Source: Archaeoglobaceae archaeon (GTDB lineage Archaea; Halobacteriota; Archaeoglobi; Archaeoglobales; Archaeoglobaceae). From it: a stretch of DNA of 63,750 bases. Position numbers and translations under genes: made by a program. Positions 1 through 63,750 of the stretch are shown here, piece after piece. The stretch is taken from contig WAPX01000065.1 of the NCBI GenBank assembly GCA_015520485.1, forward strand, positions 1 through 63,750. Direction: 5' to 3'. The notes under the pieces are model-generated. The model did no database searches and was not told the origin of the DNA. It worked only from the letters and a program-made list of their open reading frames with translations. Position 1 is the stretch's first letter; each line of letters begins with the position of its first letter.

Positions 1-363
1 AATCGACCTGAGAAGGTAGTACTGGTTCAGTATCTTTCCCCTGACAAAGCACTTCGCAAGGTAAAGCCCTCTGTGATCGTTTTGAGCTGCGTACTGCTCC
101 TTTCTCACCTGAACGTTTGCCTTTTTTAACAGTGGTTTAAAAATTCCGGCAACAGATCCGTTGGAGTTCAGCACGACCACCTCAATACCGTTCTTCGATG
201 CAGTTCTCAGCAGAGATGAAGACAGGCTCACTCCTCCGCTTGCTACGAGTATTTGATCGATGTTTCCCGGCGGAATCAGATTCTCTTTCTCAGATGTCTT
301 GATGTAAATCATGCGATTTCTCGTTCCCAAAAATACACCGTATCCATTAACAACTACTTTCAT
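1..363 (-). CDS. cas1: Cas1 CRISPR integrase, N-terminal 121 codons (partial)
   Basis: Cas1 is the integrase that, with Cas2, inserts new spacers into CRISPR arrays. Only the N-terminal part is present; the frame stays open to the left edge. It starts MKVVVNGYGVFLGTRNRMIY and continues with a beta-rich stretch and the typical Cas1 phrases 'IDQILVASGGVSLSSSLLR' and 'GIEVVVLNSNG'. A helical segment with QY and LAK motifs follows. The catalytic Glu/His/Glu residues of the C-terminal domain lie outside the window. The start overlaps the end of csa1 by 17 bp, so the two genes are co-transcribed leftwards as an adaptation module. Family assignment is by recognition of the N-terminal domain and the neighbourhood. 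Confidence 0.9.
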   Translation of the reverse strand, partial: MKVVVNGYGVFLGTRNRMIYIKTSEKENLIPPGNIDQILVASGGVSLSSSLLRTASKNGIEVVVLNSNGSVAGIFKPLLKKANVQVRKEQYAAQNDHRGLYLAKCFVRGKILNQYYLLRSI

Positions 364-1243
364 TGCAAACACCGTAGTAGCAACAGTACTTTGGGCACTC
401 GGATGGTTTTCCCGGGTCGTTTCCGGATTCAATCATTTCTGCAATCTCATCTCTCACTTCGAGAAACTCTCTTCTTAGTTCGTCGCTGATAAGGAACCCT
501 TTTTGACAGAAGTGAACACTTTTGTCGATTCTCACGTAAATGAGAACACCGAAGTTTACGTCGATTTCGTCGTCAGCCTCGAGAGCCAGAGCATAACCCG
601 TCAGCGATAACATGTGTCCGTACCTTTCAGATCCACTTTTGAAGTCCATTATAACGCTGTACGGTGTAAAAACGTCGAGAGAAAGGTTCTTTGATAGTCC
701 TACAGGCTCACCGTCAATTCTCCTCTCAACAACTGGAGGAAATACAAGTCCGGCAACGTTCTCGGCATCGACGTCAGCGTATTTCGACTTTATTTCATCC
801 ACTTTCGCAGCAACCTGAAGGACGATGTACCTGTAAAGCTTTGAAATGTCATTACGGATTTCATCACACTCTAAACTCTTGCAAATTCTGTCTAAAATCT
901 CACTGTCGTTGAAGTACTCTTTAACTATCTCCTCTCCGCTATCGCATCCAGAGTATATCGCTTTCTTCAACGTAACGATTGTTTCTCTGATTACCTTATG
1001 TATTGCCAAACCCTTTAGCATGTACTGATTTGGCTCTCCCTTCTCTTTCAAAACGTACTTCAGAAATAGGTCTCTCCTCGTTGGGCAAAATCCGTTTAAG
1101 TCTGAAACTGCAATCCTCACGTCGTTTAGAGGCTCAACCGGCGCCCTGTCCCAGCAGTACCCTCTTAACTCTTCGGAAATTCCAAAACTTTCAAGCTGTT
1201 TTCTTAACGTTCTGATTGTCTTTTCGATGGAGACTAAAAACAT
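347..1243 (-). CDS. csa1: Csa1, Cas4-family Fe-S nuclease of the CRISPR adaptation module
   Basis: This 298-residue Cas4-like protein probably trims prespacer ends before integration. A first cysteine sits in NGFCPTRRD (about residue 53). A RecB-like core follows, with VIMDFKSG (the Asp and Lys of the nuclease motif) and a LTGYALALE helix (QxxxY-like position). It ends in a cysteine cluster, CPKYCCYYGVC, expected to hold a 4Fe-4S cluster together with the first cysteine. The opening 'LRGYCWDRAP...VSDLNGFCPTRRDL' is the pattern of the Csa1 branch, usually found with type I-A systems, rather than of short Cas4. It lies directly upstream of cas1 (17 bp overlap) and diverges from csa3, with 127 bp of shared promoter region between them. 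A different Cas4 subfamily label is possible; the nuclease family is secure. Confidence 0.85.
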   Translation of the reverse strand: MFLVSIEKTIRTLRKQLESFGISEELRGYCWDRAPVEPLNDVRIAVSDLNGFCPTRRDLFLKYVLKEKGEPNQYMLKGLAIHKVIRETIVTLKKAIYSGCDSGEEIVKEYFNDSEILDRICKSLECDEIRNDISKLYRYIVLQVAAKVDEIKSKYADVDAENVAGLVFPPVVERRIDGEPVGLSKNLSLDVFTPYSVIMDFKSGSERYGHMLSLTGYALALEADDEIDVNFGVLIYVRIDKSVHFCQKGFLISDELRREFLEVRDEIAEMIESGNDPGKPSECPKYCCYYGVCNESSC

Positions 1244-1370
1244 AGAGGGATGTGAAATTTGTTTGTAGATAATGCTTTACTCAGAATTTCTGCCGATTTT
1301 TCGGATTTCTAAGATACCATTAGAAACAACCTGATAAAACATAAATATTTCTAAGTTTCAGTATCTTGCG
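1244..1370. promoter_or_regulatory. Divergent csa1 / csa3 promoter region with paired repeats
   Basis: This 127-bp region separates the leftward csa1-cas1 genes from the rightward csa3-csm operon. A TATA-like stretch (ataaatattt, 1341-1350) lies about 25 bp upstream of the csa3 ATG, so csa3 may be leaderless. The 9-mer atttctaag occurs at 1305-1313 and again at 1347-1355, 42 bp apart. The inverted pair aagatac (1311-1317) and gtatctt (1361-1367) brackets the TATA box. These are plausible binding sites for the autogenous regulator Csa3, but that is inference. Confidence 0.5.
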
Positions 1371-2018
1371 ATGAAAGTTCTGGTTGCCACGGTGGGCGGC
1401 ACCGAAGAACCAGTTATCGCAGCTGCGAGAAAACTCGGACTCGATAAAGCTGTTCTAATCACCGGGAAACCGGCATCTGAGGTTTTTGACGATCCCGTTA
1501 AAGATGACGTCAATCCTCTGGCAGTTTCTGATAGCATAAGAAAGAAACTTGAAAGTGTGGGGGTTAAAGTGGATGTGGTAACAGTAAATCCGTTTAATTT
1601 TGAAGAGTGCTGTGTCAGGGCTATAGAAGTGATTGAGAGGGAGATGCCTGAGGAAGTGAACGTAATTGTCACCGGTGGAACGAAAATTCAGGCCATTGCA
1701 ACGTCTTATGCAGCATTCGTGTGCGGGTGCAGGATGTTTTACGTTCAGGAAACAAAAAACGGTTCGGAAATACTTGAAATTCCCCTGAGGTTTTCGGATT
1801 TCGATGAACTGTCCAGATCCAGAAAATCTGTTTTGAAGGTTCTCGAAGATGGCGATGACGCTGGGAGCGTTGCTAGGAAGCTTGGAATAAACAGGAAAAC
1901 TGCGTCCCAGTACCTCAAGGAGCTAAGAGAGTACGGACTTGTTGAGTCCACGGGCGGGCGTGTCAGAAAGTACAGGCTGACGTTTGCGGGAAAGATCTGC
2001 AGAGCGAGGTGGGGTTAA
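1371..2018 (+). CDS. csa3: Csa3, CARF-wHTH CRISPR transcription regulator
   Basis: This is a 215-residue regulator with an N-terminal CARF (Rossmann-like) ligand-binding domain. It starts MKVLVATVGGTEEPVIAA and has the second nucleotide-site motif VTGGTKIQA near residue 105. A C-terminal winged helix-turn-helix follows (about 145-205: 'GSVARKLGINRKTASQYLK...LRE'). Csa3 proteins bind cyclic oligoadenylate in the CARF dimer and control cas genes and arrays. They are a hallmark of type I-A loci, yet here the gene heads a type III-A operon. Its stop TAA overlaps the cas10 ATG (TAATG at 2016-2020), so translation is coupled. The repeats in its promoter suggest autoregulation. Confidence 0.88.
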   Translation: MKVLVATVGGTEEPVIAAARKLGLDKAVLITGKPASEVFDDPVKDDVNPLAVSDSIRKKLESVGVKVDVVTVNPFNFEECCVRAIEVIEREMPEEVNVIVTGGTKIQAIATSYAAFVCGCRMFYVQETKNGSEILEIPLRFSDFDELSRSRKSVLKVLEDGDDAGSVARKLGINRKTASQYLKELREYGLVESTGGRVRKYRLTFAGKICRARWG

Positions 2019-4441
2019 TGGAGTTTGAGGCAGAGCTGGTAGCCCTTGGAGGACTGCTACACGATATCGGAAAGTTCGTGCAAAGAGCAGGAACGGCGAG
2101 AGAAAAACACACAGATCAGGGAGAAAAATTTCTGAGAGAATTCGTTGAAAAGTATTTACGGAGGTATGACAAGCTCCCTTTGTTTGCAAAATACCACCAC
2201 AAGGAAGAATTGCGAAAATTTAAGGGGGACGTCCGGTTAAGGAATTTGCTGCACATCGTTTACGAGGCTGACAACATATCTTCTGGAGAGAGAAGAGCTG
2301 AAGATGAGATAAAATTTGATATCGGAAGCCCGCTACTGTCGATTTTCAGCCTGGTTAACATATTAAAGGGAGATTCAGAAAAGAAATACTACCCCCTCAC
2401 CGAGTTTTCGGGGTTCTTTTACCCGGTGAAATACAAGGAGAACACGGCTAACGATTACTCCAAACTTTTTAAAGGATTTAAAGAAGAATTCGAAAAGGCG
2501 GTCCAGAACCTGAATTTCAATGTTTTGATGTATGTTCTTGAAAAATACACGACTTTTATTCCATCGATGCTGACAGAAAACAACGACATCTCCCTGTACG
2601 ACCACCTCAAGACGACGTCAGCAATAGGGCTGTGCATGTACCACTATCACAGAGACGAACTTGACGTAAATTTGAGAAAACGAATTGAGGACAGAAACGA
2701 GAAAAAGTACCTCATCGTTGGCGGTGATGTTTCAGGAATTCAGGATTTCATCTACACGATCACGAGCAAAGGAGCCCTGAAATACCTGAGGGCGAGGTCA
2801 CTCTTTCTCGAACTCCTGGTGGAGGACGTCGTGGCTGAGATCGTTGACAGGCTCAACCTGACAAGAGCTAACGTCTTTGCGGGAGGTGGAAGGTTCTACA
2901 TACTTGCACCCAATACCGAAGAAGCAAAAAGAGAGATAGACGAAATAAGAGTTCAGGTCAATAAGTGGCTTTTCGAGAACTTCCGGGAAAAGCTGTATTT
3001 TTCAGTTGACTTCGTAGAGGTTAACGGGAATGAGCTGAGCAAGTTTAGGGCTGGAGAGAGGTCACTGTGGGAGCTTGTAAACGTAAAGTTGAGAGAGAGG
3101 AAGTCAAGAAAATTTCTGGACGTTATCACTGAAGACGACTTGGTGGAACTCCGCACACTCGATTCAGAGTATTATGAAGAGTGCGAAGTGTGCAAAACGC
3201 CGGCACCTCTTGAAGAAGTTGAAGGGATCAGAATGTGCCCCGTCTGCAGAGAGTTCTTGAAACTTGGCGGGTTAATACCAAAATCGATCGGATTTGCGAG
3301 AGTTCCAAAGGATTTCAGCCTGAATTACAGGTACGAGCTTCCGTTCTCCTGCTTCATACCTCTCGAGGATTTTTCGAAGCTTCCAGAAGAGTCTGTGATC
3401 TATCTAAGGGGCTTTGACGTAAATACTGCCAGCTTGCTGAGGAAATACGATGTGGTTCCACTGAACGTCAGCACTTATTACGCTGGAAAAGAAGGAAGTA
3501 TTAAAGAGTTCGATGAGCTTGCAGAAGAAGCAACTGGAGCCAAAAAACTTGCAGTGTTGAGAATGGACGTTGATGACCTCGGCAAGATATTTGGATGCGG
3601 TTTAAGAGGTGGTGTAGAAACGATTTCAAGGGTGTCCACTCTTTCGAGACTTCTCAGCCACTTCTTCAAGAATTGCGTGGATCTGATATGCATGGGTAAA
3701 GTCGATTCGGAATTCCCTGTAATAAACAAAAGCAACAGAAAAAACAGGGAGGTTGTTGTCGTTTACTCTGGCGGGGACGACCTGTTCATAGTCGGAGCGT
3801 GGGATCACATTTTCGAGCTAGCATTTGAAATAGAGCATGCTTTTAGAAAATACGTTGGAGGTAACCCGAACATTACAGTTTCTGCAGGATACGGTATTTT
3901 CGACCCAAAGTTCCCGCTCTACAGAATGGCTGAAATAACGGGGAGCAGGGAAAAAATGGCGAAGGAAGAAGGTGAGGAAGTAGGAAAGCTCGAATGTGGG
4001 ACTGAAGCCGTAACTGTAAAGTCCAAAAGCAGGATATTCCTGCTTGACAGGTCTGCTAGGTCTGTTAATGAAATGTGTGAAAAAGATTCCGTAAAACTAA
4101 AAAAATCCTATACGTGGGACGAATTCAGAAACATCTGGAATGAGTACATATCCAAGATTTACGACAGTGATAAGGCTGAGCTGAGGGTACGTAGGGGAAT
4201 AATAAGAAAAATTCTCGATGCGAGGCAGGAATACCTCCGTAACCCCGGAGGTTTCAAATGGCAGGTTCTGCTCGTCTACTACCTTTCCAGAGCCGCTTAC
4301 AACGGAAATGGAAGAAAACTAATAGATGAGGTCGGCAAATTAGCAAATAGAGACGTCGAAAGAATTCGCGAAAAAAGACCTCAGGACATTTACTATGTGG
4401 ATGTCCCTCTTAAAATTGTGGATTTTGCTGTTAGGAGGTGA
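2018..4441 (+). CDS. cas10: Cas10/Csm1, type III-A large subunit with HD nuclease and GGDD cyclase
   Basis: Large subunit of the Csm complex, 807 residues. An N-terminal HD nuclease domain has the metal pair in LLHDIGKF (H15-D16). A zinc-binding CEVC...CPVC element lies near residues 389-410. The second Palm (GGDEF-like) domain carries an intact YSGGDDLFIVG near residue 585. Both activities of the family are therefore predicted: target-activated ssDNA cleavage by HD, and synthesis of cyclic oligoadenylate from ATP by GGDD. A C-terminal helical domain follows. I chose the ATG at 2018 rather than the in-frame GTG at 2009 because GAGGTGGGG sits about 7 bp ahead of it and it forms a TAATG overlap with csa3. 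Confidence 0.93.
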   Translation: MEFEAELVALGGLLHDIGKFVQRAGTAREKHTDQGEKFLREFVEKYLRRYDKLPLFAKYHHKEELRKFKGDVRLRNLLHIVYEADNISSGERRAEDEIKFDIGSPLLSIFSLVNILKGDSEKKYYPLTEFSGFFYPVKYKENTANDYSKLFKGFKEEFEKAVQNLNFNVLMYVLEKYTTFIPSMLTENNDISLYDHLKTTSAIGLCMYHYHRDELDVNLRKRIEDRNEKKYLIVGGDVSGIQDFIYTITSKGALKYLRARSLFLELLVEDVVAEIVDRLNLTRANVFAGGGRFYILAPNTEEAKREIDEIRVQVNKWLFENFREKLYFSVDFVEVNGNELSKFRAGERSLWELVNVKLRERKSRKFLDVITEDDLVELRTLDSEYYEECEVCKTPAPLEEVEGIRMCPVCREFLKLGGLIPKSIGFARVPKDFSLNYRYELPFSCFIPLEDFSKLPEESVIYLRGFDVNTASLLRKYDVVPLNVSTYYAGKEGSIKEFDELAEEATGAKKLAVLRMDVDDLGKIFGCGLRGGVETISRVSTLSRLLSHFFKNCVDLICMGKVDSEFPVINKSNRKNREVVVVYSGGDDLFIVGAWDHIFELAFEIEHAFRKYVGGNPNITVSAGYGIFDPKFPLYRMAEITGSREKMAKEEGEEVGKLECGTEAVTVKSKSRIFLLDRSARSVNEMCEKDSVKLKKSYTWDEFRNIWNEYISKIYDSDKAELRVRRGIIRKILDARQEYLRNPGGFKWQVLLVYYLSRAAYNGNGRKLIDEVGKLANRDVERIREKRPQDIYYVDVPLKIVDFAVRR

Positions 4442-4448
4442 TAGCAGA

Positions 4449-4937
4449 ATGTCTGAATCTCTGGAATTGCTTGTGGAGTTGTTTGAAAAGGGGGATTTTG
4501 TGGAATTTGGGAAAAATTATAAAAATTGGAATAATAAACGAGAAATCGTAGAGCGGATATACCAGAAATACGAACCTGTGAAAAAGTCAGAGAACTTCTT
4601 CAATCTGGATGAATGGGATGTAAATAAACTCGCTTTTGCCGTTGCTGTCAAAGCAGTGTCAAAAGGTCTTGCCATGAGCCAGATAAGAAAGATCCTAAGT
4701 ATGTCCAGTAAGCTCTATAGAAAAGTAAGAAGAAAAACTGATATATCTTCAGATATTGTGAAATTAAGTTATATTCTGGCGTATACTATGGGGAGACAAA
4801 GGAGAGGGGAAATAGAGCCAGTAGCAGAAGTTCTCAGCAAAGTTTTACCAAAAACGACTGAAGAAAACTATGAGAGAGTTCACACTTTTTTGCAGGCTGT
4901 TGTAGCCTATCATAAACTGTTGGGAGGGAGAGACTAA
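4449..4937 (+). CDS. csm2: Csm2, small helical subunit of the Csm complex
   Basis: This 162-residue, all-helical, Lys/Glu-rich protein is the Csm2 (Cas11) small subunit that lines the crRNA-target duplex inside the complex. The assignment rests on size, position between cas10 and csm3, and the family-like tract 'NKLAFAVAVKAVSKGLAMSQIRKI' broken by 'SMSSKLYRK', followed by a helical pair ending in HTFLQAVVAYHKLLGG. The start is the ATG at 4449, 8 bp after a strong GGAGGTG; an open extension back to 4395 would overlap cas10 without a ribosome site. csm3 begins at the next base after its stop. Confidence 0.85.
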   Translation: MSESLELLVELFEKGDFVEFGKNYKNWNNKREIVERIYQKYEPVKKSENFFNLDEWDVNKLAFAVAVKAVSKGLAMSQIRKILSMSSKLYRKVRRKTDISSDIVKLSYILAYTMGRQRRGEIEPVAEVLSKVLPKTTEENYERVHTFLQAVVAYHKLLGGRD

Positions 4938-5741
4938 ATGGGCGAAGCGATTTTTGGTAAGGTTGTGATAAAGGGGAAGATTATACTGAAAACAGGTCTT
5001 CACATCGGTGCGCAGACAGAAGCTATAGAGATCGGAGGTATAGACAACCCTGTTATCAAGGATCCGGTAACCGGGGAACCCTACATACCGGGTTCATCTC
5101 TGAAAGGTAAGATGAGGTCACTTTTTGAGAAAAGCAAAATTTTAGATTATCCACCAGAGTTCAGAGTACCGCCACCTAATGAAGAAGATACTTCGAAGTA
5201 TTTCCTGAATAGAAATATAGGAACTACAAGGAATCCAATTTGGGTTCACGTCCACGAAACTTACGAAGGAGCAAAAGCGTGTGAGATTTGCAGGTTGTTT
5301 GGAAGTTCAGGGAACAGCAATTACCCCTCAAGAGTTATTTTCAGAGACGCTCATTTATGTGAAAATCAGAATTTAGAAGATGTAATCGAAATAAAATACG
5401 AAACAGCAATTGATAGAATAACCTCTGCAGCGAACCCAAGACCTATGGAAAGAGTCGTTCCCGGAACGGAGTTCGAATTTGAAATCGTGTATAACGTGGA
5501 AAACGAGAACGAAAAAAGTGAAGATATTAAAAATCTCATCAACCTCATGAAAATGCTCGAAGACGACTACCTTGGCGGTTCCGGATCGAGAGGGTACGGC
5601 AAGGTAGAGTTCAGAATAACCAGCATAGTTAAGAGAGGTCTGGATTACTACTTCAACGGAGCAAACGAAAAGACGATAGTAAGCAGTGAGGAAGGTCTCA
5701 GGCCAGAAGAAGTTTTAGGGCAGATCAATGAGAGGTTATGA
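4938..5741 (+). CDS. csm3: Csm3, Cas7-family backbone and target-RNA-cleaving subunit
   Basis: This 267-residue Cas7-type RRM protein forms the helical backbone of the Csm complex and cuts target RNA at 6-nt intervals. The start 'GKVVIKGKIILKTGLHIG' is the family N-terminus. EIGGIDNPVI places an Asp at residue 36, the position of the conserved catalytic aspartate. YIPGSSLKGKMRSLFE and the glycine-rich GGSGSRGYGKVEF are the typical RAMP motifs. A CEICRLFGSSG element is also present. It directly abuts csm2 and overlaps csm4 by 4 bp (ATGA). Confidence 0.94.
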   Translation: MGEAIFGKVVIKGKIILKTGLHIGAQTEAIEIGGIDNPVIKDPVTGEPYIPGSSLKGKMRSLFEKSKILDYPPEFRVPPPNEEDTSKYFLNRNIGTTRNPIWVHVHETYEGAKACEICRLFGSSGNSNYPSRVIFRDAHLCENQNLEDVIEIKYETAIDRITSAANPRPMERVVPGTEFEFEIVYNVENENEKSEDIKNLINLMKMLEDDYLGGSGSRGYGKVEFRITSIVKRGLDYYFNGANEKTIVSSEEGLRPEEVLGQINERL

Positions 5742-6619
5742 GAGCAATAAAACTTTACTTCAAAACGCCGGTGAGGTCAGGAAGTGCAGGACTCGGTCTG
5801 GAAAATTCGGACTTAACGATTCGTTCAGACACTCTTTTTGGGGCGATAGTCAGCGCGCTGGTGAGGATGAATGAAGATGCAGAAGAGTTCGTTGAGATGT
5901 TTAAGAACAAGGAAGTCTCAGTATCCTCGTGTTTCCCGTTCAGCGAAGATACGTACTTTCTTCCAAACCCGCACTCACCGCACTCTCCACAGCACATAAG
6001 GAAGAAGAGGTTTTTGACAAAAATCGAATTTGAGAAACTTATTTCAGGCGATATACCTGAAGAGAGTGATGAAAACCTCGATTTCATGAAAAAACTGGAG
6101 GTTCCAAAGGTTGCTCTCGACCGAATAACGTCAAACTCATCTATCTATTACCTGAGCTGTGTCAGGTTCAGAGATGGGGCAGGTCTTTACTTCTTGGTAA
6201 GGGGAAGGGACAGAATGCTCAGAGTTGCCCTGAGGTATCTCGAAGACGAAGGGCTGGGTGGAAAAAAGACGTGGGGTCTGGGAAAATTCGAATTCAGGAC
6301 TGAAGATTTTAGACTCAGAGCTTGTGGAGATGAATACATCACCCTTTCTCTGACACTGCCCACAGACCTGTCCAGAATCAGGTACTGGAAACCGGTTACG
6401 AGGAGTGGCTGGATTAACTCACAGTACTGCAGTTTGAGGAAACCGAAGATAATAATGGCATCCGAGGGATCGATATTTAAGGAGGAGGAAGCAGGGAAAT
6501 TAATCGATTTGGATGACGTCCGCAGCGAATTATCCACTAAGGTTGGTTACAAGGTTTACGTAAACGGTACGTCTTTTCTTGTTGAAACCGAGTCGCTTGC
6601 GGGGTCGGTGAAAGCATGA
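5738..6619 (+). CDS. csm4: Csm4, Cas5-family crRNA-tag-binding subunit
   Basis: This 293-residue Cas5-type RAMP protein caps the 5' tag end of the crRNA and contacts Cas10. It shows the RAMP opening 'IKLYFKTPVRSGSAGLGLE', the conserved 'TIRSDTLFGAIVSALVRM' helix, and the glycine-rich loop GLGGKKTWGLGKFEF (about residues 172-187) that is diagnostic for Csm4. It overlaps csm3 and csm5 by 4 bp each, so the block is translationally coupled. Nothing looks damaged. Confidence 0.93.
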   Translation: MRAIKLYFKTPVRSGSAGLGLENSDLTIRSDTLFGAIVSALVRMNEDAEEFVEMFKNKEVSVSSCFPFSEDTYFLPNPHSPHSPQHIRKKRFLTKIEFEKLISGDIPEESDENLDFMKKLEVPKVALDRITSNSSIYYLSCVRFRDGAGLYFLVRGRDRMLRVALRYLEDEGLGGKKTWGLGKFEFRTEDFRLRACGDEYITLSLTLPTDLSRIRYWKPVTRSGWINSQYCSLRKPKIIMASEGSIFKEEEAGKLIDLDDVRSELSTKVGYKVYVNGTSFLVETESLAGSVKA

Positions 6620-7677
6620 GTTGTAAAGAAAACATGATATGTAAGGTTAAAACTTTGACTCCCGTTCACGTAGGAAGTGGAGACAGGTACCTTGCTGTGG
6701 ATTTTGTTATCACGAAGGATAAAGTCGTTTTCATCGACCCTCTAAAATTCTTTGAAGAGATAACTCACAAGAGCTACGATTTGGTCAATGTGGCGAGGGA
6801 AATTGCAGAGGGCAAATCTATCGGTGATTTTATCGAAGATATTTCAAAGCTTAAAACTGGTGAAGTTCCATTTATTGGAAAAAAGAAGAGAAACGAGATA
6901 CTTGAACACGTAAAGTGTTGTGGAATGCCGTTCATTCCCGGATCAACAATAAAAGGTGCAATCAGAACGGCGTTGCTGTGGAAAGCTGTAAAGGATGACA
7001 GAAGTCTGCTTGACTGGACGATAAAACACATCAAAAATGTAGCGGGCAAAAGAAGGTACATAAAAAGAGAAGAACTAAAAAGACTGGACGACGCGCTCGA
7101 ATCTAAAGTTTTCAGAAAAAGTAGTAAAGATCCAAAAAATGACGTTCTGAGAGCTTTAAAAGTAACGGATTCCACACAGTTTCACAGGAAAGTGGTATAC
7201 GAAATTAAGTTTCTGGGCATGGGTAACTTCAGTCAGCTTGTGGAGTGCATAAATTTCAACGATTCCGCTGAAATCGAAATGCAGATTGACAAATGTGTAC
7301 AGGAATTCATGGATTTGAAACTTATGGGTCAGAGAATAGATCTGGATACGGTAAGGGAGGCTGCAAAAGAATTTGCAGAAGAGATTGTAAAAACAGAAAC
7401 GAAAAGAAACTATCCGGAAAAAACAAAAGAAGAGTTCAGAAAAGTTTTAAGGGCTAAAGGAATTGTTCTGAGAATTGGCTGGGGAATTGGCTGGTATTCC
7501 ACGACAATCGGTACATTGCTTAAAACGCATCCCGACTTTGAGTCTCTGAGAAGAAAGCTGGGGCTGGGCAAAAATCCGAGGTTCAAGAGGTTCAGCAGGA
7601 ACTTTCCAGTGGTGAGGAGAGTTACCTGTGATGATAAACCACTGGGATGGGTAGCAATTCATGACTGTCATGACTGA
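6616..7677 (+). CDS. csm5: Csm5, Cas7-like subunit at the crRNA 3' end
   Basis: This 353-residue RAMP protein terminates the Csm filament and is needed for crRNA 3'-end maturation. Typical features are 'CKVKTLTPVHVGSGDRYLAVDF' near the N-terminus, PFIPGSTIKGAIRTALLWK near residue 110, and VLRIGWGIGWYSTTIG near residue 280. The C-terminal half is rich in Lys and Glu. It overlaps csm4 by ATGA and cas6 by up to 17 bp. Length and order fit a complete III-A operon. Confidence 0.92.
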   Translation: MSCKENMICKVKTLTPVHVGSGDRYLAVDFVITKDKVVFIDPLKFFEEITHKSYDLVNVAREIAEGKSIGDFIEDISKLKTGEVPFIGKKKRNEILEHVKCCGMPFIPGSTIKGAIRTALLWKAVKDDRSLLDWTIKHIKNVAGKRRYIKREELKRLDDALESKVFRKSSKDPKNDVLRALKVTDSTQFHRKVVYEIKFLGMGNFSQLVECINFNDSAEIEMQIDKCVQEFMDLKLMGQRIDLDTVREAAKEFAEEIVKTETKRNYPEKTKEEFRKVLRAKGIVLRIGWGIGWYSTTIGTLLKTHPDFESLRRKLGLGKNPRFKRFSRNFPVVRRVTCDDKPLGWVAIHDCHD

Positions 7678-8335
7678 CATCGTAAAGATTACCGTAGAGT
7701 TTGAAGCTTCGGAGAGCAAGAGATTCAGGATGTATTCAGGAGCCTTTGTGAGGGGATTCGTTTACTGGGTTCTCGGAAGGATGAACAGAGAATTTGCCCG
7801 GCAACTGCATTCGAGCAAGAGCATTGCTCCATTTGCCGTCACTCCCGTAATGCTGGACGGTACACCGGTGGACAGGATGGAGGAAGGAAAACTGTACAAT
7901 TTCTCCGTAACGTTCTTCGTACCTGAAATAGGAGAAGCCCTGAAAAATTATTTAATCTCAACGGACAACATCTACTTTACAGCTGTAAGAAATACTCTCA
8001 AAAAGGTTAAGGTGAAGTACTGCGATAAGGCGTCCCTTTCCAGCAATGCCGTAAAAAAATTTAGGGTCGATTTCGTAACACCGTGTTACTTCAGATTTCC
8101 ATCAGAAATCGGTTATCGATTCATCCCCCTTCCCCTACCAGGCTTAATGTTCAGGAGCCTCGCAAGGCTTTACTCAGCGTTTGTTTCCGAAATTTCTCAA
8201 GAGTACAGGGAATGGCTTGACAGGGGAGGTGTAGCTGTTTCGGGGCTTAAAATTAAAACTGAAAAGGTAATGCTGAAAAAAGGGAACTGGGCAGTTGGCT
8301 TTGTCGGAACTGTCAACTTTAGTCTGCCAGAATGA
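7661..8335 (+). CDS. cas6: Cas6 crRNA endonuclease, frame interrupted before the glycine-rich C-terminus
   Basis: Cas6 cuts pre-crRNA within repeats. The first 224 codons show the family's N-terminal ferredoxin fold (start 'VKITVEFEASESKRFRMYSG', then 'SIAPFAVTPVML'). The C-terminal half contains 'YRFIPLPLPGLMFRSLARLYSAF'. The frame stops at TGA 8333-8335 after GTVNFSLPE. The expected C-terminal end, FSNVGGSRTSGLGVIRV, continues in the +1 frame from 8328 to 8456. So this gene is either a single-base frameshift mutant or uses recoding. The glycine-rich loop that binds RNA would be missing from the 224-residue product. A start at 7670 is an alternative. Confidence 0.85.
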   Translation: MTVMTDIVKITVEFEASESKRFRMYSGAFVRGFVYWVLGRMNREFARQLHSSKSIAPFAVTPVMLDGTPVDRMEEGKLYNFSVTFFVPEIGEALKNYLISTDNIYFTAVRNTLKKVKVKYCDKASLSSNAVKKFRVDFVTPCYFRFPSEIGYRFIPLPLPGLMFRSLARLYSAFVSEISQEYREWLDRGGVAVSGLKIKTEKVMLKKGNWAVGFVGTVNFSLPE

Positions 8336-8456
8336 TACCTACAGCGAAGAGTTTGCTGAAATGACGTCGAAGCTGCTGGAGTTTGGAGAGTTTTCGAACG
8401 TCGGCGGAAGCAGAACTTCTGGACTGGGTGTCATTAGAGTCAGGAATAGGTTGTAG
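8328..8456 (+). pseudogene. cas6: Out-of-frame C-terminal part of Cas6 (glycine-rich loop)
   Basis: Read in the +1 frame relative to the upstream cas6 frame, 8328-8456 encodes 42 residues beginning QNDTYSEEFAEMTSKLLEF and ending GVIRVRNRL, with the Cas6 signature loop GGSRTSGLG. There is no start codon or ribosome site of its own. Joining it to the upstream frame near the TGA at 8333 gives about 263 residues, a normal Cas6 length. The junction (ctg cca gaa tga tac) is not a homopolymer run, so a simple slippage sequencing error is not obvious. Confidence 0.85.
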
Positions 8457-8549
8457 AGGAAGACTCAGATTTGTAATCGCTGATCACACGTCTTAATAGT
8501 TTCCGGACAAAACCCAAAGTCTTTAGACAGGTAGCCGCATCCGGGATTG

Positions 8550-9818
8550 ATGATACCCGTGTACATTGCCCAGTGTCTGGGAAACGTAGCGGCTTATGAT
8601 GAAAAAGAATTTATTGTAAATGGCAGAACTTACAGATCTCTTTTCTGTTCTGACGCCTTAAGAAAACACCTTGCTGAGGAAGGAGAAAACGTGAGACTCG
8701 TTTTATTTGTCCCGGAAAGTCTACTTGTCGGAGAGAGCCTCGATGAGGTAAAGGAGAAACTTGAAGAAAAACTGGATATCTTCGAACTCGTCGCAATTCC
8801 CTCAGTTGGAGAGTACGTCGTTAAAGGTTCGAGGTTGAGGTTCGTTTCAAGCGTTGAGAACATATCTGCCTCCATATTTCTGCATTTCGTGAAAATGAGA
8901 CCTGAAAAGCTGTTTGTTGACGTTTCCACGGGTTTTAACGTATATCCGGTAAGCATGCTTGAAGCTGCGAAGAGGTACCTCACGTACAGGAAGCTGGAAA
9001 GAATTTTGCAGGGAGACTGTTCAGCTAAAGTTTTTGCCGTCTTTCCACCGCCTGTGTTAAAAGCAATTCAAACGTATCATGTAGAAATTCAACCAGTAGA
9101 CGTTAAGGCGTTCTTCGCTCTGCCCAACGCCAATGTAGATAGGATTGTCAGCAACACAAGACAACTCAGCGGTGAGCTGGTAAACAGGCTGAGGGACATC
9201 GGAAGTAACTACAGCGAGCTTAAGAGGAGGTTCAGAACCGTGTTCAGAGAGCTGAGAATCGGGTTAAATGCAATCAGATTGAACGTTCCCTTAGCATTTT
9301 ACGAAATTCTCGAGATGGGAGAGGAGCCCGAGAAGATTGAAAACGAAATGGTTCGGTTTGCAGAAGAGTTTCTGAATGCTGTGAGGGCAGACGATGTAAT
9401 AGAGAACTTTCCTGTTGACGGCGTTAACGTCGCAAACGTATTCTATTCGATCGCCCTCTACAGGAGCGTAAGGGATTTTAAAGAGTCTCTGGACGAACCG
9501 GAAGTTCGTAAAATTCTCGAAATCTTTTCTGAAGTTTACAAAAACCTTGGCACTCACGTGAACGAGTACTTTCTTCAAAGAGACGTGGAGGAAATCCTTG
9601 CTCGTGCCGAAAAACTCGATAATGGTGAAAGCTGCTTTCTCGGACTGCTGAAGTACGATAGTTTGCGAAGGAGTGGAAACGAGAAGAGAAACTTCTTCGC
9701 CCACAGCGGTTTTTTGGAGGAATACACGATTGTGGAAAAACGCGACAGTGGTATTTACGTTAAGTGGGACGAGAACAAGAAAAAGGACTTTAAAAAATGG
9801 CTTCTCAGTCCAGCGTAA
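8550..9818 (+). CDS. csx1: Csx1-type CARF-HEPN ribonuclease of type III CRISPR signalling
   Basis: This 422-residue ancillary effector has a CARF sensor domain in the N-terminal half (KLFVDVSTGFNVYPVSMLEA near residue 125) and a C-terminal HEPN ribonuclease domain. The HEPN active-site motif R-x4-H is visible as RNFFAH (about residues 380-385). In this family, cyclic oligoadenylate made by Cas10 binds the CARF dimer and switches on non-specific RNA cleavage. It is the last gene of the csm operon, about 90 bp after the cas6 tail. A TTG directly precedes the ATG at 8550. Csx1 rather than the usual Csm6 accompanies this III-A complex; the Csx1/Csm6 boundary is soft. Confidence 0.88.
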   Translation: MIPVYIAQCLGNVAAYDEKEFIVNGRTYRSLFCSDALRKHLAEEGENVRLVLFVPESLLVGESLDEVKEKLEEKLDIFELVAIPSVGEYVVKGSRLRFVSSVENISASIFLHFVKMRPEKLFVDVSTGFNVYPVSMLEAAKRYLTYRKLERILQGDCSAKVFAVFPPPVLKAIQTYHVEIQPVDVKAFFALPNANVDRIVSNTRQLSGELVNRLRDIGSNYSELKRRFRTVFRELRIGLNAIRLNVPLAFYEILEMGEEPEKIENEMVRFAEEFLNAVRADDVIENFPVDGVNVANVFYSIALYRSVRDFKESLDEPEVRKILEIFSEVYKNLGTHVNEYFLQRDVEEILARAEKLDNGESCFLGLLKYDSLRRSGNEKRNFFAHSGFLEEYTIVEKRDSGIYVKWDENKKKDFKKWLLSPA

Positions 9819-9871
9819 AGGGTTGAATTATCTAAATAAGTACAGCTGATGCAGCGCTTAAGAAACTCAAA

Positions 9872-11005
9872 CTAAAACAAACACCTCGCAATTTTGAGAG
9901 ACAGCTTTGGATTTTTAAGGAGTTTCAGCAGAGCAGGCAGAGCTTTCAGAGCACTCGTCGGTTTGTCCATGTGTAACTCCTCGAACTCAATCCCTCTGGC
10001 GAGTTTTATCAGGTAGCTGTAATCCTCGTCGCTCAGCACTCTGTACAGCCTTGCAATCCTGTAACCCACGGCGTACTCTTTCTCAAGGGCTTTCAGGTAG
10101 CTCTCTTTAAAGGCTTCGAGGTCAGGAAAGTGTTTCCCTAAGCATTTCGCTGCTACAGCCGTGTAGTATATTCCTCCTCCCGTGTACGGTTTTACCATCC
10201 CTGCCGAGTCCCCGATCAGAACTGCATTACCCTTAACAAAATCGATCAAACCGAAGGGGATTGCTCCGCAGTTAAGCTCGCTTGTTTTCGTCTCCTCTAC
10301 TCTTCTGGAGACTGAGGGGTGCTCTCTTAAAAGCCCGTTGAGCCAGTAAACTGCATTGTTACCGGAAACGGCACCGACTCTCGCAAATCCATCCCCCGTT
10401 GGAACGGCGTAACAGAAAAGAAAGTTCGAATACTTCCTTCCAAAGTAAAGCTCCACGTACTTTTCGTCCATACACTCAAACTTGCACTCAATTTGCGCAG
10501 CCGACAGTATGCGGGGTCTCTCGAAGTTCAGGCACTTTGCAACTGTAGAGTACACGCCATCGGCACCGACTACGTAAAACGAGCTGCAGTTCTGTCGATT
10601 CGTTTTCAAAACGTAACTGTTTTTTTCATTTCTTTTATCTACAGAAAGAATTTTTTCTTTAACGAACACATCGGCAACGGACGAAGCACTTTTCAAGAGC
10701 TCGAGATCCAGGATTTTTCTCTCCACGACGGCGGCTTTGCTTTTACCCTCAACCCTCACGCAATCTCCGTCGGGAGCGAAAAAGTAGGCTCCTTTTATTC
10801 TGTTTAAAAGACACCTGTCCGTATCCACAAACCTTTCAAGAACTTTCAGGCAGTCACTGCTCACGAGTCCGGCACACTGAACAGGAAAACCTGCACTCTG
10901 ATGCTCCTCAAAAAGGGCAACTCTAAAACCGCTCCCGCACAGGTTAAGGGCGGAAAGGGAACCTGCCGGACCACCTCCAGCCACGATTACGTCGAACTCA
11001 CGCAT
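9872..11005 (-). CDS. Geranylgeranyl reductase family flavoprotein
   Basis: This 377-residue FAD enzyme of the geranylgeranyl reductase family in archaea probably saturates the isoprenoid chains of membrane lipids or a related prenyl substrate. The N-terminal dinucleotide site is FDVIVAGGGPAGSLSALNL. Further family marks are 'HQSAGFPVQCAGLVS' near residue 40, the second FAD motif 'AVLIGDSAGMVKPYTGGGIYY' near residue 260, and a helical C-terminus ending LLKNPKLSLKIARCLF. I start at the ATG at 11005, immediately before the FAD motif. An upstream extension to 11131 would run into the divergent NTPase gene and its promoter. Confidence 0.82.
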   Translation of the reverse strand: MREFDVIVAGGGPAGSLSALNLCGSGFRVALFEEHQSAGFPVQCAGLVSSDCLKVLERFVDTDRCLLNRIKGAYFFAPDGDCVRVEGKSKAAVVERKILDLELLKSASSVADVFVKEKILSVDKRNEKNSYVLKTNRQNCSSFYVVGADGVYSTVAKCLNFERPRILSAAQIECKFECMDEKYVELYFGRKYSNFLFCYAVPTGDGFARVGAVSGNNAVYWLNGLLREHPSVSRRVEETKTSELNCGAIPFGLIDFVKGNAVLIGDSAGMVKPYTGGGIYYTAVAAKCLGKHFPDLEAFKESYLKALEKEYAVGYRIARLYRVLSDEDYSYLIKLARGIEFEELHMDKPTSALKALPALLKLLKNPKLSLKIARCLF

Positions 11006-11054
11006 TGGTAGAAGTGGGAAAACAGTATAAAAAAGAGTTTGCCAAACAGAACCG

Positions 11055-11579
11055 ATGATCAAGATCGGCGTTACGGGCAGGCCGGGAATAGGTAAAACGA
11101 CTCTGTGCGAAAAAGTATGTTCGTGGCTCAAAAGCGAAGGTTACAAGGTGTCCGGATTCGTAACCAGAGAAATCAGGAAAAGCGGGAGAAGAGTGGGATT
11201 CGAGCTCGTCGATCTGGAAACGGGGGAAAGGACAACTCTTGCGAGTCTTGGAAGAGGAAGGGTGAGAGTTGGCAGATATTCGGTTCACATTGAGGACCTC
11301 GAAGAATACCTGAAAGGCATGATGCATAGAGAGTCCGGTGACGTGGTGGTAGTGGATGAAGTCGGCCCAATGGAGCTGAAGAGCAGAGTTTTCGTGGAAT
11401 TCGTTGAAAAGGTTATTTCAGAGGACAAACCCGCTCTGCTGACCCTGCACGAAAAGTCGAATCACCCGCTGCTGAAAGCGCTCAGGAATGCGTTAAAGGT
11501 CTATAGAATTGACGAGAAAAACAGAGATAGCGTGGCAGATGAGGTTTTCAGGGAAATAGTGGGAAAGCTGAAAAAGTAG
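11055..11579 (+). CDS. THEP1-type nucleoside-triphosphatase
   Basis: This 174-residue P-loop NTPase is of the THEP1 family (nucleoside triphosphate phosphohydrolase). The Walker A is GVTGRPGIGKTTL (about residues 5-17), the Walker B is DVVVVDEVGPMELKS (near 95), and 'VSGFVTREIRKSGRRVGFELV' is the family's conserved second segment. The cellular role is not settled. It is divergent from the reductase on its left and lies 21 bp ahead of trm1, so the two probably share a transcript. Confidence 0.88.
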   Translation: MIKIGVTGRPGIGKTTLCEKVCSWLKSEGYKVSGFVTREIRKSGRRVGFELVDLETGERTTLASLGRGRVRVGRYSVHIEDLEEYLKGMMHRESGDVVVVDEVGPMELKSRVFVEFVEKVISEDKPALLTLHEKSNHPLLKALRNALKVYRIDEKNRDSVADEVFREIVGKLKK

Positions 11580-11600
11580 AGAAAGAGAAGAGGTGAAAGA

Positions 11601-12653
11601 GTGCTCGTGAGAGAGGGACTGGCAACGGTGGAGGTGGACGGAGTTTTCTACAATCCGAGAATGAAATTCTGCAGAGACCTGGACGTGATCCTGTTCAGAG
11701 CCATGCCGGGAAGGTCGTATCTGGACGCTCTCTCAGCTTCCGGTATCAGGGGGATAAGAGCAAAACTTGAAGCGGGTAAGGAGCCTACCTTTAACGACAT
11801 AAATCCAGAGGCTGTCAGGGTGATTAGAGAAAACCTGAAAAGAAACGGAATAACAGCAGAGGTCTGGAGAGAAGATGCTAACGTCGTCATGAGAAAAAAA
11901 CACTTCGACCACGTGGATGTGGATCCTTTCGGCTCTCCTGCAGCTTTCATAGATTCCATGTGTTTTTCGGCGAAGAAAAGCATCAGCGTTACTGCAACGG
12001 ACACAGCTGCGCTCTGCGGTTCTGCCGTAAACTCGTGCCTGAGGAAGTACTCCTGTTTCGTCGAGAAGGTGGAGTTTTACAACGAAGTTGGCCTTAGGGT
12101 TTTAGCCGGAAAAATTGCGTGTGAAGCGACGAAATACGACAAAGCCCCGGTATTCGTTGCTTCGTGGGCTAAGGAACACTACTACAGGGTTCACGCCGTC
12201 GTGAGGAGGAGTCCGAGGCTGGCGGCGAAGGTCTACGAAAACGTGGGATACCTCGTGTACTGCAGAAACTGTCTCTGGAGAAAACCGGTCTCAATCAAGG
12301 AGAGCGTACCGTCCGTATGTGAGAGGTGTTCCGGAAAACTCAGCGTTTACGGGCCATTGTGGACGGGAAAGCTGAAGGATAATGAAGTTCTGACGAGAGC
12401 ATGCAGAAAATGTGAGGACGAAAGGGCTCTTCAGTACCTCTCGAAGTTGCTGGAGGAGGAAGATTGCCCTTTTTACTATGAACTGCACGAGGTTTGCAGA
12501 AGACTCGGAACTTCCCCTCCGGGAGTTAACGCAGTCGTGGAAAGGCTCAGGGAGATGGGGTATAGAGCTTCGAGAACGATTCTCTCTGGAACCGGGGTGA
12601 GGTGTAACGCCGATATAGGTGTGATTGAAAGGGTACTGAAGGATTTTGAGTGA
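11601..12653 (+). CDS. trm1: tRNA (guanine-26 N2)-dimethyltransferase Trm1
   Basis: This 350-residue SAM-dependent methyltransferase makes N2,N2-dimethylguanosine at position 26 of tRNA. The opening 'VREGLATVEVDGVFYNPRMKFCRDLDV' is the family N-terminus. YLDALSASGIRGIRAKLE is the SAM motif, HVDVDPFGSPAAFIDS is the catalytic D-P-F-G motif, and TATDTAALCGS follows. The C-terminal domain has cysteine pairs (YCRNCLW, CERCSG, CRKC) that suggest zinc binding. The start is GTG at 11601 after GAGGTG. Confidence 0.93.
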   Translation: MLVREGLATVEVDGVFYNPRMKFCRDLDVILFRAMPGRSYLDALSASGIRGIRAKLEAGKEPTFNDINPEAVRVIRENLKRNGITAEVWREDANVVMRKKHFDHVDVDPFGSPAAFIDSMCFSAKKSISVTATDTAALCGSAVNSCLRKYSCFVEKVEFYNEVGLRVLAGKIACEATKYDKAPVFVASWAKEHYYRVHAVVRRSPRLAAKVYENVGYLVYCRNCLWRKPVSIKESVPSVCERCSGKLSVYGPLWTGKLKDNEVLTRACRKCEDERALQYLSKLLEEEDCPFYYELHEVCRRLGTSPPGVNAVVERLREMGYRASRTILSGTGVRCNADIGVIERVLKDFE

Positions 12654-12710
12654 GGTTTCTTTCCCACAAACTGTGCTGTTAAGCAAAGCTTTAAGTTTAA
12701 GGAAAATTAA

Positions 12711-13250
12711 CTACACTACAGTGGTTATATATACTGGTTGTGTAATATACCATTCTGCCTTATTCCCTTTTACGATGTTCGCATTACTGTCGATTATTTT
12801 TCCTGGCATCTCTAACGAATAGTGGATAGCGCCACCCATAATCAATATGCTGGACACATTTTTATTATCGAATGTATAATCCTTATAAATAACATTTCCA
12901 TTTTCTTTTTCCACAACTATATTTTTTCCATCTGGAGGAATATCTCTAGCAGTAATAATTATGCTAACGTAGTTTCCGTGCCAGATTTCATTGTAGCTAA
13001 AATGGCTTTTGTATTCAGGAGAAATATTGGAATAAAATGATTCACGAAGGGAGGAATAACCTTTTTTAGCAGCGTCCCGCTGTAAAAGGTCATACACATA
13101 AGAGGTCATGTTCATAGAGATTTTATAGTACTCAATTTTGCAATCCCTACCGACTTTGCTCTCAACATTAATTGAGATGCATCCACTGAGAAGAGCCCCT
13201 GTTGCAAAGATAATAAGTGTAATTAATACTAAGTTTCGATTCATGTCCAA
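12711..13250 (-). CDS. Predicted lipoprotein, possibly C-terminally truncated
   Basis: This is a 179-residue exported protein. A hydrophobic signal (LVLITLIIFATGALL) is followed by the lipobox LLSGC, so Cys24 would be lipid-modified and the rest lies outside the cell. The body resembles small archaeal LppM-like lipoproteins in its GKIIDSNANIVKGNKAEWYI stretch. Those usually continue into further beta strands and a C-terminal membrane anchor, whereas this one stops after only 12 more residues (ending ITTVV). The gene is more AT-rich than its neighbours and has a TATA-like stretch (tatataat, 13271-13278) upstream. It could be a transferred or eroding gene. Function unknown. Confidence 0.65.
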   Translation of the reverse strand: MDMNRNLVLITLIIFATGALLSGCISINVESKVGRDCKIEYYKISMNMTSYVYDLLQRDAAKKGYSSLRESFYSNISPEYKSHFSYNEIWHGNYVSIIITARDIPPDGKNIVVEKENGNVIYKDYTFDNKNVSSILIMGGAIHYSLEMPGKIIDSNANIVKGNKAEWYITQPVYITTVV

Positions 13251-13408
13251 TACTTCTTTCTATTTTACTTTATATAATATTTCTAAATTTCAACTGGCCT
13301 AGTAGTTAAAGATCAGAAAAACAAAAATTGTGATTTTTTTAATTTATCTTTATGATTAATTTGTAATATCAAAGAGTCTGAAATGTTTTTGAAATAATGT
13401 AATCCAAA

Positions 13409-14293
13409 TCAGTGCGTGTAACCCCTGAACTCAACTTTTCTGCCGTTCAGGTAAACGCCTTCACCTTCAACAACTCTCCCTATCTCAATTCCTGCATCGT
13501 CGTCGCAGGTATACACGAGCTCGTAGTCTCCTCCTGCGTAGAGAAACAGCTCGAGAGCTTTTTTGCTGTCCACGAACTCTTCGAGCTCCGAGAGGTCAAC
13601 TGACTTCAACTCAATTCTAACTCCGCTCGCTTTTGCTATCTGGTGAAGTGAAATTGCAAGGCTGTCGCTGACGTCTGTGCAGGCTTTTGCGTATCTGGAA
13701 ATTCTCAGCCCCTCCCTCACTCTTGGTTCGGGCGTGTAAAGCTTCTCGGGAAAAGCTATTTCCTCTCTGCTCAAACCTGAGAAAAGCTGTTCCAGACTGA
13801 GCTGGGCTTTTCCGGTTATGCCCGTTAAAAACACTCTGTCCCCAACCTCCGCACACCTTCTGAGCAAAACTCTCCCGGAGAAGCCAACGGCAAAGCCGGA
13901 AACGCTGAACTCATCCCCTCTGTCCGTGTCCCCTCCAATAACATCTACTCCGTACTTTTCTGCAAGCTTTAGCACGCCTCTGCAGAACTCCTCAAACTTC
14001 TCCATCGGGTAGTTTTCAACGAGGGTTACCGTGTAGAGGAAGTACGCGGGCTCAGCACCCATTGCCGCTACGTCGCTCAGGTTCACAGCTAAGCTCATGT
14101 AACCCTTCTCCCACTCCCTCATCTGGGGTGGAAAATCTGCTTTTTCGTGTAAAGAATCTGCTGTAAAAACGGCCAGCCTTTCCCCCAGCCTTACGACTGC
14201 GCAGTCGTCCTCTCCGGCTCCAGCTAAAACTTCGTCTCTGCTCGAGGAGAAGATCCTCGACGCCAGCTCCACGTAATCCCACTCCGAAGGCAC
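13409..14293 (-). CDS. thiL: Thiamine-monophosphate kinase ThiL
   Basis: This 294-residue ATP-dependent kinase phosphorylates thiamine monophosphate to the diphosphate cofactor. Family motifs are GEDDCAVVRLGERLAVFTAD near residue 27 (metal- and ATP-binding), SLAVNLSDVAAMGAEP near 68, DVIGGDTDRGDEFS near 115, and CTDVSDSLAISLHQIA near 205. The start is GTG at 14293 with GAGGTGA just upstream. It lies 4 bp downstream of nep1 on the same strand, so the two are likely co-transcribed. Confidence 0.93.
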   Translation of the reverse strand: MPSEWDYVELASRIFSSSRDEVLAGAGEDDCAVVRLGERLAVFTADSLHEKADFPPQMREWEKGYMSLAVNLSDVAAMGAEPAYFLYTVTLVENYPMEKFEEFCRGVLKLAEKYGVDVIGGDTDRGDEFSVSGFAVGFSGRVLLRRCAEVGDRVFLTGITGKAQLSLEQLFSGLSREEIAFPEKLYTPEPRVREGLRISRYAKACTDVSDSLAISLHQIAKASGVRIELKSVDLSELEEFVDSKKALELFLYAGGDYELVYTCDDDAGIEIGRVVEGEGVYLNGRKVEFRGYTH

Positions 14294-14297
14294 ACTC

Positions 14298-14954
14298 TCA
14301 CCTCAGCAGACAGCAGATAGTTCTGCACAGAGCGTAAAGAGAAGTGTAGCTTTTTCGGGAAAAGCTGATAAATTCAGCTTTTTTCTCTGAAAAAATTTCG
14401 AGGGTCTCTTTTTCAAAGTCTCCGTGAGGAAAAGCTCCAATGCAGACAGTTCCGGCTTTTTTAATCCTTTCGCATACGTCACCTTCTTTACAGCATACAT
14501 TACCTTTTTCCCTCAGAACGACGACCCTACCCTTTAAAACGTCCTCCAGGCTTAAGTCGGTGAGTTTCAGCAGAACCTCGTTCGTGTCCGTCACCACTCT
14601 TTTATCCGTGAACAGTTTCTCCATCAATCCCCTGAACCTCTCGTAAGTTCTCGGCAGCCTGACCTCTGGATTGACCCAGATAATCTTTCCCGTTAAAGTG
14701 TGAACGTAAATCTCGCTGAAGAGGTTGTCCACGTTTGAATCGAGGCAGAGGAGCAGGCACCTGTGAATTATGTCCGGTCTTCCCCTTTTTTCGGATTTGT
14801 CGAGCTTTTTCATCGCCCTGTAATGCAGGTAATCTTCAAGCAACGTGTTTTCCGGCTTTTTACCCCTAATTCTCGAGGCTTTGATTACCTGAGCGTGGTA
14901 CGCTATCTCTTTCGGAACCGTTTCGAGAGACGCTTCCACGAATACGAGTCTCAC
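14298..14954 (-). CDS. nep1: Nep1/Emg1 rRNA pseudouridine N1-methyltransferase
   Basis: This 218-residue SPOUT-class methyltransferase methylates a hypermodified pseudouridine in small-subunit rRNA and assists ribosome assembly. The family marks are 'RLVFVEASLETVPKEI' at the start, KRGRPDIIHRCLLLCLDS near residue 57, IYVHTLTGKIIWVNPEVRLP near 82, and CIGAFPHGDF near 175, part of the knotted SAM site. The C-terminus is cysteine-containing and short. It heads a leftward pair with thiL and diverges from surE. Confidence 0.93.
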   Translation of the reverse strand: MRLVFVEASLETVPKEIAYHAQVIKASRIRGKKPENTLLEDYLHYRAMKKLDKSEKRGRPDIIHRCLLLCLDSNVDNLFSEIYVHTLTGKIIWVNPEVRLPRTYERFRGLMEKLFTDKRVVTDTNEVLLKLTDLSLEDVLKGRVVVLREKGNVCCKEGDVCERIKKAGTVCIGAFPHGDFEKETLEIFSEKKAEFISFSRKSYTSLYALCRTICCLLR

Positions 14955-15067
14955 AGTTTACCTCTCGTTTTCGATTTTATAAGGCTGCTGATTCCTTTCC
15001 GATTAATGCGAATAGCTGCCTGCCGGAAATCAAAAGATTTATTCATTCCGGATCAAAGCTTCTGAAA

Positions 15068-15865
15068 ATGGTGAAAAACGCAGGAGAGGCTAAGATATTA
15101 ATAACGAATGATGATGGCATATACTCTGCCGGTATAAGGGCGAGTTACGAGGCTGTGAAAGATCTTGGAAAAGTTTACGTCGTCGCTCCAGCCGTTCAGA
15201 TGAGCGGCGTTGGAAGGAGCATATCGATAATGGAGCCGATAAGAGTATCTCACATAGTTTTCAACGGAATGGAGGGTTACGCCGTTGACGGAACTCCAAC
15301 CGATTCGGTTGTGATAGGAATATTCAAGGTTATTGGAGAGCTGCCAGATCTGGTTATTTCAGGAATAAATCTGGGAGAGAACGTGTCCACTGAATCCGTT
15401 ACGACTTCTGGAACAGTGTGCGCTGCTCTCGAAGCGGCAACTCAGGGGTCTCCAGCAATAGCAATATCTCAGCAGACGAGCAGTTCTGAAAAGTTCGAGT
15501 TCGTTTTCAGGCCATCAGACTTTACCATGGCAAAAAAAGTTCTGAGAAAGGTTGCCAGAAAAGTCCTCGAAAAGGGCATGCCCGATGGAGTTGACGTCCT
15601 TAACGTTAACGTGCCTGCAAAGGCTGAGAAAATCGAGTTTGAGGTAACGAGACTTGCGAGGAACCTTTACAGGACGAGGGTCGAGGAGAGAATCGATCCG
15701 AGAGGCAGGAGCTACTACTGGATAAACGGAGTGGAAGTCAGCACAGCGGAACCGGGAACTGACATTCGCGCTCTGAGGAGTGGTAAAGTTTCCATCACTC
15801 CCCTCACGCTTGACATGACGGCCTTTTCTGGGATGAATGCAGTTAAGGAGTGGCTGTACGATTAA
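15068..15865 (+). CDS. surE: SurE 5'/3'-nucleotidase
   Basis: This is a 265-residue metal-dependent phosphatase acting on nucleoside monophosphates. The metal-binding start ILITNDDGIYSAG (Asp15-Asp16), VVAPAVQMSGVGRSIS with the conserved Ser, and DLVISGINLGENV with the conserved Asn are all present, followed by 'TSGTVCAALEA'. Length is normal for SurE. A TATA-like agatttattc at 15035-15044 lies about 24 bp before the ATG, so the transcript leader is very short. Confidence 0.93.
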   Translation: MVKNAGEAKILITNDDGIYSAGIRASYEAVKDLGKVYVVAPAVQMSGVGRSISIMEPIRVSHIVFNGMEGYAVDGTPTDSVVIGIFKVIGELPDLVISGINLGENVSTESVTTSGTVCAALEAATQGSPAIAISQQTSSSEKFEFVFRPSDFTMAKKVLRKVARKVLEKGMPDGVDVLNVNVPAKAEKIEFEVTRLARNLYRTRVEERIDPRGRSYYWINGVEVSTAEPGTDIRALRSGKVSITPLTLDMTAFSGMNAVKEWLYD

Positions 15866-15947
15866 TCGCTGTGACGGTTCAAGGTTTGTGTGCTGTCTTT
15901 GAGAACTTTAAAAACTTTTAAATTACTCCCCCCGCAAGAGGGAGGAG

Positions 15948-16763
15948 ATGACTGAAAAAAACAGAAAATCGGACAGGCTCATCATAAAAAGAAGCGGTTA
16001 TCCCTCGAAGGGTGAAATAGTAATAGGTACGGTAACGAGAGTTCTGGATTTTGGCGCTTTTGTTTCACTCGATGAGTATGAGGGTAAAGAGGGTCTCGTT
16101 CACATAAGCGAGGTTGCTCCGGGATGGATTAAGGACATAAGGGATTACGTAAAAAAGGGACAGAAGGTCGTCTGCAAGGTTCTCGACGTCAATCCGAAGA
16201 GAGGGCACATAGACCTCTCGATAAAAGACGTCAACGACAGACAGAAAAAGGAGAAAATCCAGCAGTGGAAAAACGAAATGAAGGCCTTTAAATGGCTTGA
16301 AATAGCTGGAGAGAAGGCTGGAGTTGAAAGGAAAGATCTTGTAAACATAGGTAAAAAGCTCATAAAGAAGTACGACACTGTTTACGGAGCGTTCGAGGAG
16401 GTAGCCTTTGAGGGTTACGAAGTAATCGTACCCATAACCGGAGAGGAGCTCGCCAAGGCAATGGCGGAAATAGCTCGGGAAAACATAAAGCCACCGAAGG
16501 TAAGAGTCAGAGGGTACTTCGAGCTTAGAAGTAACGCTCCTGACGGCGTTGAGAGAATAAAGAAAGCACTCATGGAAGCCTACAAACAGGCAAAGAACGT
16601 CGAAATGAAGCTTGAGTATGTTGGAGCACCAAAGTACAGGATAATAATAGAGGCAGAAGACTACAAAACTGCTGAAAAGGCGCTTAAAAAGATTACCAGC
16701 GCCGTTCTAAAAGCTATAAAGAAGCTTGGAGGAGCGGGTAACTTCGTCAGGGAAGCTATTTAA
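15948..16763 (+). CDS. eif2a: Translation initiation factor aIF2, alpha subunit
   Basis: This is a 271-residue subunit of the aIF2 heterotrimer that delivers initiator tRNA to the ribosome. It has an N-terminal S1 domain (GEIVIGTVTRVLDFGAFVSL, 'EGLVHISEVAPGWIKDIRDY', residues about 18-90), a helical middle domain, and a C-terminal alpha-beta domain ending in KAIKKLGGAGNFVREA. It heads the classical archaeal trio aIF2-alpha, Nop10, PAC2-family protein on one strand. The purine-rich gggaggag abuts the ATG unusually closely. Confidence 0.95.
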   Translation: MTEKNRKSDRLIIKRSGYPSKGEIVIGTVTRVLDFGAFVSLDEYEGKEGLVHISEVAPGWIKDIRDYVKKGQKVVCKVLDVNPKRGHIDLSIKDVNDRQKKEKIQQWKNEMKAFKWLEIAGEKAGVERKDLVNIGKKLIKKYDTVYGAFEEVAFEGYEVIVPITGEELAKAMAEIARENIKPPKVRVRGYFELRSNAPDGVERIKKALMEAYKQAKNVEMKLEYVGAPKYRIIIEAEDYKTAEKALKKITSAVLKAIKKLGGAGNFVREAI

Positions 16764-16816
16764 AGTTTAACATTGTTTAGCAGATTTTCTATTTTTATGA
16801 GAACGGGAGGAAGGCG

Positions 16817-16999
16817 ATGAAGGTCAGAATGAGGAAGTGTCCGGAGTGCGGCAGGTACACGCTGAAAGAAGTCTGTCCCGAATGCGGGGAGAAAACGGTC
16901 GTTCCAATTCCGCCGAGGTTTTCTCTGGAAGACCCCTATGGCAAATACCGCCGGAAGCTCAGAAAGGAGCTGGGCTTCTTCTACAGATTTAAAAAGTAA
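16817..16999 (+). CDS. nop10: Nop10, H/ACA ribonucleoprotein subunit
   Basis: This 60-residue zinc-ribbon protein stabilises the Cbf5 pseudouridine synthase in H/ACA guide RNPs. Two CxxC pairs hold zinc (RKCPECGRYTL and EVCPECGEKTV). The rest is the conserved Pro-rich linker IPPRFSLEDPYGKYRRKL and a basic C-terminal helix. The ribosome site GGGAGGAAGG precedes the ATG. Length and sequence are fully typical. Confidence 0.96.
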   Translation: MKVRMRKCPECGRYTLKEVCPECGEKTVVPIPPRFSLEDPYGKYRRKLRKELGFFYRFKK

Positions 17000-17032
17000 T
17001 TTGCGAGCTGTAGAACTCCGAAACTTTTTTAA

Positions 17033-17052
17033 GACCACCATCTGTGGTGGTC
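17033..17052. promoter_or_regulatory. Perfect 8-bp inverted repeat in front of the PAC2-family gene
   Basis: GACCACCA (17033-17040), the loop TCTG, and TGGTGGTC (17045-17052) form a perfect hairpin or dyad. A run of T residues lies just before it (17026-17031) and a TATA-like stretch (tatttatattt, 17056-17066) just after it. It could act as a terminator for nop10 in the RNA or as an operator/BRE-proximal site for the next gene. Confidence 0.5.
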
Positions 17053-17145
17053 CAGTATTTATATTTACACACTACATTTACACCACACATCCAGAATACC
17101 GAAACCCATAAAAAAGTTGAGAAAATCGGTTCGGGAGGTGAAAAC

Positions 17146-17925
17146 ATGTTGAAGAGAGTTGACGTCAGGTTCATTTTAAATCCAGAGGACAGTGGGCTAA
17201 AAAACCCCGTCTTCATAGAGGGGTTGCCCGGCATAGGTCACGTTGGAAAGCTCGTCGCCGATCACCTCGTAAAGGAGTTAAAAGCAAAAAAAGCAGTGGA
17301 GATATACTCTCACCACTTCCCCCCACAGGTAATGGTCAAAGACGACGGAACGATTTCCATACCAAAAAACGAGATATACATTTACAAGTCTGAAGGAGAG
17401 GGTCCGGATTTACTTATTCTCGTGGGGGATTTCCAGAGTATAAGCAACGAAGGTCACTTTGAGCTCGTAAACGCCTACATAGACGTGGCAAAAAGGTTTG
17501 GAGTCAGGAGAATATACACCCTTGGAGGTTACGGAATTGGAAGACTCATCGAAGAGCCGTACGTTCTCGGGGCTGCCAATTCCAGAGAGCTGGTGGATGA
17601 GCTGAAAGAGTACGGCGTAAAAATCGAAGAAGGTGAACCGGGTGGAGGAATAATTGGAGCTTCGGGACTTCTACTGGGGGTCGCAATGCTGGAGGGTATA
17701 GACGCAGCCTGTCTGATGGGTGCCACTTCCGGATACATGGTCGATCCAAAAAGTGCCAAAGCGGTTCTCGACGTGCTGATGAAGATGCTCAAACTCGAGG
17801 TCAGCGTGGAGGCTCTTGATGAAAGGGCGAAGGAGATGGAAAAGCTCATAGCCCAGATAAAGGAAATGCAGGAAAGCGCAATGCAGCAGTGGAAAGGAGA
17901 GGAAGACCTGAGGTATTTCAGGTAA
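17146..17925 (+). CDS. PAC2-family proteasome-assembly-chaperone-like protein
   Basis: This 259-residue protein is of the PAC2 / archaeal PbaB-like family, which assists proteasome assembly or binds proteasome alpha subunits. The family marks are 'NPVFIEGLPGIGHVGKLVADHL' at the start, VGDFQSISNEGHFELV near residue 100, and 'GGYGIGRLIEEPYVLGA' near 130. It ends in a helical tail (KLIAQIKEMQESAMQQW) with WKGEEDLRYFR. I start at the ATG at 17146, 5 bp after GGAGGTGA; an extension to 17044 would pass through the promoter dyad. It follows nop10. Confidence 0.87.
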   Translation: MLKRVDVRFILNPEDSGLKNPVFIEGLPGIGHVGKLVADHLVKELKAKKAVEIYSHHFPPQVMVKDDGTISIPKNEIYIYKSEGEGPDLLILVGDFQSISNEGHFELVNAYIDVAKRFGVRRIYTLGGYGIGRLIEEPYVLGAANSRELVDELKEYGVKIEEGEPGGGIIGASGLLLGVAMLEGIDAACLMGATSGYMVDPKSAKAVLDVLMKMLKLEVSVEALDERAKEMEKLIAQIKEMQESAMQQWKGEEDLRYFR

Positions 17926-18020
17926 ATTTTGCTTTTTTCTTGTTTTTGTGCTGTATTGCGTGCTGTCGTATTTATACACTAATTTATGATAAAAAAAATC
18001 ATCAATCACAAATCACACAA

Positions 18021-19103
18021 TCAGTAAACAAGTTCTTCGAGCATGTTTTTGTCTGATGCCAGCCTTATTTCTCTCGCTATCCTCCTTCCAGCGTACATCG
18101 GCTCACCGAAAAGAACGTAGGAGTAAGGAGAGTACGGCACCCCTACGTTGCTTCCAGCCACGATCCTCGCAGATATCTCAAAAACGTACATGTTCGCGTT
18201 ATCGTCAAAAACCGTTTCAAGGCAGAAGGGGCCCACCATTCCCGGATAGGCTATCCTCTTCGAAACTTCAACGACGCTTCTTGCAGCTTTCAGAACCTTT
18301 GCGAGCAAACTCTCTCTGAGCACTACGGGGAAGTTTCCAACAACGGTGTAAGTTGGGTTGATTTTAGCTTTCAGCTGATCTTCAGCCGGAATCCTTCCAA
18401 TCCCGTCAACGCTTGACTCGTACCTCCTGTCAGCGGCTATTAGCTCCACTCTGTTAAAAACCGGAGAGTAGAAAAACGTGAAGTAAACATTAGCCCCGAC
18501 TATGTACTCCTGAATGTGTGCGTTTTTCACGTCTTCTTCGCTTATCAGGCCCGCTTTTATCATTCTTTCGGCTTTTTCGTAAAAGTCTTCGGGAGATGAA
18601 GCCAAGAAGTATCCGGCACCGCCCCTCGCCCCCGGATACTTTACTATGACCAGCTTGTCTATGTCTTCCGCTCTCCCGTAAGTTTTCGGAAGGTTGAGGT
18701 TCGCTTCTCGCAACCACTCCATTTGCTTCTCTCTTATCGTCTCCCAGAGCATCAGCTTTCTGTTCCCGAAAACAGGGACGTAGAGGTCGTTAAGGTTACC
18801 TATGTAAGCGTTAAAAGTTCCGTGAGGAATTATAATCGTATTTTTTTCCACCAGCTCGTCCTGAAGGCTTTTTTTGAGCAGGTCTCTGTAATCTCCTATC
18901 TCGATTATCTCGTCAGCTACGCCGAACGATTCGTAGATTATTCTCTCTCTTTCCCTGCAAACGCAAACAGTTCTGAAACCCTCATCTTTTGCACCTCTGA
19001 GAATGTTTAGAGCTGAGTGACTTCCGAGAGTCGCTATCGTAATTTCCTTTCCGTAGTTTCTCAGCACCTCTAACGGTTTCGTTCTGTCTATTTCGGGAAG
19101 CAT
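18021..19103 (-). CDS. purP: PurP, formate-dependent FAICAR synthetase (purine biosynthesis)
   Basis: This 360-residue ATP-grasp enzyme converts AICAR, formate and ATP to FAICAR, the archaeal folate-independent step of purine synthesis. The N-terminus 'ITIATLGSHSALNILRGAKDEGF' is the nucleotide-binding subdomain. Other marks are 'NTIIIPHGTFNAYIG' near residue 89, the ATP-grasp core VIVKYPGARGGAGYFLA near 152, 'YIVGANVYFTFFYSP', and the C-terminal FEISARIVAGSNVGVPYSPY. It stands alone on the minus strand, convergent with the PAC2-family gene. Confidence 0.93.
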   Translation of the reverse strand: MLPEIDRTKPLEVLRNYGKEITIATLGSHSALNILRGAKDEGFRTVCVCRERERIIYESFGVADEIIEIGDYRDLLKKSLQDELVEKNTIIIPHGTFNAYIGNLNDLYVPVFGNRKLMLWETIREKQMEWLREANLNLPKTYGRAEDIDKLVIVKYPGARGGAGYFLASSPEDFYEKAERMIKAGLISEEDVKNAHIQEYIVGANVYFTFFYSPVFNRVELIAADRRYESSVDGIGRIPAEDQLKAKINPTYTVVGNFPVVLRESLLAKVLKAARSVVEVSKRIAYPGMVGPFCLETVFDDNANMYVFEISARIVAGSNVGVPYSPYSYVLFGEPMYAGRRIAREIRLASDKNMLEELVY

Positions 19104-19173
19104 ATCCTCCTTTTGTCTGTTTGATTTATTCTTTTCTCCCGTTCCGGTGCTTTTTCTTAATTACTGTTCTTTC

Positions 19174-20397
19174 TTAATTACAGTCTGCACGCTCGCAAAT
19201 AATGTACCTGTTAGCGAAACCGTCAAACCTGAAAAGGTAAACGTGTTTTTCTCCACTGAGGCCTTCTTCAAGCTCATTTCTCAGATCCCAGTATTTTCCG
19301 GGATCAACGCTGAATCTGAGGGTCACCTTTTTTGCGTTAGCTTTTTTTAGCAGTTTTTTACACTCCGTCAGACTGCTGGCCGTGCAAGCAACCCGGTAAT
19401 ACCTCAAAAAGGCCGAACTTTTCACATCTCTCAGCCCGAGCACGGTTCTTCTCTTATCCCCGAACAGCACGCACGCTTCAATTTCAAGCTTTCCAAGCAG
19501 GTTTTCCAGCAACCCCGCATGAACCACAGTCCTGTCCACTTCGGCTATCAGCTCCGTGAGCTCAGCTCTGCCGGGTTTAACGGCTTCGTCTTCTGAAGTT
19601 ACCCTCTCCCCGGATGGAAGAGAAACGGCCGAAACGTCGCAGTTGCTCAGCTCCTCCGAGTAAAAAGCGAGTCTGTTCAGCTTAAATCCGAATGACACGT
19701 ATTCTTTCTCGCCTTTAAGCCCTTTATTCCCTTTAAGCTTGACTCTCTGAAACTGAGAATCGACCCTTTCCGGAGGCATCTGGGGAGGTAGCTCAAAAAC
19801 CAGCATTCTGTCAGAAAACACCTCCGCCAGCTTAAGGGGGTTTGGCTGGAGACTTTTAACCGTTCTGACCTCTTCTCTCTCCGGTCTTGCCGGATCAGAA
19901 AAAATAACCTCTTCATCTGGCCTGTACTCATAAGCGTTTCCGTGGTAAACTTCCGCTTCAGCTCCGAGAGCTTTCACGTTCAGAGCTGCCAGGTAGGCCC
20001 TTTTTTTGTCGAGTTCTACACCTGTAACTTTTTCAGCGTTAATCCCGAAAAAGGCGAGCTGCATACCGCTTCCACAGCTGACGTCAGCTATGGAGTAACC
20101 TCTCAGCCTCTCCGCCCGGTATTTTGCCACCACTGCTGGAGTTGAGTACCTGTACCCGCTTTCGTCGAAGAATAGTTTACCTGATAGCTCTCCGAACTTC
20201 TCTTTCGCCCTTATTCTCAGCCTCGCCGCGACGTAAGCGTCTTCCGGCGTGAAAGGAATTTTCAAGTCCACCAGATGTTTTTTTACAGCGTGGATTACCT
20301 TTTTCTTCTGGTAACCCCTTTTTATCAACTCTACGGCTTTTTTAACCGCTCTGTCCGCTGCCTTAAAATCTTTTTCGGATATAACTATTTTTTTCAT
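19174..20397 (-). CDS. Class I SAM-dependent methyltransferase with THUMP-like C-terminal region
   Basis: This 407-residue predicted nucleic-acid methyltransferase has an N-terminal helical domain (1-85). The SAM-binding core follows: IADVSCGSGMQLAFFGINAE, then VTGVELDKKRAYLAALN, then EVIFSDPARPERE at the catalytic-loop position. The second half has a mixed alpha/beta region like the THUMP-like domain that trails this core in related proteins. The substrate is not known; RNA is likely. It lies 15 bp downstream of aMBF1 on the same strand. Confidence 0.72.
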   Translation of the reverse strand: MKKIVISEKDFKAADRAVKKAVELIKRGYQKKKVIHAVKKHLVDLKIPFTPEDAYVAARLRIRAKEKFGELSGKLFFDESGYRYSTPAVVAKYRAERLRGYSIADVSCGSGMQLAFFGINAEKVTGVELDKKRAYLAALNVKALGAEAEVYHGNAYEYRPDEEVIFSDPARPEREEVRTVKSLQPNPLKLAEVFSDRMLVFELPPQMPPERVDSQFQRVKLKGNKGLKGEKEYVSFGFKLNRLAFYSEELSNCDVSAVSLPSGERVTSEDEAVKPGRAELTELIAEVDRTVVHAGLLENLLGKLEIEACVLFGDKRRTVLGLRDVKSSAFLRYYRVACTASSLTECKKLLKKANAKKVTLRFSVDPGKYWDLRNELEEGLSGEKHVYLFRFDGFANRYIICERADCN

Positions 20398-20412
20398 AAA
20401 TTCAAAGTAAAA

Positions 20413-20880
20413 TTATTTCTTTTTCTTTTTTATTACAACGACATCTCCAAGCGTCGGCGTTATTTTGCTTCCTGCAGTTTCAACCTTTACTTCCGGAACC
20501 TTCTCCCTCAGCTTTACTCCGAAGAGCCTTTCGAGCTTTTCTATTACTTCGGGTTCGGGAGTTATTTCTCCGTTCTCGATTTTTCTTATTAGAGATTCCT
20601 TTTCCTGTATCTTCTTAGCGAGATCTGCCTGACTCCACCCCCTCTTTTCCCTCTCCCTCCTGACGATTGCGTTGAAATTTTCGACAAGCTCATCCACGAA
20701 CTCTATCGGCTCGGACTTCGGCTTCGCCCTCTTTTTCTTCAGCTGAAGTTTTTTCACTTCCTTGAACGGCTTCTCCGTGCCGTAATCCTTGCACCTCGCA
20801 CACACAGTCATCTCACTTCCTTCAACTAAAATGGTGTAGCTCCTGCCCTTAATCTCCCTACCGCATATCTCGCATTCCAT
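20413..20880 (-). CDS. mbf1: aMBF1, archaeal multiprotein bridging factor 1
   Basis: This is a 155-residue regulator. An N-terminal zinc ribbon (MECEICGREI...CARCKDYG) is joined by a basic linker to a Cro/C1-type helix-turn-helix (about residues 75-130: 'REKRGWSQADLAKKIQEKES' then LIRKIENGEITPEPEVIEKL). It ends in a Lys-rich tail. Archaeal MBF1 associates with the ribosome/translation machinery as well as DNA. I use the ATG at 20880, which begins the zinc ribbon. It diverges from pan across a repeat-bearing intergenic region. Confidence 0.92.
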   Translation of the reverse strand: MECEICGREIKGRSYTILVEGSEMTVCARCKDYGTEKPFKEVKKLQLKKKRAKPKSEPIEFVDELVENFNAIVRREREKRGWSQADLAKKIQEKESLIRKIENGEITPEPEVIEKLERLFGVKLREKVPEVKVETAGSKITPTLGDVVVIKKKKK

Positions 20881-20956
20881 GATAACCCTCTCCAGATTAC
20901 AGCTGTGCATCCGTACTTTTCAAGCTTTCCGTTTCAGTTGAGAGTTTAGAGTTTGC

Positions 20957-21007
20957 GCCGGAAAGTTGAAAGGTGAGTAAAGTATTTACTGCCGGAAACA
21001 GTTGAAA
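20957..21007. promoter_or_regulatory. Repeat and palindrome cluster between aMBF1 and pan
   Basis: The motif gccggaaagttgaaa (20957-20971) recurs as gccggaaacagttgaaa (20991-21007). Between the two copies is the palindrome agtaaagtatttact (20976-20990). A TATA-like ttaataaaag (21011-21020) follows before the pan start. The arrangement looks like an operator upstream of the proteasomal ATPase gene. No regulator can be named from sequence. Confidence 0.45.
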
Positions 21008-21037
21008 AAATTAATAAAAGGGAAAGCTTAAGAATGG

Positions 21038-22321
21038 TTGAGTGTGAAGGTTAAGAGAATTAAAAACGATTTGGTGGAGGCTATGGATGTGGAAAGTGAT
21101 GATGATGTTATAAAAGAGTATTCAAAAGACGTTAACGTTTCGGAATACCTGCTTGATAGGCTCAAGCAGCTTGAGGAAGAATACCTTAGGCTTAAAGAAC
21201 TTTACAGAAAGCTTGAAGATGAAAAGAGGTTTGTTGAATCCGAAAGAATAAGGTACGAAAGAGAAGTTAGAAGACTCAGAAGTGAAATAGAAAGGCTGAG
21301 GACACCTCCTCTCCTCGTTGGCGTAATATCAGACGTCCTTTCAGACGGCAAAATAGTTGTAAAGTCAACTACAGGCCCAAAATTCGTGGTTCACGCTTCT
21401 CAGCATATAAGCGACAGCGACCTCAAACCGGGCGTTAGAGTTGCGATGAACCAGCAGACGCTCGCTGTTGTAAGCGTATTACCGCCGCCAAAAGATCCCG
21501 CAGTCTACGGATTCGAGGTTGAGGAGAGACCAAAGGTCACTTACGAAGACATAGGAGGTCTGGAAAAGCAGATAGAGGAAGTCAGGGAAGCAATAGAGCT
21601 GCCCCTGCTCAAACCAAAGCTTTTCGAGGAAGTGGGAATAGAGCCGCCAAAGGGCGTTCTGCTCTACGGGCCCCCGGGAACAGGCAAAACTCTACTTGCC
21701 AAAGCAGTTGCTAATCAGACGAACGCCACTTTCATCAGAGTCGTTGGCAGCGAATTCGTTCAGAAGTACATAGGAGAGGGTGCGAGACTCGTCAGAGAGG
21801 TATTCCAGCTTGCAAAGGAGAAAGCACCGTCCATAATATTCATCGACGAAATAGATGCCATAGCTGCCAAGAGAACGAACAGCGACACGAGTGGCGATAG
21901 AGAGGTGCAGAGAACTTTAATGCAGCTCTTAGCCGAAATGGACGGTTTCGATCCGAGAGGCGACATAAAGATAATTGGAGCCACGAACAGAATTGACATA
22001 CTCGACCCGGCAATACTGAGACCGGGAAGGTTTGACAGGATAATAGAGACACCACTTCCAGACCACGCAGGCAGGTTATCCATATTCAAAATCCACACGA
22101 GAGGCTTGAAGCTCGACAGCGATGTTGATTTGCAGGAACTTGCGAGCATGACTGAAGGTGCAAGCGGTGCAGACATAAAGGCAATAGTTACAGAAGCGGG
22201 CATGATAGCAATAAGAGAGGACAGAACAAGAGTGTGCATGAAAGACTTCACGAGGGCTGTTGAGAAAGTGATGAAGAAGCAGTCAAAGCCAATTGAGCTC
22301 AAAGGAGTCATGTTTGTTTAA
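21038..22321 (+). CDS. pan: PAN, proteasome-activating nucleotidase (AAA+ ATPase)
   Basis: This 427-residue hexameric AAA+ ATPase unfolds substrates for the 20S proteasome. An N-terminal coiled coil (about 30-85) leads to an OB domain ('[18 protein letters not shown]' onward). The AAA module has Walker [15 protein letters not shown] (211-224), Walker [15 protein letters not shown], and [21 protein letters not shown] with sensor 1 and the arginine finger. The last three residues are Met-Phe-Val, an HbYX-like tail with Phe for Tyr, which docks into the 20S ring. The start is TTG at 21038; GTG at 21044 is an alternative. Confidence 0.94.
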
Positions 22322-22349
22322 CAATTTTTTAAGTTTAACAATTTTTTAA
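22316..22349 (+). repeat. Tandem 17-bp repeat over the pan stop codon, likely terminator
   Basis: GTTTAACAATTTTTTAA occurs twice back to back (22316-22332 and 22333-22349). The first copy contains the pan stop codon. Each copy carries a T6 run, and more T-rich sequence follows, so the duplication gives two consecutive archaeal-type poly-T termination signals between pan and the convergent trxB. Confidence 0.6.
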
Positions 22350-22401
22350 TTTATTTCAAATTTTCTAAAAAATTTATGGAAACAGGTAGACTATCGGGTA
22401 A

Positions 22402-23301
22402 TTACACGTTCTTCACGAACTCGAATGCGGAGTTTGCGGCAACAGCACCATCTCCGCAGGCGGTAACGACCTGCTTTAATGGGTTGTCGCAGCAGTCTCC
22501 TGCAGCAAAAACTCCCGGAACGTTCGTTCTCTGCTTCTTGTCCACCTTTATGTAACCCATGTGGTCTCTCTCCACACCCAACCCTGCTGCGAGCTCTGTC
22601 TGCGGTCTCATTCCAACGGCTATGAAGACGCCGTCAGCTTCAACGATGAAGTCCTCATCCTTTACCCTGTCGTGAAGAACAACTCTCTCAACTCTGTTCG
22701 TTCCTTCTATCCTGACAACCTTACAATTCCATATAACCGGAATTTTCCTCCTGAACAGTTCTTCTTGCAGCGCCTTATCCGCTCTGAGCTCATCTCTCCT
22801 GTGCACCAAGGTGACGTCGCACCCTATTTCCTTGAGGTATACCGCATCCGTCACGGCAGTATTTCCCCCTCCAATAACCAGAACTTTCTTCCCCCTGAAG
22901 AAGTTACCGTCGCAGGTCGCACAGTAGCTAACTCCCCTGCCGAGAAACTCCTTTTCACCTTCAACTCCAAGCTCTCTGTGCCTGCCACCGGTGGCAAAAA
23001 TCACCGATTTAGCCCTGTATTCCGAGTAGTCCGTTTTCAGCACGAAGAAGCTTCCTTCCTTCTTAACGTCCACGACACTCTCAAAAACGTGTTCTGCGTA
23101 CCTGAGAGCCTGTTCTTTCATTTTTTCAAGCAATTCGTAGCCACTCCCCTCAAATCCCGGGTAGTTTTCGATGAAGTGCACCGTTGACAGCTGAGACGGA
23201 ACGCTCTCAAAAATTACTGTTTTCATGCCGTACCTTCCGGCGTAGAGGGCTGCGGTGAGTCCTGCTGGACCGCAACCGATTACCGCAACATCGTACTCCA
23301 T
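22402..23301 (-). CDS. trxB: Thioredoxin reductase (FAD/NAD(P)-dependent)
   Basis: This is a 299-residue flavoprotein that reduces thioredoxin-type proteins. The FAD-binding start is YDVAVIGCGPAGLTAALYAG, the redox-active disulphide is CATCDG (Cys127 and Cys130), the NAD(P) site is KVLVIGGGNTAVTDAVYL near 140, and the second FAD motif is VPGVFAAGDCCDNPLKQV near 265. All catalytic parts are present. It is convergent with pan and divergent from ccmE. Confidence 0.94.
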   Translation of the reverse strand: MEYDVAVIGCGPAGLTAALYAGRYGMKTVIFESVPSQLSTVHFIENYPGFEGSGYELLEKMKEQALRYAEHVFESVVDVKKEGSFFVLKTDYSEYRAKSVIFATGGRHRELGVEGEKEFLGRGVSYCATCDGNFFRGKKVLVIGGGNTAVTDAVYLKEIGCDVTLVHRRDELRADKALQEELFRRKIPVIWNCKVVRIEGTNRVERVVLHDRVKDEDFIVEADGVFIAVGMRPQTELAAGLGVERDHMGYIKVDKKQRTNVPGVFAAGDCCDNPLKQVVTACGDGAVAANSAFEFVKNV

Positions 23302-23431
23302 GTTTCAGCTATGCGGTATGGGTATAGATTAGTTTCTGTTTCCCAGTTTTCTGTCTGATTTTCTGAAAAACCTCAGCGAGTTCGTAAATCGGCAAAAACA
23401 CTTATATATCAGCCATCCCTTCCGTTAAAGG

Positions 23432-23830
23432 ATGAAAAAGCTCAGCATCCTCGTGGGTGTTGTTGTAATAGTTTTTGGCATTGCCCTTGCAATGTCGTTT
23501 AAGAGTGAGCTCTGCCCCTACGTTACCGTAAGCTACGTGGTTTCGAAAGGAGAGGTGAGAAACGTTCAGGTTAACGGCACGATAGTTCCCAATTCCACAA
23601 AAATTCTGCCGAACAATACGCTGATGTTCAACCTTTCAGACGGAAAAACGGAGATGAGAGTTATCTACCACGGCATACTCTCCCACTACCAGGAAGGAAT
23701 ACCTGCAGTCGTCGTTGGCAGTTACTACGACGGAGTTTTTCACGCGAAGGAGGTTTTGCTCAAGTGTCCGAGCAAGTACAAGGTTGCGGAAGAAAACTAT
23801 TCGACCAGCAAGGTTTTGAGTAAGGGGTAG
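23432..23830 (+). CDS. ccmE: CcmE-type haem chaperone with Cys-x3-Tyr motif
   Basis: This is a 132-residue membrane-anchored protein. An N-terminal transmembrane helix (about 5-21) is followed by an OB-like beta domain outside the cell ('VSYVVSKGEVRNVQVNGTIV'). The C-terminal motif LLKCPSKYK puts Cys112 where bacterial CcmE has the haem-binding His, followed by Tyr116. This CxxxY variant is known from archaea and some sulphate reducers. Together with the ccmF 28 bp downstream it implies c-type cytochromes. Identity is by motif, size and neighbour. Confidence 0.85.
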   Translation: MKKLSILVGVVVIVFGIALAMSFKSELCPYVTVSYVVSKGEVRNVQVNGTIVPNSTKILPNNTLMFNLSDGKTEMRVIYHGILSHYQEGIPAVVVGSYYDGVFHAKEVLLKCPSKYKVAEENYSTSKVLSKG

Positions 23831-23858
23831 CTTTTGATAGGTTTGAGAGGGTAAGACC

Positions 23859-25721
23859 ATGGACATAGGCTACGCATTCCTCATGTGTTCGATGCTCGGG
23901 ATACTTGCTTCCATAGCCTTCTCCATAGCGTATCTCATGGGGAGCGACACCCGAAAAATCGTGAAAAAGGCAAACTTCGCAATTTCAACGTTTACGCTCC
24001 TGTCGTTTTTTACGCTGCTCTACTACTTCCTCGTAAGAGATTTCAGCGTAAGGTACGTTTTCCTGTACTCCGATACACACCTTCCACTGGTTTACACGAT
24101 AAGTGCGGTCTGGGCTGGAAGGGAAGGCTCTCTCCTTCTCTGGCTGCTTTACATCTCGATTTTTATCGTTCTGTCCACGAGGAGGCTGGATAAACTGGAT
24201 AAAGTCACCGCGTTTGCCAACATCATAATGTGCACCGTAGCTGCTTTTTTCAACTTCCTGCTTTTAACGTCATCCAATCCCTTCGTCAGGCTGGGCTTTC
24301 ACCCTCCAGAGGGTTACGGCTTAAATCCCCTTCTCAGAACGCCTGAAATGGCAATACACCCGCCGGCAATCTTTCTCGGCTACGCTGGAATGACCGTTCC
24401 GTTCGCATTTGCCATAGCAGCCACTTACTACAGGGAAGAGTGGGTAAAGAGAGCCAGAAACTACCTGCTCGTAGCGTGGGCTTTTCTCGGATTTGGAATT
24501 CTGCTGGGAGCTTGGTGGGCTTACAAAACGCTTGGCTGGGGTGGTTACTGGGGCTGGGATCCCGTGGAAAATTCGTCACTGCTTCCGTGGCTTACAGCCT
24601 CTGCACTCCTTCACGGAGTGATTGTAGAGGAGAGAAAGAGAGGAATGAAGCTTTTGAACTACGCACTCGCAGTCGTCACGTTTGACCTCGTAATTCTCGC
24701 CACCTTCATCACGAGGAGCGGTATAATAAGTTCGGTGCATGCTTTTGCGAGAAATAAAGAGGCTTACGCGTACATGGTTTTAATAGTTCTGTCGCTTTTA
24801 CTGGGACTTGTAGTTTACATAAAGAGAAAAGACTTCTTCGAGTACGATCACTCTTACAGGCTCAGGGAGAGACTCATTCAGGGAAGTGTACTCATCTTTG
24901 CCCTTTCGACTGTAACCGTTCTCGTCGGAACTCTGACACCCTTGCTCATGCACGCATCCGTGACCAGGGGTTTCTACAGACACATTGAGATACCGCTCGG
25001 AACCGCACTCGTCGTTTTGCTGGGCGTGTGCGTTATCGCGTACAGGGAGAGCATGCTGAGGAAAAGCGTTCTGCACTCTTTAGTAGCCGGCACTCTCGCC
25101 GGAATCGTATGCTTCGTTCTGACGAAACTCAGCTTGGCTTCTCTGGGCGTGGGAATATTCGTTTTCTCACTCGTTGGAGTGATACAGGGGTATTCTTCGA
25201 GAAAAATTGACCTGAGAAGGGCTGGAGCCATAGCTGCGCACCTCGGTTTAATTCTGCTCTTCATCGGAGTTATGGGATCGTGGATGTACGAATCGAGCTA
25301 CACGAACATAAACATGGGTGTGGGGCAGAGCGTGCACGCTGGAGATTACACCTTAAAGCTCAACGGGTTTAGAGAAGTGAACGGAAACGCAAAGTTTGAT
25401 GTGGTTGCCTACGTGAGCGTTTACAGAGACGGAAAGCTTGTCGGAGTAATGCATCCAAAACTCATAATTTACAACCTGATGAGAAGCGACAGAATAGTTG
25501 CCTCCGTCGATATAATTTCCCTTCCGCTGGAGGATATTTACATAGCAATGGGTGGCGTTACTCCGCAAGGAGTGGCCTCTTTTGAATTTTACGTAGTTCC
25601 CCTCGTATCCTTCGTGTGGATCGGTTCACTGCTCATCATAGCTGGAGGAATACTCGCAGCTCTGCAGAGGCGTGAAGAGAAAGCTCGCAAAGGTGTAGTC
25701 GATGCTGAAGGAGAGGGTTGA
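23859..25721 (+). CDS. ccmF: CcmF-type cytochrome c haem lyase
   Basis: This 620-residue polytopic membrane protein attaches haem to apocytochrome c. Many transmembrane helices are visible. The haem-handling WWD signature WGGYWGWDPVEN is near residues 227-238, preceded by 'PEMAIHPPAIFLGYAG', and conserved histidines occur in the loops. A soluble beta-rich region precedes the last helix. The terminal tail is basic (LQRREEKARKG). It follows ccmE by 28 bp and overlaps the next gene by 20 bp. Confidence 0.94.
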   Translation: MDIGYAFLMCSMLGILASIAFSIAYLMGSDTRKIVKKANFAISTFTLLSFFTLLYYFLVRDFSVRYVFLYSDTHLPLVYTISAVWAGREGSLLLWLLYISIFIVLSTRRLDKLDKVTAFANIIMCTVAAFFNFLLLTSSNPFVRLGFHPPEGYGLNPLLRTPEMAIHPPAIFLGYAGMTVPFAFAIAATYYREEWVKRARNYLLVAWAFLGFGILLGAWWAYKTLGWGGYWGWDPVENSSLLPWLTASALLHGVIVEERKRGMKLLNYALAVVTFDLVILATFITRSGIISSVHAFARNKEAYAYMVLIVLSLLLGLVVYIKRKDFFEYDHSYRLRERLIQGSVLIFALSTVTVLVGTLTPLLMHASVTRGFYRHIEIPLGTALVVLLGVCVIAYRESMLRKSVLHSLVAGTLAGIVCFVLTKLSLASLGVGIFVFSLVGVIQGYSSRKIDLRRAGAIAAHLGLILLFIGVMGSWMYESSYTNINMGVGQSVHAGDYTLKLNGFREVNGNAKFDVVAYVSVYRDGKLVGVMHPKLIIYNLMRSDRIVASVDIISLPLEDIYIAMGGVTPQGVASFEFYVVPLVSFVWIGSLLIIAGGILAALQRREEKARKGVVDAEGEG

Positions 25722-26295
25722 CCTCTTCGAATTCAAAAAGGAGGAAAAGAGATTTCTCGAAAACGTGTGCAAAAAAGTGGAAGAAGTAATCTCTTACACT
25801 TCTGTCTACGCCGGTTCAAGCGATGACGTTGAGCACGGCATACTGATAGGAAACGATGTAGTGTTCATAGACACCCACACACCTGAAGTAAATCTGACAG
25901 GCATAAAAGCCAAGCTCGACTCCATTTCTGATAGCGTGAGCGTGGAGAAGATGGAGAGGGATTTTCCGGCCTGGAGGTTCGAAGCTTTAATTCTTGGAGA
26001 GAGGGTTAAACTCGAATACTGGTGTGCTGACGCAACAAGGGTTTTACCCGACAGAATGGGTGTTTACTTCGTAAAGGTGCCTCTACCAAAAGAGCCAAAT
26101 GCTGGATGTCTTTGCAGCGAGGAAAACCTGTCGGTAGCTTTGTCAAAAGTCGTAATCGGAGGATACTACCTTGAAAGAGAGTGCCCTATCGAACCTGAGA
26201 AGTACGGCTTTAAACGTGTTCTTTCCGGTGAGATGAGCGGTCTGTCCATACACTCTGCTAAAGGAAATTTATACAGGAAAATTACTTCTTTTTAA
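25702..26295 (+). CDS. Conserved-looking unknown protein of the ccm operon
   Basis: I do not recognise this 197-residue soluble protein. It has an acidic helical N-terminus (KRFLENVCKKVEEVISYTSV), a beta-rich middle (VEHGILIGNDVVFIDTHTPE), and a segment with a cysteine pair (PNAGCLCSEENL), plus further single cysteines at LEYWCAD and RECPIEP. No signal peptide or membrane helix is seen. The 20-bp overlap with the 3' end of ccmF and the shared strand tie it to cytochrome maturation, perhaps as a thiol or redox partner; that is inference from position only. Confidence 0.7.
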   Translation: MLKERVDLFEFKKEEKRFLENVCKKVEEVISYTSVYAGSSDDVEHGILIGNDVVFIDTHTPEVNLTGIKAKLDSISDSVSVEKMERDFPAWRFEALILGERVKLEYWCADATRVLPDRMGVYFVKVPLPKEPNAGCLCSEENLSVALSKVVIGGYYLERECPIEPEKYGFKRVLSGEMSGLSIHSAKGNLYRKITSF

Positions 26296-26434
26296 ATATT
26301 TTCTTTATTTCCTCATCCCAGTTCTTTCTCAGGTATTCCTTGCCGAGAGACTTTCTGTAGTTCGCTCTTATCTGGGACTTTGCAAGCAGTTCTAGCAGTT
26401 CATCGTCTGCCGGTTCCGTGCTTTCATCAGCCAT
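26282..26434 (-). CDS. Small basic/acidic protein, 50 residues, unknown
   Basis: A short frame encodes an acidic head (MADESTEPADDELLELLAK) followed by a basic helical tail ending in IKKIFKKK. The gene is convergent with the ccm-operon unknown and overlaps its last 14 bp. The strong helix prediction and charge split look protein-like rather than random. Its ribosome site is weak, so it may be leaderless. Function unknown; it could be a DNA- or RNA-associated mini-protein. Confidence 0.5.
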   Translation of the reverse strand: MADESTEPADDELLELLAKSQIRANYRKSLGKEYLRKNWDEEIKKIFKKK

Positions 26435-26551
26435 GTAAATACTTCGGCGTTAGACGTTATCTACTTTTCGTTCAATGCAGTTAACTTTTAGTTTCTGACC
26501 TCCCAACGTTTTTATACCACACTCGCAACAAGCCGAAAAGGAGGGATGATC

Positions 26552-27358
26552 GTGACTGAGGTAAAGCAGGGTGATTTCATCAAAATTAGCTACACGGCAA
26601 AGCTTGAGGATGGAACAATCATCGACACGACGGACGAAAAAATAGCGAAAGAGTACGGTCTCTACAACGAAAATGCGAGGTACGGGGACATAGTAATAGT
26701 TGTTGGAGAGGGCAACGTCGTCAGAGGACTCGATGAAGAACTTGTGGGAAAGGAAGTGGGATTCAAAGGCAAAATAGCCGTTCCACCGGAAAAAGCCTTC
26801 GGCAGGTATGACCCGAAGAAGAGGGAAATAGTAAGCATCAGAAAGTTCCCGGAAAGGCCGAGACCGGGGCAGAAGGTGAGACTTGGAAACAGAGTTGGAA
26901 TTGTGGAGAGAGTCATAGGCAGAAGGGCAATAGTGGACTTCAACCATCCTCTTGCCGGAAAAACCCTGATTTTTGAAGTTGAAATAAAGGAGAAAGTTGA
27001 AGACCTTGCCGAAAAAATCAAGGCTTTGTTTGTTATGTATACGGGACTGGACGTTGAAGTTGAGGTGGAAGATAAGACTGTCAGGGTAATACCGCCAAAA
27101 GGAGCATCTCTGAATCAGATTTTCATAATCGGCAAGTACGACGCTATTTCCAGAGCCTTCAAGTACACAGATGTGGAGAAAATAGAAATCGTCGAGAGGT
27201 TTTCGAGAGAGGAAGAGAAGAAGTTCATCGAAGCTGCAAAAGAAGAAGCTGCAGAGAAAGAAGTTGAAGGAGAAGGTTTACCGGAGGTTAAATCAGAAGA
27301 ATCATCAGAAAAATCAGAAGAAGATAGAAAAGCTGAAGAAAAAAGTGAAGAAAGCTGA
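26552..27358 (+). CDS. FKBP-type peptidyl-prolyl isomerase, long archaeal form
   Basis: This is a 268-residue SlyD-like FKBP. The FKBP core is VKQGDFIKISYTAKLEDGTI, then VIVVGEGNVVRGLDEELVGK and VPPEKAFGRYDPKK, with an inserted flap (IF) domain at about 85-155. A C-terminal alpha/beta domain of the long archaeal class (about 155-230) follows, then a Glu/Ser/Lys-rich disordered tail. It is likely a chaperone-isomerase in the cytoplasm. AAGGAGG is 8 bp before the GTG at 26552 but only 2 bp before the ATG at 26546, so I prefer GTG. Confidence 0.9.
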   Translation: MTEVKQGDFIKISYTAKLEDGTIIDTTDEKIAKEYGLYNENARYGDIVIVVGEGNVVRGLDEELVGKEVGFKGKIAVPPEKAFGRYDPKKREIVSIRKFPERPRPGQKVRLGNRVGIVERVIGRRAIVDFNHPLAGKTLIFEVEIKEKVEDLAEKIKALFVMYTGLDVEVEVEDKTVRVIPPKGASLNQIFIIGKYDAISRAFKYTDVEKIEIVERFSREEEKKFIEAAKEEAAEKEVEGEGLPEVKSEESSEKSEEDRKAEEKSEES

Positions 27359-27381
27359 GCTGTATCACGTTTATTTTTAAA

Positions 27382-28782
27382 TTACTTTCCAGCTTTTTTC
27401 AGTATGCTCTCAGCTGCAATAAGTCCTGTAACGGCAGCACCAACTATCCCTCTGCTTATGCCGGCTCCGTCTCCTATGGCGTATATGTTCTTTATGCTCG
27501 TCTCCATCTCTCCCGTAACCTCGAGCTTTAACGAGTAGAACTTTATTTCCGGGGCGTAGAGGAGAGTTGAATCACCTGCAACTCCGGGAATGACCTTGTC
27601 AAGTTGTTCAAGTGCATCGAGTATATCGTCTATTACCCTTCCGGGGTACGCAAGACTTATGTCTCCGGGAATTGCAGTTTTCAGCGTTGGTTGAACGAGT
27701 CTATTGCTTTTGATTCTGTTTTCCGTGCTCCTCCTTCCAAGCCTCAAATCCTTTAGTCTCTGAACTATCGGATTTCCTCCTCCGAGTTTGGTCGTAATCT
27801 TTGCCAGGTCTCTCCCCCATTCGTTTGGATATTCGAAGGGTTCGGTAAACCTGTAGTGACCGAGGAGGGCAAAGTTAGTATTACTGGTTTTTTCCTTTGC
27901 TTTACTGTGTCCGTTTACGAGGCAGAAGTCTCCGTACTCCTCTCTTATCACCCATCCCCTCGGGCACGTGCAGAAAGTTCTTACGTAATCGTCGTGCTTC
28001 TTCGTGTTTATTCTGAGCTTTGGATCGTATATTATCGAGGTTATTTCCTCCATAATTGGTGCGGCAACTTCAACTCTAACACCGACGTCTATTGCCTTTG
28101 GCTTGTTGCTCGTGGCAAATTTGTACTTTTCCACCCACTTTTCGAGCCATACAGATCCTCCACGTCCAACAGCGATTATCAGGTAGTCGTAGCAGTACTT
28201 TTCTCCCTTATCCGTAAGAATGCATTTTTCATCCGGGTTGATGTCAACAACAGTAACTCCTGTGTGTATCTCCACTCCGTTCGACTTCAGGTAGTCCTCT
28301 ATGCTCTTTATGACCTTTGGCAGTTCATCACTGCCAACGTGCCTTTGCTTGAGGGGAACGAACTCTATTCCGGCAGCGTTTGCTTTTTTTATCAGCTCTT
28401 CGAGCCTTTCGTTGTTCATTCCGTAGACTTCATCCGGAGCGCCGTGCTGCAGGAATATGTAATCGACTTCGTTCATTTTCTCGAGCAGGTATTCCTCGTC
28501 AATCAGTCCAAGAAAATCCCCACCGACCGTGTAGCTCGAAGGATACTCCGGTTTTACGAAGTTCAGCTTTCCGTCGGAAAGTCCGCCAGCCCCTCCAACT
28601 CCAGAAGTTATATTGCAGGGCTTGCACTTCAGGCAGTAGCTTTCAGCCAGATCACTCGGACACTTCCTCTTCTCTATTTCTCTGCCCATCTCGAAAATCG
28701 CTACTTTCATTTTTCCAGCGAGTCTGTAAGCTGCAAACAGACCGCCGGGCCCGGCACCAATTATTATTACGTCGTATTTCAT
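27382..28782 (-). CDS. FAD-dependent dehydrogenase (NAD(P)/FAD oxidoreductase family)
   Basis: This is a 466-residue flavoprotein. The FAD site opens it (KYDVIIIGAGPGGLFAAYRL). A cysteine-rich stretch follows (KRKCPSDLAESYCLKCKPCN), then SGVGGAGGLSDGKLNF. The C-terminal FAD motif is NIYAIGDGAGISRGIVGAAV. This is the widespread FAD-dependent dehydrogenase family with distant similarity to geranylgeranyl/BchP-like enzymes; its substrate is not established. I start at the ATG at 28782 just before the FAD motif, 8 codons inside the longest frame. Confidence 0.82.
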   Translation of the reverse strand: MKYDVIIIGAGPGGLFAAYRLAGKMKVAIFEMGREIEKRKCPSDLAESYCLKCKPCNITSGVGGAGGLSDGKLNFVKPEYPSSYTVGGDFLGLIDEEYLLEKMNEVDYIFLQHGAPDEVYGMNNERLEELIKKANAAGIEFVPLKQRHVGSDELPKVIKSIEDYLKSNGVEIHTGVTVVDINPDEKCILTDKGEKYCYDYLIIAVGRGGSVWLEKWVEKYKFATSNKPKAIDVGVRVEVAAPIMEEITSIIYDPKLRINTKKHDDYVRTFCTCPRGWVIREEYGDFCLVNGHSKAKEKTSNTNFALLGHYRFTEPFEYPNEWGRDLAKITTKLGGGNPIVQRLKDLRLGRRSTENRIKSNRLVQPTLKTAIPGDISLAYPGRVIDDILDALEQLDKVIPGVAGDSTLLYAPEIKFYSLKLEVTGEMETSIKNIYAIGDGAGISRGIVGAAVTGLIAAESILKKAGK

Positions 28783-28896
28783 ACATTTGTCGCCTGCTTT
28801 TGCCAAGCATATTTATTCTTTTTGATTCCCGATCAATTAGCATCGGCGACTGGCAACGGGCTAACGCTAATTAACCTCAGGGAATTTTTTGCATCG

Positions 28897-29640
28897 ATGA
28901 GCTCACAGAAAAAAAGGGAAAGAAAAGAAAGAAAGGAGGAGCTAAAAGGAAGTAATGAGCGAATAATCCGGATAGATCCTCTGAGACTTGAAAGGGCAGG
29001 AAAACCCGAAGCAATTCTGGCTGACGGGAAAAGCTGTGAGGATGTGGTCGAAGCTGTAAGGACATCTCTCGCTTCAACGGGCAGAGTGCTCGTCACGAGA
29101 GTCAGCAGGGAACAAATCGAGGCAATTAAAAGCCGCTTTGACATCGTGGTTGAAAACGAAAGAGGCAGGATATGCGCTGTTTTCACCGAAGAGGAGTTTG
29201 AAAAGTGGAAGAAGTGCAGGGAAGGCGAAGTTGTGATAGTTTCAGCGGGAACTTCTGACGTTCCGGTTGCAGAGGAGGCTGCGTTTACAGCAGACTTTCT
29301 AGGCATGAGGGTTAAGAGGTTTTACGATGTTGGAGTTGCCGGACTTCACAGAATTGAAGAACCCGTAATGTACATAAGAAATTCAGAGGCTGTTGCTGTA
29401 ATCGTGGTTGCCGGAATGGAAGGGGCGTTACCTTCAGTTATCGCCGGGCTCGTTGACAGGCCAGTAATAGCGGTTCCCACATCCGTTGGCTACGGTGTAG
29501 CATTTAACGGACTGACTGCTCTGTTTTCCATGCTCCTGAGCTGTCCCTCCGGCGTTGCCGTGGTGAACATAGACAACGGTTTTGGAGCTGCCGTATTTGC
29601 GTACACGATATGGAGGTGCTGTAAAGCTCAATCCCACTGA
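28897..29640 (+). CDS. larB: LarB, nickel-pincer cofactor biosynthesis carboxylase/hydrolase
   Basis: This is a 247-residue PurE-like protein. In the Lar pathway LarB carboxylates and hydrolyses nicotinic acid adenine dinucleotide, the first step to the nickel-pincer nucleotide. Marks are EVVIVSAGTSDVPVAEEAAF near 125, VYDVGVAGLHR-type sequence ('RFYDVGVAGLHRIEEP') near 150, VIVVAGMEGALPSVIAGLV near 180, and VPTSVGYGVAFNGLTALFSM near 205. The N-terminus is a highly charged Lys/Glu helix. The frame is open far upstream, but that part is antisense to the FAD gene; the start at 28897 is the first ATG outside that gene. Confidence 0.88.
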   Translation: MSSQKKRERKERKEELKGSNERIIRIDPLRLERAGKPEAILADGKSCEDVVEAVRTSLASTGRVLVTRVSREQIEAIKSRFDIVVENERGRICAVFTEEEFEKWKKCREGEVVIVSAGTSDVPVAEEAAFTADFLGMRVKRFYDVGVAGLHRIEEPVMYIRNSEAVAVIVVAGMEGALPSVIAGLVDRPVIAVPTSVGYGVAFNGLTALFSMLLSCPSGVAVVNIDNGFGAAVFAYTIWRCCKAQSH

Positions 29641-29852
29641 TTTTTTTAACTGGCATTTTAAGAGGTCTTAAACCTTCCAAACCCTTTTCGTTCCACCTTT
29701 CAAGCCATATGTAGCCCATAACTTTGCTCACTCCAGCTTCCTTAGCTGCATGAGGAACTGTGGCTTTGTAGAGTTCTTTGATGAAGTTTTCTGAGCACTT
29801 CTGAGCAGATTTTTCTCTTGCGGATCTCTTCATTCAGTTCTTCTAAAGCCAT
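29640..29852 (-). pseudogene. IS630-type transposase remnant (N-terminal HTH only)
   Basis: Read leftwards, MALEELNEEIRKRK (from 29852) shifts frame into a segment with KELYKATVPHAAKEAGVSK and GYIWLERWNEKGLEGLRPLK. This is the winged-HTH head of IS630-like archaeal transposases. Frame loss occurs after about 14 codons, and the whole catalytic DDE domain is absent, because larB begins to overlap its end. No terminal inverted repeats are evident. It is an inactive trace of past insertion next to larB. Confidence 0.75.
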
Positions 29853-29956
29853 TTGACTATTTCTTTTTCGTGTTTTCGTCCTATGTATTTCGGTTGTGTT
29901 GGTTAAAATGTTTTGTATGATACTCTAACGTAAACGGCATTATCTATAAGCATTGT

Positions 29957-30556
29957 CTATACTTTCCCCTTCAAAACGGACAGAGCAAGCTCTCCGTTTG
30001 CCTTGAAGCCAATGGAGTAGTTGTCCCAGAAAACACAGGTACCGAAAACCACCAGATTCCCACTCTTAGCAGCAAAAACGTCTTTTCCAGCCACCACCGG
30101 CACTCCTCCTCTCACAGGCGAGGAACAGGGCATCAGAACTTCCTTCCCCCTCCACTCCGCTATCGGAAACATCGGATCCCCGGCGTTTCTCTCGTAATCC
30201 ATCACGACGCCGTTTTCGACCTTTATCCCGGCTTTTTCTGAAACTCTGTTAACGTTTTCCGCAACACCATCGACATTGGAGTAATAGGCCAAGAGAACGA
30301 CCGTTTTACTCTTATCTTTTTCGAGAGTTCTCAGGATTCTATCAACCTCTCTTTTCGTGAACTTTATTTCGGGGTAGTTAAAGACGATAACGTCGTACTC
30401 CCACAGCTTTTCGAAGTCTTTAACTTCGTCCACCAGTATTCCTTCCCTCTCAGCATACCTCCTTAACTTGGAGAAGTAGTAGTAGTCACTTATAAGGAAT
30501 TCCCCGTGAGAGCTGTCCCACGCCACCCTGACGTTTTTGGCATTTCTGACATTCAT
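29957..30556 (-). CDS. Unknown protein with GldG/DUF4350-like Rossmann fold
   Basis: This 199-residue protein reads like the GIFT/DUF4350-type domain of archaeal GldG-like proteins. A beta strand runs into the loop VRVAWDSSHGEFLISDYYYF, then 'YDVIVFNYPEIKFTKREVDR' and VVLLAYYSNVDGVAENVNRV, a PVRGGVPVVAGKDV beta region, and VVFGTCVFWDNYSIGFKANG near the end. No signal peptide or membrane segment is seen. The role is unknown. The ATG at 30556 is chosen; a TTG at 30580 is possible. It diverges from the TatD-type gene. Confidence 0.6.
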   Translation of the reverse strand: MNVRNAKNVRVAWDSSHGEFLISDYYYFSKLRRYAEREGILVDEVKDFEKLWEYDVIVFNYPEIKFTKREVDRILRTLEKDKSKTVVLLAYYSNVDGVAENVNRVSEKAGIKVENGVVMDYERNAGDPMFPIAEWRGKEVLMPCSSPVRGGVPVVAGKDVFAAKSGNLVVFGTCVFWDNYSIGFKANGELALSVLKGKV

Positions 30557-30681
30557 GCGAGCAATAAAATAATAACTCAAAAATAATTCTTTCGCCAGCC
30601 GTGTTCTAAGTGTTTAAAAGTGCCGCTGGGCTCATCTCTGAAAACACAAAGTTTAAACGCAAAATCCGTGAAGTGGAAAAC

Positions 30682-31431
30682 ATGGAGTGCTTTGACACTC
30701 ACATGCACTCTGAGGGAAAGGGCATTACCGAGCTGAAGGCGATGGCTGAGGCCGGAATAAAACTCGCTGTTAGCTGTGCGTACTATCCCGTAACTCCTTC
30801 GCACAGTTCAACGCTTGTGGACATGTTCAGAAAGCTCACGACTTTTGAAGTTGAAAGGGGGAGTAAGGCTGGTTTAAGGCTGATTCCCGCAGTTGGCATT
30901 CATCCGAGGTGTATATGCGAGGACTGGCAAAATGCCCTGAGCTGGATAGAGGAGAATGGAAAGGTTGTGGGAGAAATAGGCCTCGAAACTGCGAGTGAAG
31001 TGGAGGTGGAGGTTCTCTCAGTCCAGCTTGAGCTTGCAAAAAAACTCGATTTACCGTGTATCGTTCACACGCCGAAGAAAAACAAGCTGGAAGTAACGGA
31101 AAAGGTTCTTGAGGTTGTTGACAGGTCGGGCATTGGAGAGGAGCTCGTGGTGATAGACCACGCGACTTCCGGGACAGTTGAGAAAATAATAAAAAGAGGT
31201 TTCTGGGCAGGCTTAACGGTTCAGCCGGGAAAGCTGAGCGTTGAAGAGGCAGTTTCAATTCTGGAGAATTACGGTTTTGAGAGCTTCGTGCTGAACAGCG
31301 ATACGGGATTCAACGACTTTGAAATGCTAACAGTTGCCGAAACGGTAAAAGCCCTCGAAGAGAGGTTCGACAGCGGAGACGTGAAAAAAGTCGCTGTAGA
31401 GAACGGAAAAAAGCTGTTTAAACTCCGGTGA
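30682..31431 (+). CDS. TatD-related metal-dependent hydrolase
   Basis: This is a 249-residue amidohydrolase-type TIM barrel of the archaeal TatD family. The metal-binding start is [16 protein letters not shown] with the HxH pair, followed by [23 protein letters not shown] with the bridging Glu, and '[11 protein letters not shown]' and VVIDHATSG with the other metal histidines. '[11 protein letters not shown]' supplies the last Asp. The substrate may be DNA or a small phosphoester; it is not determinable here. The gene for dCMP deaminase follows after 4 bp, so they form an operon. Confidence 0.85.
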
Positions 31432-31435
31432 TTCA

Positions 31436-31942
31436 ATGGAAAGGCCAGACCTCGACGAGTACTTTATGGAGATAGCGAAAGTTGTCGCTTCGAGGTCAAC
31501 CTGCCTCAGGCAGAAGGTCGGAGCGGTTATAGTCAAGGACAAGAGAATACTGACAACGGGCTACAATGGAGCCCCCTCTGGTTTGCCCCACTGCGACGAA
31601 GTTGGTTGTTTGAGAGAACAGCTGAATGTCCCCTCAGGAGAAAGGCATGAACTCTGCAGAGCCGTTCATGCGGAACAAAACGCAATAATACAGGCAGCCG
31701 TCCACGGCGTCAGCATAAAAGGCGGAACTCTGTACACAACCCACCAGCCCTGCATAATGTGCGCCAAGATGATAATAAACGCAGGCATAAAAAGGGTCGT
31801 TTACGGAAAGAAGTATGCAGACGAGAGGGGACTGGAATTTTTAAGAGAGGCGGGAATAGAAGTCGTTTACCACCCGTACAGAGAAAAAAACGCAGAAAAA
31901 ATTGAAAAAGCGAGTAGTTTATCTGACATTTCTGAGAGGTAA
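31436..31942 (+). CDS. Deoxycytidylate (dCMP) deaminase family enzyme
   Basis: This is a 168-residue zinc-dependent cytidine-deaminase-fold enzyme that would convert dCMP to dUMP for thymidylate synthesis. The zinc site is HAEQN (His78, Glu80) with PCIMC (Cys106, Cys109). An extra '[10 protein letters not shown]' insertion near residue 51 is the second zinc-binding element typical of dCMP deaminases (ComEB type). It is 4 bp behind the TatD-type gene. Confidence 0.93.
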
Positions 31943-32359
31943 TAAACGTGTAAAGGTTCATCGATTGCAAGTGGTCAAAATCCTCCGGCCTATCGTGTTT
32001 TCGCGGAAAAAGACTGGATGTGAAGGGTGAAGGGAACGGTAATTGCTACAAGACCTGCCAAGTGAATAATCGTTGCTATTTCTCCCCTCAGGACAGGGTG
32101 GTGAAAAATCAGAGAGGAAGGTATCAGACAGAAGAAAAAGGCGGTAAAAACTATTTTTCTAAGCTTTAGAGATTTAACTTCGATTTAATTTTTTTCCGGA
32201 TTTAAAACTCACTCTAAATACCCGATAAGTTACAGAAATACCACATATCTCTGACTGTAACAGTCGTGAATTTACTTTACCAAGATTAGTAAATTTCTCA
32301 CTCTGCTAACCAACCAATTAAATATCATCACCCACATATCCCATTTAAAGGTGTCTGAC
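31943..32359. other. Intergenic stretch with a possible broken membrane mini-gene
   Basis: This gap of about 400 bp between the dCMP deaminase and the archaeal ATPase contains one convincing coding-like patch on the minus strand (31990-32184, listed separately). The rest is AT-rich with no tRNA, array or repeat that I can see. A TATA-like stretch, ttaaatatca (32318-32327), lies just ahead of the ATPase start. Confidence 0.5.
31990..32184 (-). CDS. Possible 64-residue membrane protein without a standard start codon
   Basis: The minus-strand frame from 32184 to the TAG at 31990 reads as a small two-helix membrane protein. A basic N-terminus (VKSLKLRKI) leads to the hydrophobic helix VFTAFFFCLIPSSLIF, a short HHPVLRGE loop, the second helix IATIIHLAGLVAITVPF, and a basic tail. 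The codon at the expected start is ATC, preceded by an in-frame stop, so either translation begins at a rare start or the start has mutated. It may be an eroding gene. Confidence 0.35.
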   Translation of the reverse strand: MEVKSLKLRKIVFTAFFFCLIPSSLIFHHPVLRGEIATIIHLAGLVAITVPFTLHIQSFSAKTR

Positions 32360-33406
32360 ATGGAGATAGAATTCCACGATAGGAATAGAGAAATTCATGA
32401 GATCATGCGAATTCTGAATTCGAGACCCGATTTAATTACGTTTGTTTACGGTCCCATCAACTCCGGAAAATCGAGTGTAATGGATGAAGCTGTAAACAGG
32501 TTATCGAACGATTACGTGGTTTTCTTCATAGACCTGAGAGCACACGTGGTTACAAACATCGATGAGTTTTACGATGTACTTTTTAGCTACGAAATCGGAT
32601 TGAAGAAAAAGGTTGCCAAGTTCAGCGATGTCATCTCGTCCCTGTTATCATCCACAGTCAGGTTCTATTCCGGATTTCCTCTGCCAGAAAACCTGGTTGG
32701 TAAAGTGCTGAAGAAAGATAAGCCCAAGAATGCCTTTACATACATCTTCAACATTTTGCAGGAACTAAAATCCAGGGGTAAAATTCCCGTAATAATCCTA
32801 GATGAGCTTCAAGTTATTGGTGACCTAAAAATTGACGGATTACTGACATACGAACTCTTCAACTTCTTCGTTACAATCTCCAAGCGTTTCCACCTCGCTC
32901 ACGTCTTCGCAATAACCTCAGACTCCCTGTTCATCGAGAAAGTCTTTAACGAAGCTGTGCTCCACGGCAGGTGCAGATATTTCCTCGTTGACGACTTCGA
33001 TTACGACACAACCAAGGAATTCTTGGAGAAGTACGGATTCAACCAGAAGGAGATTGATTTAACTTGGAACTACTTCGGCGGTAAGCCCGTCTATCTGGTG
33101 GAGGCGATAAACAACAGGGACAGACTAAGGGAGTTCTGCGAAGAAAACCTCAAGCTCAGAGTCAGTCAGACATTGGACGCAATCTACGAAATCGAAGAAA
33201 ACGAGAAACTATTCAATTCAGTAATCGACCTGCTCAAGAATTTCATTGATAATGAAAAGATCAGATACAAAAAGATAGACGAAGCTTTAAGGTTCTGCGT
33301 AAGAAAAAATATCCTGTTTCTCGAACCCGTCAATAGAATCCTCAAACCTCAATCCCAACTCGACCTACTTGCCATCAGAAAAGTCCTAAATGAGATTACG
33401 TCTTAA
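32360..33406 (+). CDS. Archaeal ATPase-family (P-loop, STAND-like) protein
   Basis: This 348-residue protein is of the archaeal ATPase family, whose members are often repeated and mobile in archaeal genomes. It starts with FHDRNREIHEIMRIL, then a P-loop VYGPINSGKSSVMDEAV (about residues 27-43) and Walker B KIPVIILDELQVIGDL near 140. A winged-helix-like C-terminal part follows. Its cellular target is not known; roles in nucleic acid metabolism or defence have been proposed for the group. The ATG at 32360 has GGTG 6 bp upstream; a GTG at 32351 is also open. Confidence 0.85.
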   Translation: MEIEFHDRNREIHEIMRILNSRPDLITFVYGPINSGKSSVMDEAVNRLSNDYVVFFIDLRAHVVTNIDEFYDVLFSYEIGLKKKVAKFSDVISSLLSSTVRFYSGFPLPENLVGKVLKKDKPKNAFTYIFNILQELKSRGKIPVIILDELQVIGDLKIDGLLTYELFNFFVTISKRFHLAHVFAITSDSLFIEKVFNEAVLHGRCRYFLVDDFDYDTTKEFLEKYGFNQKEIDLTWNYFGGKPVYLVEAINNRDRLREFCEENLKLRVSQTLDAIYEIEENEKLFNSVIDLLKNFIDNEKIRYKKIDEALRFCVRKNILFLEPVNRILKPQSQLDLLAIRKVLNEITS

Positions 33407-33479
33407 TTTCATCCTTACAATTTTTGACCATTGATTTACACGGGGTTAATTCACATCATTGAGATCGTTCTGGAAATAG

Positions 33480-33572
33480 TAGTAACGTGTTGCGGGTATG
33501 CGAAGCCCGTAAGAGTTTGGGTGAGCGAAGCGAACTGCTTTCCATGTTTCACCCGTTAAATTAGAAGCATCT
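33480..33572. other. Structured-looking intergenic segment upstream of tRNA-Leu
   Basis: Between the ATPase and tRNA-Leu, two inverted repeats are visible. One is CGGG...CCCG around tatgcgaag (33496-33512). The other is GGGTGA (33520-33525) with TCACCC (33549-33554), with an inner AGC/GCT pair. The rest of the 250-bp gap is featureless. It could be a small RNA or an mRNA 3' structure; no known family is recognised. Confidence 0.25.
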
Positions 33573-33657
33573 TCGCACCAGATTTTTACTCTGAAAATAT
33601 CGTAACGGAAATAACCGGTTTAGAACCCCTCATTAAAATTAAAAAATCCAGAATCAA

Positions 33658-33741
33658 TGCGGGGGGCGGGATTTGAACCCGCGGACCCCTTCGGGACAGG
33701 GTCTTAAGCCCTGCGCCTTTTCCTGGCTCGGCAACCCCCGC
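33658..33741 (-). tRNA. tRNA-Leu (anticodon TAA)
   Basis: An 84-nt type II tRNA with a long variable arm. The acceptor stem is GCGGGGG/CCCCCGC, the anticodon stem is CAGGG/CCCTG around the loop CTTAAGA (anticodon TAA, Leu), the variable arm is TCCCGAAGGGG, and the T loop is TTCAAAT. The discriminator is A. CCA is not encoded. No intron is present. Confidence 0.95.
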
Positions 33742-33792
33742 CCAACTATTGCAAGATAATTCCAGAAGGGAATATAAGCTCTCCGGATAAAT

Positions 33793-34632
33793 CTAAATTA
33801 ACACTCTAATTATATCTTTGTCGTGTACGAGCCCGGCAAACCTGTTCTCCGCATCGAGCACGGGCATGTGGTCTATATCCTTTCTTACCATCTCCCTCGC
33901 ACATTTGCTCACGGACGTGTGTGGATAGACGTGCGCAGGCTTTTTCATGTAATTTTTTACAGGCTCCTTCGGTAGTTTTACGACGCTGACCTCAAAGTAC
34001 TTAACGGTAAAGTCCCTCACGCTATCCCACGTCCAGCTGTCGTCTGTGTCACTGGATGAAGAGTAATGTGTCTGCTCGATGAAGTCCTCTATCAGCGTTT
34101 CTGTGAGCATTATTTTTTCGTCCACTATCCCGCACAGCTCCGCAGACGAATTCAAAACAGGACACAGTTCGGAGTTGCTAATTCTCATTATCTCTCCAAC
34201 TATGTTGAGCGGCGTTTCTTCCCAGACGCAAACTGCTCTCGGAGTCATGAACTCTTTGACGGGCTTGTCAACTGACATTTCCGCTATTTTGGCTATTATG
34301 TCTCTGACCGTGATTATTCCCACAAGTTTATCTCCCTCAAGTACGGGAAGCCTTCTGAAGGGCGTGGAAACGAGTATCTTTACAACCCTGCTAATGGGTT
34401 CGTTAACCTGAACCGTTACGGGTTCGGGAGTCATGAGGAGAGCTATCTGGTCTTCGTCAACCTTTCTGAGTATATCTTTTCTCGTTATTATTCCGGCAAG
34501 TTTTCCGTCTTTAACAACGGGAACGGCGGAAATTTCATACTTCTTGAAGAGTTCCAGAACGTGTTCTCTTCTCCCGGGCAACTCAGCGTATATCACGCTT
34601 TTATTCATAACATCTCCTGCTGTGAGAGACAT
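33793..34632 (-). CDS. Four-CBS-domain protein
   Basis: This 279-residue protein is made of four CBS motifs arranged as two Bateman modules, with starts near residues 1, 63, 125 and 225. Repeated motifs are ISAVPVVKDGKLAGIITRKD, 'RRLPVLEGDKLVGIITVRDI', SELCPVLNSSAELCGIVDEK and IDHMPVLDAENRFAGLVHDK. Such proteins bind adenosine nucleotides or SAM and act as energy or nucleotide sensors. No enzymatic domain is attached. It diverges from sepCysS. Confidence 0.92.
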   Translation of the reverse strand: MSLTAGDVMNKSVIYAELPGRREHVLELFKKYEISAVPVVKDGKLAGIITRKDILRKVDEDQIALLMTPEPVTVQVNEPISRVVKILVSTPFRRLPVLEGDKLVGIITVRDIIAKIAEMSVDKPVKEFMTPRAVCVWEETPLNIVGEIMRISNSELCPVLNSSAELCGIVDEKIMLTETLIEDFIEQTHYSSSSDTDDSWTWDSVRDFTVKYFEVSVVKLPKEPVKNYMKKPAHVYPHTSVSKCAREMVRKDIDHMPVLDAENRFAGLVHDKDIIRVLI

Positions 34633-34712
34633 TACCAGCTTGGAGCTTCAATGGGTTATATAATTTTTCTCAACCTCTCCCTGACGCTGTTTCCCAGACA
34701 AATTATACTTTT

Positions 34713-34762
34713 ATAATTGTAGAATCAAATCATAATTGTAAAATCTTATAATTGTAAAAATC
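34713..34762. repeat. Three direct repeats in front of sepCysS
   Basis: The 14-mer ataattgtaaaatc occurs three times with small differences: 34713-34726 (one mismatch, g for a), 34732-34745 (exact), and 34748-34762 (one extra a). Centres are 19 and 16 bp apart. A TATA-like attatactttta lies just upstream (34702-34713). They sit 40-90 bp before the sepCysS start and look like operator iterons. Confidence 0.55.
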
Positions 34763-34769
34763 ACAGTAA

Positions 34770-35942
<1,173 letters not shown>

Positions 35943-36048
35943 CTTTCTTCCTTCAATTTAGCAATTTATAGTGATCTATTTAGTTAGGTGATTTATTTAG
36001 GTCTTTAATTCCCAAAAAACTTAATTATTATTTATTGTTATTTCAGCC

Positions 36049-36516
36049 ATGCCAAGTCCCATGGAGATATACAAGCTACTGCCAAAAACGAATTGTGGAG
36101 AGTGCGGAGAGAAAACGTGCATGAGTTTCGCGTTCAAGATCATAAGCAGGGAGAAAAAACTCGAAGAGTGCAAACCTCTGTTTTCACCAAAATTTGAAAA
36201 GAATAGAAAAAAGCTTGAGGAGATGCTTGAAATAGTGAAAAAAGCGGAAGAAACGGGTCTCGTTGTAAACGAGGAGCTGTGCATAGGCTGCGCCAATTGT
36301 GTTGTTTCCTGCCCCGTTCACGTTGAAAAAGACCCCTACAACGCCGCTATGGGACGGGGAATTAAAATGGAAAATCCCATCCTGAGAATAGAAAATGGGG
36401 TCGTGAAGGTAGTGGAATTGAACCTGTGCAGGAGGTACGGAAAGAACAGAACCCTCTGCATCGTGTGCAGGGAAAACTGTCCAACCGATGCGATAAGTTT
36501 TGTTGAGGAGATGTAG
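36049..36516 (+). CDS. FwdG-like polyferredoxin with an N-terminal Fe-S domain
   Basis: This is a 155-residue iron-sulphur protein. An N-terminal four-cysteine FeS domain (TNCGECGEKTCMSF... with CKPL, residues about 15-43) leads to ferredoxin motifs CIGCANCVVSCPVHV (around 82-96) and, after NLCRRYGKNR, CIVCRENCPTDAI at the C-terminus. Such proteins carry electrons to formylmethanofuran dehydrogenase (FwdG/FmdG type) or to related redox enzymes. The start lacks a ribosome site and has TATA-like sequence about 25 bp upstream, so it is probably leaderless. It precedes a FwdB-like gene. Confidence 0.75.
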   Translation: MPSPMEIYKLLPKTNCGECGEKTCMSFAFKIISREKKLEECKPLFSPKFEKNRKKLEEMLEIVKKAEETGLVVNEELCIGCANCVVSCPVHVEKDPYNAAMGRGIKMENPILRIENGVVKVVELNLCRRYGKNRTLCIVCRENCPTDAISFVEEM

Positions 36517-36635
36517 GTTCGCATGCTGCTTCAATTACAAACTTCAATTGCAATACAATAATTTAAGTTAAAAATAAATTAAATAGAAGTTAAGAATTTG
36601 AAAATTTTAAAAATAAATAAAGAGGAGGGTGCTGA

Positions 36636-37820
36636 ATGCAGGAAATAGTTTGCACTGGATGTTCGTGTTTGTGCGATGACGTCGTTTACGGCGATACAGT
36701 GTATCATGCGTGCAGGAAAGGATACCGGCTGTTGACGGGAAAGAAAGAAGAAAATTCGGTGAATGGTGAGAAAACAGACGTCTACAGAGCTCTAAAAGCC
36801 GCAAGAGACGTAATAGACGGAAAAAAACTCCTGATTTTTGGACTCGACAACGTTACCTGCGAGGCTCAGGAGCTTGCACTGAAACTTGCTAAGGATTTCA
36901 ACGCTGCCATTGTTGACCACTCCGCGCTGAGTGGGGGAAAGCTCTTGGAGCTGTCTGAAAGGCTGGATAGCGTTTCCCTCGAGAAGTTCAGAGATGAGGG
37001 GTACGTTTCAATTTACTGGGGTGCAAATCCACATAACAGCATTCCGAGACTTCTATCTCGCTTCACCTACTATCCGAGGTGCGGTAAAAGGCAGAGAGGC
37101 TATGAAGAGGATAGATTTCTTGTCGTCGCAGACGTCAGGAAAAGTGAAACTGCAAAGCTGGCTGAGAAGAGTAAAACCGGATTGTTCATCAGGATCGAAA
37201 AAGATGATGAACTCGTGGACTCGTTTTTAAAGGCTTTAAACGGCAGGGCTGGAAAATACCCTGAAGTGGCGAGAATACTAAAAGAAGTTGAAAAAGCAGA
37301 AGTCAACGCAGTATTTGGAGGAAGTGGGCTGTGTTCTGGGCTGAAAGATTTCGATAAGTTTGAAGATGTGATGAAAAAATCCGGACTTTACTTTATCCCC
37401 GCCACGTCGAAAACGAACATGAGGGGTTTTTTGGAGACTGTGGCTGAGGTAACAGGATGCAGGTGTTACGGTTACGATTTCGAAAGAGGTGCGTGCTTGA
37501 ACCTGAAAGATCTGCCAGAAGTGTTTGCTTGTTGTGAAGCCGTAATGGTAATTGGAGCTGACCCGCTAAGAACTTTACCGCACGAGCTTTCAAAACGACT
37601 CGCTGGTAAGGTAGTGGTTGCGATAAACAGCCTGAAGTCCCTTGTAAGACTGCTAAAACCGAAAGTTACCATTGCAAGCACGCTATCTGCTTTCTCCTCC
37701 GGAACGATGGTCAGACTTGACGGCGTTAAGGTTGAGCTAAAAGAACTGAAGGAAATGAAGGAGAGCGAAGGTAAAACTCTATCGGATGAAGAAGTTCTGA
37801 AGGAATTGCTTTCGATGTAG
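36636..37820 (+). CDS. Divergent FwdB/FmdB-like formylmethanofuran dehydrogenase subunit
   Basis: This 394-residue molybdopterin-oxidoreductase-fold protein is like subunit B of tungsten/molybdenum formylmethanofuran dehydrogenase. The N-terminal Fe-S site EIVCTGCSCLCDD (with CRKG) is intact. VSIYWGANPHNSIPRLLSRF, VVADVRKSETA and SSGTMVRLDGVKVEL match the family in order. However, the stretch that in FwdB carries the metal-ligand cysteine (Ser-Val-Cys-His-Gly) here reads DHSALSGGK (94-102), with no cysteine. It may be inactive, use another ligand, or act on another substrate. Confidence 0.82.
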   Translation: MQEIVCTGCSCLCDDVVYGDTVYHACRKGYRLLTGKKEENSVNGEKTDVYRALKAARDVIDGKKLLIFGLDNVTCEAQELALKLAKDFNAAIVDHSALSGGKLLELSERLDSVSLEKFRDEGYVSIYWGANPHNSIPRLLSRFTYYPRCGKRQRGYEEDRFLVVADVRKSETAKLAEKSKTGLFIRIEKDDELVDSFLKALNGRAGKYPEVARILKEVEKAEVNAVFGGSGLCSGLKDFDKFEDVMKKSGLYFIPATSKTNMRGFLETVAEVTGCRCYGYDFERGACLNLKDLPEVFACCEAVMVIGADPLRTLPHELSKRLAGKVVVAINSLKSLVRLLKPKVTIASTLSAFSSGTMVRLDGVKVELKELKEMKESEGKTLSDEEVLKELLSM

Positions 37821-37828
37821 GTGGTAGC

Positions 37829-38146
37829 ATGTTCGAATTTACGAAGCTGATGAAATTTGACGTTAAGGTCGTCGTGGCAGATGACATTCTGCACGAGGGA
37901 GATAAAGCAAAAGCTTTGATCAGTAAAGGGCTTGCAGAAAAATTTGGCATAAAGAACAGGGGATTTATCAGGCTGACGAGAGGCGAGAGTGTTTGCTTTG
38001 AGGTACTCGTTTCGGAGTTTGCCGAGGGTGTGGACGTGGTAATACCGGATGGGTACTTTGCAAACAGACTGGCAGGGTTTGAAAATCCAAGGCGGTTTAC
38101 GGCTGAGGCTGAAAAGTGTGATGAGGCTGATGTGGATGTTATTTAG
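37829..38146 (+). CDS. FwdD-like molybdopterin-dinucleotide-binding subunit
   Basis: This 105-residue beta-barrel protein is in the place of FwdD, the subunit that binds the molybdopterin guanine dinucleotide of formylmethanofuran dehydrogenase. The segment ISKGLAEKFGIKNRGFIRLT, the strand 'ESVCFEVLVSEFAEGVDVVI' and PDGYFANRLAGFENPRRF correspond to the FwdD barrel and its PxGPWAN motif, but with a changed sequence (PDGYFAN). The short length and divergence match the divergent FwdB-like gene 8 bp upstream, so the pair probably evolved together. Confidence 0.7.
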   Translation: MFEFTKLMKFDVKVVVADDILHEGDKAKALISKGLAEKFGIKNRGFIRLTRGESVCFEVLVSEFAEGVDVVIPDGYFANRLAGFENPRRFTAEAEKCDEADVDVI

Positions 38147-38238
38147 TTGACTTTTAAACCTTTCTGTTAAACAATTTAAAGATGCGTTCACTTCAGCACA
38201 AACATTTGAGATTTAATATTTTTTATAACTAAAAATTT

Positions 38239-38281
38239 TAAAGTATTATTTTATCTAAAGTATTACGAATTTAAAGTATTA
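38239..38281. repeat. Three short direct repeats upstream of the ADP-ribosylglycohydrolase gene
   Basis: The 10-mer taaagtatta occurs at 38239-38248, 38256-38265 and 38272-38281. The last two extend to taaagtattacgaa. Spacing is 17 and 16 bp, roughly 1.5 helical turns. They lie about 95-135 bp before the ATG of the downstream gene in an AT-rich spacer and may be a regulator-binding array. Confidence 0.45.
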
Positions 38282-38374
38282 CGAAAAGCGTAGAGACTAT
38301 CCACAGAATCCACAAAAGCGAACGGCGAAATAAGCCTTAATAAAATCTTTATTACTTCCACACTTCGTGAGTTT

Positions 38375-39247
38375 ATGCCATCGGAAAGCGACTTCGTTCG
38401 CTCCCTCACCGGATTTGCTCTCGGTGATGCGTTTGGCGCTCCGTTCGAAGGCTTTACGAGCAGGGACGTTGAGAGAAGACTCAAACACTACTCGAAGCGC
38501 AAAATCGTCTCGGATGTGACTGATGACACTATTCAGATGCTCATTCTCGCAGAATCTCTTGCGAGCACCATATACTTCAGCCCGGCCGATTTTGCTGAAA
38601 GGCTGAGGATGTACTACGAGGCGGGAAGGATAAGGCGAATGGGCCCGACGAGCTCTCAGGCTTTGGAGAGGTTGAGAATGGGTTACTCTTGGAAGGATTC
38701 TGGGATCGACTCAGACACATGTGGTTCTGCGATGAGAGTTCCCCCTGTTGGGTTGCTGTACTCCTTTAACCTGAATCTGGTCGAGGAGTATTCCGTGCTG
38801 CAGAGCGTGGTAACTCACAGGGGAAAGGAGGCTATAGCTGGGTGCGTTGCCGTCGCTCTCGCTTACGCCCTCGCCCTCGAAGACGTTGAGGTGGAGGAAA
38901 TGCATCAAGAACTCGTCGAGAGGCTTAAAGCTTTTGACGCATACACGACGATACTTGTGGACAGGGCATTTCTGGGGGAATTCGAGTACAAGGGTACTGC
39001 ACTCGCTTCAGACGTTGTTCCCGCTGCAATTCAGTGCTTTGTCCACTCCGAGAGTTTTGAAGACTGCCTGATTAAAGCGGTCTCTCTTGGAGGAGATACC
39101 GACAGCATAGCCGCAATAGCAGGTGGGTTGAAAGCCCTGAAAAGCGAGCCTGTGCTGAGCTTCAAGCTCGAAGTTGATGAAGAAGAGCTGAAAAGAGCTG
39201 AAGAGTTATCAAAGAGGCTGTGGAAGGTTTACGAGTTCATATCCTGA
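38375..39247 (+). CDS. ADP-ribosylglycohydrolase (DraG family)
   Basis: This is a 290-residue all-helical hydrolase that removes ADP-ribose from proteins or nucleic acids. Metal-binding motifs are VSDVTDDTIQMLILAESL near residue 47, GIDSDTCGSAMRVPPVGLLY near 109, and AVSLGGDTDSIAAIAGGLKA near 235, the DraG signature. GFALGDAFGAPFEG is the family N-terminus. The start is preceded by a TATA-like tct-taat-aaa stretch only, so it is likely leaderless. It is convergent with rqcH. Confidence 0.92.
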   Translation: MPSESDFVRSLTGFALGDAFGAPFEGFTSRDVERRLKHYSKRKIVSDVTDDTIQMLILAESLASTIYFSPADFAERLRMYYEAGRIRRMGPTSSQALERLRMGYSWKDSGIDSDTCGSAMRVPPVGLLYSFNLNLVEEYSVLQSVVTHRGKEAIAGCVAVALAYALALEDVEVEEMHQELVERLKAFDAYTTILVDRAFLGEFEYKGTALASDVVPAAIQCFVHSESFEDCLIKAVSLGGDTDSIAAIAGGLKALKSEPVLSFKLEVDEEELKRAEELSKRLWKVYEFIS

Positions 39248-39260
39248 TTTCGCGTGAGCT

Positions 39261-41198
39261 TCACTCCTTAATCCTCGAAGTGCCGGGCGGCAGCAATCTG
39301 GCAACTTCGTCGGGGGTTGCAATCCCTCTAACAACGTGGTTGTTTCCCGACATCTCCACGAGCTTCTTAGCCACGAGCACGGCAACCTCGCTCTGGGGCA
39401 AGTCACCTATTTCCACTTCGACGAAGTAGTCGCAGTGCTTCTTTACGGCATTCACAGGCCCCGCTAAGAGTCTGAGCTTCTCCAGCTCGACTCCAACAGC
39501 ACAGTTAAGCTCCACGTTCAGGTAGTTCCTCTTTCCCTCGATGTAGAAGCTTCCTCTCGCCAGATACTCTCCGTGCTTCGCAGACTTCTTTACCTGTTCT
39601 GGCTTAACGTAGTAAACTTCCCCGCTGTACTTACCCTCTTTCCACAGGGTGGAGTAACTCGCAGCAAACTGAGCGGCCTCCTCTATGCTCGTTTCTGGAG
39701 CCTCCTGACCCCTTTTTAGTATAACCACAGGTGCTCCGGGAGTTTGAGTGTGGAAAAACAGGTCTTTGCTCTCCATGTATCTGGAAACGATCTCCTCGTT
39801 CATCCTGGCGTTTCTCCCTCCTATCACGAGGTATCCGTCCGAAGTGATCGTCCACCTGAAGCGTTCGTACCACTCTCTTTTCCTCACGACTCTTATGCTT
39901 CTGGCCATCTTTCTTGCTTCGAGTTCCTCAGCTTTCTTCATCTCCTCCCTCGTTTTGTCTATCGCCTTCAGCAACCCGTCTATCTTCGACTTTATCTTCT
40001 TCGCTCTCTCGTAATACATCTCGGCAATCTGGGGAAGGGTTCTGTCGAGCGGCAGCTCCAGCTCGATACCGTCCATCGTGACCGTTACGCTGTTTTTCTC
40101 TGGATGCACCGATTTGACAACTTCTGATAGCTTAGAGCTTTTCACGATTCTTTCTATTTCCTGCCAGCTCTTTTCCCTTCTCGCCTTTATGAATGCCGAG
40201 TGTATCGCTTCAACCCTGCTCCAGTTTTCGTATATGTAATCTCCCGTCTTCCTGAGCCTCTCGAACTCGCTTTCAAACTCTCTGAGCTTTTCAAGCTGCT
40301 TTTCGAGTCGTTTGCTCAACGCATTGACTTTTTCCTCTTTTTCTCCGCTCTCACACTCCTTCACAACGAGTTCCGTGTAGTATTCGTCGAGAGCCTCGTT
40401 AAACGTGTTGAAGTACTTCTTTTCGTATTCTGCGTAGTACTGCAGTTCAACGGGAAGAACATCCACGTATTTTCCGTCCTTCAGGACTACGTGTGGTTTG
40501 AAGTCGCCCTTCACAATCGAATCGAAAACTTCCTCTATCGCTCTGACTATTCTCTCAACCTCTTCATCAGACAGCTCTGAAGCTTTTTTGTTCTTTTCAA
40601 TTCCGGCTCTCAGGCAAACTTCCTCAGCGTACAGACCTCCGAGACCGTTCATGGCGAGGACTCTGACGACATCTCTTTTCCTCTCGCTCTCAAACAGTTC
40701 TCTGAGCTTTTCGGTGCTGAGATCAAACGGCGTTAACTTTGGCTCGGGGAATTCGTACTTATCCCCACTTTTGAAAATTCCGTGCTTTAACGGCATCACT
40801 ATCTCGAAGTCGTCTCTGCAGAGTATGACGTTCCCCTTGGAAAACAGCTCGGCAACGACCCGGTATCTCTTTTCTTCCCCGCCTTTCCAGCCCTTAAACG
40901 TCAGAATCACAACTCTGTCAAAGTCGTGCTGTTCAACGCTTTCGAGTCTGAACCCCTCGAGGTACTTTCTGAGGAGCATGGCGAAGCTCGACGGCAGGCG
41001 AGGCGCTTCCCTCGGAAACTTTGTGAGGTGTATTCTCCTGCCAGCTTCCACCACGAGGTCTTTTCTGCCAGCTCCCCTGAGCTTAAACCTGATTTCGTCA
41101 GGTATGTGGTGGTAGACCTTTTCGACCCTTGAATCGACGAGCTCCTGTAGTTCCGTCACACACGCTTTGATGTCTGCTGAGGACATTGAAACTTTCAT
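39261..41198 (-). CDS. rqcH: RqcH/NFACT ribosome-rescue factor
   Basis: This is a 645-residue NFACT protein, the archaeal homologue of RqcH/Rqc2, which binds split 50S-nascent-chain complexes and recruits Ala-tRNA to add C-terminal tails. It has an NFACT-N domain starting MKVSMSSADIKACVTELQEL, a long coiled-coil middle domain (about 280-440), and NFACT-R with 'DGYLVIGGRNARMNEEIVSR' and DLFFHTQTPGAPVVILKRGQ, ending in a basic tail. I use the ATG at 41198, which follows AAGGAGCTG. Confidence 0.9.
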   Translation of the reverse strand: MKVSMSSADIKACVTELQELVDSRVEKVYHHIPDEIRFKLRGAGRKDLVVEAGRRIHLTKFPREAPRLPSSFAMLLRKYLEGFRLESVEQHDFDRVVILTFKGWKGGEEKRYRVVAELFSKGNVILCRDDFEIVMPLKHGIFKSGDKYEFPEPKLTPFDLSTEKLRELFESERKRDVVRVLAMNGLGGLYAEEVCLRAGIEKNKKASELSDEEVERIVRAIEEVFDSIVKGDFKPHVVLKDGKYVDVLPVELQYYAEYEKKYFNTFNEALDEYYTELVVKECESGEKEEKVNALSKRLEKQLEKLREFESEFERLRKTGDYIYENWSRVEAIHSAFIKARREKSWQEIERIVKSSKLSEVVKSVHPEKNSVTVTMDGIELELPLDRTLPQIAEMYYERAKKIKSKIDGLLKAIDKTREEMKKAEELEARKMARSIRVVRKREWYERFRWTITSDGYLVIGGRNARMNEEIVSRYMESKDLFFHTQTPGAPVVILKRGQEAPETSIEEAAQFAASYSTLWKEGKYSGEVYYVKPEQVKKSAKHGEYLARGSFYIEGKRNYLNVELNCAVGVELEKLRLLAGPVNAVKKHCDYFVEVEIGDLPQSEVAVLVAKKLVEMSGNNHVVRGIATPDEVARLLPPGTSRIKE

Positions 41199-41224
41199 CG
41201 TATCAGCTCCTTTTGGCAGCAAAC

Positions 41225-42508
41225 TCAAAAAAGTTCGGCAGGCACGATCTGATTGGCTATCAGGTCTGAATACCTTTCTCTCTCCCTCGTGACGTAAACT
41301 TTTTCACCGTTTACGAGCAATTCCGCACACCTCCTCCTTCCGTTGTACTGGCTGCTCATCGAGAAACCGTAAGCCCCCGTGTCGAAGACCGCTATTATGT
41401 CTCCTTTCTCGATCTTCGGCAGCTTTCTATCCTTGGCTAAGATGTCTCCGCTCTCGCATATGGGGCCAACGACTGTGTAAACCTCTTCTGGCGGTCTGTC
41501 CATCTTGTTTGCGACAGCAACCCTGTGGTAGGCGTCGTACATTGCGGGCCTTATCAGCAGGTTAAAACCGGCATCAACAGCAACGAAGTTTCTGTAAGCT
41601 TTTTTCACGGCGTTAACTCTGGTGAGTAAAATCGTCGTGTTTCCGACGATGCTCCTGCCCGGTTCTATCCACAGTTCAGGCTGAGATTTTATTTTTTCCA
41701 GCCCTTTTTCAAATGCCGGAATTATTCTGTCTGCAAAGTCCTCCACAGCCGGCACTCCCTTTCCCTCGTAATCTATTCCGAGCCCTCCGCCGATGTCGAT
41801 GAAATCAAGATCAGCTCCGAGTTTTTCAACCTCTTCTGCAACCTCGAACATTCTTTCAATTGCCTCTACAAAAGGGGTCGTATCCGTTATCTGACTGCCT
41901 ATGTGACAGTGAATTCCGGAAACCCTTACGTTTGGACATTTGACTGCGAGCTCGTAAGCACTTACGGCATCCTTCCACGGTATGCCGAACTTCGACGTCT
42001 TAAGCCCCGTAGCAATTTTCGGATGAGTCTCCGGTGATATGTCGGGGTTTATTCTGAAGGCTATTTTTACCTCTCTGTTCAAATCTCTGGCAATTTGAGA
42101 AATCGCGTAAAGCTCATCAATGCTGTCAACGCTGAATGGTACGCCAGCTTCAACTCCCATCTTTATCTCTTCGTCGCTCTTGGAATTTCCGTTAAACAAA
42201 ACGTAACTCTTTTCAAAGCCCGAAAGCAGTGCCATGTAAAGCTCGCCGTCACTGAACACGTCAGCTCCAAATCCCTTTCTGGCTATCAGTTTGAGCAGGG
42301 TTAAGTTGTTATTCGCCTTAACTGCGTAAAGAAACCTGACCTTGAAGTTTGCTTTCTCAAACGCCCTGAAGTAAGAATCCATATTTGAATTCAAGGCCTT
42401 CATCGACGTAACGTACAGTGGAGTGCCGTACTTCTTCACGAGCTCCAGACAGCTCACGTTTTCTACATGAAGCACGCCCTGTCTGACGTTGAAGCATTCT
42501 TCAACCAT
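41225..42508 (-). CDS. lysA: Diaminopimelate decarboxylase LysA
   Basis: This is a 427-residue PLP enzyme performing the last step of lysine synthesis. The PLP lysine is in RFLYAVKANNNLTLLKLI (about residue 62). HCHIGSQITDTTPFVEAI, IDIGGGLGIDYEGKG, EPGRSIVGNTTILLT and the C-terminal CESGDILAKDRKL with the catalytic Cys all fit. It follows dapL by about 75 bp on the same strand, and together they supply the DapL-type route. Confidence 0.96.
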   Translation of the reverse strand: MVEECFNVRQGVLHVENVSCLELVKKYGTPLYVTSMKALNSNMDSYFRAFEKANFKVRFLYAVKANNNLTLLKLIARKGFGADVFSDGELYMALLSGFEKSYVLFNGNSKSDEEIKMGVEAGVPFSVDSIDELYAISQIARDLNREVKIAFRINPDISPETHPKIATGLKTSKFGIPWKDAVSAYELAVKCPNVRVSGIHCHIGSQITDTTPFVEAIERMFEVAEEVEKLGADLDFIDIGGGLGIDYEGKGVPAVEDFADRIIPAFEKGLEKIKSQPELWIEPGRSIVGNTTILLTRVNAVKKAYRNFVAVDAGFNLLIRPAMYDAYHRVAVANKMDRPPEEVYTVVGPICESGDILAKDRKLPKIEKGDIIAVFDTGAYGFSMSSQYNGRRRCAELLVNGEKVYVTRERERYSDLIANQIVPAELF

Positions 42509-42583
42509 ACAGCAACACCCGGTTAAATATTCCAGAAGATAGTTTCAGAAATTCACAGAGCGAAAACTAAATAATTAATTCAT

Positions 42584-43783
42584 TTAACATTTAAAACGAA
42601 TTTCAGCGTTTTTAAGCCTTTCAACAGCCCTCTCTATTGTTTCTACGTCTCTGGTAAGGGCAAATCTTACGAAGCCCTCTCCACTCTTCCCAAATCCAAC
42701 TCCCGGCGTTACAAGGATACCGGCTCTATCCAGCAGCATTTTTGCGAATTCCATACTCGTGTATCCCTCTGGAACCCTGCACCAGACGTAAAAGGTTGCC
42801 CGTGGCATTTCTGCGTCCAGTCCAATATCCCTCAACCCCTCAACGAGCTTTTTCGCTCTCTCCTCGTAAATCCTGTTGTTTTTTTCAATCCACCCGTCGC
42901 ACTCGTTCATCGCAAATGCTCCAGCTTCCTGCACAGCCTGAAATACTCCGCTGTCAACGTTGGTTTTTACTTTAAGCAAAGCTCTGACAACATCTATATC
43001 TCCCGCAGCGTAGCCTATTCTCCATCCGGTCATGTTGTACGTTTTGGAGAGGGAGTTGAACTCGATGACGTTTTCGTAGCCGTACGCAAGAAAGCTTTCA
43101 GCTTTGATTCCAAACGTAATCTCGCTGTAAGCCGCATCGTGGGCGAGCACGATTCCGCCGTCCACGCAGAAGTCAACGGCATGCTTTATGAACTCTCTAT
43201 CCGCCACAGCAGCGGTGGGGTTGTTTGGATAGTTCAGAAACATTATCTTTGCTTTTTTGACCGTCTCGGGGGGTATGCTATCCAGATCGGGTAAAAATCC
43301 GTTTTCATACTTTAAAGGCATGTAGTAAGGCGTCCCTCCCGCAAGAACTGTGCAGGAAGGATAAACGGGATAACCGGGATCGGGGCACAGAACAACGTCC
43401 CCTCTATCGACGTAGGCTAAAGGCAGGTGTGCTATTCCCTCCTTCGAACCGATCAATGCTATTATTTCATCGGGAGCTATTTTAACACCCTTTCTCCTCT
43501 CGTAAAACTTTGATGCAGCCTCTCTGAATGCTAACATGCCTTCGTAACTCGGATACTTCTGGTTTTCCACCTTCTCAACGGCTTTTTTCATCGCTTCAAC
43601 AACAGGCTCCGGCGTTGGAAGGTCTGGATCTCCAACTCCGAAGTCTATTACGTCCACTCCCTCTTTTATCTTCTCGCTCTTCATCGCGTCGAGTTCCGCA
43701 AAGAGGTATGATGGTATCCTGTTCAGCCTTTCTGCAATTTCGGGCTTTTTTCGGGATTTTTTACCGTTCTGATTTGAGGCCAT
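42584..43783 (-). CDS. dapL: LL-diaminopimelate aminotransferase DapL
   Basis: This is a 399-residue class I/II PLP aminotransferase. 'IDFGVGDPDLPTPEPVVEAM' is the substrate loop. LCPDPGYPVYPSCTVLAGG, IMFLNYPNNPTAAVADREF and VIEFNSLSKTYNMTGWRIGY (PLP Lys in SLSKTYNM) are all present. DapL converts tetrahydrodipicolinate straight to LL-diaminopimelate. The neighbour lysA supports this over a generic aminotransferase. The N-terminus is basic. Confidence 0.88.
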   Translation of the reverse strand: MASNQNGKKSRKKPEIAERLNRIPSYLFAELDAMKSEKIKEGVDVIDFGVGDPDLPTPEPVVEAMKKAVEKVENQKYPSYEGMLAFREAASKFYERRKGVKIAPDEIIALIGSKEGIAHLPLAYVDRGDVVLCPDPGYPVYPSCTVLAGGTPYYMPLKYENGFLPDLDSIPPETVKKAKIMFLNYPNNPTAAVADREFIKHAVDFCVDGGIVLAHDAAYSEITFGIKAESFLAYGYENVIEFNSLSKTYNMTGWRIGYAAGDIDVVRALLKVKTNVDSGVFQAVQEAGAFAMNECDGWIEKNNRIYEERAKKLVEGLRDIGLDAEMPRATFYVWCRVPEGYTSMEFAKMLLDRAGILVTPGVGFGKSGEGFVRFALTRDVETIERAVERLKNAEIRFKC

Positions 43784-43832
43784 TCTATCACCTTTTACTT
43801 TTCTCGTTTACAGCTTGCCGTAAATCTGTAAG

Positions 43833-44975
43833 TCACTCCCTTTCTTCTAACGGAATGTACTTCCTGCAGGCTTCTCCAACGTACAGGGCTCTCGGTCTTA
43901 TCAGCCTGTTGTTTTCGTACTGCTCTATGATGTGTGCCGTCCATCCAGAAATTCTGCTTATGGCAAAGACCGGTATAAAAAGGTCGTCTGGTATCCCCAG
44001 GTTTGCGTAAACGCTTGCAGAGTAGAAGTCAACGTTTGGATACAGCTTCTTGTACTTGTAAACGGCATCCTCGACAGCCAGACTTATCTGATACCATTTT
44101 GGCTCTTTTACCCGGGCAAGTTTTTCCGCCAGTCTTTTGAGAACGAGAGTTCTCGGATCGATAACACCTCTGTAAACTCTGTGTCCAAAGCCCATTATTC
44201 TTTCTCCTCTTTCGAGCTTCATTTTTACGTACTCTTCAGCCCTCCACGGTACCGCTATTTCTCTCAGCATTTCTATCACTTTCTGAGAAGCTCCTCCGTG
44301 TAAAGGCCCCATGAGCGTTCCCGTGGCTGCAACCACGCAGGCGTAGATGTCTGCAAGGGTCGAAGCCGCAATTCTCGCAGCAAAGGTTGAGGCGTTGAGT
44401 TCGTGATCGGCGTGAAGGATCAGATCCACATCCATCGCCCTTGCCTCTATTTTCTCGGGTTCCTCACCTTTGAGCATGTAGAGAAAGTTTGCCGCATGCC
44501 CGAGTTCATCATTCGGGTGTATCAGCTTCTGACCGCTCCTTATCCTGTGGAAGTACGCTATTATCGTCGGGAACTTTGCTATCAGACTCTTGGCTTTTGC
44601 TATGCTCACGTCGTGGCTTCTGTAGTGTATGTGTTTATCCATCGTTCCGAGGTAGCTCACAGCAGTTCTCAGAACGACCATCGGGTGAGAGAAAGGAGAG
44701 AGGTTCGTTAATAAACCTATTATCTGAGGTGGCAACTCTCTCAGCTCTTTAAGCTCCTCGCTAAAAGCCTCTAACTCGCTTTTTGTCGGTAACTCTCCAA
44801 AGAGCAGGAGGTAAGCTACTTCTTCAAAAGTTGAGCGTTCTGCAAGCTCCTCAACAGCGTAACCCCTGTATTCGAGTATTCCTCTATCCTCCTCAACCTC
44901 TATTCTGCATATTCCGGTTTTACAGGCAATTATGTCCTGCAAACCCTCCTTAACTTTTTTTGATTTCAGTTCCAA
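43833..44975 (-). CDS. Citrate synthase
   Basis: This is a 380-residue enzyme joining oxaloacetate and acetyl-CoA. Active-site parts are LILHADHELNASTFAARI (about 218-235), GPLHGGASQKVIEML, IMGFGHRVYRGVIDPRT with the catalytic His, and VDFYSASVYANLGIP with the catalytic Asp region. The TTG at 44975 lies 6 bp after GGAGGTG and is my preferred start; a GTG at 44990 falls inside that ribosome site. It implies an oxidative or assimilatory TCA arm. Confidence 0.93.
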   Translation of the reverse strand: MELKSKKVKEGLQDIIACKTGICRIEVEEDRGILEYRGYAVEELAERSTFEEVAYLLLFGELPTKSELEAFSEELKELRELPPQIIGLLTNLSPFSHPMVVLRTAVSYLGTMDKHIHYRSHDVSIAKAKSLIAKFPTIIAYFHRIRSGQKLIHPNDELGHAANFLYMLKGEEPEKIEARAMDVDLILHADHELNASTFAARIAASTLADIYACVVAATGTLMGPLHGGASQKVIEMLREIAVPWRAEEYVKMKLERGERIMGFGHRVYRGVIDPRTLVLKRLAEKLARVKEPKWYQISLAVEDAVYKYKKLYPNVDFYSASVYANLGIPDDLFIPVFAISRISGWTAHIIEQYENNRLIRPRALYVGEACRKYIPLEERE

Positions 44976-44992
44976 AGTAAACACCTCCACGT

Positions 44993-46510
44993 TCAGTAAT
45001 ACCTGTAAGATGGGTATCTCTCCAAGATCATACCGGACACCTTAACGGGGGATTCTCTCATGGCAAGTTCTATAGCCTGATCAAGTTTCCAGTCCTTCTC
45101 AGCATATATCGTAAATAGTTTATCCCCTTTTCTAACGTGCTGACCAATCTTCTTATGCAAAACAATACCAGCCCCCTTATCTTTGGGTGCCCCAGCAGCT
45201 CTCGCAACCTTCACAACCACTTTGTTGTCAACTTTGGAAACAGCCCCATCTATTGGGGAGAAGAAGTCGTAGGTTTTATCACCAACAGCAACACTCTCAC
45301 TGCTCACGTTAGGATCTCCTCCCTGAGCCTCTATAATCTCCTTGAACTTCTTTAATGCTTTTCCAGATTCGAGTACCTGTCTGGCGTATTCCATGCCGTC
45401 TGCAGCAATTCCAGCCATTTCGAGAAGTGTGCCTGCTATTCCGAGCGATTTCTCTATTAGGGTTTTTGGAGCTTTACCCTTCTCAAGTGTTTCCAACGCC
45501 TCTCTCGCTTCAAGTGCCGGTCCAACTGCCTTTCCAACTGGTTGAGAACCGTACGTTATTGCACACGTAACGTTAAGCCCGAGCCTCCTTCCGAGAGTTA
45601 CAAAGTCGTTGGCGAGATCTCTTCCCTTATCTATGTCCGGCACTTTTGTTCCGCTTCCCACCGGAATGTCTATAACCACGAACTGAGCACCTATTGCTCC
45701 TTTTTTGGCCATAACACTTGCAAGGAGCTGAGAGTGTGGGTCTATGGAGAGAGGGTATTCAACCTTGATTATTTTGTCGTCTGCTGGAGCTATGTTTGTT
45801 GCCCCTCCCCACGCTATAACCCCTCCAACTCTCTCGGTTATTTCTTGTATCTCATCTACAGAGAGGCATACATCTGCTAAAACTTCCATTGTATCTGCTG
45901 TCCCGCTCGCAGAGGTGATTGCTCTGCTTGCAGTTTTTGGTATGTAAAGTCCGCTTGCAGCAACGATTGGAACTATGAGTAAAGAAATCTTGTTCCCCGG
46001 TACACCACCTATGCTGTGCTTGTCGACGATGGTACCTCTCTCGAACTTCACGGTCTCTCCGGTCTCTATCATTGCTCTTGTCATCCACTCTATTTCATCC
46101 ATATCCATTCCGTAAAAGTAGTTTGAAAGCACGAAGGCTGAGAGCTCTATTTCGTTAAGAGCGTTGTTTACTATGTCCGCTATTATCGAGTAAATTTCTT
46201 CTCTTTTCAGCTTGTGTCCATCCATCTTTTTCCTTATGTACTCTACGCTTGGCGGCTTTGAAACCGGATGTACCTCTATTTCTCCTCCCTCCTCAACCTC
46301 CAGGTGATCCATAACGTTTTTGGATATTCCGATTTCTCCCCTTTCAATCATTCCCGTTGCAATCTGCACATCTGCAACTATGCTCTTTTTTCCAAAAATT
46401 AATTTAATCCTATCTCCAACAAGCAATCCAAGCTCCTGAGCGTCTTCCTGACTTAAAATTGCGGAAGCTCTATCCATTTTAACCGGTATGAGCTTTACTC
46501 TTAGCTTCAT
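44993..46510 (-). CDS. deoA: AMP phosphorylase (archaeal DeoA family)
   Basis: This is a 505-residue nucleoside-phosphorylase-fold enzyme that phosphorolyses AMP to adenine and ribose-1,5-bisphosphate, the first step of the archaeal AMP salvage route to RuBisCO. It has a dedicated N-terminal domain (about 1-84). Catalytic and phosphate motifs are TIVDKHSIGGVPGNKISLLI, TSASGTADTMEVLADVCLS and 'IVVKYPLSIDPHSQ'-like sequence (here KVEYPLSIDPHSQLLASVMA). The AMP form is supported by the N-terminal domain. RuBisCO itself is not in the window. Confidence 0.92.
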   Translation of the reverse strand: MKLRVKLIPVKMDRASAILSQEDAQELGLLVGDRIKLIFGKKSIVADVQIATGMIERGEIGISKNVMDHLEVEEGGEIEVHPVSKPPSVEYIRKKMDGHKLKREEIYSIIADIVNNALNEIELSAFVLSNYFYGMDMDEIEWMTRAMIETGETVKFERGTIVDKHSIGGVPGNKISLLIVPIVAASGLYIPKTASRAITSASGTADTMEVLADVCLSVDEIQEITERVGGVIAWGGATNIAPADDKIIKVEYPLSIDPHSQLLASVMAKKGAIGAQFVVIDIPVGSGTKVPDIDKGRDLANDFVTLGRRLGLNVTCAITYGSQPVGKAVGPALEAREALETLEKGKAPKTLIEKSLGIAGTLLEMAGIAADGMEYARQVLESGKALKKFKEIIEAQGGDPNVSSESVAVGDKTYDFFSPIDGAVSKVDNKVVVKVARAAGAPKDKGAGIVLHKKIGQHVRKGDKLFTIYAEKDWKLDQAIELAMRESPVKVSGMILERYPSYRYY

Positions 46511-46624
46511 GGTAACTACATATTCTGAAACATTTTTAAAATTTTGCTGGAAAAGAGAAAGCGCATCAAAATAATGGCATAAAATTTAATTTTTTAGCAA
46601 TTCAAATAAAATTCAAACCACTCA

Positions 46625-48049
46625 TCAAACCACCCGCCACCTCGTACCCCTCGGCGTGTCTATGAGCTGGTAACCCATATCTCTGAACTTTTCTCTGATT
46701 TCGTCAGCCCTCTCAAAGTTCTTCTCCCGCCTGCAGAGTTCTCTCTCCTTTATCAGCTCGATCATATCAGAGTTAAGAACCGGAACTCTTCTGTAGTTTT
46801 CGAGTATTCCAAGAATGCTGCAGAGTTCCTTCATCGTATCGAAAGCTCTGCTCAGGTAGTCGAGGTTGAGATCTGCATTTTTCACGATTCTGTTTACGCT
46901 GTTCGCAAACCTGTGCAGGGCTGCAAAAGCTAAGGGCGTGTTCATGTCGTCCTCCATTGCAGCTACGAACTCTTTTCTGAGCGTTTCTGTCGCCTCTCTT
47001 AGCTCCGGGGAGGGTTGAGAAAGTGTAACGCCAGCACCGCTTTTCAGAGCTGCGATTTCCATGTCTATTGCTTCAAGCGTATTTCTCAGGTATTCGTAAG
47101 CTTTTCTGCACTTCTCCATCGACTCCTCGCTGTAGTCAATTGCCGTTCTGTAGTGTGCTGAGAGCAAAAAGTAACGCAAAACCTCGCCGTCGTACTTTCT
47201 CAGAACGTCCCTGATCTTCACTATGTTGCCCAGACTTTTGCTCATTTTTTCTCCCCTTACCATAACGAAGTCGTTGTGAATCCAGTATCTAACAGGCTCG
47301 ACGCCAGAGAGAGCGAGGCTCTGAGCTCTCTCGTTTTCGTGGTGGGGGAATATCAGGTCCTTTCCACCCCCGTGGATATCGAAAGGCAGGCCGAGGTACT
47401 TTTCAGCCATGACGCTGCACTCTATGTGCCATCCCGGCCTTCCCGTACCCCACGGAGAGTTAAAAACAGCCTTTGCTTTGACATCCTCCTCCTTCGCAGA
47501 TTTCCACAGGGCAAAGTCCTTTACGTCTCTCTTCCTCGGGTTTGGTTCTATTCTGTGCCTGTTGAGCTCATCCAGACTCATTCCTGAAAGCTTTCCGTAA
47601 GATTTCAGAGCTGGAACGTGGAAGTAAACGTCAGAACCGTTCTCTCCCTCAACCACGTAAGCGTAGCCCTTCTCTAAGAGTCTGCCTATGGCAGATATTA
47701 TTTCGTCCATGTTCTCCGTAACTCTTGGATTGATCGAATCCCTGACGTTTAACTTTTTTATATCTTCTTTATAAGCTGATATAAAATATTCTGATATTTC
47801 TTTAAATGATTTACCTTCTTTTACAGCTTTTTTAACTATCTTGTCGTCAACATCCGTAAAGTTCTGAACGTATCTGACAGCATGTCCCTTCCACTCAAGG
47901 TACCGCCTGAGAGTATCAAAAACAACAGCGCATCTTGCATGACCTATGTGGGAGTAGTCGTAAGCAGTAATACCGCATACGTACATTCTTACAGTCTTTT
48001 CAAGCTTTAACTCCTCTTTTTGTTTTGTTAGCGTATTGTAAACCTTCAT
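46625..48049 (-). CDS. cysS: Cysteinyl-tRNA synthetase
   Basis: This is a 474-residue class I aminoacyl-tRNA synthetase charging tRNA-Cys with cysteine. YVCGITAYDYSHIGHARCAV contains the zinc Cys and the HIGH motif (His34-His37). GWHIECSVMAEKYLG, FPHHENERAQSLAL and GEKMSKSLGNIVKI (KMSKS) follow. The C-terminal helical domain ends in RGTRWRVV. Present alongside sepCysS. Confidence 0.96.
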   Translation of the reverse strand: MKVYNTLTKQKEELKLEKTVRMYVCGITAYDYSHIGHARCAVVFDTLRRYLEWKGHAVRYVQNFTDVDDKIVKKAVKEGKSFKEISEYFISAYKEDIKKLNVRDSINPRVTENMDEIISAIGRLLEKGYAYVVEGENGSDVYFHVPALKSYGKLSGMSLDELNRHRIEPNPRKRDVKDFALWKSAKEEDVKAKAVFNSPWGTGRPGWHIECSVMAEKYLGLPFDIHGGGKDLIFPHHENERAQSLALSGVEPVRYWIHNDFVMVRGEKMSKSLGNIVKIRDVLRKYDGEVLRYFLLSAHYRTAIDYSEESMEKCRKAYEYLRNTLEAIDMEIAALKSGAGVTLSQPSPELREATETLRKEFVAAMEDDMNTPLAFAALHRFANSVNRIVKNADLNLDYLSRAFDTMKELCSILGILENYRRVPVLNSDMIELIKERELCRREKNFERADEIREKFRDMGYQLIDTPRGTRWRVV

Positions 48050-48110
48050 AACTCGCTCTGAGCTGATTAACGGATTATTTATCTGTTACTGTTATTCGTT
48101 ACCTTTCAGG

Positions 48111-50912
48111 CTACTTTTTCCAGAACTTTCTTGTTACGATGAACCTCTTTTCAGCTTCGAGCAGTTCCCTGAAAAATTCCTCATCGCTTCTGTAGAATTT
48201 GGATAGTATCCTCGCAGCATTTTCTGCTCCAACGCCAAACGTATTCATGGCGTAAACGGCTCTCTTTCCGTAGCTCATAACGAGGTTTGCTATTCTCATA
48301 AGCTCCTCCTTCGTGTACTCCTCAATTCTCCTCCTTGCGTTCAGGCAGGCCACCATTTTCGACTTGCACTTAATGCATCTGATTTCTTCTCCCACATCTC
48401 TCACCTGAACTCTTATTTTGCATCCGCAGTTTACGCAGTAAAGCCAGCAGAATTCTTTTTCTATTCTGTTTTTGAAGACGTGTAGAATTGCAGATGTCGG
48501 CTTGGACGGTATGAGCAGGTCAAAAGATTGCTGTCTCGTGGCAGTGGAAATCTCTCCGAGGTCGTTTAGCTCAACCACGTCTATTTCGTCGAACAGTTTT
48601 TCAACAACGGTTTCTAGTCTGTCAACGTCAAACCTCTCCGTGAGCACTTCTCTAACTGCCTCCCTGTAAACTGGAGTGTCCTTCAGCTTTAAGGCAAATT
48701 TTCTGATGTTCATTCTCGTAATGTCAGCGTTTTTGCTCAGTATTCCGAACTTTCTGGCAGCGGAGATGACCTTCCACTGAAAGAGTTTAGTGTCGAGCAT
48801 TGCCCTCTCGGCAAGCCACCTGAGAGCTCTGGCGTGGTTTTTCAGCTCTCTCAGAATTTCAACTATCTCTCCAGTTTTTGCCGGCGAGAGCTTTATCCTG
48901 TAGGGATCCACCTCAACCGAAACGCTCGTACCCCTCCTCGCCGAGAGCAGCATTGCCAGTATCCTTCCCAGAACCTCGTTCACCGTGTGCCCGAAGCACG
49001 CATTCACGACGACAGTGCCCCTGCCCCGCTCCACAGTGATCAGTCTGTCAGAAGGGATTACGTCCGTTCTGTCTATGACCTTCACGACTTCCTCGCACGC
49101 ATTTCTGTTCGTACTGAACTTCTTTTGAAGCGTATCCACCGTTTTTTCTTTTCCAAAGGAACATATCATCTTCTTTATCCTTTCCCTAAGCTCTCCAACT
49201 CCTGCTGCCACCTCGTAGGGCACGGGTATTTCTTCTCCAACCCAGCTCGGTATCTCGCCTTCTCCGCTAACAGGCTCAACTTTTACAACATCGCTCACAT
49301 CAACAATTCTCCACAGCTCTCCCTTCATGGCAAATACTTCTCCTCTGAAACTCGTGACGAAAACTTCATCCAGCACACCAACAGCCTTACCGGAAATTAT
49401 GTCTATAACCCTGTACTTTCTCTCATCCGGAATCATAGAGATATTGTCGTAGAAGTACCTTCTTGTTTTGACCTTTGGAAATATCCTCGAGCTTCCGTAA
49501 TCGCAACTCTCATCGCTCTCATTTTCCGTTACTCCGGTCACGCCAATCACACCGTTTTTCTCGAGAAACCTGCACACATCGACGAATTCTTCAAAGCTCA
49601 GATTTCTGTAGGGATACGCCCTTTTTACGATCTCGTAGGCTCTTCGAACTTCGATTCCTCCGTACTCCATTGCAATAGATGCAATCTGGTTCGCGAGCGT
49701 ATCCAGGCTCCCTTCGTGGCTTTTTTCGAACTCCATCTCTCCCCTCCCGGCCATTTCGGCAATTACCCACGACTCCATTATTTCGTCAAATCCGGAAACA
49801 ACTATAACTCCTTTCGACTCCTCTCCAGCCCTGTGTCCGCTCCTGCCAACCCTCTGCAGAAGCCTCGACACCTGTCTCGGGCTGTTGTACTGCACGACGC
49901 AGTCTATGTGTCCGATGTCTATTCCAAGCTCCATGGACGAAGTGCATATTAGGGCTTTTACCTCTCCGTTCAGCAGTTTTCTCTCAGCCTCGAGCCTCGC
50001 TTCCTTGGAGAGCGAGCCGTGATGAACCTCGACCTCCGCTATTTTTCTGAGCTTTAAAGCCAGAGCCTCTGCAGTTTGTCTGGTGTTCACAAAAATCAGG
50101 GCTGACTTGTGCTTTTCCAGTATCTCAGCCATGTACCTGAGCTGTGCTGCCACCTCCTCATCAACAAACAGTTTTTCAGCCAGATTTCTGTCCTCTTCTC
50201 TGATTTCAGGCTTAACCACCGAAAAGCTGTAGTCCTTGTTCTCGTAACCCTCAACGACCTCGATGTCCTGATTTCCGCTGAAGAAAGCGGACACCTCTTT
50301 CACGTTTCTCACCGTTGCAGAGAGGCAGATTGTCTGAAATTTTGCTATCTCTCTCAGCCTCTCCACGGCAACTGAGAGCTGAACACCTCTTTTACTCTGG
50401 AAAAGCTCGTGGACTTCGTCGATTATCAGAAACCTGACGTTTTCAAGCCACTTCCTCAATCTCTTTCCCAGAAGTAAAAGCTGGAACGTTTCGGGAGTCG
50501 TAACCAGCAGATGTGGTGCATGCTTCGATTGCTTCGCTCTCTCGGACTTCTTGGTATCTCCGTGCCTCACAGCCACTTTAAGTTTAAGCAATTTGCACAG
50601 CCTGTCCAGTCTCCTGAGCACGTCCCTGTTCAGGGCTCTGAGGGGAGTGACGTAAACGATTGCCACGGGCTCGAGCTCTCTCTTCAGAACCTCGTTGATG
50701 GCGGGAACTACGGCTGCCTCAGTTTTACCGCTGCCGGTTGGAGCTACTATCAGGCAGTTTTTACCCTCAGAAATGACTTCAAAGCTTCTGATCTGTAACT
50801 TGTTTAGCTCCTCTATTCCGTACTCTAACAGAACCCTTTTCAGCTTTGGCAATAATTTTAACTTATCTGAATTTTTCTTTTCTACTTTTTTTACTCTTTC
50901 CCCGGATACCAT
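48111..50912 (-). CDS. lhr: Lhr-type DEAD/DEAH-box helicase
   Basis: This is a 933-residue SF2 helicase of the archaeal Lhr-like group. Motif I is CLIVAPTGSGKTEAAVVPAI (about residues 53-72). Motif II is FLIIDEVHELFQSKRGVQLS, with SAT in CLSATVRN. Motif VI is LLQRVGRSGHRAGE. A long winged-helix and beta-rich C-terminal half follows. The zinc-like cluster CWLYCVNCGCKI...IRCIKCKS lies near residue 830. Probable role: DNA repair or replication restart. It stands alone and is divergent from the protease gene. Confidence 0.92.
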   Translation of the reverse strand: MVSGERVKKVEKKNSDKLKLLPKLKRVLLEYGIEELNKLQIRSFEVISEGKNCLIVAPTGSGKTEAAVVPAINEVLKRELEPVAIVYVTPLRALNRDVLRRLDRLCKLLKLKVAVRHGDTKKSERAKQSKHAPHLLVTTPETFQLLLLGKRLRKWLENVRFLIIDEVHELFQSKRGVQLSVAVERLREIAKFQTICLSATVRNVKEVSAFFSGNQDIEVVEGYENKDYSFSVVKPEIREEDRNLAEKLFVDEEVAAQLRYMAEILEKHKSALIFVNTRQTAEALALKLRKIAEVEVHHGSLSKEARLEAERKLLNGEVKALICTSSMELGIDIGHIDCVVQYNSPRQVSRLLQRVGRSGHRAGEESKGVIVVSGFDEIMESWVIAEMAGRGEMEFEKSHEGSLDTLANQIASIAMEYGGIEVRRAYEIVKRAYPYRNLSFEEFVDVCRFLEKNGVIGVTGVTENESDESCDYGSSRIFPKVKTRRYFYDNISMIPDERKYRVIDIISGKAVGVLDEVFVTSFRGEVFAMKGELWRIVDVSDVVKVEPVSGEGEIPSWVGEEIPVPYEVAAGVGELRERIKKMICSFGKEKTVDTLQKKFSTNRNACEEVVKVIDRTDVIPSDRLITVERGRGTVVVNACFGHTVNEVLGRILAMLLSARRGTSVSVEVDPYRIKLSPAKTGEIVEILRELKNHARALRWLAERAMLDTKLFQWKVISAARKFGILSKNADITRMNIRKFALKLKDTPVYREAVREVLTERFDVDRLETVVEKLFDEIDVVELNDLGEISTATRQQSFDLLIPSKPTSAILHVFKNRIEKEFCWLYCVNCGCKIRVQVRDVGEEIRCIKCKSKMVACLNARRRIEEYTKEELMRIANLVMSYGKRAVYAMNTFGVGAENAARILSKFYRSDEEFFRELLEAEKRFIVTRKFWKK

Positions 50913-51131
50913 TACTGTTTAAAGATTTTCGGGAGAACAGTTAATTAATGCTTTCATGGTGTTCCAAACGAGTTGCCCTGTGATTCATTTGATAACGCGA
51001 AGAAGTCATTAACAGCTCGTGCTGATTTCTGCATACACGGAGTTGCCGTTTTCTAACCGTTTAGACTGTCATCTTGTTCTCTCCTGTCGCCCTCCCAAAA
51101 CTTTTTTTGTCCCGAATTCACAGTTCTTTAC

Positions 51132-52994
51132 ATGCTCAGAAGCAGAACTGCAGTACTTTCAGTTTTATCAATTCTGCTGATACTGTGCCCGGTAATCGTA
51201 CCAATGCCTGCTCAGGCTCAGTTCGTACACGCAAGGAAAGTTGAGATACAGGCAGTTGCTGTAAAAACTGGGCCAAAGCCAGAAGGTGCTGTGATAAACA
51301 TAACCGTAGTAGTCACACCGGGAAACGGAGAGGTGTTCGTTTCCACTCTGCCCTACACTGAAATCGACATGCAGGGAAGTGCGCAGCTCGCAGCCCTCAC
51401 AGCGTGTGATTTGCTTGGACTGGACTACATGAAATACGACTTCTTCTACACGATACACGCAAACGCACCAATAGTTGGCGGTCCGTCCGCCGGAGGAGTC
51501 ATGTGTATAGCAACGATTGCCGCACTGAAAAACCTGAGCATAAGAAGAGACGTCTTTATGACGGGAATGATATACCCGGACGGATTCATAGGGCCTGTAG
51601 GAGGGATCCCCTACAAGCTCGAAGCAGCTGCCAGTCACAAGGCAAAGTACTTCCTCATTCCAGCCGGGCAGAAGATAGTTTACGTCAGGGAAACGAAGAT
51701 CGTTAAAAATGGCCCGTTTATATTCGAATCCACAGTCGTAAAGCCGGTTAACGTGGTGAAGCTCGGAGAAAAACTCGGAGTAAAGGTTGTGGAAGTGGAA
51801 ACGGTGAATCAGGCTCTCGAGTACTATACGGGATACAGGCTTGAGCAGAAGAACGCAACCGTTAACCTGACAAAGTACTCGGATGTGCTGAAAAAGCTCG
51901 CTGACAGGATGAAAAGCAAGGCTGAAGATCTTTACAGCATAATAAGCCAGATTGCCACAAGCGACGAATTATCTCAGGTAAACAAAATGATGAACCTCGC
52001 ACAGAAGGAGTACAGCGAAGGAAAGTACTACACCGCAACAAGCGAGTGGTTTACGGCCATGATCAGAATGAGGTACATACAGTACGAGCACACGATAAAG
52101 ACGGAGCAGGCACTGGAGAACGAATTCAACAGGGTTCAGAGAGACATAAACAACATGATGAGCTACCTCAACTCGTCAAGCAAGTCAGTCGGACTTGAAA
52201 GCTTTCAGCTTTACGGTGCAGCAGAAGAGAGGGTTACGATAGCTCAGAACTACCTGAACAAGGCTGAAACATCTCCAGACATCGACACGGCATTGTCTTA
52301 CCTCGCCTACGCGAGGGAAAGAGTTGAAAGCGCAAGACTCTGGTTATCTCTGCTACCGGGAATAAAGGAGGACATACCACTTGGAAAACAGGAGATAAAG
52401 AGGAGGGCACAGCTGTACCTGAGTCAGGCCGAATCACTGTTGGTGTATGCGGGCTCCATTTACGGTCAGAAAAATCTGCTCGATCTGGCACAGCAGGACA
52501 TCGATAACGGAAGGTACCAGCTCGATCGTGGACTGTACTGCGGTGCAGCTCTTTCCGCAATAAACGCAATAACTGAAGCGAGTCTGAGCATAGAGCTGAT
52601 TGGCGTACCTAACTCCTTAACAGGTCAGCAGCTCCTTCAGGAGAAGATAAACGCGTCGAGGAAGGATGCGCAGATAGCCATAGCTCAGCTCGAGAAGCAC
52701 GTAACTCCCATTCTGCCGGTTGCTTACTACGAGTTTGCAGAAACGAGCAAGAACCCGATAACAAAGCTCGCGTACTTCAAGCTTTCGGAAAGAATAGCCA
52801 AGCTGATAGGCGTTCTCGCAAAAATACACCAGCACAGCAAACTCGTAAAGGTGAACCATCCACCTGCTCCAAGTTTCGAGGAGTCAGCAAGCGAGAACGC
52901 ACTCAGAATCAAAACGAGACTGCCCGGATTCTGCGTAACGCTTGCGATTGCTGCAGTATTCCTTGCCGTGACAATCAGGAGAAGGAAAAAGTAA
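51132..52994 (+). CDS. Secreted/membrane-anchored Lon-like (S16) protease
   Basis: This is a 620-residue exported protein. A signal peptide (hydrophobic 6-24, cleavage near PAQAQF) is followed by an S16 Lon-type proteolytic domain with the Ser119 nucleophile in APIVGGPSAGGVMCIA and Lys162 in GPVGGIPYKLEAAASH, giving the Ser-Lys dyad. A long helical repeat region follows (about 235-580, coiled-coil and TPR-like). One C-terminal transmembrane helix (CVTLAIAAVFLAVTI) ends in RRRKK. No AAA+ domain is present, so it acts outside without ATP. BtpA follows at once. Confidence 0.87.
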   Translation: MLRSRTAVLSVLSILLILCPVIVPMPAQAQFVHARKVEIQAVAVKTGPKPEGAVINITVVVTPGNGEVFVSTLPYTEIDMQGSAQLAALTACDLLGLDYMKYDFFYTIHANAPIVGGPSAGGVMCIATIAALKNLSIRRDVFMTGMIYPDGFIGPVGGIPYKLEAAASHKAKYFLIPAGQKIVYVRETKIVKNGPFIFESTVVKPVNVVKLGEKLGVKVVEVETVNQALEYYTGYRLEQKNATVNLTKYSDVLKKLADRMKSKAEDLYSIISQIATSDELSQVNKMMNLAQKEYSEGKYYTATSEWFTAMIRMRYIQYEHTIKTEQALENEFNRVQRDINNMMSYLNSSSKSVGLESFQLYGAAEERVTIAQNYLNKAETSPDIDTALSYLAYARERVESARLWLSLLPGIKEDIPLGKQEIKRRAQLYLSQAESLLVYAGSIYGQKNLLDLAQQDIDNGRYQLDRGLYCGAALSAINAITEASLSIELIGVPNSLTGQQLLQEKINASRKDAQIAIAQLEKHVTPILPVAYYEFAETSKNPITKLAYFKLSERIAKLIGVLAKIHQHSKLVKVNHPPAPSFEESASENALRIKTRLPGFCVTLAIAAVFLAVTIRRRKK

Positions 52995-52995
52995 C

Positions 52996-53805
52996 ATGAT
53001 GATAAAAACTCCTAAAAAACGTTTGAGAGAGATGAGCGGAGAAGAATTTCCCGAAGTCGTCTGCGTAATCCACCTTCCTCCACTTCCGGGCTCTCCGCTG
53101 AACGAGCTTGAAGTCGATGAGATAACTGAGCTCGCACTTTTGGATGCAAGAGCCGCTGAGGAAGGGGGAGCTGATGCGGTAATAGTGGAGAATTACGGAG
53201 ATGTGCCCTTTCCAAAGAAAGCAAATCCGGAAACGATTGCTGCCATGTCTGTAGTGATGAAAGAGGTCAAAAAAGAGATAGGAATTGCTGTTGGCGTCAA
53301 CGTTCTGAGAAACGACGCAGTTGCAGCCCTGGCAATAGCGAAAGCCAGTGGAGCCAGCTTTGTAAGGGTTAACCAGCTCTTTTTCTCCTCTCTCTCACCG
53401 GAAGGATGGCTGGAGAGCTGTGCTGCGGAGGTCATGAGGTATAAGCGTGCAATACGCTGTAAGGCAAAGGTTTTCAGCGACGTAAACGTGAAGCACGCAC
53501 ACCACTTCGCATCTATGGAAGAATACGCAGAGAACTTTGAAAGAAGCCTCGCAGACGCAGCAGTTGTTACGGGCACTTCAACTGGAAAGGCCGTTAGCCT
53601 TGAGGAGCTCGAATTTTTCAGGAGCAACCTTTCTCGCCCTGTGTACGCTGGTAGCGGAGTTACACCAGAAATAGCGAAAGAGATAGGCAAAAAGAATCTT
53701 GCTGACGGAATAATAGTCGGAACCTACGTAAAAATGGATAATCGCATAGATTCGGGGAAAGTTGAGAAAATAGCAAAGGAGTTTAAGGCGTTTAAAAAGT
53801 CCTGA
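52996..53805 (+). CDS. BtpA/SgcQ family protein
   Basis: This is a 269-residue TIM-barrel protein of the BtpA family, named from photosystem I biogenesis in cyanobacteria but widespread in archaea with unknown role. Marks are VVCVIHLPPLPGSPLNELEV, EGGADAVIVENYGDVPFPKK, IGIAVGVNVLRNDAVAALAI and DVNVKHAHHFASMEEYAENF. The C-terminus is GIIVGTYVKMDNRIDSGKVE. It starts 2 bp after the protease stop, so the two genes are co-translated. Confidence 0.87.
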   Translation: MMIKTPKKRLREMSGEEFPEVVCVIHLPPLPGSPLNELEVDEITELALLDARAAEEGGADAVIVENYGDVPFPKKANPETIAAMSVVMKEVKKEIGIAVGVNVLRNDAVAALAIAKASGASFVRVNQLFFSSLSPEGWLESCAAEVMRYKRAIRCKAKVFSDVNVKHAHHFASMEEYAENFERSLADAAVVTGTSTGKAVSLEELEFFRSNLSRPVYAGSGVTPEIAKEIGKKNLADGIIVGTYVKMDNRIDSGKVEKIAKEFKAFKKS

Positions 53806-53942
53806 GGTTTTTATTTTGCTATTCAAATTATTTAGATTTATAATTTTTAATTTGCAAAATTATTATTTGCTGACTGCTTTAAGTTGAGGGTATATTTACT
53901 TTTTTACTCACTGCAGTAACGTTGTTAAAATCGGTAACAAAA

Positions 53943-54002
53943 ACGTTATATACAATGATGTAAAAAACTTAATTGTAAACGGTTTACAAAACGGTTTACA
54001 AA
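53943..54002. promoter_or_regulatory. Promoter and operator-like palindrome of the Cys-rich small gene
   Basis: A TATA box (gttatata, 53945-53952) is followed 20 bp later by a perfect inverted repeat with 8-bp arms, TTGTAAAC-G-GTTTACAA (53973-53989). Its right half is part of a tandem 12-mer, acggtttacaaa (53979-53990 and 53991-54002). The related words acgttgttaaa occur at 53919 and 54015. The dyad sits where transcription would start, so repressor binding would block initiation. Confidence 0.6.
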
Positions 54003-54051
54003 GTTTTTTAAATCACGTTGTTAAAGCAGGTTTTGTTGTGAGGTGGTAAAA

Positions 54052-54285
54052 ATGGAAATTTTAAATAAAGAGGTCACTCTGGAAGGGCTGGTATACAGGA
54101 GGCCTGCTTGCTGCGAGAGCGGGGGGTGCTGTTTCGAGTGCGTTTCAGGCCTGTGTCCTTTTGGTTACGATGTTGTGGAGGATTGCTTTCCACACATGAC
54201 TACTTTCCAAAAACAGCTGTTCATAACATTGTTTGAGCTGAGAATCTGCGCTCTAAAACGTTGCAAAAATCAGAGCGATCATTAA
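54052..54285 (+). CDS. Small cysteine-rich protein, unknown
   Basis: This is a 77-residue protein with nine cysteines, seven of them between residues 17 and 32: PACCESGGCCFECVSGLCPF (two CC pairs, then single cysteines), followed by VEDCFPHM and RICALKRC. The dense cluster suggests metal or Fe-S binding. The tail is helical and basic. GAGGTGG lies about 7 bp upstream of the ATG. Because it sits behind a strong operator-like dyad, it may be a metal- or redox-regulated gene. I do not recognise the family. Confidence 0.7.
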   Translation: MEILNKEVTLEGLVYRRPACCESGGCCFECVSGLCPFGYDVVEDCFPHMTTFQKQLFITLFELRICALKRCKNQSDH

Positions 54286-54396
54286 CAACTTATGCATTCT
54301 GGGCTGCCTCGTCATAGTTCATTTGGAAAGAGTAAAGTTTGTAGGTGTACACGCCACTCTGAAAGTCATGGTAGGGATTAGAACTCGAAAAAAGAG

Positions 54397-54467
54397 AGCC
54401 AGGGCCCGGATTTGAACCGGGGTCAGCGGATCTGCAGTCCGCCGCATAGCCCCTCTGCCACCCTGGC
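54397..54467 (-). tRNA. tRNA-Cys (anticodon GCA)
   Basis: This is a 71-nt cloverleaf. The acceptor stem is GCCAGGG/CCCTGGC, the anticodon stem is GCGGA/TCCGC around CTGCAGA (anticodon GCA, Cys), and the T arm is CCGG/CCGG around TTCAAAT. The discriminator is U, as expected for tRNA-Cys. CCA is not encoded and there is no intron. Confidence 0.94.
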
Positions 54468-54540
54468 ACCACTAGTATTCGCAGCGGTGTTCACAGAGAA
54501 AGTGAAAAGCTTGATATTTAATGGTTGTGGTGTTTCCACT

Positions 54541-55518
54541 GTGAGGTTTGCTGGAGTGGACGCTGGAACGAAATCTTACAGGATTCTCTGGTTTGATGAC
54601 ACGCCGGAAAACTTTGGGGTTATCGAAATACCAACCGAAAAAGTCAGGAAAAATCCGGAAACAATTCTGGAAGTACTCGAAAGCGTTAACGCAGATGTGT
54701 ACGCAGGCTTATCAGGTTACGGAATTCCAGTAAAGCACTTCTCGGAACTGAGCGATTCTGATATAAAGTTAATGACGCTAACGCTGGAGGAAGAGGTATC
54801 CGTAGGGCTCAGAGCGCTTATACGCGTGATAGCCAAGAGTGGACTGGAATTCTACACGATACCGGCTGTAATACATTTAAACACCATTCCGTCCTACAGA
54901 AAACTGTTCAGAGTGGACATGGGAACTTACGACAAACTGTGCACAGCGTTTGCCGTGAGTCAGGAATTTGATCACAGAAAAATGGTAATCGTGGAAGCCG
55001 GTTACGGCTACACGTCTTTTATTGCGATGGAGGACGGTAAAATAGTTGACGGGCTTGGTGGCACATCTTTTTTCCCATCCTACACATCAGCCGGTTGCAT
55101 CGATGCTGAGGTGGCGTATCTGCTTGGGGACTTTCCTAAAAATTTGCTGAGAACCGGATTGAGAGACATGCTGAGTCGCGAAGAAGCGGTAAACGCGCTT
55201 GCTGAAAACATGTTGAAAGGTATAAGGGCGATGGAGGTGTCGATCAGCAGGGCCGAGAAAGTTATCCTTTCAGGCAGGTTTGCAGCTGACATGGCAGAAA
55301 AACTGAGAAAGAACGATTGCAGAATTACCGTTTACAATAAGTACCAGAACGCTTCAGCTCTCGGAGCTGCGATGATTGCATCTGCGGTGAAGGGTAAGAA
55401 AATGAGAAGACCTGCAGAAAAAATGGGCATAACCTCTGCATGCGGAACCGTTCTCGACTACCTGCCGGAAAAGTGGAGAGCTGTAATTGAGAGGAGGCTT
55501 CATCTCCGCAGTCGCTAA
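54541..55518 (+). CDS. DUF1464-type ASKHA-fold protein (predicted kinase-like)
   Basis: This is a 325-residue protein of the archaeal DUF1464 family, which has an acetate/butyrate-kinase-like ASKHA fold. The phosphate-1 loop is RFAGVDAGTKSYRILWFDD at the start. A second one, VDMGTYDKLCTAFAVSQEF, lies near residue 124, then MVIVEAGYGYTSFIAMEDGK and VILSGRFAADMAEKLRK near 242. Substrate unknown. The start is GTG at 54541; the longer open frame from 54412 crosses the tRNA-Cys gene and is rejected. Confidence 0.78.
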   Translation: MRFAGVDAGTKSYRILWFDDTPENFGVIEIPTEKVRKNPETILEVLESVNADVYAGLSGYGIPVKHFSELSDSDIKLMTLTLEEEVSVGLRALIRVIAKSGLEFYTIPAVIHLNTIPSYRKLFRVDMGTYDKLCTAFAVSQEFDHRKMVIVEAGYGYTSFIAMEDGKIVDGLGGTSFFPSYTSAGCIDAEVAYLLGDFPKNLLRTGLRDMLSREEAVNALAENMLKGIRAMEVSISRAEKVILSGRFAADMAEKLRKNDCRITVYNKYQNASALGAAMIASAVKGKKMRRPAEKMGITSACGTVLDYLPEKWRAVIERRLHLRSR

Positions 55519-55592
55519 TGTTAAATTTTGGAATGTTCGGAAAGGATAGAAAGAATAGAAAGCTTTAAACATTCTTGAATTCACAAAGCTTC

Positions 55593-56243
55593 ATGAACTT
55601 GATTTTGCTCGGGCCACCCGGTTCTGGAAAGGGAACTCAGGCAAAGCTCATAGTGGAGAAGTACGGAATTCCACAGATTTCCACTGGAGACATGCTGAGA
55701 GAGGCCGTTGCAAAAGGGACTGAGCTTGGAAAAGAGGCCAAAAAGTACATGGACGCCGGACAGCTCGTTCCGGATGAGGTGGTAATTGGCATAGTAAAGG
55801 AGAGGTTGCAGGAACCTGATTGCGAAAAAGGGTTTATACTCGACGGTTTTCCAAGAACAATACCTCAGGCTGAAGCTCTCGACAAAATGCTCGAGGAGCT
55901 CGGCAAAAAAATAGATGCTGTGATAAACATTCAGGTGCCAGAAGAGGAGGTTGTAAAGAGGATCGTCAACAGACGAACCTGCAGGAATTGCGGTGCCGTT
56001 TACCACCTGATATACAACCCGCCAAAAGAGGACAACAAGTGTGACAAGTGTGGAGGGGAGCTGTACCAGAGAGATGACGACAGGGAGGAAACGGTAAGGC
56101 AGAGATATAAAGTTTACAAAGAGCAGACAGAGCCACTCGTTGACTACTACGCCAAAAAAGGCGTACTCTACAACATAGACGGAACAAAGAGCATAGAAGA
56201 AGTGTTTAACGAGATAGATAAGATTCTGCAAAAGCTTGCCTGA
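55593..56243 (+). CDS. adk: Adenylate kinase
   Basis: This is a 216-residue nucleoside monophosphate kinase (AMP + ATP to 2 ADP). It has the P-loop [14 protein letters not shown] (5-18), '[20 protein letters not shown]', [17 protein letters not shown], and a lid with four zinc cysteines ([12 protein letters not shown]...NKCDKCGG). The ATG at 55593 begins the protein; an upstream extension of 6 codons is unlikely. The bacterial-type long form with a zinc lid is found in some archaea. Confidence 0.95.
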
Positions 56244-56339
56244 ATTTTTAATAAATTTTAATTTTTAGTTAATAATTAAAATCAAAATATTTTAAATAGA
56301 AATTCTAAATATGGATTGATATTTGTTACATTGTACAAA

Positions 56340-56906
56340 TCAAAGCACACCCCTGTAGTGTATCGTAGCAGGACATCCGACGCACCTCTCTGATTGATAC
56401 CTGCTGCAGCTTGCACAGTGAACACCACAGGGCGCTATATCGAGAGCTTTCTTGGGAATAACGTTTATATCGAAGTATTTTGAGTAATAGATGTCCTGCA
56501 CAGGATAAATTTCGAACCTTCTTATGCCCTCCTGACTTCTCAGAGAGCACTTCTCGATGCTTATGCTTTCAAGAGTGTGGTAATCCTCAGCCACGACGAG
56601 GGCGAAAAAGTTGTACGATCCCGTTGTTACGAAAAACCTCAGCACCCTCGGGCACTCTCTAAACTTCTCAACAGCCTTCTCTATAGCCTCAGCATTCTCC
56701 ATTTCAACTGCCAGTATTGCAAGCTTCAATCCGAGCTGATCTGTGTTGAGCAGAGACCTGATTTTCAGCATCCCACTTTTTTCGAGCTTCTCCAGCCTCT
56801 TTTTAACTCCCATAACCGAGAAGTTTATTGCTTTGGCTATTTTCGACAGCGACACTCTGCCATTTTCCTGCAGTAGTGAAATTATTTCTCTGTCCACCCT
56901 GTCCAT
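56340..56906 (-). CDS. Lrp/AsnC-type regulator with a cysteine-rich C-terminal tail
   Basis: This is a 188-residue protein. An N-terminal winged HTH of the Lrp family (DREIISLLQENGRVSLSKIA, then 'FSVMGVKKRLEKLEKSGMLK') is followed by an alpha/beta ligand domain with VLRFFVTTGSYNFFALVVAE. An added C-terminal module, about residues 155-185, carries five cysteines (DIAPCGVHCASCSRYQSERC and VGCPA). The tail could bind a metal or an Fe-S cluster and make the regulator respond to redox or metal state. It lies alone on the minus strand. Confidence 0.85.
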   Translation of the reverse strand: MDRVDREIISLLQENGRVSLSKIAKAINFSVMGVKKRLEKLEKSGMLKIRSLLNTDQLGLKLAILAVEMENAEAIEKAVEKFRECPRVLRFFVTTGSYNFFALVVAEDYHTLESISIEKCSLRSQEGIRRFEIYPVQDIYYSKYFDINVIPKKALDIAPCGVHCASCSRYQSERCVGCPATIHYRGVL

Positions 56907-57376
56907 TGTTTATTTTATAAACTCCGGGAAAGATAAACTTTTCTAAATCTGTTCGATTGTTGTCGTGTTTGGCTGGAGGCTGCCGGATAGAATCCCATTG
57001 TGTAACTTAGGTCTGGCACACCCACCTTAATCTCGCTCATTCTAACACCGAACAATTATTTAAGAAAATTCTCTGCTGTTGGATTCAGTTTTGATTTTTG
57101 TTTTTTTCTCAATAACGCTTAATTTTAACCAATTCTTCTTACTTTTCTACAGCTAACACCGAATTTTAATTTCCAGTTTTTGCTTTTTTGGATTATTTAT
57201 ATAGAAGCAGCATCTATAATATTATTAACATCAAATCAGGAAAATTAGTAATTCCATCTTTATAATTTTAACATCTTTTTTATCTATTCTGTAAAATAGG
57301 TAGAGTTCTTCTCTTAGGAATTGTGTAGTTCTTTAAAAACAAATTTGTTATATATCTTTAAATGATAAAAACGTCT
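56907..57376. other. AT-rich spacer at the left boundary of the type I-D module
   Basis: This 470-bp gap separates the regulator from the type I-D operon. No credible gene, tRNA or CRISPR repeat is seen. The 11-mer ctaacaccgaa occurs at 57042-57052 and 57153-57163. From about 57,055 onward the base composition drops to the AT-rich level of the cas3 gene, so the insertion boundary may lie near here. T-runs could terminate the leftward operon. Confidence 0.5.
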
Positions 57377-59296
57377 TTAATACCCCCAGAATCGTATAAT
57401 AACATCTAGAATCTCAATTCTTTTTTTAGAATACAATGGTCTTAGTTTTCTCAATAATCTTTCTAACTCTTCTGATACCTCTACTTCATTCAACCATTTT
57501 TCAAGTTTTGCAGCATATAAACTACCAATATGATCAGAATAAAGAAATGTTTTCCATTCGGATTTTCTATCCGATTTTAAGGGATCTCCCCCGATTTTTT
57601 GTTTGTATTGATTTTCATATGGATCCTCAAGTACAGATGGTGTTTTAATACCTACAACAATTTGCTCTCTGGCGGGTCGAAAATCGGTTATTACTATTTT
57701 TCTCTTTACTTTGTCTATCTCTTCAATAAATGCATTATTGAGCACCCATATTATATCATATTCTGTTTCTTGATTTTTGTAGAAAATTTTCCATTGTAGC
57801 GTATCATCTCTAAATCTCATAAATGATCTTTTAAATACATTCCAGAATATCTTCAGATTTTCGTAAAATTCCTCATCCACTTCTTCTTTTACTTCTTCGA
57901 TAACTTTATCGAGCTTGAAAAGTATCTTTGAATACGGAAATTTTTCAATTAACTCATCAATTATCCTTCTTCTGTCACGACTTTTCAACGCATTATATAC
58001 TGACCACAGTAATGCTCCCATAAAAACAGGGATTCTTTCCTCTTTAAGTTTGATATCTTCAAAAGATTGGTTTAGCACATCTACAAATTCATAATAGTTG
58101 ACATTTGTACCATTTTTAACAAGTTTCTTAATCCTTTCCACAACAGCTACCGGAGTTATGCAATAAATTTCGCTTTCTTCGTTTCCTCTCCCAATTCTTC
58201 CAATTCGTTGTAAGAAATTTCTCAAATACCTCCCAGAATCAATGTAAGCGACTTGCACAGGGTAATTTACACCTACTTCTGCTTTTGAAGTTGTTATTAT
58301 GATGTCATACTCTTCGGGATTAAAGGTAAAATCTTTTTGCCTAGTCTCAAATCCTGTATTTACACCAATTTTTTCTTTACAAAATAGATTTCTCATTTTA
58401 TTTTCTGCTATCTTTGCCTCTCTTAACGAATTGAATAAAAGAAACACTTTTTTACCGCTTTTGATAACCTCAGAAATTTTGTTTTTCACATCACTTCTAA
58501 TTTCTTCATCATTAAATATCCATTTATATAGTGAATAGGATTGCGAAACTTCTATAAAATGTATTTTTTGCTTTCCTTGAATAACTCTACCTGAATCTGC
58601 TAATTCTTGCTGAACTATTTTATAGTCAATTTTTTGATCATCCAATAACTTAAGAAGTGCTGGTTCAGGTGTTGCTGAAATAAAAAACCATTTTATGTTC
58701 TTAAAGAATTGATGACTCGTCATCAACCAGATCAAAATATTGGCAATTTGTTCTTCATCATAAAGATGGTATTCATCGAATATAACGTAATCAATTTTTC
58801 CAAAAAATTCTGTCCAATCCTGAAAATTCAAAATGTGGCGTCTCTTACCTGACTTCTCAATGTGATAACCACCATGGATAACAAAATTTACAATATCCGG
58901 ATTTGTAACTATAATATTTGCGGATTTGACCTTATCAAGTAATTCTTTTGGCCTCTCTATTCCATGTTTTTGAAGCGCACTTCCAGTTATTTTTTCCACT
59001 TTAACAACATCTTTGAAGCCGTGATACATATCTTCAACAAGTGCATTGGTAGGAGCAACGATCAAACCCCTCGGAAGAATAATAGAATTATGATTTTTCG
59101 CATAAATAATTGGAAGTGCAAATGCAAATGTTTTTCCAGCACCGGTTGGAGCTATGACCACAGTAATAGAGGGTAAATCACTCAGATCAGAGTAAAACAC
59201 CTCTTGAAAAGTGTGTAAAGTGTATTTTTCACCTTTTAATTCTATTTCTATGTCTCCAAAAGGTATTATTCTTTCCTGAACTGTAAGAGTAGTCAT
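57377..59296 (-). CDS. cas3: Cas3' helicase of type I-D CRISPR
   Basis: This is a 639-residue SF2 helicase without an HD domain, the type I-D form. Motif I is VVIAPTGAGKTFAFALPI (APTGAGKT at 49-56). Motif II is VIFDEYHLYDE (164-167, DEYH). Motif III is FISATPEPALL, and the C-terminal helicase motifs include QRIGRIGRGNEESEI. In I-D systems the HD nuclease moves to Cas10d, here present upstream. Its start overlaps the csc1 stop (ATGA). It is much more AT-rich than genes to its left. Confidence 0.92.
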   Translation of the reverse strand: MTTLTVQERIIPFGDIEIELKGEKYTLHTFQEVFYSDLSDLPSITVVIAPTGAGKTFAFALPIIYAKNHNSIILPRGLIVAPTNALVEDMYHGFKDVVKVEKITGSALQKHGIERPKELLDKVKSANIIVTNPDIVNFVIHGGYHIEKSGKRRHILNFQDWTEFFGKIDYVIFDEYHLYDEEQIANILIWLMTSHQFFKNIKWFFISATPEPALLKLLDDQKIDYKIVQQELADSGRVIQGKQKIHFIEVSQSYSLYKWIFNDEEIRSDVKNKISEVIKSGKKVFLLFNSLREAKIAENKMRNLFCKEKIGVNTGFETRQKDFTFNPEEYDIIITTSKAEVGVNYPVQVAYIDSGRYLRNFLQRIGRIGRGNEESEIYCITPVAVVERIKKLVKNGTNVNYYEFVDVLNQSFEDIKLKEERIPVFMGALLWSVYNALKSRDRRRIIDELIEKFPYSKILFKLDKVIEEVKEEVDEEFYENLKIFWNVFKRSFMRFRDDTLQWKIFYKNQETEYDIIWVLNNAFIEEIDKVKRKIVITDFRPAREQIVVGIKTPSVLEDPYENQYKQKIGGDPLKSDRKSEWKTFLYSDHIGSLYAAKLEKWLNEVEVSEELERLLRKLRPLYSKKRIEILDVIIRFWGY

Positions 59297-59916
59297 GAGA
59301 ACGTCTCCTCCAAATCTTTTTCCGTTAATCCTTTAACTATAATGTATTGCGCTAAAACGGGTTCAACCGCAAAACCTTCTTTTAACTCCATTTTTTTGCC
59401 CAAGATTTTTGTGATAGTATAGTAGTTAACCCAAATATCTTTTTCAATGTTTTCTATTTCTTCTAATAAAATTAAACAATCTCTGCCATTACCTATTCTA
59501 AGTGTAAACTTGGATGGAAGATTTAAGTTTCCTATAAAAGATGCTTGGAAGGTAGAACCAACTTCTATTCCTTGAACGTGGAAATAATTCTTAAAAAGAG
59601 CCTTTCCCATAAGCTCAATGATGTCTCTCCTAACCATGCCATCGGATATTAGGCTTGTATATCTAGCATATACTGGCGTCCTTTTAACCTTGATTGGACG
59701 AGCGATTGTCCACAAGAATCCAAGATTTTTGATTTCCTCATAATTTGGTTTAGACTTAGTTTGATAGGTTATATCGTTATTCTTACATAATGCAAAGTTT
59801 GTAGCATAAGCGAGCGAGAGGTCTCCTATGAAGGGTGTTGTTGAAGCAACTCCACTCTCCGTTTTTGTATAATAAAACAGGGGAGAGAGTAGAGTTATTT
59901 TGTAATGCCTTATCAT
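59293..59916 (-). CDS. csc1: Csc1, Cas5-family subunit of the I-D Cascade
   Basis: This is a 207-residue Cas5-type protein at the 5'-tag end of the I-D crRNA complex. The N-terminal strand 'IRHYKITLLSPLFYYTKTES' and GDLSLAYATNFALCKN are the Csc1 opening. GSTFQASFIGNLNLPSKFTL and IGNGRDCLILLEEIE follow. Placement between csc2 and cas3, with a 1-bp gap and an ATGA overlap, confirms the identity. It is AT-rich. Confidence 0.88.
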   Translation of the reverse strand: MIRHYKITLLSPLFYYTKTESGVASTTPFIGDLSLAYATNFALCKNNDITYQTKSKPNYEEIKNLGFLWTIARPIKVKRTPVYARYTSLISDGMVRRDIIELMGKALFKNYFHVQGIEVGSTFQASFIGNLNLPSKFTLRIGNGRDCLILLEEIENIEKDIWVNYYTITKILGKKMELKEGFAVEPVLAQYIIVKGLTEKDLEETFS

Positions 59917-59917
59917 T

Positions 59918-61006
59918 TTACTCCCCTTGTAAGATGCTTAATTCCCCTAAGTAGTTGTTAACATCTTTTTCTCTAATCACTTTACACTCCACTAAATAGG
60001 CAATGGAGTCGTTTAGTAATTTCTTGTAAATTTCTTTTAATTTATTTTCGTCATCAAGTAAATTTGTAAGCAATTTCAGTAGACTCTGCAAGTTATTTCT
60101 TACTTCTGCTCTGTTTTTGTTTTCATCATTCTCACCAGATTCACTCTCCTTCTTGTCGGTTATTACTACCTTGGCACACGCTTGTAATTTCTCGACGGCA
60201 TATTGCTTAACACTATCTAAAGTAACTTCGCTATCATTCCATTCTCTACTTAAAGTATAAGAACTAACAGCCGGCTCAAACTGATCAAGAGCAACAGCTA
60301 CTATATGATTTTTTATATTTGCATCCATGACATTACTCTGCGCTCCGTATCTTGTGGTTTTCATTACTGAAATCAACACATGCAGGAAACCCTCCGGAGT
60401 TATATCTGGAAATACTATGAACTGCGGGAAGTACACACCAGGTTTTATATACTGGACATCATAAAGGCTCTCTCTATGTGCTCCACTTTCCTTATCCCAC
60501 ATCGTCCCTTCTTCACTCAAGGCGTTGTGAGTTAATTCATCTATTATCTCATTTTTTGATCTTAAAGAGTAGCTCCACTCATAAAGCACTCTTGCTGGAA
60601 GACCTATCGCTTCTTTTTCCTCTGTAACGCTGTCTCCAAACACTAATGAATTTGGATTTGCTAGTTGTATGGCCCGTTTGATAAAGTTATACTCCAAATC
60701 TGGATGTACAACACCAAACTTCCTGCATAGTAGAAGACCAGTTAATTTTTCTCTTGCTTTCAATTTACGCGAAGGTATAACCACAACTTCTTTATCTCCG
60801 ATTTCTGTGCTTATTACTTCATCAGGCTCAGTAGACCGAATGATAAGATAGCCTGTGGTTTCCCTTACTAAGAGTAGCTTAATGTAGTTCGGTGTACGCT
60901 TGCCAAAGTTCTCCTGAAAGTAGTCTTCTGGTATAACTTTGTAAAGCTCTTTCCGAATTTCGTTAATAACCTCCCCATTATATTCCACATATTTCTTTTC
61001 ACTCAT
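59918..61006 (-). CDS. csc2: Csc2, Cas7-family backbone of the I-D Cascade
   Basis: This is a 362-residue Cas7-type protein that forms the I-D backbone and binds crRNA. Features include 'IKLLLVRETTGYLIIRSTEP', REKLTGLLLCRKFGVVHPDL, NPNSLVFGDSV-type sequence (here QLANPNSLVFGDSVTEEKE) and FPDITPEGFLHVLISVMKTT RYG. The last third is charged. I chose the ATG at 61006, 7 bp after GGAGGTG; GTG at 61015 and ATG at 61009 are also open. It overlaps cas10d by 8 bp. Confidence 0.9.
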   Translation of the reverse strand: MSEKKYVEYNGEVINEIRKELYKVIPEDYFQENFGKRTPNYIKLLLVRETTGYLIIRSTEPDEVISTEIGDKEVVVIPSRKLKAREKLTGLLLCRKFGVVHPDLEYNFIKRAIQLANPNSLVFGDSVTEEKEAIGLPARVLYEWSYSLRSKNEIIDELTHNALSEEGTMWDKESGAHRESLYDVQYIKPGVYFPQFIVFPDITPEGFLHVLISVMKTTRYGAQSNVMDANIKNHIVAVALDQFEPAVSSYTLSREWNDSEVTLDSVKQYAVEKLQACAKVVITDKKESESGENDENKNRAEVRNNLQSLLKLLTNLLDDENKLKEIYKKLLNDSIAYLVECKVIREKDVNNYLGELSILQGE

Positions 61007-63566
61007 CATTTTCACCTCCTTCTTTTTGTTTTTCTTCTTTCATCTTTTTACGCTTTTCTTCGGATTTTTTCGCATATTCAAATGCAAATGCGTATGTCCA
61101 GTACCTTAACTCAGTTTTTGATGGAATTTTTTTCTGCCATGTTTTTTCATAGAGATCCCTGTAAACTGTGCGACAAAAATCATCTATGGCATCTTTCTTT
61201 GGAAATTTCACCTTTTTATTTATGACTCCTGCCATTAATGCAATTATGTCTTCCTTATCCAATTTTCTTTGTACGCCAATTTTTAAAGCATCAATAGCTG
61301 TACGAATTATCCATGTTTGCTTTGATGCCGTATATCCACTCCATTCTATATCCGAGGCTTTATCAGCCAATTTTTTTATTACACTCATAATTTCACCACC
61401 TATTCGTTCATAAACTAGCTGAATTTTATCTTGATTTTTATTAACAAAACCAAAAGGATTATCCAATCTGTATAAATAATAGAAGAATACTAGCGGAGAA
61501 GTAGCATAGTCATTTAATACTCTTATAAACTCATTTTGCCATCTCTTTCCGCCAACTGCTTTTGCTAAGTTCATGAGAATTTCAAATTCATTTCTAACGC
61601 GCTGCAGTTCATCAATTCTGATTTTATCCCATTTTAACTTCTTTATTGGTTTAGGAACATAGTCCAAAACAAAAGTTTCTCTTTTAATCCTGTCAGGATT
61701 CATGGTATAGGTGAGATATACTTTAAATCCCGTATTGCTGGCAAAGACCAGCAACTCGTAAAATCTTCTAAGAAAATCTGCCTCTTTACCTGTTTGGAGG
61801 TGTGCCATTAAAAAAGGGATCAATACATTTTTTGAGTCTTTGAATGAATACCCGTAAAAAATCCTGTATGAGTTAAAGAAGTCATTGGATAAAACCCGAA
61901 TACCATTTATTTGTTCTTCTATTTTCTCCGCAACCCTTTCAGCATTGAGAATAGGTATAGTATAATCACAAGCATCAATATACACAGCATACAGGTCTTT
62001 ACTTCGACCAAAAATTAACTTCCGCAACATAACTTCTGCTAAGCAAGCTTTACATATTTTACGCTCAGTATTTTTGAGCGAAACAACGGTGCGGTTTGTA
62101 AATCCTCTGGGGGCAAAGCCAAAGGCGATGTTATCGAGTGCTTTAATATTTGCTTCAGCTCCGCATATTGAACATATGTTTTGTTTATCTCCCACATCCT
62201 GAATTTTGATTCCAAAAATTGGATTACCATCCAGATATGCATACGCTAATATCGCTTTGAGAAGCTTTTTAACATCTATTTTTGAGTTTTTATATTTTTC
62301 TTTAATCATTTTAACGAATTCAGAATATAGTTTTTCTTTTTCTTCTGTAGGAAATCTTTGAGCAGCCTTAATAATTTTTAGTTCCTTTTCTTTTATATTT
62401 TCTGTATCAGATAGCCACTTTCTCTTAAGATCGTTCTTAATTTTTCTCGCAGCTTTATTATCAGGTTTTATGTTAGATATTGATCTTAGAAGAACCAATA
62501 TGTCGATCTTATTTTCTTCTTTCAATTTTTCTATTTCTCTTTTTATCTTCTCTCTTTTTGTTTTGTCTCTTGGTAGTTTGTATTCTAAAAGGAAATATTC
62601 ATTCTTTTCTTGGAGATCTTTTAACAAATTTTTTATGAACTTCTCTGTGGAATCAAAGAATCTAAAAATATCTAGTTGAGTTTTCTCCCAAGTTAAAATT
62701 GCTGTTTTATCTAAATTATCAAGAAGCAATCTTTCAAAATCGTTTTTGAATTCGTCTAATAATTTCTCTTCTATTTCTTTACTTGTTAGCGGTTTTCCAA
62801 TCCAAATAAAACCCTTGGGAGATATGAGTAATATCTTTCCTTCTATCCGACTAATAAGCTTAGTCAGCAAATATCTACTAAGCACTTCATAAGGAGAGTC
62901 GTGGAAATAAAATGAGTGTATATTTGGAAGATATTCTTTTAGATCTTTTTGAAGTTTTCTAAACAATTGTGAAAGTGATTCTAGTTCTTCCGGTGGAGAT
63001 GCAATTTTGTCCGCTAAATGCAAAGGACCTATCAAAAAATCTTTAATAAATCTGTCTAAATTCCTTCTTTTTGGTAACTCGATGTCAGGAATAGTATACC
63101 TTGTTCCATTCTCAGCGCCAACTATTAGATATTTTACGATGTTTTTCTCTTCATCTGATAATGCTAATTCTAACTCGTTAAGTACTTCGTTAAGATACTC
63201 CAAAGACTTTATTAAGTTTGATTTTCCTACCATCTTGTTGATGTCATGTAGCGTTATTCCAACTAAAGCGCAGTTAATCAGCATTTTAATATCAGGATCT
63301 TCCTTCTTCACTAATTCAGATGTATATTCGTTTTCCAATAATTTTTGTTCTAAATACAGCATCGCAGGTAGTATCCCATTAAGAATATGCATTGGATAAC
63401 TCATATCCGAATATTTTTCAAATGTAGTACCACCTTTTGCTGGCGTTGTGTTATATCTCTCAAAGATTTTTGGAAATATGTTTTGGAAATATTCCTTAAC
63501 TGTACTCGTGAACAGAGATGTTTCGAATACGTTTTGAATTTTTAATTTTATTTGAATACCACTCAT
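60999..63566 (-). CDS. cas10d: Cas10d (Csc3), HD-nuclease large subunit of type I-D
   Basis: This is an 855-residue I-D large subunit carrying the DNA-cutting HD domain. H60 (in SYPMHILNG) and H107-D108 (in VGITLHDINKMVG) form the HD site. A zinc finger lies near residues 465-510 (ICSICGAEANI...KICKACLAEV). No GGDD cyclase motif is present, as expected for Cas10d. A long charged helical region (270-430) lies between. The start overlaps the end of the next upstream frame by 4 bp (TGA/ATG). The gene is AT-rich and Lys/Ile-rich. Confidence 0.9.
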   Translation of the reverse strand: MSGIQIKLKIQNVFETSLFTSTVKEYFQNIFPKIFERYNTTPAKGGTTFEKYSDMSYPMHILNGILPAMLYLEQKLLENEYTSELVKKEDPDIKMLINCALVGITLHDINKMVGKSNLIKSLEYLNEVLNELELALSDEEKNIVKYLIVGAENGTRYTIPDIELPKRRNLDRFIKDFLIGPLHLADKIASPPEELESLSQLFRKLQKDLKEYLPNIHSFYFHDSPYEVLSRYLLTKLISRIEGKILLISPKGFIWIGKPLTSKEIEEKLLDEFKNDFERLLLDNLDKTAILTWEKTQLDIFRFFDSTEKFIKNLLKDLQEKNEYFLLEYKLPRDKTKREKIKREIEKLKEENKIDILVLLRSISNIKPDNKAARKIKNDLKRKWLSDTENIKEKELKIIKAAQRFPTEEKEKLYSEFVKMIKEKYKNSKIDVKKLLKAILAYAYLDGNPIFGIKIQDVGDKQNICSICGAEANIKALDNIAFGFAPRGFTNRTVVSLKNTERKICKACLAEVMLRKLIFGRSKDLYAVYIDACDYTIPILNAERVAEKIEEQINGIRVLSNDFFNSYRIFYGYSFKDSKNVLIPFLMAHLQTGKEADFLRRFYELLVFASNTGFKVYLTYTMNPDRIKRETFVLDYVPKPIKKLKWDKIRIDELQRVRNEFEILMNLAKAVGGKRWQNEFIRVLNDYATSPLVFFYYLYRLDNPFGFVNKNQDKIQLVYERIGGEIMSVIKKLADKASDIEWSGYTASKQTWIIRTAIDALKIGVQRKLDKEDIIALMAGVINKKVKFPKKDAIDDFCRTVYRDLYEKTWQKKIPSKTELRYWTYAFAFEYAKKSEEKRKKMKEEKQKEGGENDE

Positions 63567-63739
63567 TTTACCACCGATTGTTTTCTCATTAAGTCTTTGG
63601 CAGACAGAGTAGCATCATATTGAGCATGCCCAAACGTTCTATACAGTACTTTTCTTGCTTTTTCTTTATCAAAATCCTCAATATGGACACTATCAAATAC
63701 TAAACTATCATCTTCCTTCTTAAAGACTACGCAAATCAT
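63563..63739 (-). CDS. Small frame upstream of cas10d, possibly cut by the right edge
   Basis: This 58-codon minus-strand frame ends in a TGA that overlaps the cas10d ATG (ATGA, 63563-63566), so it is translated in the same operon. It starts MICVVFKKEDDSLVFDSVHI and contains the tract YRTFGHAQYDATLSAKDLMR. The frame is still open above the ATG at 63739 (ACG AAA AAG), so this could be the C-terminal end of a longer gene that begins outside the window. I do not recognise it; a cas gene or an I-D accessory protein is likely by position. Confidence 0.55.
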   Translation of the reverse strand: MICVVFKKEDDSLVFDSVHIEDFDKEKARKVLYRTFGHAQYDATLSAKDLMRKQSVVK

Positions 63740-63750
63740 CTTTTTCGTGT

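Follow-up and report, generated by a model that had tools for sequence, protein, structure and literature searches.

The window, a 63,750-nucleotide stretch of a contig from an Archaeoglobaceae archaeon, carries three genes (Table 1) encoding relatives of subunits G, B and D of formylmethanofuran dehydrogenase (FMD), and the catalytic-type subunit B lacks the cysteine that ligates Mo/W in FMD (PMC11656701). G-B-D is a conserved module of Archaeoglobales and Methanosarcinia in which this ligand is usual; its loss here is derived and has occurred repeatedly. We propose that the module is an Fe-S electron-transfer unit serving CO dehydrogenase/acetyl-CoA synthase (CODH/ACS) and that in the source genus its metal site has either been given up or lacks any protein ligand, a reading to which we give an even chance.

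Table 1. Features of the G-B-D locus in the window and lone G homologues in two related genomes (window positions unless a locus is named).
Feature	Position	Strand	Description
G	36049-36516	+	CdhE/AcsC-type [4Fe-4S] domain (residues 1-50) and FwdG-type 2x[4Fe-4S] ferredoxin (residues 71-153)
B	36636-37820	+	FwdB-like MGD-fold subunit with N-terminal [4Fe-4S] motif, without metal-ligand Cys
D	37829-38146	+	FwdD-like double-psi barrel (molybdopterin dinucleotide-binding domain), strongly eroded
Ser99 codon AGT	36930-36932	+	Column of Mo/W-ligating Cys118 of FwdB
Lys259 codon	37410-37412	+	Replaces the active-site His290 equivalent
SepCysS gene	34800-35942	+	TIGR02539, 4.4e-164; immediately 5' of G, co-directional
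Four-CBS-domain protein	33793-34632		Divergent from SepCysS
ADP-ribosylglycohydrolase (DraG-like) gene	38375-39247		Immediately 3' of G-B-D
Lone G homologue	L175 9235-9693		Between cdhD and cdhE
Lone G homologue	L176 5991-6449		Between cdhD and cdhE

Window B matches TIGR03129 over its full length (E 6.7e-58) at 196.2 bits, under the equivalog cut-off of 327.8. Its AlphaFold model (pLDDT 92) has FwdB chains as best fold matches in the PDB (8rja_B and 5t5m_B, TM 0.82-0.85), and the N-terminal [4Fe-4S] motif is present as C6, C9, C13 and C26. The initial annotation had taken the ligand Cys to be missing from the stretch DHSALSGGK, and alignment with paralogues bears this out, Ser99 standing in the Cys118 column. 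When window B is aligned with the solved FwdB chains only, a gap falls near the Cys; adding Cys-bearing relatives clears the register (canonical DCTSSVC-HG; relatives DDNSSFC-LG and DDTSSFC-QG; window DHSALS-GG), and Ser99 can be placed because these intermediates bridge the alignment. The canonical residues His119, Arg288 and His290 read G, T and K in window B, the last being Lys in all five aligned species of the source genus. In FDHs the His119 position is a gate, and His290 is among the residues around the metal (PMC11656701).

Since the ligand Cys is missing in all six genomes of the source genus, a sequencing error at Ser99 is ruled out. Selenocysteine is ruled out as well, the codon being AGT and the frame free of stops, and neither alignment nor codon offers a different Cys or a Sec in the ligand column. 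None of the other cysteines makes a good surrogate ligand: C11 and C75 occur also in the Cys-bearing relatives, and the remaining cysteines of window B are not conserved within the genus. C149 is a weak candidate at best, since its position holds Cys or Ser within the genus but Gly in the majority of other members. The triplet is present once in the source genome, and no second, Cys-bearing copy was found across the genus.

The ligand is thus truly missing, but the locus is not the isolated oddity that it had seemed. The G profile was found in 125 of 296 genomes from the phylum; some twelve of these, those with the weakest matches, fall into a group of their own (E 1e-36 to 1e-46). A second, distant G-like group (L177, L178 and L185; E about 1e-37 to 1e-40), from family f7, is solitary, with no B or D adjoining. 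Relatives of B that stand in the order G-B-D are spread through Archaeoglobales and are also seen, going by the organisms that the record titles name, in Methanolobus, Methanococcoides, Methanohalophilus, Methanomethylovorans, Methanoperedens, Methanothrix and ANME-2. The B proteins of the module form one clade in the tree, separate from canonical FwdB. Most members have kept the ligand Cys and lost the catalytic His119 and Arg288: in Cys-bearing B proteins His119 is replaced by L, M or Q and Arg288 by G, V, A or I, the sole exception being one Methanolobus member (L129) with His at position 119. Because both residues are lost family-wide, CO2/formate chemistry in the G-B-D family is, on this sequence evidence, unlikely.

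Four independent changes from Cys to another state were counted on the tree. The five aligned species of the source genus read S, S, S, S and Y, and two species of the genus have a 3-residue deletion right behind the ligand position; genus g8 has a two-residue deletion, family f9 has Y/H, and Methanothrix harundinacea has Ser (SSYSQG), its sisters retaining Cys (L152 4769-5986, L159 9450-10667). Grouping the source genus and g8 as one clade was rejected (p-AU 0.004). The His290 equivalent is gone in all four ligand-less lineages (K, R, gap and D); it is H or Q in 32 of 32 Cys-bearing members and H in the 10 canonical rows. A Ser-ligated centre, one of the options raised in the initial annotation, does not fit these data well: because the replacement varies within the genus and the deletion follows just after it, Ser is unlikely to be a dedicated ligand. 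A broader form of the idea is a working Mo/W-bis-MGD centre that has Ser(O) or no protein ligand, for which DMSO reductase and arsenite oxidase offer parallels, and that would act on a new substrate. The superfamily does have members without an amino-acid ligand, such as AioA (PMC10100899), the change from Cys to Ser arose independently in M. harundinacea, and the source genus retains the fold and the pocket motif residues under strong purifying selection. Such a centre nevertheless seems unlikely to us given the S/Y variation and the deletions within the genus, the replacement of His290, His139 and their neighbours, and the loss from D of a recognisable MGD-binding signature.

The Fe-S clusters show a different pattern. 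Every complete row keeps all 12 cysteines of G and the four cluster cysteines of B, ligand-less lineages included (69 rows for G, one of them truncated at the first Cys). Between the source genome (G000) and G004, dN/dS is 0.094 for B and 0.069 for SepCysS; values in the genus lie at 0.05-0.09, pairs more distant than those reported being saturated and giving no ratio. With a dN/dS of 0.09 B is not decaying, and a pseudogene is ruled out. It could still be argued that the locus is a relic in decay since the cdh cluster moved elsewhere in the genus, given that G003 carries, about 2.4 kb downstream of its G-B-D, a 178-aa cdhC fragment (L038 13494-14030), with an intact cdhC elsewhere, and that the stem branch of the genus is long (0.65; 0.65-0.94 among the multi-row ligand-less lineages). 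Open frames in every complete G-B-D copy of the genus, the low dN/dS, and identities of 95% for G and 93% for B between G000 and G004 at dS of about 0.36 all speak against this, and we regard it as very improbable and already largely refuted. An explanation of the ligand loss by a loss of CODH/ACS was likewise rejected: every checked genome of the genus has cdhA and cdhC (cdhA of G002 being split over two contigs), and g8 is ligand-less yet still upstream of cdh.

Window G matches Pfam PF04060 (4.6e-15), and PDB profile matches assign its two parts to the Fe-S domain of CdhE/CFeSP gamma and to FwdG, respectively. The window locus shows the gene order, the CdhE-FwdG hybrid G and the invariant cysteines of the module. 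The D partner, described before as divergent, is so indeed. Taken alone, the sequence of window D matches no Pfam family, including PF01568, which is matched by 30 of the 35 D family members, and it is recognised through the family profile (FwdD 5t5i_D, E 2e-19) and the fold (FwdD, TM 0.74) only. The molybdopterin-binding match of D is absent or weak in the source genus and present in g8, f9 and M. harundinacea. In L092, the nearest sister that retains Cys, this match of D is likewise weak, and D may therefore have started to erode before the ligand Cys disappeared.

As stated in the initial annotation, no gene for subunit A or C adjoins G-B-D in the source window. FwdA-FwdC lies on contig C55 and the only canonical FwdB (ligand motif CHGP) on C53, beside a CdhB-ferredoxin fusion (L037 8572-10700, G000:C53; TIGR00315, 104.9 bits). 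The fusion occurs throughout the genus; G010 has it as well, adjoining G-B-D. An intact cdhA-cdhC-cooC-cdhD-cdhE cluster is found on C66; this cluster is without a stand-alone cdhB.

A link to CODH/ACS is suggested by gene order. At 14 Archaeoglobales loci cdhA lies 69-328 bases behind D in the same orientation, and the cdh cluster continues downstream as far as the contig extends (cdhABC-cooC-cdhDE); the identities of cdhA, C, D and E were confirmed. Genus g8 and the deepest-branching Archaeoglobales of the sample are among those with this arrangement. Two class-level relatives without G-B-D (G038 and G039) have a lone G homologue inserted between cdhD and cdhE, 4 and 3 bases away from the genes on either side (Table 1). 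In the source genus G-B-D does not adjoin the intact cdh cluster. In Methanosarcinaceae it stands with HdrA/FrhB-like genes, FTR and sometimes a hybrid-cluster protein instead of cdh; the module is often preceded by an FTR-like gene, and some Methanolobus-type genomes have the hybrid-cluster protein together with a small cupin-like protein. One Methanosarcinaceae locus (L135 6950-11640) encodes a hybrid-cluster protein, a cupin-like protein, an FTR-like protein whose FtrB_double_U match is under the cut-off, and then G-B-D. The theme shared by these neighbourhoods would be ferredoxin-level electron transfer. Neighbours of G-B-D in some relatives resemble DNA polymerase DP2, ornithine carbamoyltransferase and NadE; from reading their sequences we take these to be unrelated.

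From the gene order, conservation, ligand losses and folds that the data show, we infer a partner, an electron direction and a state of the cofactor as follows. G-B-D would derive from formylmethanofuran dehydrogenase, of which it keeps G, B and D but neither A nor C, and would exchange low-potential electrons with CODH/ACS via three clusters in G and one in B, the first domain of G belonging to the type that supplies the CdhE corrinoid with electrons. The B and D of most members would still hold a Cys-ligated Mo/W-bis-MGD site, minus the residues for CO2/formate. In the source genus the ligated redox centre would have been given up (Cys to Ser/Tyr, His290 to Lys) while purifying selection maintained the Fe-S relay, with the B-D fold serving as relay and docking body; a residual pterin or unligated metal may still be present in it. 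In favour of this relay we count the invariant cluster cysteines, the four losses, each with that of the His290 equivalent, the unconstrained replacement (S, Y, H or deletion), the low dN/dS, the adjacency to cdh, the hybrid G, the lone G in G038 and G039, and the CODH/ACS cluster on C66. We count against it the distance from cdh in the source genus, the Methanosarcinaceae context, the kept pocket residues, and the four cysteines of FhcB (see below). The redox complex that the initial annotation had considered is best retained in this form, the Fe-S redox role and the CODH/ACS link, which it had not seen, being better supported. More tentatively, G-B-D could be an undescribed CODH/ACS electron-transfer complex, possibly the missing reductive corrinoid activator, whose ancestral Mo/W-bis-MGD site would be dispensable and would have been discarded repeatedly, ligand and facing His going together, leaving a pure Fe-S relay here.

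The evidence on whether a pterin or metal may still be bound in the source genus is mixed. At the 41 positions outside the Fe-S domain that Cys-bearing paralogues have in common with canonical proteins, retention is 70% in the source genus, 82% in g8 and 50% in FhcB (two of the three FhcB rows being from annotated fhcBADC operons on plasmids). W128, R138, S141, R160, D166, R168, D190, D309, P310, R360 and D362 are kept in five of five species of the genus. Going by superfamily motifs, these kept residues presumably include cofactor-binding ones. Many of the 11 are lost in FhcB, where W128, S141, D166, R168, D190 and D309 are mostly gone, so the genus may still bind a cofactor. Pointing the other way, H139, G149, D331 and P332 are changed in the source genus, and its D matches the molybdopterin-binding family weakly or not at all. 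FhcB (plasmid records) also retains the four N-terminal cysteines, so Cys retention is no proof of electron transfer.

The last point bears on whether B-D is a non-catalytic scaffold of the FhcB type, holding a complex together with cofactor and electron transfer irrelevant. FhcB and a separate HdrA-cluster clade have been reported as structural subunits without Mo/W (PMC10100899, PMC12054007), and the ligand column of FhcB is Gly/Ala. The higher retention in the genus, motif residues lost in FhcB included, and the invariance of all cluster cysteines in G and B argue for more than a scaffold, as does the fact that no FwdA or Ftr partner gene adjoins the locus; fhcA/C/D partner genes were likewise not found around G-B-D in the window neighbourhood. 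The regulatory or scaffold paralogue of the initial annotation accordingly keeps a small place, and we consider a scaffold of the FhcB type rather improbable.

Compared with known systems, the window proteins resemble FwdB, FwdD and FwdG (PDB 5t5i, 8rja) in the fold of B and D, the N-terminal [4Fe-4S] cluster of B, the FwdG-type ferredoxin half and the G+B+D content. They differ from FMD by the absence of A, C, Cys118, His119, Arg288 and His290 and by the extra CdhE-type Fe-S domain of G. FhcB of the bacterial formyltransferase/hydrolase complex (PDB 6s6y) is likewise a FwdB homologue without ligand Cys and is reported without Mo/W-bis-PGD (PMC10100899), but it is encoded in fhcBADC operons and has lost fold motif residues that window B keeps. 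CdhE/corrinoid Fe-S protein gamma, through its PF04060 domain, is like the first 50 residues of G, four cysteines included, and shares gene clusters with the module; G, however, has no corrinoid-binding domain. The type II HdrA-cluster non-catalytic molybdopterin-oxidoreductase clade (PMC12054007), also of the MopB family, without ligand Cys and from methane-metabolising archaea, is a separate clade described near FdhG/FhcB and located beside HdrA-MvhD-FdhB, whereas Methanolobus G-B-D keeps its Cys. ElpA of Elp-Hdr (PDB 8rvy), an entry returned by the fold search, is another MopB-type electron-transfer subunit that has lost molybdopterin, but it is a truncated FdhA within an Hdr complex. Since ligand loss is known in FhcB, Nqo3 and the HdrA-linked clade (PMC10100899, PMC12054007), the principle is not new. 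Our search of the open-access literature, with subscription literature outside its range, returned no description of the G-B-D module, its cdh linkage or the repeated ligand loss.

To our knowledge, the supply and withdrawal of electrons at archaeal CODH/ACS and the re-reduction of its corrinoid are only partly known, and G-B-D, which is conserved, includes a CdhE-type Fe-S domain and is encoded together with cdh genes, is a concrete candidate for this electron transfer. The series from Cys-ligated through Ser/Tyr to deleted offers natural material for asking at what point an MGD protein can do without its metal. Annotation pipelines may label G-B-D genes as formylmethanofuran dehydrogenase, and C1 capacity would then be overstated in such genomes.

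The genes flanking G-B-D in the window are listed in Table 1. Any functional link between SepCysS and G-B-D is putative; the identical order, SepCysS before G-B-D, recurs in G004 (locus L087).
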